Shown here piece by piece: positions 1 to 44,002 of a stretch of DNA of 44,002 nt. Location: positions 1-44,002 of the IMG/VR virus record IMGVR_UViG_3300025132_000081; one strand, written 5' to 3'. The notes under the pieces are model-generated. The model did no database searches, was not told the DNA's origin, and saw nothing but the letters and a program-made list of their open reading frames with translations. Numbering within the stretch: the first letter of the stretch is position 1; each line of letters starts with the position of its first letter. Position numbers and translations under genes: made by a program. The DNA is from a virus.

Positions 1-453
1 AAGAACGGTTTAGAGAAGGCAAACTGGAAGTACTGGACGCAATGCCACCTCTATATGAATTACTCAAATGGTCTTAAGTGGTGCCTTTTCATGGCTATCA
101 ACGCAGACACACAAGAACTCTACATTGAGCTGTTTGAACTCGACTCAGAGATAGCCGAGCAAGCGGTTGAAAAAGGCCTGAGAATTCTTGAGCGTTGGGA
201 CATGCCACCTCCAAAGATTGCCCAGAACGAAGCCTTTTGGGTTTGCAAGTCTATGTGTAGCCACAAGAAGGTCTGCCATCGTGGTGCGCCTTACGCTGAA
301 AATTGCCGAACCTGCAAATTTATGAAGCCGGATTTTAACGGTGAGCCCACGTGGGAATGCCAAAAACATGGAGTCGAATTAAACCACGAGGGACAGGTTG
401 AAGGCTGCGAATCGTGGACACCAATAACCGGAAGACTTGACGTCATCCAATAG
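1..453 (+). CDS. RecB/Cas4-like PD-(D/E)XK nuclease, C-terminal part (5' end outside window)
   Basis: The reading frame is open from the first base, so the gene begins before the window; the first internal ATG is not a credible start. The 150 visible residues contain a Cys-rich C-terminus (CKSMCSHKKVCHRG, then NCRTCKF, then WECQKHG and GCESW), as in Cas4/AddB-type nucleases where cysteines may hold a metal or Fe-S cluster. The catalytic D...ExK part is missing here but present in the homologous gene at the other end of the window. The first 110 residues align to that protein without gaps (87 identical by hand count). It probably processes DNA ends together with the Sak4-like annealase. The adenine methyltransferase starts 11 bases after the stop. 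Family confidence is good; exact role is inferred. Confidence 0.75.
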   Translation, partial: KNGLEKANWKYWTQCHLYMNYSNGLKWCLFMAINADTQELYIELFELDSEIAEQAVEKGLRILERWDMPPPKIAQNEAFWVCKSMCSHKKVCHRGAPYAENCRTCKFMKPDFNGEPTWECQKHGVELNHEGQVEGCESWTPITGRLDVIQ

Positions 454-464
454 AGAATAAAAAT

Positions 465-1412
465 ATGACTGACTTAACCGTGGTTGAATGCAACCAACTG
501 AATAAATGTGAAGAGATTATTGAAGAGGGATTGCAGACGTTTGTAGACGTTGGGCGTGCTCTTCAGATCGTTCGTGAGGGTAAACTGTATCGCACGAAGT
601 TTTCTACGTTTGAAGATTACTGCCAGCACCGTTGGCAATTCACCAAGCAGCACGCAAACCGTCTGATCAAAGCATCTGAGACTGTGGCCATTCTTGATGA
701 GAATCCTGGCGTGGAAACTTTGCCATCGAAAGAACGGCAGGTACGCCCACTAAATAAGCTCCACAAAGACGACCGAGCTGATGCATGGAACCAAGCGCTT
801 GAAGAGACGGACGGTAAGCCCACCGAGAAGGACGTACAGTCGGTCGTAGACCGCCGAAAGCCAACGATAGGGATGGATGGTCCCGCCGACTGGTATACGC
901 CGTCTAAGTACGCTGAGATGGCTCGTGAGGTCATGGGCCAAATCGACTTGGATCCGGCTTCTTGTGCATCAGCCAATAACGTCATCGGCGCTACTACCTA
1001 CTACTCAATTGCCGAAGGGCGTGATGGCCTGCGTGAACCTTGGATGGGCAAGATCTTTTTAAACCCACCCTACGGGCGCAAAGTGATTCAAGAGTGGATC
1101 GACAAGGCTTATGACGAGTGGGCTTCAGGAAGCTGTGAAGAGATTATTATTTGCGTCAACAACGCAACGGACACGGGTTGGTTTGCAAAGCTTTGGGAGT
1201 TCAGCCTGTGTTTTGTCAGAGGTCGCATAAAGTTTTACGGACCTCACAATAAAACCGACAGCCCAGCTCACGGCACCGTCTTTGCCTATCTTGGGGAGAA
1301 GAATGAAAAATTTGCTGAAGTGTTCAAATCAATCGGAGCCGTCATCGAGTGGGACAGCCCAAACGAAGAGGAAAGCCTGTCGCTCGACAGAAAGCTGCAC
1401 TACCAAGAATGA
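465..1412 (+). CDS. DNA N6-adenine methyltransferase (phage Dam type) with N-terminal ParB-like domain
   Basis: 315 aa. The C-terminal half (from about residue 140) matches the phage Dam family: WYTPSKYAEMAREVMG, then DLDPAS, then the catalytic FLNPPYG with NPPY at residues 200-203, which methylates the amino group of adenine using S-adenosylmethionine. The N-terminal 130 residues (ALQIVREGKLYR, TFEDYCQHRW, RPLNKL) resemble the helix-turn-helix region often found on plasmid and phage ParB-like or DUF3102-like proteins and may supply DNA binding. It probably protects phage DNA from host restriction or marks it for regulation. The stop overlaps the start of the cytosine methyltransferase as ATGA, so the two are probably translationally coupled. 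The recognition sequence cannot be read from the protein. Confidence 0.88.
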   Translation: MTDLTVVECNQLNKCEEIIEEGLQTFVDVGRALQIVREGKLYRTKFSTFEDYCQHRWQFTKQHANRLIKASETVAILDENPGVETLPSKERQVRPLNKLHKDDRADAWNQALEETDGKPTEKDVQSVVDRRKPTIGMDGPADWYTPSKYAEMAREVMGQIDLDPASCASANNVIGATTYYSIAEGRDGLREPWMGKIFLNPPYGRKVIQEWIDKAYDEWASGSCEEIIICVNNATDTGWFAKLWEFSLCFVRGRIKFYGPHNKTDSPAHGTVFAYLGEKNEKFAEVFKSIGAVIEWDSPNEEESLSLDRKLHYQE

Positions 1413-2200
1413 TTGTGACAAGTGCATTTTCAGGAATCGGCGGAATCGATCTCGGCTTAAGTGCGGCGATACCGGAAGCGGAGATTCGTTATCAGGTGGA
1501 GATCGATCCGTACTGCCGAAAGGTACTCGAAAAACATTGGCCGAAAGCGACCAGGTACAATGACATCCAAACAGTTAAGCCTGCTGACATCGAAGGAACA
1601 ACCTGCATCATCGCAGGAGTCCCTTGCCAAGACACCTCAGTTGCGTCACCCACGGGTTCCGGCCTGGAAGGGGCGCGTTCCGGTCTTTGGCGGGAAATCA
1701 AAAGGCTCATTCGCACAGTTCCTACCGTGCAATCGCTCATCGTGGAAAACGTTCCAGGCCTGCTTAGTCGAGGGCTGGGAACCATTCTTGGAGACATTCA
1801 CGAAAGCGGGTTTTCTTACGCAGAATGGGATTGTCTCAGCTCGGCAGCCATCGGGGCTTGCCACAGACGTGATCGAATCTGGATTATCGCAACCCGCGAT
1901 ACTCCCAAAGGGTACGACCAGAGTGATTGGGACAGACAGTGCAGGGATGCTGCCCACCCCATGTCACAGGGACTTTCGCAGCGGGAAGGGCTGGGTAGAC
2001 CATGGGCGTTCTCCGCTATTGCCAGAGGCACTGGGTGGGACACTGAACCCAGCGTTTGTGCGTTGGATGATGGGCTACCCGGAAGATTGGTTAATCGACG
2101 AGCCGCTATAAAGGCGCTCGGAAACAGCGTGCAGCCACAGGTTGCATATTTCGTGGGTCTAAGACTCAAATATTTAATGAAGGAAGCAAGTGATGTCTAA
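1409..2200 (+). CDS. DNA (cytosine-5) methyltransferase
   Basis: 263 aa from an ATG that overlaps the Dam stop (ATGA); a longer open frame from 1349 has no better start. Ordered C5-methyltransferase motifs are present: I FSGIGG (7-12), IV GVPCQDTS with catalytic Cys73, VI ENVPG (113-117), VIII RRDRIWIIA (153-161), and X KALGNSVQPQVA (235-246). The target-recognition region is short. The segment WDTEPSVCALDDGLPGR (210-226) matches the EPxVxxxxDGxPxR signature seen in many phage C5 enzymes. A second open frame over the same DNA encodes a different C5-methyltransferase signature (see findings). With the adenine methyltransferase it likely forms an anti-restriction pair. Confidence 0.9.
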   Translation: MIVTSAFSGIGGIDLGLSAAIPEAEIRYQVEIDPYCRKVLEKHWPKATRYNDIQTVKPADIEGTTCIIAGVPCQDTSVASPTGSGLEGARSGLWREIKRLIRTVPTVQSLIVENVPGLLSRGLGTILGDIHESGFSYAEWDCLSSAAIGACHRRDRIWIIATRDTPKGYDQSDWDRQCRDAAHPMSQGLSQREGLGRPWAFSAIARGTGWDTEPSVCALDDGLPGRLVNRRAAIKALGNSVQPQVAYFVGLRLKYLMKEASDV

Positions 2201-2573
2201 GAAAGAATTTAGAGAAAAAGAAATACCATTTCATGAGCCCGAGTCTAACTCTACGCTCGCATTGTTTACTGTTACAGCTTTGCTGGTGCTGTCTATGACA
2301 GGTGCCGTTATCATTGAGCACCCTGAGTTGGTTCGCACTACACCGATTCTCGAAAAGGTTGCAAAGTTCAAAGAGAAAGAAAAATCTCGGCGCCACATAG
2401 ATAACTTAGCTCTTGTCGATCACTGGACCGCTAGTGGCAAAACAAGAATCTATGTCGACAAAAAAGGCAACCACGTACCATTTGATGCAATTGAACGTGA
2501 CCCTCCAAAAGAAAAACTGGAGATATCCGAAGAAGACCGTTCAATGCTTTCAAGCTTGCTTGGGGGTCTATGA
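2193..2573 (+). CDS. small single-span membrane protein, function unknown
   Basis: 126 aa from the ATG at 2193, which follows a GGAAGCAA leader 3 bases upstream; an in-frame GTG lies one codon earlier. There is one clear hydrophobic segment (about residues 24-42, LFTVTALLVLSMTGAVI), then a basic and charged stretch and an acidic C-terminus (EISEEDRSML). The charged N-terminus suggests an inner-membrane protein with a cytoplasmic or periplasmic tail. No family is recognised. The stop overlaps the next start as ATGA, so the two small genes are probably made together. It is the only gene of the methyltransferase end that carries the leader typical of the accessory module. Confidence 0.7.
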   Translation: MSKKEFREKEIPFHEPESNSTLALFTVTALLVLSMTGAVIIEHPELVRTTPILEKVAKFKEKEKSRRHIDNLALVDHWTASGKTRIYVDKKGNHVPFDAIERDPPKEKLEISEEDRSMLSSLLGGL

Positions 2574-2893
2574 TGTTTTCATGGTTTACAGACAGTGCGG
2601 AAAAGAAGGCACGCAAAAGTGATTTAGAGGACGTTAAGGAAGTTATGACCTCTATCCGAAACCTTACCAGAAATGTTGCTATAAAGGCTGGTGAGTCAAG
2701 CCAACGTGTTCTCATTGAGAAGTCAGCAACTGATAAAGAGATTGCAGTTATCTTTGCAGACGTTATTGATAATTTGCAGGGATGTCACCGTGCCTTGTCT
2801 CGTGTTGAACATCAAATTGAATCAGAGTTAGAGAGCATTGGTAAATTTTCTCGCTGGCGTCAGCGCTCAAGCGAACAAAGAAGAATAGCTTAA
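2570..2893 (+). CDS. small helical protein, function unknown
   Basis: 107 aa (or 106 from the second ATG). The start overlaps the stop of the membrane protein gene. The sequence is almost entirely helical and charged, with a likely coiled coil between about residues 60 and 100 (heptad-like hydrophobics in FADVIDNLQGCHRALSRVEH) and a basic, Arg-rich C-terminus. No enzyme motif is seen. It may partner with the preceding membrane protein, which is inferred only from the overlap. It is the last gene before a GC-rich inverted repeat and a 100-base gap. Confidence 0.65.
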   Translation: MMFSWFTDSAEKKARKSDLEDVKEVMTSIRNLTRNVAIKAGESSQRVLIEKSATDKEIAVIFADVIDNLQGCHRALSRVEHQIESELESIGKFSRWRQRSSEQRRIA

Positions 2894-2899
2894 CCTTTA

Positions 2900-2975
2900 G
2901 CCCCGGCTCGCAATGATGTGATTTAGTATCAAAGACCTCAAACAGCTAAGATATAAAAACACCTAGAGCCGGGGC
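2900..2975 (+). repeat. 10-bp perfect inverted repeat in intergenic gap
   Basis: GCCCCGGCTC at 2900-2909 is exactly complementary to GAGCCGGGGC at 2966-2975, with 56 bases between the arms, followed by ATTTTGGG. The loop is too long for a standard intrinsic terminator and the T-run is weak. It could be a structured 3' end, an attenuator or a protein site between the small-gene pair and the VRR-NUC gene. Confidence 0.5.
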
Positions 2976-3052
2976 ATTTTGGGAATATAAAATGAAAGAT
3001 CTTGATAAAGAAACCGATACCAAAGCGCAGCCAATTCGAATAACATCTTGGC

Positions 3053-3523
3053 ATGGACGAACGCTCACATCGGATAATGAACGCTATTCAAAATCACGGC
3101 GAGCGGCTGCGAAAACCGGCTGCGTCCAAACGCAAATCGAAAAAAAAGAAATCAAAATGGGTAAGCGAGGAAAGCGAACAGTTACGGTTAGTCACCGTGC
3201 TCCGAAAGCTTAACCTTTGTTTTATGCATGCCCCATTGGGTGGCGGTAGAAATATTGTTGCTGCTGCAAGAATGAAGCGAATGGGTGCAAAAAAAGGCCA
3301 TCCTGATCTTGTCGTTTACAATACTCCACCTAATGCCCGAAACAAAAAAGGGCTGGCGATTGAGCTTAAGCGTGCAAAGCCTGCACCTAGTAGTGTAAGC
3401 AAAGAGCAACGAGAATGGTTAGAACAACTTAACGAACAAGGCTGGGAGTGTCGTATTTGTTACGGTGCAGACGAGGCTATAGAATTTTTAAACGAAATGG
3501 GATGGAGCCTTAGCAATGGCTGA
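3053..3523 (+). CDS. VRR-NUC domain nuclease
   Basis: 156 aa from ATG 3053 (ATG 3077 is an equally possible start; neither has a strong ribosome site). The N-terminal 36 residues are very basic and Lys-rich and probably bind DNA. The core fits the VRR-NUC fold: ESEQLRLVTVLRKL, then APLGGGRN, then KKGHPDLVVY with Asp85, then LAIELKRAKP with Glu104 and Lys106, and SKEQREWLEQL with Gln119, followed by the usual WECRICYGADEAIEFL end. Stand-alone phage VRR-NUC enzymes are thought to cut branched DNA such as Holliday junctions, so this may resolve replication intermediates before packaging. It overlaps the next gene by 8 bases. Confidence 0.88.
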   Translation: MDERSHRIMNAIQNHGERLRKPAASKRKSKKKKSKWVSEESEQLRLVTVLRKLNLCFMHAPLGGGRNIVAAARMKRMGAKKGHPDLVVYNTPPNARNKKGLAIELKRAKPAPSSVSKEQREWLEQLNEQGWECRICYGADEAIEFLNEMGWSLSNG

Positions 3524-4178
3524 TTACGCGAAAATAACACTCGATGCTGTGCTATCTGAAAACAGTGATTACAGTAACCCAAGAAGTAAATTGCAAACGA
3601 CACACACACTCACGCCTAGCGCTCACGTCCATCAAAAAATTAACGTGCTGACGACGGGCAGTACCCTGCTGGATTTTATCCCGTATAATTTTGCATCTGT
3701 TGATATGATTATTATTCACAACACAGACACTGCAAATTACGTGACTGCAAAATGGTTAGCGTTGGTTCACAACACCGCTAGCATCACTAATCCAGGAAGC
3801 ACTGGTTTTACGTTTGACGGTGGTGCAGGAACCATCACAGACAACACAAGTGGTTCTAAGTTCAGTCAGGTTGCAATTGGTGACTACGTTCATAACAACA
3901 ACGCGACGCATGATAATAACAGGTCTAAAACAATGTTGGTTAAAGATGTGCCGAGCGCACACCAAATCACGGTAGTGACTTCTTTGACCAATAGCACCAA
4001 CGATACGGCTGTAAGTTTTACGATTGTTCGTGAAAACCACCAACGTATTCCGCCCGGTGGTATTCTGACAATTCCAGGGAACATTTTAACCGATACTGTC
4101 ACTGCCGCTGGCAATGAAATGCAGTTGATTGCTGACACGAAAACGGCAGCATGCAATCTTGTGTTCTTAGGTACCTAG
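3516..4178 (+). CDS. beta-rich virion-like protein
   Basis: 220 aa with almost no helix-forming stretches, many Thr, Asn, Ser and Gly residues, and strand-like alternation throughout. A middle module (about residues 95-175: FDGGAGTITDNTSGSKF, then IGDYV, then ITVVTSLTN) resembles the inserted beta module in the nozzle protein (TNGSTAITEGSSTAF, then VGDRITIG, then ALTLTSTFTG). The C-terminus (RIPPGGILTIPGN) looks like a receptor-binding or baseplate beta sandwich. A virion decoration or fibre-associated role is inferred; no family was recognised. It is the last plus-strand gene and shares a CTAG tetramer tail-to-tail with the endolysin gene. Confidence 0.72.
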   Translation: MADYAKITLDAVLSENSDYSNPRSKLQTTHTLTPSAHVHQKINVLTTGSTLLDFIPYNFASVDMIIIHNTDTANYVTAKWLALVHNTASITNPGSTGFTFDGGAGTITDNTSGSKFSQVAIGDYVHNNNATHDNNRSKTMLVKDVPSAHQITVVTSLTNSTNDTAVSFTIVRENHQRIPPGGILTIPGNILTDTVTAAGNEMQLIADTKTAACNLVFLGT

Positions 4179-4759
4179 AACTGCCACTCTTCTAGCAGCG
4201 TGTAGGTGAAGCGGTCAAAACCGGTTACCTCGATGCTCTTATCAATCAGGCCCATAAAGAAGTTAAAATCGTTAGCGCGTCTGACTACAGTACAACCGGC
4301 AGAATACGCACCAATTTCGTTCATGACTTTAGTCGGGTGGGCTTTGTGAATGTTGATCCCAAATAGGCCTGCCTCGCTTGGTGAGCCCCAAGTGTCCATG
4401 TGCTGGTCCCTGTTAGCATCTCTCCAGACAACCACGGGCCTGCATTGCACCAACGATGGGTAACGTCCTTTGTGAAGGCCTTTCTCAAACGCACCCCGGT
4501 ATTGCCCTGGGTAGAGGATTGCAGTGCCCTTAACGTTAAGCACACGCTTATTCAGATAAAACAATCCAGGGTCCACAGTGCATTCAAAGTAATGGCTATT
4601 CCAAAGAGCACCCCGCTTATAAAAAACGGCCAGGTGGTCATCCCATTTCCCCGGTTTGCCATTTCTTTTCCTCACTCCAACGATGTTTAAGTTGTAGTCA
4701 CCACGCTCAAAGACTGTGTAGCCCTTGCTCTTCATGTGTTGCAGGGTAGGGGGTAACAT
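4175..4759 (-). CDS. L,D-transpeptidase-like endolysin
   Basis: 194 aa. The active-site pattern of YkuD-type enzymes is visible: a His in GINIHKAH (His138) followed by YSAGCTVVR with Cys156 and Arg160. Known L,D-transpeptidases act on meso-diaminopimelate peptides of peptidoglycan, and phage versions in this position are likely lytic cysteine peptidases. No signal peptide or membrane segment is seen, so it would need the neighbouring holin to reach the wall. The start ATG overlaps the stop of the frameshift extension (TGATG), with GAGG a few bases upstream inside that reading frame. Downstream it meets the plus-strand gene tail to tail. Catalytic class is fairly sure; bond specificity is not. 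Confidence 0.75.
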   Translation of the reverse strand: MLPPTLQHMKSKGYTVFERGDYNLNIVGVRKRNGKPGKWDDHLAVFYKRGALWNSHYFECTVDPGLFYLNKRVLNVKGTAILYPGQYRGAFEKGLHKGRYPSLVQCRPVVVWRDANRDQHMDTWGSPSEAGLFGINIHKAHPTKVMNEIGAYSAGCTVVRRANDFNFFMGLIDKSIEVTGFDRFTYTLLEEWQF

Positions 4760-4977
4760 CAGAACCTCATCTTGAAACCGGCCATAGCTTGCCAGTCTTG
4801 GGTGCTGGCGAATTCACCGGATGCAAAAGCAACAACGTCATCTGCTACGTTGAAAGCAAGATTGCCAACACCCCTGGTAACATCGTTACGACGAGCAGCA
4901 CCAAGAGACAGATTGAGCGTGTTTTTTTGAATCGCCGATGCTTTTGCGAGTTGGCTTGTGACGGCACCGGCTATTCC
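4759..4977 (-). CDS. -1 frame extension of the holin-like protein (candidate programmed frameshift product)
   Basis: An open frame of 72 codons lies directly after the slippery site in the -1 frame. Between the slippery site and its stop it contains no ATG, GTG or TTG except two ATGs in the last eight codons (MAGFKMRF), so independent initiation is unlikely. Read through by a -1 shift it would give a 148-residue fusion (76 residues of the holin-like protein plus 72). The extension has a helical start (VTSQLAKASAI), then alternating strand-like residues and a terminal Phe, as in outer-membrane beta strands. Its stop overlaps the endolysin start as TGATG. Function unknown; it could be a longer holin, an antiholin or a spanin-like component. 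Confidence 0.6.
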   Translation of the reverse strand, partial: GIAGAVTSQLAKASAIQKNTLNLSLGAARRNDVTRGVGNLAFNVADDVVAFASGEFASTQDWQAMAGFKMRF

Positions 4978-5204
4978 TTTTTTGCGATTTCTCGGGCCGC
5001 TTGAACCTGGGCAGCTCCGATAGCTTCTCGGCCCTTCACCAAACTGCGGCCCATAGTGTAAGATCCACCACAGCAAGCGGCCAACAGTCCTCCCACTATG
5101 GTTGTCCATTGGCTGTCGCCGAACACACCAGAGGCTAATAAAATTCCACCGCACACACCGATTAAAGTGATGACCATCTCCGACGTTTTGATTCCAGGCT
5201 TCAT
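4971..5204 (-). CDS. holin-like membrane protein
   Basis: 77 aa with two hydrophobic segments (about residues 10-28, MVITLIGVCGGILLASGVF, and 33-50, WTTIVGGLLAACCGGSYTM), a short acidic turn between them (GDSQ) and a charged C-terminal helix ending REIAKKE. This two-span layout with the N-terminal MKPGIKTSE is common among small phage holin-like proteins. It lies beside the endolysin gene, which supports a role in forming membrane lesions at lysis. The start overlaps the upstream stop as ATGA. A slippery heptamer near the 3' end may yield a longer second form. Confidence 0.7.
   Translation of the reverse strand: MKPGIKTSEMVITLIGVCGGILLASGVFGDSQWTTIVGGLLAACCGGSYTMGRSLVKGREAIGAAQVQAAREIAKKE
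4977..4983 (-). promoter_or_regulatory. A AAA AAG slippery heptamer (-1 ribosomal frameshift site)
   Basis: On the minus strand the holin-like frame reads GCA AAA AAG GAA TAG, so the heptamer A AAA AAG is in the X XXY YYZ phase needed for -1 slippage and sits one sense codon before the stop. This is the same heptamer used in E. coli dnaX. No clear downstream stem was worked out by eye. Confidence 0.6.
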
Positions 5205-5488
5205 TTATTCATTTCCCTTCGCACTTCATCTCTGGCCTCGCTGCGAGCAATATACACACGGACCTGTTCCCTAAATTCACACACATCTCGATGTAAGACT
5301 TTAAGCTTATCGCGCATCTCCGACACGTCTTCAGTCAGTTCTTGAAGTTTGTGTTCACAAAGGCGCAGGCGGTCGTATGCCGTCCCGCCATTGCTTTTTG
5401 CTTTGTGTTGTTTGACTGCTTGGATAAGTGCGTAGATTGCACCGATTAGTCCGGCGGTGCCGCCACTCTGAATCAGTGCATCTTCCAT
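5201..5488 (-). CDS. membrane-anchored coiled-coil protein of the lysis group (Rz-like candidate)
   Basis: 95 aa: one hydrophobic N-terminal segment (about residues 8-25, SGGTAGLIGAIYALIQAV), then a long charged coiled coil (about 40-90, with LCEHKLQELTEDVSEMRDKL). One anchor followed by a periplasmic-length coiled coil is the layout of an inner-membrane spanin, although such phage proteins are also called holin-associated. No separate outer-membrane lipoprotein spanin was found, so the spanin reading is uncertain. It is coupled to the holin-like gene by an ATGA overlap. Confidence 0.65.
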   Translation of the reverse strand: MEDALIQSGGTAGLIGAIYALIQAVKQHKAKSNGGTAYDRLRLCEHKLQELTEDVSEMRDKLKVLHRDVCEFREQVRVYIARSEARDEVRREMNK

Positions 5489-5489
5489 C

Positions 5490-5792
5490 TTATCCCGCCA
5501 GTTCTGCCGCTGACGGTGGCGCTTCCGGCAACTCTGGGGCTGGAACTACTTCAGGTTCAGGAGCAATCTCAACTTCAAATGCTCCATCGTGCCCAAGCGC
5601 ATCAGGCAAAGCTGCGACTGCCTGTGCAACTATTGCATCAGTGTCAATCAAGTTTGAGTGAGTTTCCACCACCGATTCATAGCCCGGAATATCGGTTATC
5701 AAGTCAACCTTGATGTCCGTTGTCACGGGTTGCCCAGCGCCAACAAATAACTTTTGAATTTGAATTGTTACACTGCGAACTGTTTTCTTCAT
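5490..5792 (-). CDS. small virion or lysis-associated protein, function unknown
   Basis: 100 aa from the ATG at 5792, which has GGGA 7 bases upstream and lies next to the fibre stop; an ATG seven codons earlier sits inside the fibre gene without a ribosome site. The N-terminus is basic and strand-like (KKTVRSVTIQIQKLFVG) and the C-terminus is acidic and Pro/Ala-rich (APEPEVVPAPELPEAPP), probably disordered. No family is recognised. The position between tail fibre and lysis genes suggests a fibre accessory protein or a small lysis factor; neither can be shown. Confidence 0.6.
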   Translation of the reverse strand: MKKTVRSVTIQIQKLFVGAGQPVTTDIKVDLITDIPGYESVVETHSNLIDTDAIVAQAVAALPDALGHDGAFEVEIAPEPEVVPAPELPEAPPSAAELAG

Positions 5793-5793
5793 T

Positions 5794-8700
5794 TTAATTT
5801 CCCTGCTCTTCAAGAGCTTTTATTTTCAAGCTTAAAATCTCATTTTGAGCCGTAAGCTGTTGCACTGATTTGATCAACGGTCCAATAAACTGAGTGTACC
5901 GAAGCGCCATCTTATCAGTTCCATCAACTACGTTTCCATCAACAAATCCGCCAAAGTCAGCGGCATCAATTCCCGCTGCATCAAGCGACGCTTTAACTTC
6001 TTGAGCAAGCAAGCCCTGGTGTTTTCGGCTGTGAGTCTTGCCCGGATGGACAAGAACTTCTTTTTCCTTGGTGACAATTTGCACTGTTTCGTTGCCGTTT
6101 TCATCGGTAACAATTTCTTCTGTCTCATAAGTAACTGTTTCTGTTTTACGCTCAATGTCTTTAAATTTGTATGACACCGGTCGAAGTGAATTGATAAAAT
6201 CCAGGCCCATTACGGTATCAGTAATGTCTTCTTTTAACCGTTCATCAGAAACTTCAGTGACCGATACACAGTGGACCGCGTCAAACTCATAAGACGTAGT
6301 ACCTAAGTCACAGGTACGGTCACTATGCGAATCGATGCTTGTGACTGACGCACTTCCCAAAACGACGGTGTTTGCGCCGTGTGCCGCTGAGTTGGCCCCT
6401 ATCACCGTCTGATTGTCTGCTGTATTGTTTCCGCCCGTGGCTGCATCGGCACCGATGAAAGTGCAGGACTGGCCGCTTGTTAGCGCTTGTCCGGACCTGA
6501 ATCCCACGCCGGTGTTAGATACATTTGTGCTCGCTGTGAGTGCCTGATACCCGACGGCCACCGAATTTCCCGCTGCACCAGACTCGTCCAAACTGAAGGC
6601 TCCTACGGCCACGTTATTGTCACCAGTGCAGGCCCCGTGAGCGCTTCGGCCTACAGCCACGCTTTGGTCTGGTCCGTTCAAGTTCATAGAGGCGTAACCA
6701 ACAGCCACATTACTGTATCCGGTTACTGCTTCACCCGCATAAGCTCCGACATAAGTTCCGGTATTGCCTGCGGTGTACCCGGCCTTTCGGCCAATCGCGG
6801 TTGTGAGGTTAGCCGTAGCTTGGCATGCGCCCATTGCGATTTCGCCTACTGCTGTATTTTGGTGACCAGTGGTGCAATTTATTGCTGCATCACGGCCGAT
6901 GAGAACGTGCCCATATCCCGATGATGTGTTAAGAGCCGCACCTGTGCCGGTATCCCCAATCAGAATATTGCCGTTACTGTTAGCACAACGGATTTTGTTA
7001 CCAACCACCAGTTCACCACCGGCTGATTTGAGGCTAACATCATCAAGGGTAAACGTGTTTCCGCTTGTCGTAGAAGTCGCACTGATTACAAAGTCACCAG
7101 GACTAGCTTTAGACAAAAACGCTGTCTTGTAAGTTCCGTTCGCCGTAACTGTAAGCGATACAGCTTCATGAGCTATGCCTGTGGTGATAGTAGCAGCCAT
7201 CGGATTATCTGAATCATTAGTAACGGCTGAAACTGTGTAGGTGAAAATATAGTACCTGTCACCGAGAACAGTCCAGGCTAGGTCTGCTGCTACCTGGGTT
7301 AATGTTCCTGCACCACTTGAATGGGTGTAAGTGGCATCCCCGCCTGCATCACTAAAGTCACCTGTTACGTCCCACTCTGCGTGAGAAGAGAAATCAGTTT
7401 CATCTAAATGCTCTTTGCCGCAAGCAGTGTTATCGTCAATGATAACAACTTGGTCCAAGCTGGCATCAACGTGCAACATTTTAGTTGAGTTGCTAGACGA
7501 CATAGTGAAGTCACAATCATGCTTGTTTACGTTAAGCGAGACTTCACCATTAGAACCGTCGCGAGCATTTAGAACGTGCTGGGTTTGGTTTGCAGTTCCA
7601 GCCTTATTCGCCCCGTAAACGCGCACACAACCCGCTTCGTTGTCGTAGGTTTCAAGCCGCCCACCCAAAGTACCGGTTGAGTTCATCCATGCAACAACAT
7701 CACTATGCGTAGTCGCGCCCTTGACCTCTAACATGTAACCGGGACTGTTAGTGTTTATCCCCACTTTGCCATTGCTTCTGATTCGCATACGCTCTGTTGG
7801 AACCCGGTCGTCAGTACCGTCATTCGTGTAAAACGCCATATAGCCTGCTTGGTCTTCGGCTGAACCTTCATGCTTTACACGGAGAGCACCCATCATTGGA
7901 TAGGTATCATTGTTGGGGTTGCCATCGCTTCCAAGATCAACTCGGCCAAAGAAAGCGATTCCTGTAGAGCGAGCATCAGCGGCGTTTGTTGACGTCGTAT
8001 TCATGCAGTAAATTGAGTCTGACGCTCTGTGGTCGAAAATCGCACCCGCTGCACCATTAGGCGTTGCGGTCAAAGCACTACTCATCGTGCTGGTGTTGCT
8101 ATTGTAGGCATACATAATGGGAGTGGATAAACCGCCACCAATTACACACCTAAAGTTTGGTTCCGTGTCACCTAGGCCGACATTGCCATTTCGGCGGATA
8201 ACCATGCGGTTTGACAATGTTGATTCGTCATCTCCTGTCGTCGCAAACCGGATTGAACCCGGCATATCTTCATGGCCAGGAGAGCCATCTACCTGTGCAA
8301 AAATTGACGCAGCAACGGTTTTATTGTCTGCCGTTGTACCGGAAGAAGCATCGGCCCCATACCAATCGATTCGGCCCAGTATATCATTATCCTCAATAAT
8401 CTTAGCGTTGCCATCTGTGGCGTTTCGGGATTTAGTAAATACTAGGCTTTTGGCCGCAGTATCGTCTGAATTAGTAACAACTCCAAGGTCACCGTCTTGA
8501 ACGTGAAACTTATGCTCAGGGGTTGATGCACCGACCGCTGTATTACCAGAAGCATCAATATGCACACGCTGTGTGCCAGCCGTATACAGTCCCATCTTAC
8601 TGCCAGCATTCCGTGGACCTACCTCCATTTTCTGTTCAGAGACAATATAGCGGAGGTTACCTTCTCGGTCTTCGCCATTGCCACCCATGTTGATTTCGGC

Positions 8701-9027
8701 AATCGCGCTGCTGCTGTCTTTTGTTAAAATTTGAATTGAACAGTTTGCATCATTTTCAAAGATAGCAACCGTGTCGGCATTGAATGCAGGGCGAGTGGTG
8801 CTGATTGCTGTGCCCTGAACGTGCAGTAAGGCATCAGGTGACGCCACAGCAACACCAACTTTCGCACCATCCTTGCCTAGCACGACGGTCGGATTTGTGT
8901 CATCCGTGCTGATGCTTACGTAATCCTTTCCATCCGTCGATTCCAACTCAAATGATCCAACTTTTGCATCGGCAATTTTTGAGCCTGATGCGCTTACTAT
9001 TTGTCGTCGTGTGCGAAAACCAGCCAT
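5794..9027 (-). CDS. tail fibre/spike with head-like repeats and C-terminal S74 intramolecular chaperone
   Basis: 1077 aa. A short N-terminal region probably joins the virion. The middle is beta-rich, with repeated short blocks such as NVAVGYASMNL, SVAVGRSAHGA and NVAVGAFSLDE (about residues 700-890), like the left-handed beta-roll of trimeric autotransporter heads. The C-terminus is a peptidase S74 chaperone: SDERLK starts at Ser927, with Lys932 completing the Ser-Lys dyad, followed by SLRPVSYKFK, HQGLLAQEV and a final coiled coil. In endosialidase-type fibres this domain drives trimer folding and then cuts itself off. The protein is most likely the host-receptor-binding fibre. It is coupled by TAATG to the upstream gene. 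Confidence 0.9.
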   Translation of the reverse strand: MAGFRTRRQIVSASGSKIADAKVGSFELESTDGKDYVSISTDDTNPTVVLGKDGAKVGVAVASPDALLHVQGTAISTTRPAFNADTVAIFENDANCSIQILTKDSSSAIAEINMGGNGEDREGNLRYIVSEQKMEVGPRNAGSKMGLYTAGTQRVHIDASGNTAVGASTPEHKFHVQDGDLGVVTNSDDTAAKSLVFTKSRNATDGNAKIIEDNDILGRIDWYGADASSGTTADNKTVAASIFAQVDGSPGHEDMPGSIRFATTGDDESTLSNRMVIRRNGNVGLGDTEPNFRCVIGGGLSTPIMYAYNSNTSTMSSALTATPNGAAGAIFDHRASDSIYCMNTTSTNAADARSTGIAFFGRVDLGSDGNPNNDTYPMMGALRVKHEGSAEDQAGYMAFYTNDGTDDRVPTERMRIRSNGKVGINTNSPGYMLEVKGATTHSDVVAWMNSTGTLGGRLETYDNEAGCVRVYGANKAGTANQTQHVLNARDGSNGEVSLNVNKHDCDFTMSSSNSTKMLHVDASLDQVVIIDDNTACGKEHLDETDFSSHAEWDVTGDFSDAGGDATYTHSSGAGTLTQVAADLAWTVLGDRYYIFTYTVSAVTNDSDNPMAATITTGIAHEAVSLTVTANGTYKTAFLSKASPGDFVISATSTTSGNTFTLDDVSLKSAGGELVVGNKIRCANSNGNILIGDTGTGAALNTSSGYGHVLIGRDAAINCTTGHQNTAVGEIAMGACQATANLTTAIGRKAGYTAGNTGTYVGAYAGEAVTGYSNVAVGYASMNLNGPDQSVAVGRSAHGACTGDNNVAVGAFSLDESGAAGNSVAVGYQALTASTNVSNTGVGFRSGQALTSGQSCTFIGADAATGGNNTADNQTVIGANSAAHGANTVVLGSASVTSIDSHSDRTCDLGTTSYEFDAVHCVSVTEVSDERLKEDITDTVMGLDFINSLRPVSYKFKDIERKTETVTYETEEIVTDENGNETVQIVTKEKEVLVHPGKTHSRKHQGLLAQEVKASLDAAGIDAADFGGFVDGNVVDGTDKMALRYTQFIGPLIKSVQQLTAQNEILSLKIKALEEQGN

Positions 9028-9422
9028 TAGATTGCTCCTAATCTACAGGTTACGTCCATCTTATCACCGGACGCGCCACCTGTGAGTGCTTTAATGCGAA
9101 TGTGGCTATAGTTGATGGGGATATCCAAAACGAAGACACCAGTTGCCGTCATAGCTTTGCTATAGCTGGCATCAGATAGAACGGATGCAGCAGCACCATC
9201 TTCAATCTGCAAGCGTGCCCACGTTGTGCCGTCGTCAATTGAGACTTCAAAGTAAAAAGTCAGAGCAATGTTTCCAGCGCGTGTATGATAGTCAAAGACA
9301 AAAGTCGCTTGGTTCATGCCCGAACACGTAATTGTGTTTGAGTTGTTTGAAGCGTCTAAAAGAACGTCGTCAAGGCCCACTTCTGCGGCAGTGAGTGTCT
9401 TGTGATGATTAATGCCAGCCAT
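9027..9422 (-). CDS. small beta-sandwich virion protein
   Basis: 131 aa, mostly beta strands (QATFVFDYHTRAGNIALTFYFEVSIDDG, split by short turns) ending in DVTCRLGAI. No catalytic motif. Its position between the largest internal virion protein and the fibre, and its strand pattern, suggest a fibre-attachment or tail-tip adaptor protein. The stop overlaps the fibre start as TAATG, so the two are probably made in balance. Family not recognised. Confidence 0.7.
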   Translation of the reverse strand: MAGINHHKTLTAAEVGLDDVLLDASNNSNTITCSGMNQATFVFDYHTRAGNIALTFYFEVSIDDGTTWARLQIEDGAAASVLSDASYSKAMTATGVFVLDIPINYSHIRIKALTGGASGDKMDVTCRLGAI

Positions 9423-9423
9423 T

Positions 9424-12400
9424 TTATGTGTACCTCATTTGGTTTGGAGTCATGTGTGATTGTGGCACCTTCTTAAGCGCCGCTGATTGTGGGTTTGGTT
9501 GAGCAGGTTGACCTGCAACAAAAGACTTGGCCACCGTAGTCATAAATTGTGGTGCCATAGTCGGGTCGTTCTGAGTGCCAATAATTGTAGTCCACGCTAG
9601 CGAGATTTCTCGTGGAATACGTTTCTTAATGTCTTTTCTAGCTTCGTAATAATCGGCAACAATCTCTTCAAAAATTTCAGGGTAGCATGTTTGGAACGCT
9701 TCAACTTCCCCAGGTGTAATGGAGTAGGAGGCAAGCCCATTAGTCAATGCGCTCTTCCAATTTGTTGCCATAGCGACGTGCCGTTCAAACTTAAAAAGCT
9801 CTGAATCAGGTGGCTCGTAGGGCTGCGGGTTAATTGCTGTTAGAGCTGAAGCTGGACCCCGTGGAACAACCGACTGCACGTAGTCTAGTATGGTCGAAAT
9901 TTTAATCTGCAAAGCTTGAGCAGTCTCAGGCATGTCATCGGCAAAACCCTTAACAGCGTGGTCTAGTAACTCAGCTTTCATCGACGGATTAGCCTGAATT
10001 GCATCCAAGCGTGAAGTCGCCGCTTCAAAATCAGATTTGTCTTCGTTGCCAAGCAGGGGGTCTAGTCGACCTTTACCGGCGACAACTGCAAGGATTTTCT
10101 GCAACGGGTTTACAAGGTTTTTGTCAGCGACCTTTTTGAGTTTGCCTTCGAGGGACTGTTTGACGATTTTTTTACGGTCACTTACTGCGCGTTGTAGAAT
10201 GTCGTAGGTTCTAAGGCGTCTTATGTATTGCTCCTCAGGGTTTGCTGCCATGATCAAAGCTTTAAGGGCTCCGGTGGTACCGATAGATGATGCTGCGGCC
10301 CCTTGCCAACCTGCTGCCTGGAATGCCAACAGACCAGGTATAGATGTTGTGCCGTGGGTTCGCATGTCGCCAAGGGTGCCTTTGATGGCGTCTGGCATTT
10401 GAGGAATGTAGTTTTTTGGAATTGGGACGTCAGTGGCTTCTTTGGCTTTGGCCGCAATCTCAGTTTCGCGCTCAAGAGACGCCGCAGTCGTTTCGGCTTC
10501 CAAATCTTTTTTAGTTCGAGTAGCTCGTTTTTTGCCCTCTTCAAAAGCAGTTTTTGCTGCTTCAAGCTCTGCTCGTTTTGAGGCAAATGCTGCGTCACTT
10601 AAGTCTTCATATATTTGTGCGGCGACACGTTGTTGTCCCTTCTCTACAAGATCACCTTTCAATGCACGTTTCTGGGCATCCATTTCGGCAAGTTCTTTTT
10701 CTAACTTATCAACTCGTTGCCGAAGTTCGGGGTTAATGTAATCCCCCCGCATCTGAGCCCTGTCCATCATCAGTTCGTTGAATGGACCTTCTTCACCGGC
10801 AGCGCGAGCACGCCCCATGACATCGTTGAAGTCTAGGCTTCGTGTGCCTCGCACTTCGTTAAGCAAATGCTTTAAATTACCAAGTGTATCTGCATTCTCG
10901 TTAAGATCCTCCAAACGCTTTCGAGATGCTGTCAGCTTGTCGACCGTGTCTTGTTTAATCAACCCTAAGCCTTGCGAGTGTCTCGTGAATTGGTTGACAG
11001 CATTGAAAAATCGATTCTGCACGCCTCGAAGATTTTCCAAATCAGCATGGCCTCTTGTCTCATTTCTTTTTAAGGATTTCCAAACAAGGCTTTGTGCCTT
11101 AGCGGCATCGACAACGTTTTTGCCGCCTTTAGCTTTGGTCGAACCAAATGTTGCGCTGTAGTGCTGGCGACTTTCCATCATCTCTTTCCAGGCAGCATTA
11201 AGAGCAGTTAAGCGCTCACCCGCTTTGCCAAAAGACTTATGAGATTGTAAGTCACGAATTTCTTGCCAGACATCTTTGAGCAATCCGCGTTGGTTAAAAT
11301 CCAACTGATTCATCGAAGCCTTGTCAAAAATTACAGCACTTAAGTCTTTGCGAAGATTGTCTAACTCTTCAAACAAAGCTTTTTTAAGGTCTACGTCCAG
11401 CTCCTGTGTGACCTGTGCGTGAGAGCGTGATTCTTTTGATAGAAGCTCCTGAAGTTTTCTACGTTCAACAGCTTGAGTGACAGTGTTGGGGTAGGTTGCG
11501 TCAATTATGTATTCGCTGGAAAAATCAGCTTTTTTAGCTGCCGCAGTTTTGGGCTTCGTTTCAATTTTATAAATGTCTTCAAAACGTTTGACGATGCGCT
11601 CTTCTACCGCATCTATTTGACCCAGAATTTTATCAATTTCGTTTTCCGAGTCATACAACCGATCGCCACGTTTTGACTCGATAGTTTTACGCAGCTCATC
11701 AAGCCGCATATGCATTGTTTCAATGACGTCGTGTGCATAGTTGCCTGATTCTGAACCGGGCACCATCAAATTGGCCAGTGCATCAATTTTTGTTGAGCCC
11801 TGCGTTGCTCGTTGAATTTCTTCAGTCAAATCTAGGTGACGCTGTGTCGCTCCCACAATTGCGTTAGGATCATCGATGTTTACGAGTCGGCCTACCTCAT
11901 CATCAAAGTTAGCGCCCATCTCTGCTGCGGAATCATCAAATTGCTTTTTTGCAATGCCTTGCTGTTCGGCGATTAACTTTCGACCCTCATCAATATTAAA
12001 GCGATGAGATTCCATTTGTTGGAGCGTAGCGTCTATTTGACTTTGTAAGTCGAGCTTTGCTTTTTCCGCTAAATTGTTAGCGCGTCTGGTGGCTTCTGCT
12101 GGGTCAATTTTTTTCAGTTGCTCTATGAGCTGCTGTTCCGCACGGTCAAATTGCTCAACAATGGTCTGCGCTCTAAACAGGTCTTCTTTAGCAGCAACGG
12201 TAAGAGATGCGTGGTCGTTTACCAACTTACGGTGCGCTTGGTCAAAGTCGAGCATCATCGTCTGATAGTCGACAATCTCTTCATCGATATCTGTTCGGTG
12301 CTTCGTGCCCTCAGGCGTCATTCCCAGCTCTTTAATTCGCTTATCAATGTCGCCGTCTTGTTGTTTCACTAGTCGCTCGGCGAGAAGCCTATGCCCTTTA

Positions 12401-13377
12401 GAAGGATTTTTAATATCACCGTAACGCGCCGCGTAAAGCTTCATCACGCCTTCGGACATTTTGTCTTTTGAGTGCCCAAATGCGTGCCACATCCCACCAA
12501 GAGCACCACCGGCAACACCACCGAACATGGTACCTATAGTTACCTCGCCGAGAATCGTCCCAGCGGACTTCTGAGGGCTTCCCGTGACGTGGTTGACAGT
12601 CGCCTCTGTGATTTGCTCTCCAACCTGCCAGAGGGCAGCGTCGACGGCTCCTTCGGCGGTTAGCTGGCCAACTCTGGCAGCTCGCATTCGGCCCGTAGTG
12701 CTAACACCCTTGAGAAGGATATTCTCACCAACTCGGCGCCCCAAATCCCGAGCAGCTCCACCGCCTGCCACCTGGCCGTATGCTCCGACAATTTTTTGGC
12801 CGACAGATGTTTTTGCTTTTACTGGTATTGAAAGTAAATTGGGTTTTGCGTAACCACTGGTTCTCACGGCAGCGGTCGTGGCCCTTCCAGCCACACCAGC
12901 TCTTACTGCCGTACCTGTAGCAGCCGCTGCTGGTCCGATACCGGCTGTGGCCATAGAAAGACCCAAGAAACCTAAAACTTCAGAACCGTAGTAGGGAATA
13001 GGGTGGTGTTCTTTGAGAGCTTCCAGTGCGTATGGACTCAAGGCACCTGAGCCGACTAGAGCAGCATTCGACAAACTTAGACTGGCACCTGAACCAAGAC
13101 CAAGACTTGCGGCTAAAGCTGCGTTTTCAAAACCAGTGCTGTATTGTTTATCAGCTTTGGCTTTCTCCCACGCTGCGTGAGATGCATGGCGCAATCCAAT
13201 CTCAAAAGCCAAGCGCGATTTATCACTCGGAATTTCAACAATTTTACCGGAAGGAAATACAACTGGAATCAATGAGTTTGGTTCCATTGCCCATTGGTCG
13301 GACAATATGTACTCGTGAACCTGTTCGTTAGGAACTTCTTTAGGGTCACCAGTTTTTGCGTCGTATATCTTTGCCAT
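9424..13377 (-). CDS. large internal virion protein (T7 gp16-like by position and size)
   Basis: 1317 aa, close to T7 gp16 (1318 aa) and in the same place, before the fibre. The N-terminus (EVPNEQVHEYILSDQWAM, then PSGKIVEIPSDK) is a short repeated beta unit seen at the start of some phage ejection proteins. A Gly/Ala-rich, membrane-like region follows (about residues 80-320, with GFLGLSMATAGIGPAAAATG and GGVAGGALGGMW). Then come roughly 700 residues of charged coiled coil with many Lys, Glu and Gln (about 320-1050), and a mixed helical C-terminus. No transglycosylase motif was found. It probably leaves the capsid at infection and helps DNA cross the envelope. Confidence 0.75.
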   Translation of the reverse strand: MAKIYDAKTGDPKEVPNEQVHEYILSDQWAMEPNSLIPVVFPSGKIVEIPSDKSRLAFEIGLRHASHAAWEKAKADKQYSTGFENAALAASLGLGSGASLSLSNAALVGSGALSPYALEALKEHHPIPYYGSEVLGFLGLSMATAGIGPAAAATGTAVRAGVAGRATTAAVRTSGYAKPNLLSIPVKAKTSVGQKIVGAYGQVAGGGAARDLGRRVGENILLKGVSTTGRMRAARVGQLTAEGAVDAALWQVGEQITEATVNHVTGSPQKSAGTILGEVTIGTMFGGVAGGALGGMWHAFGHSKDKMSEGVMKLYAARYGDIKNPSKGHRLLAERLVKQQDGDIDKRIKELGMTPEGTKHRTDIDEEIVDYQTMMLDFDQAHRKLVNDHASLTVAAKEDLFRAQTIVEQFDRAEQQLIEQLKKIDPAEATRRANNLAEKAKLDLQSQIDATLQQMESHRFNIDEGRKLIAEQQGIAKKQFDDSAAEMGANFDDEVGRLVNIDDPNAIVGATQRHLDLTEEIQRATQGSTKIDALANLMVPGSESGNYAHDVIETMHMRLDELRKTIESKRGDRLYDSENEIDKILGQIDAVEERIVKRFEDIYKIETKPKTAAAKKADFSSEYIIDATYPNTVTQAVERRKLQELLSKESRSHAQVTQELDVDLKKALFEELDNLRKDLSAVIFDKASMNQLDFNQRGLLKDVWQEIRDLQSHKSFGKAGERLTALNAAWKEMMESRQHYSATFGSTKAKGGKNVVDAAKAQSLVWKSLKRNETRGHADLENLRGVQNRFFNAVNQFTRHSQGLGLIKQDTVDKLTASRKRLEDLNENADTLGNLKHLLNEVRGTRSLDFNDVMGRARAAGEEGPFNELMMDRAQMRGDYINPELRQRVDKLEKELAEMDAQKRALKGDLVEKGQQRVAAQIYEDLSDAAFASKRAELEAAKTAFEEGKKRATRTKKDLEAETTAASLERETEIAAKAKEATDVPIPKNYIPQMPDAIKGTLGDMRTHGTTSIPGLLAFQAAGWQGAAASSIGTTGALKALIMAANPEEQYIRRLRTYDILQRAVSDRKKIVKQSLEGKLKKVADKNLVNPLQKILAVVAGKGRLDPLLGNEDKSDFEAATSRLDAIQANPSMKAELLDHAVKGFADDMPETAQALQIKISTILDYVQSVVPRGPASALTAINPQPYEPPDSELFKFERHVAMATNWKSALTNGLASYSITPGEVEAFQTCYPEIFEEIVADYYEARKDIKKRIPREISLAWTTIIGTQNDPTMAPQFMTTVAKSFVAGQPAQPNPQSAALKKVPQSHMTPNQMRYT

Positions 13378-13379
13378 TT

Positions 13380-15047
13380 TTAGTTTGCCGGGTTCTCAGG
13401 ATTTATGCCTAGTTTCTCGTAGACTGCCGCGTCTAGTGCTTCTTCTTTCTTCTTCTTTTTCGCTTTTGCTTCTGATCGTGTGCCAACATTTGGCATCTTA
13501 GGTGCGGTGTAATCTGGTCCCATCATTTTTAGAAAGTTTTCTTGGTCCCGATTGCTTAAGATAAAATATACAGCATCAATCTGATGCTTCATGTTGCCTT
13601 TAACTTTATCGAGTCGGTCAAGTTGACCTTCAAGTGTCCCACGAGTCCCAGGAAGTTTAAGTTCTTCTAATTCTCGTTCTTCAGCTCTTGCCGTCGCACC
13701 AGATTTAATCTGAACTAATTGTTGTCCCAATTCTAAAACCTTCTTTTGAATTTTATCAACGGTGGTATCCCACGGAACCATAGCGTTAACGTTGCCGCCC
13801 ATCCAACCAGTCGCAAAGAAACTTTCCATACCCTCACTTGAATCTTCAAGTTGTGCGTAAAGGCCTTCAATTTCCTCAATCAACAACATGGCTGTTACAC
13901 CACTCATCATTTTTATTTTAGTTTGCTCACCAGCATCCTGAAAACCACTACCTTCTTCTCCTGCCTTTGCTAGCTTTCTAGCATTAAGAGCAGCGAGGGC
14001 TTCTGAACGTCGGTTGTTCTCTGACCAAACTTTCATACCGGCGTTAAAGAGATTTGTGCTTATCTCCATATTTGTTTTAGCTTGGCGTTGCATTGCCTCG
14101 CCCTTGATGGCCTCAAGATTAGCCGTATCAATCATGCCTTGATATTTGGACTCAACCATTTCGATCTGCTGAATAAATGCGGTGTTCATCTGCTCACGCA
14201 TAAGAGATTCGACAACTCGTTCGTCGCGATAAGTATCCATCAATCGCGTGTATGCGTTCACTTTTTGTTGTACGCCAAACTTAAGGTTATTCAGCTGTTC
14301 GCGTTGCGCGGCGATATCTCGTGACACGGCACGGTCAATGATTTGAAATGCAGTGTTGGGACCACCCGTAAGTGAAGCCCCAAATTGACCAAGTGCTACC
14401 GCAATAGCAGAACCGAAGGCGTTGTAAGATTCTTTGTAGAAACGCCGTGGGTCAATCTCAAAGTTTGTAACCATCTTGTTTGCAGTGTCGATGGCTTTGC
14501 GTGACTCGTTTGCGGCTAATGCTCGAACCCGTTCAGCAGCAGCAGTAGCTTCAACTTGATTGGCTGTATTTCGCGCCCGGACCTCTTGCACAGCGGCAAC
14601 AGCTTTGTTTTTGTCTGCTTCAAATGTTTGAGCAGCGAACTGTCCTTTGGTTTGTTCGCCAATTCCTTTTTGTAGGTTTTGCTGCTCTTTGCCCATGTCA
14701 CTAAAATAGCTACGGGCAAATTTCGGCATATCTCCTGTTATCGCGCCAGCCATAACGCTTTCAGCTCTAGGAAGCTGAAGCCCCTTGGGAACCTCCGGCA
14801 TTTCCGTTACTGGTAACGTTGTTTGGCCGATTGGATCCATACTTTGCTGTTGCTTCATTGTGCCGGTACGTTCACCGATAATTGCTACAGCTTCTTTTTG
14901 CGTTGGGTTTAATTGGTTAAGATATGCAGCGTCATCCATGCGTGTTAAATCAACACCCAGAGATTGTAACGCCGAGTTTGGAGTAATATTCGGTGACTTT
15001 GAATAGTCTCGTAACACCGAAAGAACGTCTGTTTCTTCTTCCTCCAT
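13380..15047 (-). CDS. internal virion protein (T7 gp15-like by position)
   Basis: 555 aa, helical and rich in Gln, Ala, Met and charged residues, with no cysteine-rich or catalytic motif. A long coiled-coil region spans about residues 130-360 (VQEVRARNTANQVEATAAAERV and onward, shown here in pieces). The C-terminus is very basic (SEAKAKKKKKEEALD). It lies between the 319-aa and 1317-aa internal proteins, matching the gp14-gp15-gp16 order of T7-like ejection proteins. The start overlaps the upstream stop as TAATG. Function is inferred from synteny only. Confidence 0.7.
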   Translation of the reverse strand: MEEEETDVLSVLRDYSKSPNITPNSALQSLGVDLTRMDDAAYLNQLNPTQKEAVAIIGERTGTMKQQQSMDPIGQTTLPVTEMPEVPKGLQLPRAESVMAGAITGDMPKFARSYFSDMGKEQQNLQKGIGEQTKGQFAAQTFEADKNKAVAAVQEVRARNTANQVEATAAAERVRALAANESRKAIDTANKMVTNFEIDPRRFYKESYNAFGSAIAVALGQFGASLTGGPNTAFQIIDRAVSRDIAAQREQLNNLKFGVQQKVNAYTRLMDTYRDERVVESLMREQMNTAFIQQIEMVESKYQGMIDTANLEAIKGEAMQRQAKTNMEISTNLFNAGMKVWSENNRRSEALAALNARKLAKAGEEGSGFQDAGEQTKIKMMSGVTAMLLIEEIEGLYAQLEDSSEGMESFFATGWMGGNVNAMVPWDTTVDKIQKKVLELGQQLVQIKSGATARAEERELEELKLPGTRGTLEGQLDRLDKVKGNMKHQIDAVYFILSNRDQENFLKMMGPDYTAPKMPNVGTRSEAKAKKKKKEEALDAAVYEKLGINPENPAN

Positions 15048-16006
15048 TACTTCTTACTCCGCTTTTTCTTTTTAGGCTTTGTAGATTCAAGCTCACCAAT
15101 ACGTTCGTGCAATAGTTTTAAACTTCCGAGAATCGGGTTTAGAGCAGCGTTGGGGTCGAGTTGCTTTATACCGTCGACTTCGTGAACAAATTGGCGACCA
15201 ACTTTTGAACGTTCAGCACTCTGCGCCATAATCCCGGTTTCATTCCGAACAAGGCCATACATATGTTTTGCGTAAGTTGCCGACTCCAGGTTGTCTAAAA
15301 AGTCCATCAAATCTACACGACCAGCTTCTGGGTCAATGCTTGTTTTGATTCGTTGATCTGACCTAAGAATTACTGCACCTGCAATTGTTCCAAGAGCACT
15401 AAGGAAACTACCAAACAAACCAGCGCGTGCTTGCTTTGCTGCTAATTCAGCTTGTTGAACCATTTGTTTGTAGCCCAGGGAGATGCCTCTTTTTTCTGCT
15501 TCTTTGGAGGCAATCAAACCAAGTTTCTCTTGTCCTGCGGCAGCCATGACATCTTTTTTAATTCCTGCTGCGGCAGTTCTTGTGATGTTGCCAATCATCC
15601 CTGTTTGCTGGGCCGCTTCACTAAACGCAGCCCCTGGAGCTACACCTCTACGTGATTTGCCTACGGCTTGCGTTGCAGTGCCAAGCATTGCGCCCATGCG
15701 CTTTGTTTCTTTTTCTGCTGCTGACTCAATTCTGCCTGACTCTAGCCCTGACAATTCAGCCAATATTTCCTTGCTGGCATCGTCCCAAACATAATCAGGG
15801 TCCAACTCTTCTGCTCCAATCCAGCGTCTGCCGCCTTCACCGTAGATATAATCATCTTGAGCGTATTCACCTGGTTCCAGTTTGTGAAGCTTTCCATCCG
15901 AGCTTCTTGCGTACCAGAAACCGCCTTCATCAGTATAAGCACCCTTAGGTTTATCTCCCAGTGGCTGTGGCTCTTGCTGCTGATTTGGGTCGCGTGTTTC
16001 TTCCAT
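15047..16006 (-). CDS. internal virion protein with C-terminal S74-like domain
   Basis: 319 aa. The N-terminus is Gln/Pro-rich and acidic; the middle is helical with a hydrophobic stretch at about residues 192-213 (ARAGLFGSFLSALGTIAGAV), like membrane-entering ejection proteins. At Ser216 the sequence SDQRIK begins a 104-residue tail that follows the S74 plan: a Ser-Lys dyad (216 and 221), ESATYAKH, ETGIMAQSAERSKVG, QLDPNAALNPILGSL and an end coiled coil, then a poly-Lys tail. S74 domains normally fold fibres, so its place on an internal protein is notable. Position matches T7 gp14. Coupled by TAATG on both sides. Confidence 0.75.
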   Translation of the reverse strand: MEETRDPNQQQEPQPLGDKPKGAYTDEGGFWYARSSDGKLHKLEPGEYAQDDYIYGEGGRRWIGAEELDPDYVWDDASKEILAELSGLESGRIESAAEKETKRMGAMLGTATQAVGKSRRGVAPGAAFSEAAQQTGMIGNITRTAAAGIKKDVMAAAGQEKLGLIASKEAEKRGISLGYKQMVQQAELAAKQARAGLFGSFLSALGTIAGAVILRSDQRIKTSIDPEAGRVDLMDFLDNLESATYAKHMYGLVRNETGIMAQSAERSKVGRQFVHEVDGIKQLDPNAALNPILGSLKLLHERIGELESTKPKKKKRSKK

Positions 16007-16782
16007 TAATCTATTCCCCTAAATCCTGGCGAACGAAGTTCACGTAAAGCAATCCGAACGGCATCCTCTTCATCTGTTGGTGTCCAACTTCCAAATAAAG
16101 GTTTTTCAGGTTGTTTTGGTAGAGTACCTAGTTCTGCTAAAGGCGTATCGATATCGGTTTGGTCGTCAAATGGTTCATATGGGTTTTCCATCTTTTCCAT
16201 CTCAAGCATAGGCTGCGATACGTCTGGTGAATCAATTGAATCATCCCAGGGTTGAGAATAAGCAGGACCACTATGCCCCATATCCATTGCATCTAAATCA
16301 TCGTATTCGCCGAGCTTCTGCTTCGTCGTTAGTTCAGCCGCTTTGGGTTTTGAACTAAACAGACCCGCCTCAATGCCCTGTGCAATAAAAGAACCTGCCG
16401 CCGACATTGCCGCGCCGACATATTGCATTGTCAGCTTTTTCATAAACGCTTTACGGTCTTCCGCCAGTGCGGTTAAACCAAACTCTTCTTGGCGACGTGC
16501 TCGGCCAACTGTCTCCACAACTGCTGTTTTGGTTTTTCGTGTTTTCTCTTCTTCGGCCATTTTTTCGCGAGCACGAGCAACGATTAACTGTCGTGTCATT
16601 TGCTTTAGGGCATCCAGCGAGATACCCATTCGTTTAGCCATCGGAGCACCTAATTTATCGATAGCTTCAGAAATCATCATTCCGACTTCTGGGTCTTCAG
16701 ACATGATACCTTCGTCTAGTCGGTCAAAACCTTGCTGGTAAATAGATAGACCCGTTTTTGCCGTTGCTGCTTTAATGGCCAT
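16006..16782 (-). CDS. internal virion protein, small
   Basis: 258 aa. The first half is helical and basic (about residues 45-118), with one mildly hydrophobic helix at about 119-141 (QYVGAAMSAAGSFIAQGI). The second half is acidic and Pro-rich, probably flexible (DDLDAMDMGHSGPAY and onward). No family is recognised. It directly follows the nozzle gene, with TAATG junctions on both sides, and begins the run of internal proteins that in T7-like phages form the DNA-ejection channel. Confidence 0.65.
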   Translation of the reverse strand: MAIKAATAKTGLSIYQQGFDRLDEGIMSEDPEVGMMISEAIDKLGAPMAKRMGISLDALKQMTRQLIVARAREKMAEEEKTRKTKTAVVETVGRARRQEEFGLTALAEDRKAFMKKLTMQYVGAAMSAAGSFIAQGIEAGLFSSKPKAAELTTKQKLGEYDDLDAMDMGHSGPAYSQPWDDSIDSPDVSQPMLEMEKMENPYEPFDDQTDIDTPLAELGTLPKQPEKPLFGSWTPTDEEDAVRIALRELRSPGFRGID

Positions 16783-19700
16783 TAGATTGTATCTCCCTTT
16801 GGAAGAGCAAAAGTTGTAGGTCGAAAGCCGACTTCTAATGCAATGCCATCTAATCGAAACATTTCATTCGATATTGTCGATGAGGCGTTAGGAGTAACCG
16901 TGTGCTTGATTTTTAAAGCTCGATTCTTCTGACGTTTGACTGGTATTCGGTAGATGTTTTTGTCTGTTAATGTCGACGCGGTTTTTGTTTGGCTATGAGC
17001 ACTAGATTCGTCGTAGTCCACAGTCATCTCAACCGTTATGTCGTGGTCGCCTTTATAGTCGCCTAGGAATTGAGCTTTGTAGACTCGCTGTGCGCCCTGA
17101 AGCTTATTCGTATAGATATAAGGTGTCTCGACGACCGTTGAGTACTTGCTGTATATGTCGCCGGATGCTCCGTATTTTGAATCCCAAAACTTGTCCTCGT
17201 TTTCTCGCCAAATGCCACCAACAACTGTTGAGTCAACATCCTCAGATAAGGTGCGACCGTGGTAATACGCATACCTGCTTCGGCCTAAATGAAGTCGACC
17301 GGCGTGCATGATTAGTCCACCGGAATTGTACCCAACGTAGGATTTGTCGTACGTGTATTGAGTCCACGAGTTAAACAGGTAGTTGTAGACTAAAACTATT
17401 TCATGACCAGCAGCGTCGTTACTGGTGTCGTTTTCGTCGTGCTTGTAACCCAAGGCAAAATACACTTCGTTTTTTGAGTCATCAATTGCGGTACCTAAAG
17501 CTCTATAAGTACTCAGGTCTTCAACTGGGGCGCCGATATAATCGATTTGCAGCTCTTTGTTCGCCAAATAGAATCCACGACCTGACTGATAGATAACGCC
17601 AGCCGGTGTGTTTGCATGCACTGTGCCCTCTATAGCTGCTCGACTAGCACGCAGCAGCATTGGGTCCGTAAATTTAGAAGTCTCACCGTTAGCGTCAGGG
17701 CCTTCACCCGATATCGCATAAAGATTGTTGTTGGTGAACACGAGCAAATGTTGACCTGTCGACTGTATTCCGTAAACCTTTTCGGTTCCGCTCTCTACTT
17801 CGCCAAACTGAAATTCAACGTCCGAAAATACCTCAGTAGCGTACAATCGAGCACTTGGTTTAGAAGCGTGTACTCTATTGTCTGTGGTTGCCAGCATTAC
17901 GCGGTTTTTATGTATCGCGATGTCGGTAACCGAGCCTAAGCTTCCAACGTTCTTCTCGTTATACAAATAAAGAGGTTCGTGAGCTGCTTCAGGGTTATCA
18001 GTAGGAAAGATGTCGATGTCCCTATAGGTATCTAAGAATTTAACCTTATCATCGTCCCAGTTGTTTCGCATGCTCCCGATACGATAATAAGTCGACTGGT
18101 CCAAAGTCGTTCGATACAATACGACCCTTACATCTTGATAGTAACGCAGGCTATGGTTGCAGGTGTAGACTTCAACAAAGAAATAACCATTATCGCTACC
18201 GGCTGTAATTTCTTTAGTTATCGGATCAGATGCTGTTGAGCGGTGTAAATTACCCGCTGAATCAACGTACTCATAAATAGCTTTATATTGATACGTTCCA
18301 CTTTTAATTCGTCCAACTGCACCGAACGCAGTACCTGTGCCATCTGTTACTTCTGCTATTTGTGGTGCCCGAAAAAAACCATTTTCGTGGCACTGGAAAC
18401 CATCGTAAGACTTTAAGTAACCACCACCTACCAACAAAGAATTATTATGTTCTACCGAAGGCAACGAGCGGTATGGTTTATGGCTGACGGTCACAATACT
18501 GGGTGAAAACGTAGCTGAATCTGAGGTAAGCATTACAGACCATTGATTGCTACCAATTAGCTTTTCGTCATCATAGCGACCAGGTATTACAGCAGCACAG
18601 CCATAATACATATGAGACGCTAGCTCGCATTCGGGTTCGTCTGTTGTGCCGCTTTTGCCAGCAGCAGTTGAGCCGGTAAAAGTAGACGTCAAGGTTAACG
18701 CGGTGTCACTTGTGATTTCGTCAACAGTGTAGGTGCCCTCGCTGCCAATCGTAATTCTATCACCAACCTGTACCTGAGTCGTAAATGCTGTAGAGCTTCC
18801 TTCTGTAATTGCTGTGCTGCCATTTGTTGCCTTAAACGTCCCACTTAAAGCCGTGACTGCGGTTACATCAAGAAAGCTTTTATTTAGCGTGTAGAAGTTT
18901 ATATACGGATTTACTGCAACGTCGCCCGTAGTTGTTTTAGCGACTGGTACACATCTGTCACGCCGGTAATTTTTTGCGGCAGGGGTGTTTAATAAAAAGT
19001 CTCTAAAAATGTAAGTTGCGCCAGCACCGAAGTTTAATTTGCTAGCCGCGTGTGAAGTTCTGCCTAAGGGAGCGACACATTCAGAACCCATAAAATAAAT
19101 ATGACCTTCATAAACCCAGGGGTCACTGTTAAGGCCCGTGTTGTATGCCACCTCATACTGTAGCGCGTTACCACTTGAGATTGTAAATTTGGCAGTACGC
19201 AAAGTTGTTTTATTAACTTTGTGAATGCTATCTCGTGTCTCGCTTACATAATAAACGCGAACGTCAGTTGACGGCGACGCACTAGGATCGAGAACTGCTG
19301 AACCGTTAAGTAATGGCTCATTGTCGTCACCTTCTATAATCGAACCGGTAAGGGATAAGGATGAACCGCTTGCGTCAATCAATGCTAATCTAGCACGTAC
19401 AGTGCTTGTGGGAGAATGATAATGATTAAAACCAATCGTGTAGCAGGCAGATGTATTGCTGGCAGCATTTGGTTTATGATGCCGCACAAAAACACCCATT
19501 GGATTTGGGTCTTCTTTTGAGTAGTCATGCAATGTCTGAACGGCAGTAGTATTTCCGATGTAATACGGAGAGCGCATTCCTGTGCTTGTTAACGAATCAT
19601 CGCTAGTGTCGATTTTAGCTTCGGTCAATGAATAAGAATAAGTAGCTACAGCAGCGTCTAGTCTCGAAAAAATAGCAATGCCGTCATCAGCGTCATCTCG

Positions 19701-20537
19701 CGTAAACGTGCAGGCGTCCCAGCATGCGAAAGAGCCAATGTCTCTAAAGCTAGAGCTTCCACTTGGTTTTTCTGAGGTTGCAACCGGTGTACCACTGCTC
19801 AAATCAATATCGATCATTCTGTACTTGAGAGTGTTATTCGCGCCAACGACTTTGTTATAGAAAATCACAAAACGAGTGCCTGAAGCTAACACTCGTGGTT
19901 TTGGTGCTAAGTATGCGCGTTCATCCTCATAGTTTGCACCCAAAGTCTGAAACGAGCTGTATGCAATAAGCTGTTTTTTGCCAACTTGAGACATTGTGTC
20001 AGCATCGTAAAGTTGTGCATAAACATAATACTGGGAAAAGTTGCTGCCTGCTGTTGTAGCTGTTTGGTAGGTAGCATCAATCTGATACCAAACTGCACAA
20101 ATCCAATTGCCATTAGATGCGTCGTCAATACGGGCCATCTCTGGCCGAGACTGAATTAAACCACGTTCATCACGAAACACATCGTTTTTCATCGTTACTG
20201 CATCGCACACACCCTTATCAGAATAATTATTTGTCGATTCCATCAGACCGTAAAGCTTATGGTCATCGAACATTAATAATTCTTTATCTCGCGTAGCAAT
20301 TTTTGAAACGTTCGTGAAACTAGTACCGGGTGTTAGATCCTCATCGTATTTTACATTGTTTACTCGATTGTTATTTTGTAGCGGTTCAATACCTGCCCGA
20401 CGTCGAATCTCACCGGTCTTTTCCATGCGGCCATTTTTAACATCCGCTAAAAAAGGCAAATTGAGAACACGGTCTGACGCTTTTTGGTTCAAACCTTTCT
20501 CAAAACTAAGTGATAAAACTTCCTTGTTAAGTGGCAT
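16782..20537 (-). CDS. tail nozzle (tubular protein B-like) protein
   Basis: 1251 aa from the ATG that overlaps the previous stop (TAATG); a GTG four codons earlier is less likely. The N-terminal SFEKGLNQKASDRVLNLPF and MEKTGEIRRRAGIEPL resemble the opening of many podophage nozzle proteins. The rest is beta-propeller-like, with repeated aromatic strands. An inserted beta module (about residues 585-645, with NGSTAITEGSSTAF and VGDRITIGSEGTYTV) probably projects from the tail. It lies between the adaptor and the internal proteins, as T7 gp12 does. It is much longer than gp12 (about 790 aa) because of these insertions. Confidence 0.75.
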   Translation of the reverse strand: MPLNKEVLSLSFEKGLNQKASDRVLNLPFLADVKNGRMEKTGEIRRRAGIEPLQNNNRVNNVKYDEDLTPGTSFTNVSKIATRDKELLMFDDHKLYGLMESTNNYSDKGVCDAVTMKNDVFRDERGLIQSRPEMARIDDASNGNWICAVWYQIDATYQTATTAGSNFSQYYVYAQLYDADTMSQVGKKQLIAYSSFQTLGANYEDERAYLAPKPRVLASGTRFVIFYNKVVGANNTLKYRMIDIDLSSGTPVATSEKPSGSSSFRDIGSFACWDACTFTRDDADDGIAIFSRLDAAVATYSYSLTEAKIDTSDDSLTSTGMRSPYYIGNTTAVQTLHDYSKEDPNPMGVFVRHHKPNAASNTSACYTIGFNHYHSPTSTVRARLALIDASGSSLSLTGSIIEGDDNEPLLNGSAVLDPSASPSTDVRVYYVSETRDSIHKVNKTTLRTAKFTISSGNALQYEVAYNTGLNSDPWVYEGHIYFMGSECVAPLGRTSHAASKLNFGAGATYIFRDFLLNTPAAKNYRRDRCVPVAKTTTGDVAVNPYINFYTLNKSFLDVTAVTALSGTFKATNGSTAITEGSSTAFTTQVQVGDRITIGSEGTYTVDEITSDTALTLTSTFTGSTAAGKSGTTDEPECELASHMYYGCAAVIPGRYDDEKLIGSNQWSVMLTSDSATFSPSIVTVSHKPYRSLPSVEHNNSLLVGGGYLKSYDGFQCHENGFFRAPQIAEVTDGTGTAFGAVGRIKSGTYQYKAIYEYVDSAGNLHRSTASDPITKEITAGSDNGYFFVEVYTCNHSLRYYQDVRVVLYRTTLDQSTYYRIGSMRNNWDDDKVKFLDTYRDIDIFPTDNPEAAHEPLYLYNEKNVGSLGSVTDIAIHKNRVMLATTDNRVHASKPSARLYATEVFSDVEFQFGEVESGTEKVYGIQSTGQHLLVFTNNNLYAISGEGPDANGETSKFTDPMLLRASRAAIEGTVHANTPAGVIYQSGRGFYLANKELQIDYIGAPVEDLSTYRALGTAIDDSKNEVYFALGYKHDENDTSNDAAGHEIVLVYNYLFNSWTQYTYDKSYVGYNSGGLIMHAGRLHLGRSRYAYYHGRTLSEDVDSTVVGGIWRENEDKFWDSKYGASGDIYSKYSTVVETPYIYTNKLQGAQRVYKAQFLGDYKGDHDITVEMTVDYDESSAHSQTKTASTLTDKNIYRIPVKRQKNRALKIKHTVTPNASSTISNEMFRLDGIALEVGFRPTTFALPKGDTI

Positions 20538-20842
20538 TAAAACACCCACAGACTGATGTTGCCCACCCGTGAACCGGTTAAAAACAAATAAGTCTCAGTG
20601 CTTTCAGAGCTTCGATGCACAAGACAATTGCTGTCTACGTCCACAACAATAAAACCTTTCGGTTTGCGCTTAAGGTTATGCGGAATTTGTTTCTCTGTTG
20701 TAGAAATTGAAATACCTTCAATAAGTCGGCCATTAATTATAGGCACTCTATCAAGAGCGCGAAACGCAGCTTCGATAGATGACTGCATCATAAAAACCGA
20801 AGGGTCTTTAATTTGCACTGGTGAGAATGTGTACCTCGCCAT
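20537..20842 (-). CDS. small conserved phage tail protein
   Basis: 101 aa. The core IPHNLKRKPKGFIVVDVDSN, followed by a strand pair ending SRVGNISLWVF, matches a frequent small phage protein with a beta sandwich that usually lies near tail genes. The function of that family is unknown. It sits between the adaptor and nozzle genes, 3 bases after the adaptor stop, and its own stop overlaps the nozzle start. A structural role at the tail is the natural reading. Confidence 0.65.
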   Translation of the reverse strand: MARYTFSPVQIKDPSVFMMQSSIEAAFRALDRVPIINGRLIEGISISTTEKQIPHNLKRKPKGFIVVDVDSNCLVHRSSESTETYLFLTGSRVGNISLWVF

Positions 20843-20845
20843 GAC

Positions 20846-21538
20846 TTACCCTATATAAAAAAGGTCGTGATAAAGTTCTGTTCCGCGATTTACATCAACA
20901 ATGCTCGTAGATTCACCGACATCCCGCTTAGTCGCAGCTTGCGTGATTCGGTTAGCCAACCGTTCAAGATTAGAGACTTCAAATTTAATGTCTGACTCTT
21001 CTTTGTTTTTGGCCAACATTACAGCGTAGGTCACCGGGTACTCTTCGTAGCCTGGAATAATCCCAGCTACTTCAGAGGAGATGTCATCCAAGTCGAATTG
21101 TGGCGCCGTATGCACGTACCAAAGTTTAATTGTACCTGTCGGCAGATCCTCAGGAATCAGCTTAATTTCGTCGCCAACAATTGCATACTCAACCAAGTCA
21201 ATTCCCGAAGCTTTAAACACCGGGTTTGAATACTGGTTTCGGTGCTGAAATTGAAAAGGCCTAACTCGTGATGTTGTGCCACCAGAAGCTGGCGTAAAAT
21301 CAACGCCCATTAACTTATAAAAATCAGTTGGCAATGCATAAGGCGCAGTGCCAGGGATGTCGAACGAATCGTCTGTTAGACCGTAGTTTTCGTGTGACGT
21401 TACAAGAATGTCCCACAGCTCACAGAGGCCTCGGTTTAAAAAATCCGTAAGCTCGTCATCTGAAACAAATTCAGAATTCTCGAAGTCGCCACGACGTCGC
21501 ACTCTAGTAATCATCTCCGATCTAACAATGCTCGCCAT
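20846..21538 (-). CDS. head-to-tail adaptor (tubular protein A-like) protein
   Basis: 230 aa from the ATG at 21538, which has TTGAGGTAG just upstream; a longer frame to 21580 adds residues with no ribosome site. The N-terminal helical part (VSDDELTDFLNRGLCELWDIL, in pieces), the ALPTDFYKLMGVDF strand, and the later KLIPEDLPTGTIKLWYVH and YEEYPVTYAVMLA helices follow the usual plan of podophage gp11-like adaptors, which close the portal after packaging and seat the nozzle. Its position after the capsid gene and before the nozzle supports this. Confidence 0.75.
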   Translation of the reverse strand: MASIVRSEMITRVRRRGDFENSEFVSDDELTDFLNRGLCELWDILVTSHENYGLTDDSFDIPGTAPYALPTDFYKLMGVDFTPASGGTTSRVRPFQFQHRNQYSNPVFKASGIDLVEYAIVGDEIKLIPEDLPTGTIKLWYVHTAPQFDLDDISSEVAGIIPGYEEYPVTYAVMLAKNKEESDIKFEVSNLERLANRITQAATKRDVGESTSIVDVNRGTELYHDLFYIG

Positions 21539-21586
21539 ATCTACCTCAAAAGAGGGTAGGGGGGCTGCGTCTCCCCCCATCCCAAG

Positions 21587-21802
21587 CTAGCTATCCAAAC
21601 CGCCGCCTGCGCTATGAATATCCAACAAATCAATTAACGCTGAACCAAATCGGCGGTAGTCGTCACCCTTTGCTGCGTCAAACGCAGAGCGCATTGCAGC
21701 ATCAAGTGCGACTTCCCGCTGGTTCGAAACGGAAGGTTCATCCCGCACAGCTTGTAGCTTTTGCAGGATGATTTCCGCGTCCTTTTTCGGATCAACAATC
21801 AT
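21587..21802 (-). CDS. small protein between capsid and adaptor genes, function unknown
   Basis: 71 aa, helical and charged, ending DLLDIHSAGGGLDS. The start overlaps the capsid stop as TAATG, so it is probably translated together with the capsid protein. No motif is recognised. A head-completion or capsid-associated role is a guess from position alone. Confidence 0.6.
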   Translation of the reverse strand: MIVDPKKDAEIILQKLQAVRDEPSVSNQREVALDAAMRSAFDAAKGDDYRRFGSALIDLLDIHSAGGGLDS

Positions 21803-23166
21803 TAGCTAAAGTCAATCCGTGACTGATTACCCGCATTTTTGCAGATTACATTGCCATAAAAACCGAGCCGGATTTCCATTGCATCTCGGTCAGAAATTCG
21901 CAAAAAGCTATTTCCATCTAGGTCAAGAATCTGTGGAGCCATGCCCAAAGATGCCAGTTCCCAATCTGACAATTTCAACAAATAGGCGCTGTTAGCCGGA
22001 CAGTCTGGGTCTGGAATAACTGATACCGGACCAGTTGGCAGGTGAATAACAATGCTACTGAAACCAAGCTCTAGAGTTTGGCCCATTCCCATGTTAATCC
22101 GAACACCAGTGTTAGTCTTGGTGCCACCCCCGTTGCTTGTACCGGCAGTCGTCACTTCCTTCATCAAGGACGTGTAGGTCGCGTAGTCACAGAAAATGTG
22201 ATCTGGCTTTGAACCTTCACGGCCAAGAACCTCAGAAGCTGAAACAAACGCATGATAAACGTCTGTGGTAGCTCCCGTAAAGCGGTGCCCTGACAAACGA
22301 GTATCAACTGAACGGTCTACGCCGAAAAAGCTGTCGCCTGCTGTTGGTGCCGTTGCTGGAATCCAAGCATCCAAGCCAGAAATGCGCTTGTAGTTTGCTT
22401 GGGAATCCGCCAAATCACCATCCATAAAGATAAGGTCATTGGCTGCAACAGCGTTACCGCCGGTCGATGTTGTTGTGACAACAATCTTACCAAGAGCACG
22501 GTCAACCTGAATGACCTCGTTTGTACCAGTCTTCTGGTTTCCATACGCAGTGTTCGCGATGAAAGCCAATTGCTGACCAACCTCAAAGTTAACAACGTCA
22601 CCAGTGTTACCCAGAGTAATGATAATCTGGTTACCAGCAATCGCGGTAAGTGGATCACCATCGTGGCTATCTACGCCAACAAGTGAACCAACTGTTCCAA
22701 TTTGACCAGAACCATCTCCGTAAACGCCGCGAGACAGTGAACGCTTGAGAGCATAACGAGCGCCACTAACTTCTACATCAAGATAATTTGCAAAAGCGCC
22801 AGCATCGCCGCGACTGCTCAAGATGGACTCAGTATCGAGCCTTGCCATGGCGAAATCGCGAACGCGGTGAACAAGATATTTTTCAACTTTGAAAGTTGAA
22901 GTGTTTGCTTGTGCAACTGCGAAGTCTTGCGACCGACGTGCGTTAGCTGCGTACTGAGCGACAACCGGATAATACGAACCAACAAAACCTTCGTATTTTG
23001 GCATTCGTGTAAAAAGACCATCGTGCTCATAAAGTGCTGTGAGCCAATTGGCGCGTCCGTAAAGTTCTTTAAGACCATCTTGCACAGCGGTCATGTCGAG
23101 TGAAACACCCGCATCGCCATAAGCTGCACCGTTGACGGTACCTGCTCCTAATTTACTGGTAGGCAT
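21802..23166 (-). CDS. major capsid protein
   Basis: 454 aa. It directly follows the scaffold gene and has the usual capsid size. The N-terminal arm is flexible; QDGLKELYGRANWLTALY begins a helix comparable to the HK97 N-arm and spine region, followed by a beta-rich middle (about residues 165-250) that looks like an inserted domain. The C-terminal IRLGFYGNVICKNAGNQS is typical of the end of HK97-fold capsid proteins. AAGGA lies upstream of the ATG. The call rests on position, length and composition; no sequence search was possible. Confidence 0.85.
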   Translation of the reverse strand: MPTSKLGAGTVNGAAYGDAGVSLDMTAVQDGLKELYGRANWLTALYEHDGLFTRMPKYEGFVGSYYPVVAQYAANARRSQDFAVAQANTSTFKVEKYLVHRVRDFAMARLDTESILSSRGDAGAFANYLDVEVSGARYALKRSLSRGVYGDGSGQIGTVGSLVGVDSHDGDPLTAIAGNQIIITLGNTGDVVNFEVGQQLAFIANTAYGNQKTGTNEVIQVDRALGKIVVTTTSTGGNAVAANDLIFMDGDLADSQANYKRISGLDAWIPATAPTAGDSFFGVDRSVDTRLSGHRFTGATTDVYHAFVSASEVLGREGSKPDHIFCDYATYTSLMKEVTTAGTSNGGGTKTNTGVRINMGMGQTLELGFSSIVIHLPTGPVSVIPDPDCPANSAYLLKLSDWELASLGMAPQILDLDGNSFLRISDRDAMEIRLGFYGNVICKNAGNQSRIDFS

Positions 23167-23176
23167 ATCTTATTCC

Positions 23177-24028
23177 TTACTGCCATTTGAGCGAATTTGC
23201 GAATTTCTGCAGTCGCTCGTGATGCGTTAAAACGCGAGGCTCTGTCGACGTAGCGGCAGCAGTCTGCGTGTTACTTAAAGTTTTAACTGATGGTGGGACT
23301 TTCTCCGTCTCACCTTCCATGGCAGCAGGGCTTGGAGCCTCGGCCTCTTTAGAGGCGTCAAACATTTGCTTCAGCGTGCGGGTGTTTGCAAACCGCGATA
23401 ATTCTTCGGCGTAGTGGTCATTGACTATCTTCGCCGCTGCCTCGAAACCGAGGTCTTCTCCTCCAGTCGCATTATAATGGTTCTGGAGAACTTGGTACAC
23501 CGTTTCCGCTGCACCAGCTTGTTTGACCAGTTCAAACTGGTCACCCTGATTATCTATCCAATTCTTGATATTATCAACATAAGAATTTTTAATTCCTTGA
23601 AGTCGGACAGACTCAGCCTTTTGAACTCGCTCTTCTTCTCTCGTTTTGAGATCTTGCAGCTCTTGTTTTTGCGCTTCCAGCTCACGTCGCAAAATAAGAT
23701 CTTGAGGGGATTCTCCCGCCACTTCGCGCCCGACAACTTCAGCCATATCAACACCCGCCTGTTTCAGGAACTCCTGCGGGTTTTGCTTGGCAAGTTCAAG
23801 ATTCTGTTTGTATTCCTGAACCTCGCGCATTTGCGCTTCAATACTTGCTTCACGTTGCTTTAGTTCTTTATCGCGTAGGTGCTGCATGCGCTCACGACGT
23901 GAAATTTCGGCAAAGCCAGAAGCATATTGATCGGCGGTCGGAGCCTCAGAGGGTGATTCGACCTCCGAGACTCCTGGTTCCGCTTGGGGGGTTTGCTCAA
24001 CCGGAACTTCGTTATTATTCTCATCCAT
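23177..24028 (-). CDS. capsid assembly scaffolding protein
   Basis: 283 aa, highly charged, rich in Glu, Gln and Ala, with an acidic disordered N-terminus and a long helix or coiled coil (about residues 45-190, with LRDKELKQREASIEAQMREV in part). There are few hydrophobic residues and no Cys. The basic, short C-terminal end (HHERLQKFANSLKWQ) could bind the capsid shell, as in other scaffolds. Its place between portal and capsid genes is the conserved scaffold position. Confidence 0.85.
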   Translation of the reverse strand: MDENNNEVPVEQTPQAEPGVSEVESPSEAPTADQYASGFAEISRRERMQHLRDKELKQREASIEAQMREVQEYKQNLELAKQNPQEFLKQAGVDMAEVVGREVAGESPQDLILRRELEAQKQELQDLKTREEERVQKAESVRLQGIKNSYVDNIKNWIDNQGDQFELVKQAGAAETVYQVLQNHYNATGGEDLGFEAAAKIVNDHYAEELSRFANTRTLKQMFDASKEAEAPSPAAMEGETEKVPPSVKTLSNTQTAAATSTEPRVLTHHERLQKFANSLKWQ

Positions 24029-24039
24029 ATTGATATTCC

Positions 24040-25953
24040 TTAGTATTGCGGTGCTGCTGGCGGTATTTCACCGCCACCTTCTGCACCCATAAGTTCAGGC
24101 GGCACTCCAGATGTAGCCGGTGGTGACCCGCCTTGTTGAGGTGGCATTTCGCCTCCCGCCATTAATTCCGGTGGCATTGCTGCACCACCTTGTGCGGCCA
24201 TAGCCATTTCTTGTGCTTTAGCTTGTTCTTCCGCTGCTGCTTGCTGAATCAGGTTCACAACGTTTTCTAGATAACGACGTAGCAGATCTAAGCGGTCTTC
24301 CGGTGCACCTTGGCCCTTCGCTCGAAGATAAGCAGAGTTGACCATTTTTACAGCCAATTGCAGGTCTTCAAATGATTCCGGCGGAATGTAGTTGCCGTGC
24401 TCCAGCATTTGGTCAATGACGTACATAATGTCTTGATAATGCGACGTTGCGAGCTGCGTTAGAGCTTCAGTATCAGGGTAATCAAGTAGCATCATCGATT
24501 GCATTGGATCGATAAGACCGGCCTGCGACATCTCGACTACAGATTGAAGTTTACCCGCTGGCGTGTCTGGCAGCAGGTTAGATGGAAACTTCTTCATCAC
24601 GTAGCAGTCTTTGTTTAAATCAATTTTAGACCACTTAATTTTTTGGATGTCTTTGTCGCCTGCATGGATGGCTTCAAGGTCTACACCATGTTCGAATAAC
24701 TCTCGTGTAACCTCAATCATATGGTCAGCAGCATCTAGAAACATTTGCTCGTACTGACGTTGGATAGACGCAAACCGCGTGGATGCTTGAGAAGCGTATT
24801 CGCGAAGTGCGACCCCCGACTCCAGACCGGTAGGGTTCTTAGCTTGGCTTTCCAAGGTTGATACACCAGCAATTTCATAGGCCCGATTAAAGATTCGGTC
24901 CATGTGCTGCATAACTTCCGGCGCCACAGTTTGGGGTACATGGTAGATAGGAGGTTGTCCTGTATATTCGACAATGCCCCACATCTCGTTTGTGATTGTG
25001 CCACGGCTGATCTGTGAACCAGTTTGCAAAAACAATTTTGGAGTGGCTTTCTTCATGCTTTCGGAAATAGCCCGACAAATCCAATTAAGTTCAACCTGCA
25101 AGCCGGTCAGTTGAGAACAAAGTCCTTCCGCAAAGAATCCCAATAGCCTTGGGGTCCAACGTAAGAAAACAAAGGGTAGTCCACGAGTCCATGGTCCTGA
25201 AAATAAATCAGCCCCATCAACGACAATTGCGTGACATCCGTCGTCGGCACCGGGACCAGAAGGCAAATGCCATCCTTCGACGACTTCAACCATGTCAGAA
25301 GTGTTTCGGGTGTGGCTTGCTGACTCCACTCTCGGGGCATCGTCAATTTTATCGGCAGAAGCTGGGAACATACGCTTAAGGACTTCGGCGTTAATGTATT
25401 TTCTCTGAAAAATCTGGCGCGGTTCACCGTTGATTGCTTCAGTCTCATCAATAATGACTTCATTTGGAAAAACTCGTTCACAATAGATACCATTCTCATC
25501 GCCATGTATTTTCATGACGCCCATCCCCATGACAGCGGCATCACGAAAGATTTGCGGTGCAACTTCATAGAGACGTGTCTTATAAAACAGACCAGAACAG
25601 AACTTGGTCAGACGTTTAGCTTTTTGCTGCTCGCTAAAACTGCCACCATCAGTCAGAAACTGAACCTTAGGGTAGGTCATCGTAATCTTGGACGTGACCG
25701 TGTCGACCATAGATTGGCAGAGATTCATTTGGACACGATGGCTTTGCCGGTGACTTTGAACCTTTGCGTAGCCATGCAGCGATAGGTCACGCATATAAAC
25801 GTTGCCGTAAAGGCGCATGTTGGTTAGCGCTTCCGCGTCACGGTCTTTCGCGTTTTCTCGCAATGCGTCAAACTTAGCGAGCATTCTAAGGTAAATGTTT
25901 TTTTTGGATTCCCACCAAAATTGCTTGTCGTAAATTCGTTCGCCGACACCCAT
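24040..25953 (-). CDS. portal protein
   Basis: 637 aa. The N-terminal helical region (RDAEALTNMRLYGNVYMRDL, then VQMNLCQSMVDTVTSKI) and the RDAAVMGMGVMKIHGD and RVFPNEVIIDETEA strands match the usual podophage portal plan. The middle contains TGLQVELNWICRAISESMKK and the stem helices; the C-terminus is Met/Gln/Pro/Gly-rich and flexible (AAQGGAAMPPELMAGG). It would form the dodecameric DNA channel and terminase dock. It lies between the large terminase and scaffold genes. GGGAG lies about 8 bases before the start. Confidence 0.88.
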   Translation of the reverse strand: MGVGERIYDKQFWWESKKNIYLRMLAKFDALRENAKDRDAEALTNMRLYGNVYMRDLSLHGYAKVQSHRQSHRVQMNLCQSMVDTVTSKITMTYPKVQFLTDGGSFSEQQKAKRLTKFCSGLFYKTRLYEVAPQIFRDAAVMGMGVMKIHGDENGIYCERVFPNEVIIDETEAINGEPRQIFQRKYINAEVLKRMFPASADKIDDAPRVESASHTRNTSDMVEVVEGWHLPSGPGADDGCHAIVVDGADLFSGPWTRGLPFVFLRWTPRLLGFFAEGLCSQLTGLQVELNWICRAISESMKKATPKLFLQTGSQISRGTITNEMWGIVEYTGQPPIYHVPQTVAPEVMQHMDRIFNRAYEIAGVSTLESQAKNPTGLESGVALREYASQASTRFASIQRQYEQMFLDAADHMIEVTRELFEHGVDLEAIHAGDKDIQKIKWSKIDLNKDCYVMKKFPSNLLPDTPAGKLQSVVEMSQAGLIDPMQSMMLLDYPDTEALTQLATSHYQDIMYVIDQMLEHGNYIPPESFEDLQLAVKMVNSAYLRAKGQGAPEDRLDLLRRYLENVVNLIQQAAAEEQAKAQEMAMAAQGGAAMPPELMAGGEMPPQQGGSPPATSGVPPELMGAEGGGEIPPAAPQY

Positions 25954-25956
25954 TGA

Positions 25957-26151
25957 TTAGCTCCCTGCCGAATAGAAGAGCATGTTTTCTTCTTCGGCTT
26001 TAAGTTGATCTGCGGTTTGAACTGCTGGCACGACTGTTGGACCGGGCACCGCATCGAAATGAAGCTCCAGAGCGCCAAATTTAAAGTGTCGAACACCCTC
26101 TGTCTTTAACAGGTCGATAATTGGTTTAAGTGTGTCTATTGAAAGTTCCAT
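25957..26151 (-). CDS. small protein between terminase and portal, function unknown
   Basis: 64 aa from the ATG at 26151, with GGGAAG 5 bases upstream; an ATG four codons earlier lies inside the terminase end without a ribosome site. The first half forms a helix and strand (IDTLKPIIDLLKTEGVRHFK, then ALELHF), the second half is Val/Pro-rich. It overlaps the terminase 3' end by 16 bases. Short proteins in this place are common in such phages; their role is not known. Confidence 0.6.
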   Translation of the reverse strand: MELSIDTLKPIIDLLKTEGVRHFKFGALELHFDAVPGPTVVPAVQTADQLKAEEENMLFYSAGS

Positions 26152-27611
26152 TGATCTTCCCACCAGCCCTTGCCGTCTTTAGATGAAATTGAGTCACTTT
26201 TTTTGGCCCAGTATTGGTCCAAATCGTATTCGATTCTTTCAGGAGTACCTTTGGCCGGAATGTTAGGCCGCGCTCTCCAGGCGTAGTGCCTAGCCTCTCT
26301 GAAGGCGTATAAAGTTGCATCGCTGATGTGATTGTCACAATTCGGCGCTTCTTTTTTAAAGTCCTTGCTGTAAACGAGGTGATTCCACTCTTCGATGATT
26401 GGAGAGTCTTCTTGAATAAAAAAATTACCGCAGGCGAGGTCAGAGTTTAAAAGCTCAATGGCAGCAAACTTCTCGGTCTTTTTGGCCGCGTTAATCGGAA
26501 GAGCAAATCTCGCTCGCATCTCTTCCGCAATCGCTTTCCCCATTCCCGCTGTATCGACCTGAATAGACGTAAACTTGTATTCCGCGTTTAGTTTATCGAG
26601 AATCTCAGCTACCTGAGACGGTAACAACTTAGCCTGCGCCCAACAGTCGACCAGGTACACCGCCGGTTGTTCAAGCGAGTAAGCGATAATGCTGTACGCT
26701 GTTTTATCATGAAAACCAAGGTCAACACCGCAGACGTAGTTCCAGTCAAAGTCCTGATCGAGCTGTTCGTAGAAGTTTTGTTTTGTATATTTGTAGACGA
26801 GGGAATCATCGCTTTGAACAAACCGGCCACACCACTCACGCTGATAAATAGCGCTGCTTTCAGTCATCCCAGTTTGCAACATCCGGTCTTCAAGCCATTT
26901 CTTGGTGGCGCCGGGTACTTTGTTCAAATAGGGGTTATCGTGTAGCGTCCAGTGAAATCTTTTATAGCCAAGTGTTTCATTGTGGTAAGCGTCGTAAAAT
27001 AGCCCAGAGCTGCGTGGACTAGGTGTCCCAATGAGACAAATCGTTCCATCTAAATCGATACAACCCGGAGCTATCGTCTCCTGAACCAGCTCATCGAGAA
27101 TACTGGTAAAGTGACCGGCCTCATCAACGATAACTAAGCGAAATTTGTTACCACGTAGTCGATCAAGGTCACCAGCATCTGAACAGCCGTGTAATTCGAT
27201 TCGTGAGCCGTTATTAAAGTGGCAAATCAAATCTGTGTTCTGAAAACGCAGTTTTAGGTCGTACTTGCGAGATAATTGCTTAAGCAACAGCCAAAGAATC
27301 CGTTTTGCGGCCATTCGAGACGTTGCGAGGTAAACACAAAGGCTTTCAGGGTGCCGAAGGCATTGTTCAATTAAATACATCGCTGCTGCGGTGCTTTTGC
27401 CAGCTCGACGGCTGCAACACGCCAGCTTCAACTTGCTCTCGTCGTCCAAGAACGCGATCTGCTGGGGGAATAAATCTTCACGAAACCGAAAAGTTCGATC
27501 TGGCGTCTGTTCCGGTCCACCGAGGTCCGAAACATCGCCAAAACGCCGGGTAAACTCCCGAAGTATCGCACGTTGGTCTTCGTGCTTCTTTTTAGTGGGC
27601 TTCGACGACAT
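26136..27611 (-). CDS. terL: terminase large subunit
   Basis: 491 aa with both expected activities. ATPase: an adenine-binding Gln region (FREDLFPQQIAFL, 44-56), the Walker A-like CCSRRAGKS (65-73) and Walker B IVDEAG (161-166), followed by the coupling motif LIGTPSP (193-199). Nuclease (RNase H-like): Asp297 in VCGVDLGF, Asp353 in QVDTAGMG and Asp431 in HISDATLYAF. It cuts concatemeric DNA and pumps it through the portal. It starts inside the end of the preceding small gene. Confidence 0.93.
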   Translation of the reverse strand: MSSKPTKKKHEDQRAILREFTRRFGDVSDLGGPEQTPDRTFRFREDLFPQQIAFLDDESKLKLACCSRRAGKSTAAAMYLIEQCLRHPESLCVYLATSRMAAKRILWLLLKQLSRKYDLKLRFQNTDLICHFNNGSRIELHGCSDAGDLDRLRGNKFRLVIVDEAGHFTSILDELVQETIAPGCIDLDGTICLIGTPSPRSSGLFYDAYHNETLGYKRFHWTLHDNPYLNKVPGATKKWLEDRMLQTGMTESSAIYQREWCGRFVQSDDSLVYKYTKQNFYEQLDQDFDWNYVCGVDLGFHDKTAYSIIAYSLEQPAVYLVDCWAQAKLLPSQVAEILDKLNAEYKFTSIQVDTAGMGKAIAEEMRARFALPINAAKKTEKFAAIELLNSDLACGNFFIQEDSPIIEEWNHLVYSKDFKKEAPNCDNHISDATLYAFREARHYAWRARPNIPAKGTPERIEYDLDQYWAKKSDSISSKDGKGWWEDQWNFQ

Positions 27612-27846
27612 TCTGCTTCGCCTTGCGACCGCGTTTCAGCTTAGGAGCAGCTTCTGAAATCGTTTCTTCACCCAAAACAATAAAACCAACAGATGTCATA
27701 GGGATTGCAACGAGATATCCGTCGTCAAAACGTGCGTGAACAAAGTCACCCCTATGTTCGAGGCTCACTTTTGACCCGTGTTTCAGGCGCATCTGGCTGC
27801 GAACTTCTTTTGCGTGTCTGTGCAAGTGGATTTCTGCGATTTGCAT
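27592..27846 (-). CDS. small beta protein upstream of terminase, function unknown
   Basis: 84 aa from the ATG at 27846, which has a strong GGAGGA 5 bases upstream; the same frame is open to 27933 but has no ribosome site there. It begins with a helix (MQIAEIHLHRHAKEVRSQM) and continues as a small barrel-like strand set (KHGSKVSLEHRGDFVHARF, then GYLVAIPMTSVGFIVLG) with a basic tail (KLKRGRKAKQ). The pattern suggests a small nucleic-acid-binding domain, which is only an inference. Its first 95 bases overlap the 3' end of the GNAT-like gene in another frame. Confidence 0.65.
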   Translation of the reverse strand: MQIAEIHLHRHAKEVRSQMRLKHGSKVSLEHRGDFVHARFDDGYLVAIPMTSVGFIVLGEETISEAAPKLKRGRKAKQNVVEAH

Positions 27847-28465
27847 TCTTTCCTCCGTAGTGTCTGATTCTTTCAGCAGCAAAATGCGTGATAAAAACAT
27901 CACTTCCGTCAGCGGTTTGGCATTTTGGCGCATACTCTAAGTTATGACCCTTCTTTAGGTCTTTAATTATTCTTCCCTGATGGGTGTGAAGAACCTTCTC
28001 CCCCCGTCTGTAGCCGAACGCTCGTTCTAGAATGGTAGTTGCAATTCCCATTGTGCGAAAGACAGACTTTACATGTGCCCAATGTACAATGAGTAAGCTG
28101 CGCGTTTTATTCAAAACGTCAAATTCATGACGCTTTGCACAGACATATCCGTAGATCTGATCTGTAATAGCCTGATTACATGCAACGTACGTGAACGCTG
28201 ACTCTAAAAGGTTCTCCACGATAGGGCGGTGCATTTTATACAAAGAAATTTTAGATTGATTCCGGTTTTGACGCGCGTGACCGTCCAACCAGGTATCAAG
28301 TATAAATGCAGCATCGTTAATATCAGCAGGCCGGATCAGAATATTGGGAGCCGACTCTACCTCTTCGGGAATATATGGGCGCGATGTTTCCGTAGACTTA
28401 TCGTCTTTCGTTAGCAAAACATCCGCCCCAAACTGTTGGCGTAGCGCCGACTTTAAATCATCCAT
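27752..28465 (-). CDS. GNAT-like acetyltransferase-fold protein of the packaging region
   Basis: 237 aa from ATG 28465, which overlaps the small-terminase stop by 8 bases; an ATG at 28552 would overlap that gene by 95 bases and has no ribosome site. The middle looks like a GNAT fold: ILIRPADINDAAFILDTWL, then VACNQAITDQIYGYVCAKR, then LLIVHWAHVKSVFRTMGIAT, where FRTMGIAT occupies the acetyl-CoA loop position (usual pattern RxxGxA). Similar proteins lie beside terminase genes in many podophages; their substrate is unknown. The C-terminal 40 residues are basic and overlap the next gene. Confidence 0.65.
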   Translation of the reverse strand: MDDLKSALRQQFGADVLLTKDDKSTETSRPYIPEEVESAPNILIRPADINDAAFILDTWLDGHARQNRNQSKISLYKMHRPIVENLLESAFTYVACNQAITDQIYGYVCAKRHEFDVLNKTRSLLIVHWAHVKSVFRTMGIATTILERAFGYRRGEKVLHTHQGRIIKDLKKGHNLEYAPKCQTADGSDVFITHFAAERIRHYGGKNANRRNPLAQTRKRSSQPDAPETRVKSEPRT

Positions 28466-28964
28466 CGTCACTGGCCTTTTCGTATGCTTCTTTAGCTCTG
28501 CGTTCAGCCATAATGCCTGCTTCTTCTTTAATTGTGCGTTGGATGCGACCATCTAACTTAAGAAATGCTTCCGAGGCTTTCTTGCGTAGCTCGGCATCGG
28601 GCAGTGCTTCGAGAGCGTTCTGATCCCGAAGATCCTTTTCAACGTTTGAAAGAGTCTGGATAGAACGCACGATAGCAGCGAAGTTCGCGCTTTGGTTCTT
28701 ATCTAATCCGTATGATGTAGAGCTGATTTGTCGAAGGGTGCGAAGTTCTGAATCGATGATAAAGTAGGCGTTTGATACGAGAGAGTGAACATCTGGGACA
28801 ATGCTAATTTCTCCGTCCATAGCAAGCTTGTCGTTTATCTTTATACGACGTGCTTCATGGCGCAATTCACCACGGACCTTTTCCAGGGCTTCTTCGTCAC
28901 CTAGTTTTCCACCAGCACTGTGGAATTGTACCGATAGCTTTTTGCTATCACTTCGACGCGGCAT
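28458..28964 (-). CDS. probable terminase small subunit
   Basis: 168 aa from ATG 28964, with AGGTGA upstream; a longer frame to 29000 lacks a ribosome site. It is entirely helical: a basic N-terminus (PRRSDSKKLSVQF), a long helix (EALEKVRGELRHEARRIKIN), a central pair of helices (about 60-120, with TLRQISSTSYGLDKNQSANF) and a charged C-terminal helix. Size and position two genes upstream of the large terminase fit a DNA-recognition subunit, but no clear helix-turn-helix was found. The call is by context. Confidence 0.5.
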   Translation of the reverse strand: MPRRSDSKKLSVQFHSAGGKLGDEEALEKVRGELRHEARRIKINDKLAMDGEISIVPDVHSLVSNAYFIIDSELRTLRQISSTSYGLDKNQSANFAAIVRSIQTLSNVEKDLRDQNALEALPDAELRKKASEAFLKLDGRIQRTIKEEAGIMAERRAKEAYEKASDDG

Positions 28965-28982
28965 GTTGTCACCTAGAACGGA

Positions 28983-29012
28983 CCCAGGGGAAGGAAGCAA
29001 CCAAACCCTGGG
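28983..29012. repeat. 7-bp hairpin around a GGAAGCAA copy
   Basis: CCCAGGG (28983-28989) pairs with CCCTGGG (29006-29012), loop of 16 bases that holds one plus-strand copy of GGAAGCAA. There is no T-run on either side, so it is not a standard terminator. The 139-base gap it lies in (28965-29103) separates the small-terminase gene from the 50-aa gene. Confidence 0.4.
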
Positions 29013-29103
29013 CCCTCGTGGTTCTACACTGGGGTAGGGTTCCCTTGTATCGCAATTCTAAGAGCTTTGGGAGAACTATTGATCTCAGATTGAGATTAAT
29101 GGC

Positions 29104-29256
29104 TTAAGATCTGAACGTCTTCTCAAGCTCGGAAAGTAAATCATCGGAGAGTTCGAGCAATTCCGATATTAAACCAATATCACTCGCGCCCCATTCAAAG
29201 GCCCGTTTAATGCGTGCTCGCAACGCAGCTATTTTTTCAATCTGCTCTTGGGACAT
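29104..29256 (-). CDS. 50-residue acidic helical protein
   Basis: 50 aa beginning MSQEQIEKIAALRARIKRAF and ending ELEKTFRS. The start has an excellent ribosome site (GGAGGGTAAGT just before the ATG) and overlaps the last 20 bases of the upstream gene. The protein is probably two amphipathic helices. No family recognised. Spacing, ribosome site and charge pattern make it a likely real small gene. Confidence 0.65.
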   Translation of the reverse strand: MSQEQIEKIAALRARIKRAFEWGASDIGLISELLELSDDLLSELEKTFRS

Positions 29257-29713
29257 ACTTACCCTCCAACTTTAGTTTGCCTAGGACAATCTGACCCTCA
29301 GGAGCTACCCAAAAATGAACCGGGTAACGGTAGCGTTTGTATTTAACGCCTTCCTCTTCGGCAGTCTTTCGCGTCTTCGTACTGACGACGGACTGGTACT
29401 GTTTCCAACCTGCTTCATGCATAGTTTGCGTCAGCCGGTAGGAATGTTTTTTCATTACAAAATTTGTGCAGTTCTCTTTAATTTCATCAATCGTTTCATC
29501 GGCCAGCATTGTAAGCTGCATTTCCTCTGGGAGAAGAAATAACGCCAACTGGACCTTGGCATTGCTGATGATGTCTTTCGCCCAGGAGGGGGCATCCTCG
29601 CGGTCGTTAATGATGGTTTCGGTATCTACCCATTCCTCAGGGAACTCGCCTCTCTGGATAAGGCGTTGAACGTCGTGGATGGATTCGGCGGCGGAAAATG
29701 TATTGCTATTCAT
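29237..29713 (-). CDS. protein of unknown function near the head of the late block
   Basis: 158 aa: an N-terminal helical part (AAESIHDVQRLIQRGEF), a middle with helices (VQLALFLLPEEMQLTMLADE), and a C-terminal basic beta part (GVKYKRYRYPVHFWVAPEGQ). The start lies 13 bases after the ribbon-helix-helix stop and has only a weak ribosome site, so it may depend on coupling. No family is recognised. Its position, second in the minus-strand block, could suit an early regulator or packaging helper. Confidence 0.6.
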   Translation of the reverse strand: MNSNTFSAAESIHDVQRLIQRGEFPEEWVDTETIINDREDAPSWAKDIISNAKVQLALFLLPEEMQLTMLADETIDEIKENCTNFVMKKHSYRLTQTMHEAGWKQYQSVVSTKTRKTAEEEGVKYKRYRYPVHFWVAPEGQIVLGKLKLEGKYVPRAD

Positions 29714-29726
29714 ATTCTATTACTTA

Positions 29727-29924
29727 CTAGAGCCCTCTGCGTTTTTCTGACTCCTGCAACGCAATAAAAATCGCTTGGCGCATAAAACCGGACTGTGTGA
29801 TCCCGACTGAGTCGGCTGCCTCTTTTATTCGAAGCAAAGTTCCGGCTGGCAGAGCTAGCGTTGTTTTTTCTGGTGTTGAGAGTTGCTTTTCTCGTTTTGA
29901 GCTTTGTTTCGTTTTGGAACCCAC
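29727..29924 (-). CDS. ribbon-helix-helix DNA-binding regulator
   Basis: 65 aa from a GTG start preceded by a perfect AAGGAGGT at six bases' distance. A basic N-terminus (KTKQSSKREKQ) is followed by the ribbon strand TTLALPAGTLLRIKEAA and two helices (GITQSGFMRQAIFIALQESE), the MetJ/Arc/CopG plan. Such proteins bind palindromic operators as dimers. It is the first gene of the late strand and faces the early strand across a control region with a 20-bp palindrome, so it is the best candidate for a switch regulator; no CI-type repressor was seen. Confidence 0.7.
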   Translation of the reverse strand: MGSKTKQSSKREKQLSTPEKTTLALPAGTLLRIKEAADSVGITQSGFMRQAIFIALQESEKRRGL

Positions 29925-30012
29925 GGGTTACCTCCTTGATTTAGGCCTAATATTGCAGATTGCCATATCAAGGGCAAGATCAAAGGCAAATTGGGACGGA
30001 AACTCAGAGTTA

Positions 30013-30041
30013 GCAATACACTTGTTTGGTCACCTGGTCAA
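30013..30041 (-). promoter_or_regulatory. candidate sigma70-type promoter for the late block
   Basis: Minus strand: TTGACC (30036-30041), 17-base spacer, TATTGC (30013-30018). The -35 box is good and the -10 box moderate. The GGTATACC palindrome lies just upstream of it, well placed for control. Confidence 0.35.
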
Positions 30042-30116
30042 AAGGGGTGGTATACCCCCCTACATGTAGGTGTGTCAATGATTACAGGCACTTATAGAGC
30101 CCTGGGATTTTCGATC

Positions 30117-30136
30117 GATGGCCATCGATGGCCATC
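30117..30136. promoter_or_regulatory. 20-bp perfect palindrome, candidate operator
   Basis: GATGGCCATCGATGGCCATC equals its own reverse complement and is made of two GATGGCCATC palindromes; it can also be read as a direct repeat of ATCGATGGCC (30114-30133). It lies 50-70 bases upstream of the plus-strand promoter boxes. The tandem palindromic half-sites suit a pair of ribbon-helix-helix dimers. Confidence 0.55.
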
Positions 30137-30187
30137 TCAAGACCCCAACACTAACGATCGGAGATAAGGACCTATAACTTTGTTTGT

Positions 30188-30217
30188 TTGTCCTTATATT
30201 GCGGTTCACTATATGAT
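30188..30217 (+). promoter_or_regulatory. candidate sigma70-type promoter for the accessory module
   Basis: TTGTCC (30188-30193), 18-base spacer, TATGAT (30212-30217, five of six consensus bases). The expected start would give a leader of about 50 bases before the first accessory gene. Confidence 0.45.
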
Positions 30218-30277
30218 GTGAGAGTCTATCTGTAAGAGCCTGCAAGCTCACAAACTAAAAACAAGGGAAGCAATGCA

Positions 30278-30925
30278 ATGAACACAAGTTATAAATTCAT
30301 CTCAGATGAATCATCAAACCCTGCACTAGACTGCATCGACTTTGAACGAGGGCTTTGGAAGGTTCGCTGCTCGGGGGAGGAGTTAAGCGGCCTAGACTGC
30401 AATGATCAATGGGACCATTTTAGCTATCCAATGACCGGCACTTTATATGATGGCGAGAAGCTCCTAGCCTCCATTATGTTCAATAAAGATGATCAATCAC
30501 TTTGGGTCACTTATAACAATGAAGAATGTGATGGAGCTGAAATTGTAGCGACTCAATACTTTAATCGCTTTGAATGTTCTGAATCACTCACATTGCCACG
30601 CATCACAAACAATTGGATCACATGTCAATACTTCCTCAAGTCTGATCCAATCCTACCCATGCTTAACCTATTTAGAGCAATTCAGCAGGCTGTCTATAGG
30701 GGGCAAGATGAACAAGCTCGATTGATCAAAGATGGCAAACGCCAGATAGGGGAGACAAACTGGATCCCCGGTTGCAACGGTACCGAGGTTCCTTTTAACA
30801 CTCGCTGCGGTCATAAGGTCCAATGGCTATTTAATTATTTTACGGGAGAGCACCAGTATTATTGTCACGATTCCGACCTCTTTATCGAAGACCATCAGCT
30901 TAAACAGTTCGGACTAGCAAGCTGA
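30278..30925 (+). CDS. accessory protein of unknown function
   Basis: 215 aa, first gene of the plus-strand block, four bases after a GGAAGCAA leader. It is acidic in its first two thirds (Asp/Glu-rich, with FISDESSNPALDCIDF) and has many aromatic residues and eight or more cysteines, the last in a CGH...YCHDSD arrangement that could bind a metal. A helix in the middle (PMLNLFRAIQQAVYRGQDEQ) is the only clear helical stretch. No family recognised. An intrinsic terminator follows directly, so it may be transcribed alone and early, as many host-takeover proteins are. Confidence 0.65.
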   Translation: MNTSYKFISDESSNPALDCIDFERGLWKVRCSGEELSGLDCNDQWDHFSYPMTGTLYDGEKLLASIMFNKDDQSLWVTYNNEECDGAEIVATQYFNRFECSESLTLPRITNNWITCQYFLKSDPILPMLNLFRAIQQAVYRGQDEQARLIKDGKRQIGETNWIPGCNGTEVPFNTRCGHKVQWLFNYFTGEHQYYCHDSDLFIEDHQLKQFGLAS

Positions 30926-30950
30926 CAACTCCAACCCATCTAAACCCTTT

Positions 30951-30975
30951 AAAGCCTGGATCATCTCCGGGCTTT
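30951..30975 (+). terminator. intrinsic terminator or attenuator
   Basis: AAAGCCTGG pairs with CCGGGCTTT (nine pairs, one G-T), loop of seven bases, followed only by CTAGGTG rather than a T-run. It lies between the first and second accessory genes and just before the next GGAAGCAA leader, so partial read-through (attenuation) is possible. Confidence 0.55.
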
Positions 30976-31018
30976 CTAGGTGTAAGGCCTGCAAGCCATA
31001 ACAGAAGGAAGCAAAGCA

Positions 31019-31480
31019 ATGACTAAGAAAGTTAAAAAGCACGGGGTCGAGTACCTCAAAGACGTTTTAAAAAGTAAGCCAGAAACAACTAAGGAGATGA
31101 GGGCACAACTCGAAAACTATATGGTTTTATGGGGTCGAACTATCGCTGGACCGGTTCCAGGTAAAAAGGCCTGGATCAATGAGTTCAATGCGGAACAAGT
31201 GAAAGCCGGATTTCCTGATCGCGGTTTTGTCTGGCTGCAAGCTCGATACCAGGAGATCAGTAATTGCCTAGTCCAGTTGGGGTTCGATCATTGCCCCGGA
31301 TTAATGCCACGCAAAAAGGACGGAATCATTCGACGGTTTACGCCACGGGGTAACCTGCTTGCTGTGGTTGTAGATGCAGCCCTTAAGCCTAACGACCTGA
31401 TCCATATCACTGTAGAACATGCTCTAGCCTGCGGAGCTTTAGAACCAAAGCCAGAACCAAAGAAAGGAGCTAAGTCATGA
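31019..31480 (+). CDS. basic accessory protein of unknown function
   Basis: 153 aa, four bases after a GGAAGCAA leader. Lys-rich at both ends (MTKKVKKHGVEYLKDVLKSK; EPKPEPKKGAKS). A middle helix (GFVWLQARYQEISNCLVQLG) and a strand pair (RFTPRGNLLAVVVDAAL, NDLIHITVEHALACGAL) suggest a compact domain. No family recognised. The stop overlaps the ArdA-like start as ATGA, so the two products may act together. Confidence 0.62.
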   Translation: MTKKVKKHGVEYLKDVLKSKPETTKEMRAQLENYMVLWGRTIAGPVPGKKAWINEFNAEQVKAGFPDRGFVWLQARYQEISNCLVQLGFDHCPGLMPRKKDGIIRRFTPRGNLLAVVVDAALKPNDLIHITVEHALACGALEPKPEPKKGAKS

Positions 31481-32034
31481 ACAACGGATCACCATGGGTA
31501 ATGGTAACAACTTACGGCCGTTATCATTCCTCGACTCGGTCTGATTATCGAATTGAATTAGACGACTTCGAGAACCGAGCTGACTTTTTAAGTTATTGCG
31601 CTGATCTATATTCAGACGAAGAGGATCCGGGGATCAGGTTTCTGGACTGGTCCCCATGCCTTAAGCCGTTTATTGAAGAGCACGGGATCGATCCTGCAGC
31701 GTTTGAGCTTGCAGATATGGATCAGCATGACCGACAAGTAATCGCCGCTTGGTCTTTGCACTTTGGAACTGATCACGAACTCCCACGAACTCAAGAACAG
31801 TTTGAACGGGTTTTATATGAGTTCAAGGGCATTTTTTCCACGGGTCAAGACTTCTGCAAGCATCAATGGTTTCAGGATGCCGAGGAACAAGGGATCAAGC
31901 TTGATGGGTTGCTAGGTGAACTTGCGATCGATTGGGAGGCCACCTGGAATGCAGACATGGGGCTTAAATATATCCAAGTCGAGTTCATGAGCGAACAATA
32001 CTTTTTCTCCATTCTAGAACATCGAATTTTTTAA
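31477..32034 (+). CDS. ArdA-like antirestriction protein
   Basis: 185 aa, strongly acidic. Layout resembles ArdA: an N-terminal strand WVMVTTYGRYHSS, an acidic domain with DDFENRADFLSYCADLYSDE and WSPCLKPFIEEHG, a central acidic helix pair (ERVLYEFKGIFSTGQDF), and a C-terminal ELAIDWEATWNAD, then EQYFFSILEHRIF, similar to the DYEAxARDL...HVF end of the family. ArdA proteins mimic B-form DNA and block type I restriction enzymes. The match is weak in places and could instead reflect general acidity. It pairs naturally with the two methyltransferases as protection on DNA entry. Confidence 0.5.
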   Translation: MNNGSPWVMVTTYGRYHSSTRSDYRIELDDFENRADFLSYCADLYSDEEDPGIRFLDWSPCLKPFIEEHGIDPAAFELADMDQHDRQVIAAWSLHFGTDHELPRTQEQFERVLYEFKGIFSTGQDFCKHQWFQDAEEQGIKLDGLLGELAIDWEATWNADMGLKYIQVEFMSEQYFFSILEHRIF

Positions 32035-32069
32035 GCCCTCCCACGCAAAGCCTTACATATATCCTTTTA

Positions 32070-32099
32070 AGCCTCCAGCTCTCATCCTGGGGGCTTTTT
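32070..32099 (+). terminator. intrinsic terminator
   Basis: AGCCTCCAG pairs with CTGGGGGCT (nine pairs, one G-T), loop of eight bases, followed by a short T-run and TAGGTGGAAGCAA. It closes the ArdA-like gene pair. Confidence 0.7.
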
Positions 32100-32169
32100 A
32101 GGTGGAAGCAATCAATCTAATCGATCCAGGGCCCTGCAAGGCCTTGGATCCTATTCTGGGAGTATATCC

Positions 32170-33096
32170 ATGTCTTTAGAACTTAGAACCTATCTCACAT
32201 CTGACACCGGAAACCGTTACTACTTAACACTAGCCAAAGCCAAAAATTTAGAATCCCGCCTGGCCAGGTGCAATGTAGCTTATGAAGCCTTGCGTGCAGG
32301 CGAAACGCCCTCAGTGGAGCTTGTAAAATTTGCCCGTGAGTTAGGCCGTGAATTATTACGTCTTACAAAATATCCAAATTTTTTCTCATCTGAGGGCCAA
32401 CACAAAATGGAAGCATCTAACAAGGCCTCTAAGGGGTTGCTGATGTCGTTTGTTATGCATCTAGCGCCCGCCAATAGCTCAGGTTTCCAAGTATGCCCGT
32501 GGGCGTCTATAGGCTGCATTAAGAGTTGTTTAAACCTTGCAGGCCATGGTCCTATCGTTAACGTTCAAGCTGGACGGGTGAAAAGGACCAAACTCTATTT
32601 TGAGTATCGTTCTGTTTTTTGTCTGTTGTTGTGGGATCAGCTCGATAGAATGAGCCGCCGAAAGTATAAATGTGCTATCCGTTTAAATGGTACCTCTGAT
32701 CTCTCATGGGAAAGCCGGGAGCCCTGGATTTTTTCGATGTTTCCGAATCATATCTTCTATGATTACACGAAAAGTGCAGCAAGGGCCCGACGTCCGAAGC
32801 CCCACAATTATCATCTGACATTCAGCAGATCAGAGACGAACCACAAGCAAGCGCTTGATCTGCTATCGCGTGGCGTCAATGTCGCAATCGTTTTCGATTA
32901 TGAAACATGGCAGCAAGTAACGACCGAGGGAACCTGGAACGGGTATCATGTGACCGATGGATCCGCCGATGACCGTAGGTTTTTAGACAAGCCAGGGGTT
33001 GTAGCCCTCAAGCCGTTGGGGCCTGCTGTACAAGATGATTCTGGGTTCGTGTTGCGTGATTCTTTGCGGATTATCGATCAAGGGGTTGCGGCATGA
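32170..33096 (+). CDS. phage gp88/DUF7227-like protein with a Cys cluster
   Basis: 308 aa, GGGAGT 8 bases before the ATG. The central and C-terminal parts follow a pattern I recall from phage proteins called gene product 88: VCPWASIGCIKSCLNLAG (Cys109, Cys116, Cys120, spacing CX6CX3C), RLNGTSDLSWE, FYDYTKS, YHLTFSRSE, VNVAIVFDY, and DDRRFLDKPGVVALKPLG. The run of strand-helix units looks like a TIM barrel with a three-Cys metal or Fe-S site. Function is not known to me. The stop overlaps the next start as ATGA. Confidence 0.7.
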   Translation: MSLELRTYLTSDTGNRYYLTLAKAKNLESRLARCNVAYEALRAGETPSVELVKFARELGRELLRLTKYPNFFSSEGQHKMEASNKASKGLLMSFVMHLAPANSSGFQVCPWASIGCIKSCLNLAGHGPIVNVQAGRVKRTKLYFEYRSVFCLLLWDQLDRMSRRKYKCAIRLNGTSDLSWESREPWIFSMFPNHIFYDYTKSAARARRPKPHNYHLTFSRSETNHKQALDLLSRGVNVAIVFDYETWQQVTTEGTWNGYHVTDGSADDRRFLDKPGVVALKPLGPAVQDDSGFVLRDSLRIIDQGVAA

Positions 33097-33344
33097 ATTC
33101 CAAAATTTACCCGTTCCGAGTCTTTATCAATTTTACAACTTATCCCGGTAAGCATCAGGTAAAATTCCATAAGGAAATTTTTGTGAACATCGATCAAGCT
33201 CTGGAGCGTTATGCATACATTCAAAGCCGATCGCTCAAGTATTTCAATGTAGCGTTTACAATTCATCACCCTGATCTCAACCCTGATCAAGCGTGGGCTT
33301 ACGTAATTAAAGCGATAGAAAACCGCGCCAAAAGGAAGCTTTAA
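33093..33344 (+). CDS. small basic protein coupled to the gp88-like gene
   Basis: 83 aa, basic and rich in aromatic residues: two strands (FRVFINFTTYP, QVKFHKEIFVN), a helix (DQALERYAYIQSR), a strand (YFNVAFTIHHP) and a helix ending AIENRAKRKL. The beta-beta-alpha-beta-alpha order suggests a small RNA- or protein-binding domain. Not recognised. It starts within the stop of the gp88-like gene (ATGA) and so is likely its partner. Confidence 0.6.
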   Translation: MNSKIYPFRVFINFTTYPGKHQVKFHKEIFVNIDQALERYAYIQSRSLKYFNVAFTIHHPDLNPDQAWAYVIKAIENRAKRKL

Positions 33345-33345
33345 A

Positions 33346-34284
33346 ATGAAAAACAAAATTCAAAACATTCTACCGTCGGACGTTCTAAGCTTCGAAGCGG
33401 AAGAGCTGCAACGGGATCACCGTTCTCATAACACTTCTGATGCATATCGCGGCTATCGTGAAAGGTTCGTGTTGTTTTGTGAGTCCAAGGGCTTAGAGTT
33501 CAATTCAGTGGCTCTTATCGAGTTTTTAACGAGCTTGTATCATCAAGGTTACGCTCAAAATACCATCACCGGCTATCATGCTGGGGTCGTGGATTTTCTG
33601 CCGGAATTGCGTGGTGTGGATGAGATATCAAAAACCCTGGCAGCGATTCGCCATAGGATGGTGAACAGGCCACCGAAACAAACCAGAGCCCTGACACTTG
33701 AACAGGCTGAAAATGCTCTAGCGTGCCTAAGTGATTCAATACGAGATCACAGGGATCGTGCCTTGCTCAGTGTAGCGTGGTCTACCGCTTCCCGAGCTTC
33801 TGAGCTTCTGAGTCTAACCGTCGATAAGATTGTACGTGAAACCGGGGGCTATGTCATCTTCGTAAAACTCAAAGGAGCAGATCGACAAAGTGAGAAGTGG
33901 ATCCCTGGCGCAGTGGGTGATCTGTCGGTACCGCTCACCCCGTCGACGCATCTAGCCCGTTGGCTTGAGATCTCAGGAATCACTGAGGGCCCAATCTGGC
34001 GCAAGGTTAACAAGTCAGGACGAATTGAAGATAAAGCGCTAAGTGCATCCGGTTACACTAAAATTTTTAAGCGTATCGTTCGGAATTCTGGATTGGATGA
34101 GCGCTTATTTTCACCCCATAGCACCCGAACCGGCTTCGTTACTTATGGAGCTAAAAACGGGCATGGAATTGCTGAAGTCATGGCAGTAACGGGCCATAAA
34201 TCAATACAGAGCGTGAAATCATACTGGGATTCTCAGCAAATGAGAAAAATGCACCCGTTAACCGGGGAAAAATCCAGCAAATGA
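33346..34284 (+). CDS. tyrosine recombinase, Cre/XerD-like (second recombinase)
   Basis: 312 aa with the full catalytic set: Arg150 (STASRASELL), Lys176 (VKLKGADR), His258 and Arg261 (SPHSTRTGF), His284 (TGHKS) and nucleophile Tyr293 (KSYWD). The N-terminal 110 residues form a SAM-like core-binding domain (SDAYRGYRERFVLFCESKG). It lacks the arm-binding domain of lambda-type integrases, so it may resolve dimers or invert or exchange a segment, as Cre does for P1. A GGAAGC ribosome site precedes it. It overlaps the next small gene as ATGA. Confidence 0.88.
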   Translation: MKNKIQNILPSDVLSFEAEELQRDHRSHNTSDAYRGYRERFVLFCESKGLEFNSVALIEFLTSLYHQGYAQNTITGYHAGVVDFLPELRGVDEISKTLAAIRHRMVNRPPKQTRALTLEQAENALACLSDSIRDHRDRALLSVAWSTASRASELLSLTVDKIVRETGGYVIFVKLKGADRQSEKWIPGAVGDLSVPLTPSTHLARWLEISGITEGPIWRKVNKSGRIEDKALSASGYTKIFKRIVRNSGLDERLFSPHSTRTGFVTYGAKNGHGIAEVMAVTGHKSIQSVKSYWDSQQMRKMHPLTGEKSSK

Positions 34285-34454
34285 AAGATTTTATCACTTT
34301 TTTCGTGCTGATCTGGGCGTCATGGCTCGCCATGTTCCCGTGGATTGGCCCCTATCTAGCCGCGTGGGTCGTCTCATGGCTGGATCTTGTCGACAATCCA
34401 GACGACCTATGCAACAACAATTTAGATGCTGAATGGATTCGTAAGAATTTATAG
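34281..34454 (+). CDS. 57-residue membrane protein
   Basis: 57 aa: MKDFITFFVLIWASWLAMF, then PWIGPYLAAWVVSWL, then an acidic tail DLVDNPDDLCNNNLDAEW. One or two membrane spans rich in Trp, with an acidic cytoplasmic end. The start overlaps the recombinase stop as ATGA. Small inner-membrane phage proteins of this kind often act in superinfection exclusion or as toxins, but nothing in the sequence fixes the role. Confidence 0.6.
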   Translation: MKDFITFFVLIWASWLAMFPWIGPYLAAWVVSWLDLVDNPDDLCNNNLDAEWIRKNL

Positions 34455-34473
34455 GCAAAAGGAAGCAAGCAAA

Positions 34474-35103
34474 ATGGAAAAATTATTTGAAACCGATTGG
34501 TTATCCGAAGATTCTGAAAACCTTTACTGTTATTTCACAGTACATGCTGCCGAGGATTTAATCGGTGGCTTGTTTGACGAAGACAACAAAGAACATGTTG
34601 AGATTCTTAAAGCGCACATTGCTGAGTTTAACGGGCCTGCATGGGTTAACGAAAAAGCTGTAAGTGAAGCTCTTGAAGTTGAACACGTTGAAAAGCTCAG
34701 CATGGGGGGCGTATGGTTCCCTGGACCCGTTGTTTTTCGTATTAATAGCGCAGCATGGCTTGAGCATTTACTAGATAAAATTCTATCACAAGCCGACCAC
34801 CGAACCGGTTACACTGGGGCTGATTTCGGCGGTTCCACGACGTGGATCCTGGGGGATGAATGGTATCTTCAAGATGATGAGAACGGCCATCATGCGGTAT
34901 TTCAGAGAGCTGAGGAACCGGGAGATCCTATCGAGGAAATCCGAATCATTCCCAACCCTGACCTTCTCACTTGGTTAGCTCGAGGCGGCCAGGTGGAAGA
35001 GTTAAAGCACGGACCCAATTCTGAAAATTGGACTTGTTTGACCTGTGGTGTGAACCATAACAAAGAATGCTGTGAGTGTGGCACCGAGGGTCAAGACATC
35101 TAA
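34474..35103 (+). CDS. acidic accessory protein with C-terminal zinc-ribbon-like Cys cluster
   Basis: 209 aa from ATG 34474, five bases after a GGAAGCAA leader; an in-frame ATG 16 codons upstream overlaps the previous small gene. The first 180 residues are acidic (LSEDSENLYCYFTVHAAEDL and similar) with a repeated strand-helix pattern. The C-terminus WTCLTCGVNHNKECCECG carries CxxC and CCxC pairs, likely a zinc ribbon. Family not recognised. A zinc site on an acidic body suits a protein that contacts a host nucleic-acid enzyme, which is speculation. Confidence 0.62.
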   Translation: MEKLFETDWLSEDSENLYCYFTVHAAEDLIGGLFDEDNKEHVEILKAHIAEFNGPAWVNEKAVSEALEVEHVEKLSMGGVWFPGPVVFRINSAAWLEHLLDKILSQADHRTGYTGADFGGSTTWILGDEWYLQDDENGHHAVFQRAEEPGDPIEEIRIIPNPDLLTWLARGGQVEELKHGPNSENWTCLTCGVNHNKECCECGTEGQDI

Positions 35104-35152
35104 CACAGAGCGCGCGCGTTTTATGCGTGCGATGAGAAAAGGAAGCAAATAA

Positions 35153-35680
35153 ATGAAAACGAAATTATTTTTAGTAGCCGAGGGACTCTTGGATCAGGCG
35201 AACATGGCTATCTATGAAAACTTAATGACACCTGAGGACGTTCAAGCATATGCCGAAAACGCAATGGAAATCATTCTAAGTGATGAACATGCCGAATTAG
35301 TGATGACGACGTGTAAGAAGTGGCTTGATTCAGACGACCAAACGGCAAACAACTACTATCACGATGTCGAGCGTGTTCTTGAGTCTGATGACGTCAAAAC
35401 CGAGCTTGTAATAGAAGCCGCCGAAACCGTTGCAAAGGCGACCAACATCATTCATTTGATGGAGCGTTTAAATAAGACTCAAGAGCTGGCTAATGATGTC
35501 GCTGTTAAGCTTACAGATTACGTGGACACATCAAGCCTCCCAACCTTTGGCGGTCCTGACGTATCGGAAGAGGGGATCTATAGCTGGGACGAATGCAGCC
35601 TTATGCGGCAAGTCGACGGCGTGTGGCAATGTATCGACCGGGGCGAGTATTTAATCGAGCAGGCTTACCTCGAAGATTAA
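35153..35680 (+). CDS. acidic helical accessory protein
   Basis: 175 aa, four bases after a GGAAGCAA leader and last gene of the accessory module. Strongly acidic and helical (MTPEDVQAYAENAMEIILSD; WLDSDDQTANNYYHDVERVL), with a short C-terminal part WDECSLMRQVDGVWQCIDRG that resembles a small conserved beta end. Charge density is like DNA-mimic inhibitors, but no family is recognised. A strong terminator follows. Confidence 0.6.
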   Translation: MKTKLFLVAEGLLDQANMAIYENLMTPEDVQAYAENAMEIILSDEHAELVMTTCKKWLDSDDQTANNYYHDVERVLESDDVKTELVIEAAETVAKATNIIHLMERLNKTQELANDVAVKLTDYVDTSSLPTFGGPDVSEEGIYSWDECSLMRQVDGVWQCIDRGEYLIEQAYLED

Positions 35681-35735
35681 GACGCATCACGGGCCAAATT
35701 CCTGACAACTAATTGATAAATTTTGAGTAGAAAAG

Positions 35736-35762
35736 CCCAGGTTTGATCCTGGGTTTTTTTTT
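35736..35762 (+). terminator. strong intrinsic terminator
   Basis: CCCAGG pairs with CCTGGG (loop of six bases) and is followed by a run of nine Ts. It ends the accessory module before the gene-free repeat region. Confidence 0.8.
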
Positions 35763-36080
35763 GGGCTGGGGAGCTTCCCCCCCAAACCCTAGGACCGAAT
35801 AGGTTCTAGACTCAGTTTTCTATTTCTTTGAACCGTATCCTATGACGTGAATTCAATTTACCCGGCGCCCCTGACCTAAAACCAAAATCAATACCTAAAA
35901 CAAATTAGCTCAAGCCTTCGTTGGCTCTATAAAATTTTTGAATACCTAGTTGAGCTAAAACTCATTTTACTACTAGGTCAGGAATTCGTTTGTGTTTGCG
36001 GGGGAGTGCAGGCCTATACCTAATAACCTAATTTTTTTTAAATAAAATTATTATTATTATACTACAAGGGGTCTTTAAAC

Positions 36081-36120
36081 CGTCCTTTAGTGGAATTTAG
36101 CCGCCCTTTGTGGAATTCAG
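36081..36120 (+). repeat. tandem imperfect 20-bp repeat
   Basis: CGTCCTTTAGTGGAATTTAG (36081-36100) is followed at once by CCGCCCTTTGTGGAATTCAG, which matches once a single-base gap is allowed. It lies next to the AT-only tract. Confidence 0.6.
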
Positions 36121-36512
36121 AAACTCGTGAAAACGACCATTTTTTTATAAAAAGTACGTCAGCCTTTAGGGCACACACCCCTGAGACATTAGGTATTAGG
36201 TATTGAGAACCGACCGATAGATAAACATATAGAACCGATAGAAGACTCGTGTAAGTGCCTGGAATCATTGACTTGTCTTATTATGAACTTAAATAACTAC
36301 CGTTTTTTAGTTCTGCTTTATTCCACTTTTTTCCAAAAAGAGACTTATGACTTGAGCTAAAATTGCTCATTATTCCAATGGGTTAAGAAGAAACTTCCAC
36401 CTTTTTCCACTTTACTCCTTAACCTAAAAAGTCCAAAGTAAAGAGACAAACCGATAGAAACCGATAGCAAAAGTAGAAGTTAGTAGGACTATGCAGGATA
36501 AAGAAGAGATAA

Positions 36513-36530
36513 CCGGAAAAACCGGAATAG
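36513..36530 (+). repeat. left arm of an exact 18-bp inverted repeat flanking int-xis
   Basis: CCGGAAAAACCGGAATAG; its exact reverse complement is at 38629-38646. The unit itself contains two CCGGAA half-sites spaced by three As, as expected for a dimer-binding site. It lies about 90 bases upstream of the integrase start. Confidence 0.65.
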
Positions 36531-36622
36531 CATTGTTTACAACATTGATCTCGTGTGGCATTGGCCGCTCGTGGTTGGTCTGAACGCTTGGCTGCAACAA
36601 GGCGTTCGGGTGAGGGAAGAGA

Positions 36623-38104
36623 ATGGGTAAGGAAGCAAGTAAAAAAGGCAAGAACCGCCTTCTGTTCACAGAAGCGTGGTTAAAGAAGGTTAACGCCAAC
36701 AAGGTCGCTACGTATAGTGACATTGGCTGTAAGGGGCTTCTTCTTCGTGTTGCTAAACCCCGCAAGGGACACACCGCAAAGTCGCGTCGCAAGTTTATTT
36801 TTAAACGGCACGTCGCAGGCTCACCTGTCGAAACAACAATCGGCAGTCACAGCGACGTGACTTTAGATCAAGCGCGGGAAACCTGCACACGTCTTCGTGC
36901 GGGAGATAAGCAAACTGATATCTCGGCAACAGTTAACACCTGGTCAAAAAATGGGGCCTTTACTGTTAAAGAAGCTATTGCCGATTACTGGGAAGATTGC
37001 GAGGCGAGGCTTTCGAGCGGAAGTTTGGCAACCTACAAGTCACAGCTAAAGCATTTTGAATATCTGCACGAGCTGCCTGTTCAAGAGGTAACTTTTGCGG
37101 TTGTTGATAAGCTGGTGGCTAAAATCTACGCATATCGTAAAAGAAACGGTGAGCCGTACGCTCAGTACGTCGTGGGGCAGATCTACAAGTTCTTCGAGCG
37201 AACGCTCGTACATGCGAAAAAGAAGACAAAAAAACTCGACCGTAATTTTGCTTGGCCGTTTGACGAAAAAGGAATCCATGGGGCCATTGTGCAGGCTGAA
37301 AGTGTTTATTCGTGGCCTGAGTTCTGGCGTCTGTGGCAGTGGAGCCCAGCTTACTGGCGCAATGCTAAACGTCTGCGACGGGGCTCTACAATGACCGCAA
37401 ACGGGTTCAGATGGAAGCAACGATACACGGAAGAGAAACGTGCAATCCGTTTGCTCATGCTCACAGCGTGTCGTGCAAAAGAGATAGCCAGCTTGACGTG
37501 GGGTGAGTTCAAAGTGAATGGCGCGATGAACATGCGTTCCGGAGACATGGAACCTGCGCTTATTCTTTCGGCTAAACGGACCAAGAAGCGCAAACCATTT
37601 GTCGTGCCGCTTCATAGTGCAGCGTTGAACATTATCTCAGCGCAATACAAAGAATACGGCCCGTTTAAGCCTGGGGACCGGCTTTTTCCATCCATTCCGC
37701 ATAAAACGAATTATTTATACAAAGTGGCCAAGAAAAGGGGAGGTTTTACTAATCACATCCACGACATTCGTAGGACTGTCGCAACGATGTACGCAGCCTG
37801 TGGGGGCTCTGAGTCTTTGGTCGACTCATTGTTATCTCACGGAAAAAAAACGTCTGGAAAGGCGTATAATAAATATCAATATTTTACTGAGAAATTTGAA
37901 CTAACAAAATTTTATAATCAAATGTTAATGGCCGCACTAGCCCGTGGCGCAGAGCACGACGCTGATAGTTCTTTTGAAGCCGAGTGCGAGGATGAAATAA
38001 AAAATGTCATTAGTGAGCACAATAGACACAACAACAATAAACGGATCCATCAAGGAGCCCGTTTTGCTCTGCCGAGCAAAGGTAGCGAAGAGATTAGGCT
38101 TTAG
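36623..38104 (+). CDS. int: phage integrase (tyrosine recombinase, P4/DUF4102 type)
   Basis: 493 aa, with GAGG 6-9 bases before the ATG. The N-terminal part (GCKGLLLRVAKPRKG, KFIFKRHV, IGSHSDVTLDQARE) is the arm-binding DUF4102-like domain of P4-type integrases; a core-binding domain follows (about 110-205). Catalytic residues: Arg284 (TACRAKEI), a Lys in LSAKRTKKRK (318-324), His380 and Arg383 (HDIRRTVAT), His406 (LSHGKKT) and a Tyr at 415-420. It would join the phage to the host chromosome. A GGAAGCAA copy lies inside codons 3-6. Its last 101 bases overlap the excisionase gene. Confidence 0.92.
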   Translation: MGKEASKKGKNRLLFTEAWLKKVNANKVATYSDIGCKGLLLRVAKPRKGHTAKSRRKFIFKRHVAGSPVETTIGSHSDVTLDQARETCTRLRAGDKQTDISATVNTWSKNGAFTVKEAIADYWEDCEARLSSGSLATYKSQLKHFEYLHELPVQEVTFAVVDKLVAKIYAYRKRNGEPYAQYVVGQIYKFFERTLVHAKKKTKKLDRNFAWPFDEKGIHGAIVQAESVYSWPEFWRLWQWSPAYWRNAKRLRRGSTMTANGFRWKQRYTEEKRAIRLLMLTACRAKEIASLTWGEFKVNGAMNMRSGDMEPALILSAKRTKKRKPFVVPLHSAALNIISAQYKEYGPFKPGDRLFPSIPHKTNYLYKVAKKRGGFTNHIHDIRRTVATMYAACGGSESLVDSLLSHGKKTSGKAYNKYQYFTEKFELTKFYNQMLMAALARGAEHDADSSFEAECEDEIKNVISEHNRHNNNKRIHQGARFALPSKGSEEIRL

Positions 38105-38309
38105 CGATAAACATTTAAAAGGCCTAATTGAGAGCGGGTCATTCGTCGACGGCGTGCGGCCTTTTGGTCCTCGTCTCTACTACGTTTGGTCCGACGTAGT
38201 GGCCTGGGTGAACAATTTACAGCGTGTTTCCCCATCACCAACCTTGACTGAAAAGGTCAAAAAAGTAGCCTTAAATTCTAAAAAGTACGCGGAATATAAG
38301 TCTACCTAA
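38004..38309 (+). CDS. excisionase/AlpA-like DNA-binding protein
   Basis: 101 aa. The core LLCRAKVAKRLGFSDKHLKGLIESG, then YYVWSDVVAWV, is a winged-helix MerR/AlpA-type DNA-binding domain as in phage excisionases and P4-type Alp proteins. It begins inside the 3' end of the integrase gene in another frame (101-base overlap), with GAGG about 12 bases before the ATG. The position next to the integrase supports a role in directing excision. The C-terminal basic tail may add DNA contacts. Confidence 0.72.
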   Translation: MSLVSTIDTTTINGSIKEPVLLCRAKVAKRLGFSDKHLKGLIESGSFVDGVRPFGPRLYYVWSDVVAWVNNLQRVSPSPTLTEKVKKVALNSKKYAEYKST

Positions 38310-38611
38310 GTGGAACAAAGTGCAACAAAATGCACTTTCGTGATTGCTTGCAGTCGCATCCTATTTTGAGATCTTGTCTAGAATTCGCATTGCCGCTACG
38401 GTGGTAGAGCTGAATGCTTGATGGGAAAGAGAGACGCCAGCTCTGCAAAGCTGACGCCTCAAGGAAGCAAGCAATCACACCATTTCTGGGGATAACTTGT
38501 TTAGCAGTAGCGGATTTACCCCAAGAAATTAAAGTTCACAAGAACTCGACCAAGTTTTCAGGTCGAATTTGCTCAGAAACTTCGTGGTTATTCTGAGCGC
38601 TGGGGGAAATC
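38310..38611 (+). other. structured intergenic region between excisionase and primase
   Basis: About 300 bases without a convincing gene. GTGATTGCTTGC (38340-38351) and GCAAGCAATCAC (38467-38478) form a perfect 12-bp inverted repeat enclosing 115 bases, inside which CAGCT...AGCTG forms a further hairpin (38438-38453) and a GGAAGCAA copy overlaps the right arm. GTGGAAC and GTGCAAC direct repeats lie at its left end. It may be a structured RNA leader of the replication operon or a recombination site. Confidence 0.45.
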
Positions 38612-39568
38612 TTGCTAACCAACCGTAACTATTCCGGTTTTTCCGGAAACTCATGTTTGTTCCATCATAGAGCAATTCAATATTGGGACAATAATTATCG
38701 AACAATTATGCCAGCAGACGGCAAAGCCATTTATTTGAAGGGTTGGCCGCTGCGTGGTGAGATGCCTGCGAGCCGGGAAGAAGTCGAGCAGGGCGTGGCC
38801 TATTATCAGCGCCACAATTTGGCTCTTGTCTATGGTCCTGCGTGTCCTGTCGTTACTATCGACATCGACTCAAAGGAACATGCCGTTGACCTAGAAACCC
38901 TCACGGTTGAAGCGCTCGGCGCCACACCTCTCGTGAGTATTGGCAACTATCCAAAGCGCAAATTGCTTTATCGGAAAGCCCCAGGATTTAATTACCCCAC
39001 AAAACGGTTCCAACCGTGGATGGAAGTTTTTTCGTCAAAGGGCCAGACAATCCTTGAGGGCATCCATCCCAGCACAAGCAAACCTTATACTTGGGTCAGT
39101 CAATCCCCCGCAGACACGCCTGTCTCTGAGCTTCCACAGGTAACGACACGCCAGCTCAACATCCTTGAGGAAGCATTCTACGGATGGCTTCGTGAAAAGA
39201 ATATTGTGGAAGTCGAAAAGCCGGGTGTTAACGGTCTGCGTAACTTTCATCATACCTCATGGAAGTCAGACGAATTAACAGCGATGCGTGCTGAACGCTC
39301 GTTCTGCAATACCCCCCAAGAGTTTCGAGCGTGCGTTATCCGTCATTTAAAAAAAATGAGGCCAGGAACTCGGCACCAAATCATGACGGTCACGGTCAAC
39401 GCGATGGTTAACAGAGGCTGGGGTGATGAACATATCATGTCTGTGCTCGGCAAATATTACATTCAAAAATTTGGAGACGACCGCAGCCTGCGTACCAACA
39501 AGGTCGTTAAAGCAATCACTTCCGCCAGACGACGACGAGGTTTGAGATGTCAAACACAATGCAGCTAG
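38612..39568 (+). CDS. primase with PrimPol domain
   Basis: 318 aa from a TTG preceded by GGGGGAA; ATG 38707 is a shorter alternative. The PrimPol N-terminal pattern is clear: HHRAIQYWDNNYRTIMPADG, KAIYLKGWPL, then YGPACPVVTIDIDS with the metal-binding Asp84 and Asp86, then ISIGNYPKRKLLYR-like strands and MEVFSSKGQTILEG. The C-terminal third is helical (NTPQEFRACVIRHLKKMRPG). Such enzymes make primers and may copy DNA. It overlaps the helicase gene by 22 bases, so both are probably one replication unit. An arm of the 18-bp repeat falls in its first codons. Confidence 0.78.
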   Translation: MLTNRNYSGFSGNSCLFHHRAIQYWDNNYRTIMPADGKAIYLKGWPLRGEMPASREEVEQGVAYYQRHNLALVYGPACPVVTIDIDSKEHAVDLETLTVEALGATPLVSIGNYPKRKLLYRKAPGFNYPTKRFQPWMEVFSSKGQTILEGIHPSTSKPYTWVSQSPADTPVSELPQVTTRQLNILEEAFYGWLREKNIVEVEKPGVNGLRNFHHTSWKSDELTAMRAERSFCNTPQEFRACVIRHLKKMRPGTRHQIMTVTVNAMVNRGWGDEHIMSVLGKYYIQKFGDDRSLRTNKVVKAITSARRRRGLRCQTQCS

Positions 39569-41502
39569 CACCACCACCAATGAGCCTTGATAAGCCGCTG
39601 ATGCAGTCAGGAAAATATCAGCTATTCAACACGGGTGAGCCTAAGAAGCTTAAACTGCGAGTTGAACGGACAGACGAAGCTGCCTTCTGGTTTGAGGTGG
39701 CTGATTGTCCTGTTTACATCACTGCTCGTGTTTTTGACGCAGACACTGGAGCCCGTGGGTGCCTTCTGGAGTTCACTCACGTCAACACAGGTGAAGATAA
39801 AACTGAAATTATCTGGGATGCAGAGCTGAGTTCTGCGTCGACTGCGCCAGTGCTTGAAAAGCTAGCACGACAAGGCCTAACCATCTTTAAAGAAGTGCTG
39901 GCTAAAAACGTCACAACTCGCAGTGTGTTTCTTAAGTGGGTGATGAACGCTAGGCCTGAGACGACTATCTCAATTCATTCAAAGTCTGGATGGTCAGAAG
40001 ATGGTGAGCACTACGTGTTGGCCTCTGAAATTTTTCCGCCAGAGAATCAAATCAGTGTGCTTGAAAATGAGCAATCCTTTTTGAGCAAGGTGAAGCCAGA
40101 CTTAGAAAAATGGAATGACTTACTTCCGCACATTAATGAACAACCGATGTGGATGTTCTCAGCACAGCTCGCTTTTGCTGGACCTCTGCTCTTAAAGGTC
40201 AACATACCTCAGTCATCCTTAGGTGGCTTCGTGTTCCACGGTGGTAGTGGCACCGGTAAAACTTACTGCAACATGATTGGTCAAGCCGTGTTCGGTTCAG
40301 AATCAATTCAGTTCAACGCAACTAGAACTGGGCTGGCTGACGTAGCTTTGGCTCACAATGACCGAACCTTGTTTTTAGATGAGCTTCACCAAGCTGGCCC
40401 AATGGGACGCAGTGAGAGTTCAGGTTCGGCTCAGATTGGCCAGGTGATATATGACCTCGCTAACGGAACCGGCAGGATTCGTCGTATTGATGCAAAGAAA
40501 CTCGAAAAACCAAAGCACTGGAAAGTGGTTTGGCTAGGCACTGGAGAGATTAGCAGTGCTGACTACATTCGCCCCGCGTTTGGTGAGTCAAAGGAGGGAC
40601 AGCGTATTCGGGCTGCTGATATCCCTGCTGACCACCCTTTGATTCACGTAAACCTAGGCACCAAAAAAGGTCGTGAGATATGCGGGGCAATCCAAGATCT
40701 AGCACCAAAATGCGGCGGCGCTGCCGGTAGAAAATTTGTTCAATGGTTGAGCGATTTATCGCCGGACAACTTGAAAACAATGCGTAAGGATTTCGACGAG
40801 ATATACGAAACGCATTTTGAGCCATTGGCTATGACCGGCACGCAAACAAGACTTGCCGAGCGTTGTGCTCTGGTTGCCTATGCCGGGAGATTAGCCGCCG
40901 AGTTAGAGCTGTTGAAGTTTAACCACATAGGTGGCTGGCTTGAAGCACCGCTTAACGTCTTTAGAGTTTGGCAAGAGGAAGTAGGCGGTGAAGCTCTAGA
41001 CGACGTGCAGCGTTGTGCCCAGCATTTGGTGTCGTGGGCTGATAGTGTTCGAGGCGAACAGCTTATTCCTTTGACTTCACTTCCTGTCTCAATTGACGAC
41101 AACAAAAAAACTATGAAGATGGCGTACAGCACACCGCAGAACGCATCGTTTCGGAAGTTTGCAGGATTTGTTGAGGACAATGACTCTGAGGACAGGGACT
41201 GTATCTACATTATACCTGGAGTGTTTCGGGAGCTGTGCGGTGCATTTGGCGGAGCGCCAAGCGTGTGCCGACGATTAAAGGAAGAGAACGTTCTCATTAC
41301 AAACTCTGGCAGTAATTCAAATCAATTCCAGCTCAACGAAGTCAGAGAATTCGAAACGTTAATTAAACGCGTTAACCACCCAGATGAACACCTCGCAAAA
41401 CTCGGCAAAATCGTTTGGCGTCATCGGAGCAAGCTTTACAAGCTGGACCTCGATGCGCTGGAAACTTTTGCCACAAAAAAGAAAGAAGGAAAAAATGGCT
41501 GA
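39547..41502 (+). CDS. DUF927-type replicative helicase/ATPase
   Basis: 651 aa. Residues 35-225 form a mixed beta domain (VADCPVYITARVFDAD; SGWSEDGEHYVLASEIF) and then a P-loop ATPase: Walker A GGSGTGKT (232-239) and Walker B LFLDEL (275-280), followed by DLANGTGRIR and VVWLGTGE, matching the DUF927 helicases often fused or paired with PrimPol enzymes. Helical C-terminus about 400-520 and a winged-helix-like end. It probably unwinds DNA at the phage origin. Overlap with the primase gene and with the next gene indicates coupled expression. Confidence 0.82.
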   Translation: MSNTMQLAPPPMSLDKPLMQSGKYQLFNTGEPKKLKLRVERTDEAAFWFEVADCPVYITARVFDADTGARGCLLEFTHVNTGEDKTEIIWDAELSSASTAPVLEKLARQGLTIFKEVLAKNVTTRSVFLKWVMNARPETTISIHSKSGWSEDGEHYVLASEIFPPENQISVLENEQSFLSKVKPDLEKWNDLLPHINEQPMWMFSAQLAFAGPLLLKVNIPQSSLGGFVFHGGSGTGKTYCNMIGQAVFGSESIQFNATRTGLADVALAHNDRTLFLDELHQAGPMGRSESSGSAQIGQVIYDLANGTGRIRRIDAKKLEKPKHWKVVWLGTGEISSADYIRPAFGESKEGQRIRAADIPADHPLIHVNLGTKKGREICGAIQDLAPKCGGAAGRKFVQWLSDLSPDNLKTMRKDFDEIYETHFEPLAMTGTQTRLAERCALVAYAGRLAAELELLKFNHIGGWLEAPLNVFRVWQEEVGGEALDDVQRCAQHLVSWADSVRGEQLIPLTSLPVSIDDNKKTMKMAYSTPQNASFRKFAGFVEDNDSEDRDCIYIIPGVFRELCGAFGGAPSVCRRLKEENVLITNSGSNSNQFQLNEVREFETLIKRVNHPDEHLAKLGKIVWRHRSKLYKLDLDALETFATKKKEGKNG

Positions 41503-41896
41503 AGAACTAGCATTAGAACTCCTCTGCGTCATGAAGACGGAGAAAACTCGTGAAAGAAAACTCGCAGCGCAAGAAGAAGCTATACTGTGTGAACGCATTT
41601 TAAAACATCCGGACTTTGCAGGTTTTATAAAAGAAGAGGGCTCCACCTCAATGCGGTTTGGGAATTTCAAGGTAACAAGCAACGCTAAATGGGGCCGTAC
41701 TGTCGTTGAGTCAGAGCTGAAAGAAATTGAAGCGGATATCCCAGAGGGCTTGAACCCTTTCAAACGCAAAGTAGTTGTCGACCAAGCCCTGTTGAGCAAA
41801 TTGCGAGACGCAAACCCGAAGCTCTACAAGCACTGCTGTCGTGCCATCCTCGAGAAGAAACACAAGACCGGCGTCACGGTTACGGAGGTTGAATAA
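41495..41896 (+). CDS. small conserved phage recombination-region protein
   Basis: 133 aa from ATG 41495, with GAAGGA just upstream; it overlaps the helicase stop by 8 bases. The first half is helical (ELALELLCVMKTEKTRERKL), the second follows a pattern I associate with small phage proteins of the annealase neighbourhood: SMRFGNFKVTSNAKWGRT, then LNPFKRKVVVDQALLSKL, then LYKHCCRAILEKKHKTGVTV. The function of that family is not known. The next start overlaps its last base. Confidence 0.65.
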   Translation: MAEELALELLCVMKTEKTRERKLAAQEEAILCERILKHPDFAGFIKEEGSTSMRFGNFKVTSNAKWGRTVVESELKEIEADIPEGLNPFKRKVVVDQALLSKLRDANPKLYKHCCRAILEKKHKTGVTVTEVE

Positions 41897-42579
41897 TGCC
41901 TCTGCAATTAACAACAACTTCAGGCCTGCAATCAAACGTCGGCGTTAACGCAGCGTTATGCGGTGGCCCAAATATTGGTAAGACTGTTGCTCTGCGTACT
42001 CTACCTGGTCGTTCACTAATAGTCGATCTGGAAGGAGGGCAACTATCTAACGCCGCATACGATTTGCCTGCCGTTAAGGTACAAACGTGGGATGAAGCCA
42101 ACGAGCTTTACGACCGCCTTGTTTCCGATCCGCAGTTTATGCAGTTTGAGTCAATTGGGATTGATTCACTCAGTGAGCTTGCCGAGATTAAGCTGGCAGA
42201 AGAAATGCCACATCACAAGAATAGCATGAAAGCTTACGGTAAGATGGGCGAAGCTGTCACAGAGTGGGTTAAGAAACTTTTGCGTTTGCCGCAGAACGTC
42301 ATCTTTACTTGCAAGTATGGCATGGACCGAAACACCGGTCTTTATGGGCCGCTTTTCCCCGGCTTTCTTTTAAACCAAAATCTATTCTACTGGCTTGATG
42401 AAGTTCTCATTATGCGATTCGCAATGAATGCTGAAGGCCAGCAGCAACGAGTCATACAGTGTCAAAGCTGTCCAGAACACGAGGCCGGTGACCGGTCTGG
42501 TAAACTAGATCTTTTTGAAAACCCTAATCTCGGGGCCATCATCGCTAAGATTAAAAACCATGGAGTTAATGAACAATGA
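41896..42579 (+). CDS. Sak4-like RecA-fold annealase ATPase
   Basis: 227 aa. Walker A CGGPNIGKT (22-30), then RSLIVDLEGG, a Walker B-like strand FESIGIDSLSELAEI, and VIFTCKYGMDR correspond to the RecA-core of phage Sak4 proteins, which anneal single strands with the help of a phage SSB. It is followed by a DUF669-like ssDNA-binding protein (4-base overlap) and a nuclease, the usual Sak4-SSB-exonuclease set for recombination-dependent replication. Confidence 0.82.
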   Translation: MPLQLTTTSGLQSNVGVNAALCGGPNIGKTVALRTLPGRSLIVDLEGGQLSNAAYDLPAVKVQTWDEANELYDRLVSDPQFMQFESIGIDSLSELAEIKLAEEMPHHKNSMKAYGKMGEAVTEWVKKLLRLPQNVIFTCKYGMDRNTGLYGPLFPGFLLNQNLFYWLDEVLIMRFAMNAEGQQQRVIQCQSCPEHEAGDRSGKLDLFENPNLGAIIAKIKNHGVNEQ

Positions 42580-43136
42580 TTGGATTTCAACCTAAAACAG
42601 CACCTAAACCAGTTCTCGGAGCACCACCGACTGGACGATACACCGCAGTCATCACGGAAATTACTGGTTCTCGCGCTTCAACCGGAACCTGTGACCGTAT
42701 TCAAATTAAACTTGAGATTACTGACGGTGACTACAAAGGTAAGAATCTTTGGTTTAACCAAAATATCAATTTTGACCCAGCCCTGCTTGATCCAAATTTA
42801 CCGACTTATAAAGAGACGATGGTCAACGCCAAAAAGATTAGCGAAGAACAGATGGGCGGGTTGCTCTACGCTCTCCGAATGCCTCAAGGCTGGACCGCGC
42901 AGACTTATAAAACTGCATACAACCGGCCTGTCTTGGTTGACTATGCGGTTTACACAAAGAACGATAAGACGCAGAAAAAGTTTAACTTTGACCAAGTCGT
43001 ACCTGCTCAAGTTGCTGCAATGCCTACACCTCAACAGACGCTGCCTCCACAGCAAGCAGCTATGCCGCAACCAACACAACCTGCTGTGAATAATAATACT
43101 GCATTTGAATGGGAAGCTCCGGCCCCTCGCGCCTAA
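42576..43136 (+). CDS. DUF669-like single-stranded DNA-binding protein
   Basis: 186 aa. An OB-fold-like N-terminal part (GRYTAVITEITGSRASTGTCD, in pieces; IQIKLEITDGDYKGKNLWFNQNI, in pieces) is followed by a helical segment (ISEEQMGGLLYALRM), another strand set (NRPVLVDYAVYTKND) and a Pro/Gln-rich flexible tail (about 140-186) ending in EWEAPAPRA. This matches DUF669 proteins encoded next to Sak4. It probably coats ssDNA and loads the annealase. It is coupled to the Sak4-like gene by ATGA. Confidence 0.78.
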   Translation: MIGFQPKTAPKPVLGAPPTGRYTAVITEITGSRASTGTCDRIQIKLEITDGDYKGKNLWFNQNINFDPALLDPNLPTYKETMVNAKKISEEQMGGLLYALRMPQGWTAQTYKTAYNRPVLVDYAVYTKNDKTQKKFNFDQVVPAQVAAMPTPQQTLPPQQAAMPQPTQPAVNNNTAFEWEAPAPRA

Positions 43137-43159
43137 TGCAGATGGGCATTGCCGTGCCC

Positions 43160-43213
43160 GTGTCCCGCATCCAATCGTTATCCTGTGTAAAATACTCCCA
43201 GGGTGCGGGGCAC
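43160..43213 (+). repeat. RNA stem-loop in the leader of the nuclease gene
   Basis: GTGTCCCGCATCC (43160-43172) can pair with GGGTGCGGGGCAC (43201-43213) over 13 pairs including two G-U, loop of 28 bases. There is no T-run after it, so a terminator is unlikely; it may set mRNA stability or control translation of the nuclease whose ATG is 23 bases later. Confidence 0.5.
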
Positions 43214-43235
43214 AATCGGCGAATAGAGATTCAAT

Positions 43236-44002
43236 ATGAATAATCCGCTGCTTGATGAAAACGATACGACCGCAAATTGGGTCGACCAATCCATGGAAAG
43301 AAACACACCTCCAGAAGATGGCTGGCGTGGGCATGGTGGGTTTTCAGCGTTGGGTGCCGAGTGTTTGATGCAACTGTGGTTGGATATGCACTGGGCCTCA
43401 ACGCACCAGCATCCGGCGATGCTTCTTCGCAAATTTGATAGAGGTCATTGGGATGAGGAACGCCTTAAAGGTTACCTAAAAAAAGCAGGGTTTACAGTTC
43501 TCGACACAGATCCAAAGACCGGCAAGCAAATCCGCTTTAGTGTCCCAGGATGCGACTTCCTCTCAGGCTCTATCGATGGTGCAATTAAAGGCATTCCAGA
43601 ACTACCTGATGACGTGTGGGCATTGTGGGAATGCAAAAGCATGGGGCCTTCGACATTCAAGCAGCTTAAAAAAAACGGTTTAGAAAAAGCCAACTGGAAA
43701 TACTGGACGCAATGTCATTTGTACATGCACCATTCAGGGGGGCTCAAGTGGTGTTGCTTTATGGCGATCAACTGCGACACGCAGGAGCTTTACGTTGAAA
43801 TTTTTGAGTTAGACTCTGACATAGCCATCTCTGCAGTGGATACCGGAAAGCGTATTCTTGAACGGTGGGACGTGCCGCCACCCAAAGTTGCACAAAACGA
43901 AGCGTTCTTTCTTTGCAGAAACTTTTGTTCACACAAAGCCGTGTGCCATCGCGGTGAGCCCTACGCTGTGAACTGCCGAACGTGCAAATTTATGAAGCCT
44001 GA
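43236..44002 (+). CDS. RecB/Cas4-like PD-(D/E)XK nuclease (3' end outside window)
   Basis: 255 residues are visible. Residues near 105-135 hold the catalytic D...ExK set: CDFLSGSIDGAI (metal-binding Asp) and VWALWECKSMG (Glu and Lys). The later part is Cys-rich (LCRNFCSHKAVCHRG, NCRTCKF), like Cas4/AddB nucleases. The N-terminus has GGFSALGAECLMQLWLDMHW, similar to the usual phage RecB-type start. Last gene of the Sak4-SSB-exonuclease set. The last 110 residues are about 79% identical to the gene fragment at the start of the window. Confidence 0.85.
   Translation, partial: MNNPLLDENDTTANWVDQSMERNTPPEDGWRGHGGFSALGAECLMQLWLDMHWASTHQHPAMLLRKFDRGHWDEERLKGYLKKAGFTVLDTDPKTGKQIRFSVPGCDFLSGSIDGAIKGIPELPDDVWALWECKSMGPSTFKQLKKNGLEKANWKYWTQCHLYMHHSGGLKWCCFMAINCDTQELYVEIFELDSDIAISAVDTGKRILERWDVPPPKVAQNEAFFLCRNFCSHKAVCHRGEPYAVNCRTCKFMKP

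Follow-up and report, generated by a model that had tools for sequence, protein, structure and literature searches.

Programmed frameshifting in dsDNA phages is best known from tail-assembly genes. A lysis cassette in the uncultured virus record IMGVR_UViG_3300025132_000081 raises the question of whether a holin-like gene may also be extended in this way, and what the longer product would do. The window, that is, the whole stretch of 44,002 nt that was analysed, carries the entire feature on its minus strand. The short form is encoded by the 77 codons of the holin-like gene at 4971..5204(-), which closes with a TAG stop at 4973-4971(-). A first-pass annotation, made from the letters of the window, had read the 3' end of this frame as GCA AAA AAG GAA TAG and placed the heptamer A AAA AAG in the correct phase one codon ahead of the stop. 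Both readings hold, the heptamer lying at 4977..4983(-), in the X XXY YYZ phase. The -1 frame, described there as open for 72 codons without a usable start before the last eight, occupies 4759..4977(-); its codons run from 4977 to 4762, followed by TGA at 4761-4759(-), and its first ATG, GTG or TTG is 0-based codon 64. As also annotated, this TGA and the start of the ORF that follows (4759-4175(-)) overlap in the motif TGATG, and joining the frames by a shift gives a predicted product of 148 residues (76 + 72; 5204-4759) that ends in Phe. What the annotation overlooked is a small gene nested in the 0-frame at 4845..4967(-), with a GTG start, 40 residues and one predicted span (MPSQANSQKHRRFKKTRSICLLVLLVVTMLPGVLAILLST); the comparison presented below indicates that the stretch is dual-coding.

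The short form had been credited with two membrane spans, and these are predicted at residues 11-27 and 36-52, the second being weakly hydrophobic (hydropathy 1.0-1.5). The charge pattern, positive at the N-terminus, negative in the loop and positive at the C-terminus, predicts that both ends of the holin part lie in the cytoplasm. Like a holin, the product is a small predicted membrane protein adjoining an endolysin-like gene. Its match to Pfam Phage_holin_10 (E 0.00098, 19.5 bits) is below the 27-bit cut-off, and we name the gene holin-like because no holin family matched above the cut-off. The next gene in the cassette, at 4175..4759(-), encodes an endolysin-like protein of 194 residues that matches phrog_3000 (E 4.9e-29) and phrog_33083, annotated as endolysin (E 5.9e-12). 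The upstream neighbour in the cassette (5201..5488(-), 95 residues) combines an N-terminal membrane span with a coiled coil, and its counterpart in one relative weakly matches XhlA (E 0.0028, below the cut-off). Among the relatives, two unrelated types of murein hydrolase alternate downstream of the extension, one matching Peptidase_M15_3 in several relatives and the other resembling phrog_3000/phrog_33083 and having no Pfam match, as is seen when L002, L006 and L055 are compared with the window, L058 and L064.

When IMG/VR was scanned with the 148-residue product, 15 loci matched on both sides of the junction, in two frames that differ by -1, and all 15 have AAAAAAG there in identical phase. 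The set was enlarged by profile and single-sequence scans and identical copies were removed, leaving 45 non-identical loci with a complete holin and extension, all of them on contigs of uncultured origin. As scan queries, a holin alignment (A3) was dropped because it was too diverse, and a hand-made consensus-like holin sequence returned known contigs only.

Every one of the 45 loci carries a single in-phase X XXA AAG heptamer near the end of the holin frame, with the 0-frame stop one to seven codons beyond it. The heptamer is A AAA AAG in 28 loci, G GGA AAG in 16 and C CCA AAG in one, three types given as highly shift-prone in E. coli in a review (PMC5009743). The extension's tree implies at least five switches of type by well-supported branches, and most simply eight in all, each to another shift-prone heptamer of the same set; the heptamer is never lost. 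When the same holin ends are recoded at random with synonymous codons, X XXA AAG arises in an average of 5.4% of cases; within the holin bodies, 3245 codons hold 6 slippery heptamers in phase. Since the observed frequency is 45/45, the junction heptamer is more than a product of chance, and the pattern indicates that it is conserved in function, beyond mere sequence.

The first-pass annotation had proposed that a programmed -1 frameshift yields a short and a long product, to be checked at the junction in related phages, and had named a separate extension gene or a lost heptamer as observations that would count against it. The heptamer and the -1 frame are kept in 45/45 loci, and neither a separate extension gene nor a loss of the heptamer occurs in any relative examined. 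An in-frame fusion of holin and extension was looked for in every relative and none was found. The length of the -1 frame is held at 68-76 codons throughout (45/45), and in codons 41-72 of 21 A/G-group sequences its pN/pS is 0.20-0.32 at a pS of 0.60-0.80, from which the -1 frame is judged to be under protein-level selection. Together with the stimulator-like elements and the missing independent start described below, this comparison strongly supports the proposal, and we consider the frameshift almost certainly real. A separate observation concerns loci in which near-identical extensions stand behind holins that differ in heptamer and C-terminus (L036 and L037 against L006-L010; L064; L054/L055 against L053 and L057-L062). 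These look as if holin and extension had been swapped by recombination at the junction with the -1 relation retained.

AlphaFold2, run with two alignments (pLDDT 79), models the extension as a helix (residues 2-14) followed by four strands (21-30, 33-45, 48-57 and 61/63-70). Residues F51, W62 and G67 are invariant, and the C-terminal residue is Trp or Phe in 45/45 loci, Phe in the window; a terminal aromatic residue suits an outer-membrane beta signal. In a Foldseek search of the PDB, the top five matches are the membrane anchors of the trimeric autotransporters Hia, AtaA and YadA (best E 4e-3), and among viral structure models the named top matches are mostly YadA-like C-terminal anchors. VIA-align gives a Z of 7.1 to Hia, to be read against 6.3 for unrelated methyltransferases. 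One member's extension matches the C-terminus of the PHROG 17426 adhesin. Pfam YadA_anchor matched none of 31 members, and a PDB sequence search with the extension profile returned only an antibody chain (E 0.83). Because the fold statistics are modest and the Pfam match is lacking, we term the extension anchor-like and do not assign it to the class. On this modelling, the extension is probably an anchor-like outer-membrane domain. A Pfam CM_1 match to the extension was set aside as chance (E 0.01, below the cut-off, in 1 of 31 members), and a guess that the gene beside the holin and endolysin of phiEco32 is YadA-like was dropped, as Pfam gives Gp10_C.

We propose that about 450 bases of this lysis cassette would encode three membrane proteins. 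Most ribosomes would reach the holin stop and produce the two-span holin. At X XXA AAG, a fraction would slip back by one base and continue into the -1 domain of 68-76 residues, whose helix, four strands and terminal Trp or Phe would resemble one third of a trimeric autotransporter anchor. Three copies of the long form could then assemble a 12-strand barrel in the outer membrane, so that the long form would tie the inner-membrane holin to the outer membrane and help to break the latter in the final step of lysis, much as a spanin does. Ribosomes that terminate at the holin stop may restart 6 nt downstream and yield a small single-span protein. The coding frames, the heptamer and the stop-to-start distance in this model come from the comparison and the anchor-like fold from modelling; the trimer, its insertion into the outer membrane and the spanin-like role are what we infer. 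We regard the complete explanation, comprising holin, shifted holin-anchor with a spanin-like role and restart protein, as evenly balanced between right and wrong, and the spanin-like function of the long form as a nearly even call that falls slightly on the doubtful side.

A simple lipobox scan of the window's lysis region turned up no candidate for a lipoprotein o-spanin, which is what makes a spanin-like role of the long form attractive. The anchor reading assumes that the host has an outer membrane. It also faces the difficulty that the predicted C-in topology of the holin would place the extension on the wrong side for the outer membrane; the C-terminus may cross by way of the weakly hydrophobic second span, or the domain may enter through the holin lesion. 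In addition, the linker is short for an undisturbed periplasm. The first-pass annotation took the purpose of the shift to be holin timing. This finds no particular support, as the model of the extension resembles an outer-membrane anchor and thus points to an envelope-spanning or outer-membrane role.

The topology also gives the main rival its strength. Here the frameshift is equally real, and the long form would be an antiholin-like regulator whose added domain stays in the cytoplasm or alters the topology of the holin and so delays triggering, possibly in cooperation with the nested protein. Positive-inside charges predict just such an N-in/C-in holin part, and short and long holins made from one gene are an established timing device in lambda (S105/S107). 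A tail that serves timing, however, needs no conserved beta domain, and the extension retains F51, W62, G67 and the terminal Trp or Phe and finds its best matches among outer-membrane anchors. We therefore hold an antiholin-like role to be unlikely, though it is the chief competitor of the anchor model.

The nested 0-frame gene opens with an ATG or GTG whose distance from the holin stop is exactly 6 nt in all 45 loci, independently of the distance between heptamer and stop, and the ORF encodes 36-64 residues with one strong membrane span and, in most groups, a basic N-terminus. The window protein likewise has a basic N-terminus, and its span has a hydropathy of 2.88. In the 21 A/G-group sequences, synonymous variation of the extension frame is 0.23-0.40 in codons 1-40, the part shared with the nested ORF, against 0.60-0.80 in codons 41-72; frame 0 has a pN/pS near 0.5 for codons 1-30 and higher than 1 for codons 31-60. 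With random synonymous codons in the extension, a start, opening and span of this kind arise in an average of 1.2% of cases, as compared with 45/45 observed. Because synonymous variation drops in the overlap and because recoding so rarely creates the nested ORF, we conclude that both frames are coding, and the nested gene is in all likelihood real. A Shine-Dalgarno-like sequence precedes it in most loci; in the window this is AAGGA (4972..4981(-), predicted -5.6 kcal/mol), which overlaps the 3' end of the heptamer. The constant stop-to-start distance suggests translation by restart after termination, and the single-span build of the product is compatible with an antiholin or an accessory holin.

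These data bear directly on the possibility that only the nested gene is functional, with the -1 frame as its shadow and the heptamer as a by-product of a ribosome-binding site and Lys codons. Such a reading would gain from the good support for the nested gene and from the overlap of its Shine-Dalgarno sequence with the heptamer in group A. It leaves unexplained, however, why conservation of the -1 frame extends some 30 codons past the point where that of the nested gene ends (pN/pS 0.20-0.32), and why the heptamer persists in groups B, G and C, where the Shine-Dalgarno sequence stands apart from it; moreover, neither G GGA AAG nor C CCA AAG consists of Lys-Lys codons. The comparison thus largely refutes a shadow frame, which we consider highly improbable.

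No better placed is the view that the extension is a separate, translationally coupled gene with its own start. Some groups do have a GTG, TTG or ATG at extension codons 4-9 or 19, which would serve this purpose, but the position is not conserved. L053 has no ATG, GTG or TTG start anywhere in the extension, and in L059, L060, L062, L064 and the window the first one comes late, at 0-based codon 58-68. With starts absent or found only near the end, several members cannot start the extension independently. An independent start would also leave the conserved, interchangeable heptamers without explanation, and we find it very hard to uphold. Least credible of all is an artefact or event at the A run itself (a sequencing or assembly error, a frameshift mutation or transcriptional slippage), for although the window site is a run of six A, the same -1 relation in 45 non-identical contigs refutes a sequencing error, 17 of the 45 sites read G GGA AAG or C CCA AAG and so offer no homopolymer for transcriptional slippage, which is rejected on that ground, and the downstream 0-frame is itself constrained.

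Candidate stimulators of the shift accompany the heptamer in different forms. In group A, to which the window belongs, a hairpin predicted by RNA folding begins 5 nt past the heptamer (in the window 4934..4971(-), GCCGGTGC ... GCATCGGC; MFE -16.1, z -1.68); most of 8 sequences retain it, and all changes in it are one-sided, none compensatory. Another hairpin, at almost the same spacing, is predicted in group B, where one member has two pairs changed on both sides. Groups G and C instead share a GGAGG located 13 nt upstream of the heptamer, comparable to the dnaX element, with a predicted anti-Shine-Dalgarno pairing of about -9.5 kcal/mol; RNAalifold gave no convincing local hairpin for group C, and three G-group members folded singly did no better than shuffled sequences. 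The hairpins and GGAGG are consistent with stimulation but do not prove it, since the stretch downstream of the heptamer is also dual-coding.

The proposed arrangement resembles that of the lambda G/G-T tail genes and of E. coli dnaX, which yield a short and a long product by a -1 shift at G GGA AAG (the site of lambda G-T) or A AAA AAG and which use an upstream Shine-Dalgarno-like sequence or a downstream hairpin, elements that are candidates only in the present loci. As in phage tail-assembly frameshifts, the heptamer type varies among relatives while position and phase are kept. Unlike in lambda G/G-T and dnaX, the shift here would take place in a holin-like gene within a lysis cassette, models of the extension resemble an outer-membrane anchor, and a frame-0 gene is nested within it. 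The two forms recall lambda S105/S107 in that one gene would give two holin-type products; they would differ at the C-terminus through a frameshift, however, and not at the N-terminus through a second start.

With the T1 u-spanin gp11 and lambda Rz/Rz1, the long form would share the property of a lysis-cassette protein expected to bridge the inner and outer membranes. It would do so by a C-terminal beta barrel instead of a lipoprotein N-terminus, with a two-span holin part and by way of a frameshift. In the window, its N-terminus is the non-lipoprotein one of the holin and the extension has no C-terminal membrane helix, and for this reason we do not class it as a u-spanin, although it may work like one. 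Rz/Rz1 provides a further parallel, an out-of-frame gene nested in the same DNA (PMC6139136). The predicted extension agrees with the YadA, Hia and AtaA anchors in its helix and four strands, its length of about 70 residues and its C-terminal aromatic residue, and differs from them in being attached to a holin, without passenger, cleavable signal peptide or Pfam YadA_anchor match.

The phage genes that PRFect names as known to contain a frameshift include lysins; the lysin concerned, which we know through that citation, is an endolysin and not a holin. Our search of the open-access literature, mainly of titles and abstracts, found no report of a frameshifted holin gene. The survey of spanins (PMC6139136) gives 91 of 677 phages as having none reported, and a frame-shifted beta-barrel extension is of the kind that standard gene callers would miss, which makes it a concrete search target in phages that appear to be spanin-less. 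Should the long form reach the outer membrane, it would represent a type of spanin without a lipoprotein; the scheme as a whole, if true, would be a novel route by which a phage assembles the proteins that burst its host. We tentatively suggest a Gram-negative lysis unit of a new kind, in which the shift gives both a holin and a holin-borne trimeric barrel anchor that replaces lipoprotein spanins, a third protein arises by restart, and the slip rate sets the ratio of hole-maker to envelope-linker. The locus is also a compact instance of three predicted products with two overlapping frames in which constraint can be measured directly.

No close cultured phage was found. In tblastn searches of cultured phages with the fused protein, the window's query had no match and that of group C returned noise only (E = 8). 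The window's portal has no match among cultured phages and its terminase only distant ones. Neither the extension nor the terminase had a relative among genome contigs, and a host assignment was obtained from neither. An integrase gene is present at 36623-38104(+) (phrog_1, E 4.6e-27). With this integrase and a portal without cultured match, the window phage is, by its gene content, a temperate-like member of a divergent lineage. Elsewhere in the window are two DNA-methyltransferase-like genes, of which 465-1412(+) matches the phrog_111 DNA methyltransferase and 1349-2200(+) was judged by eye only. Finally, a second run, CAA AAA AAC (A AAA AAC type), is located at 4921-4929(-) in the -1 frame, inside the extension, and is phased for a further -1 shift.
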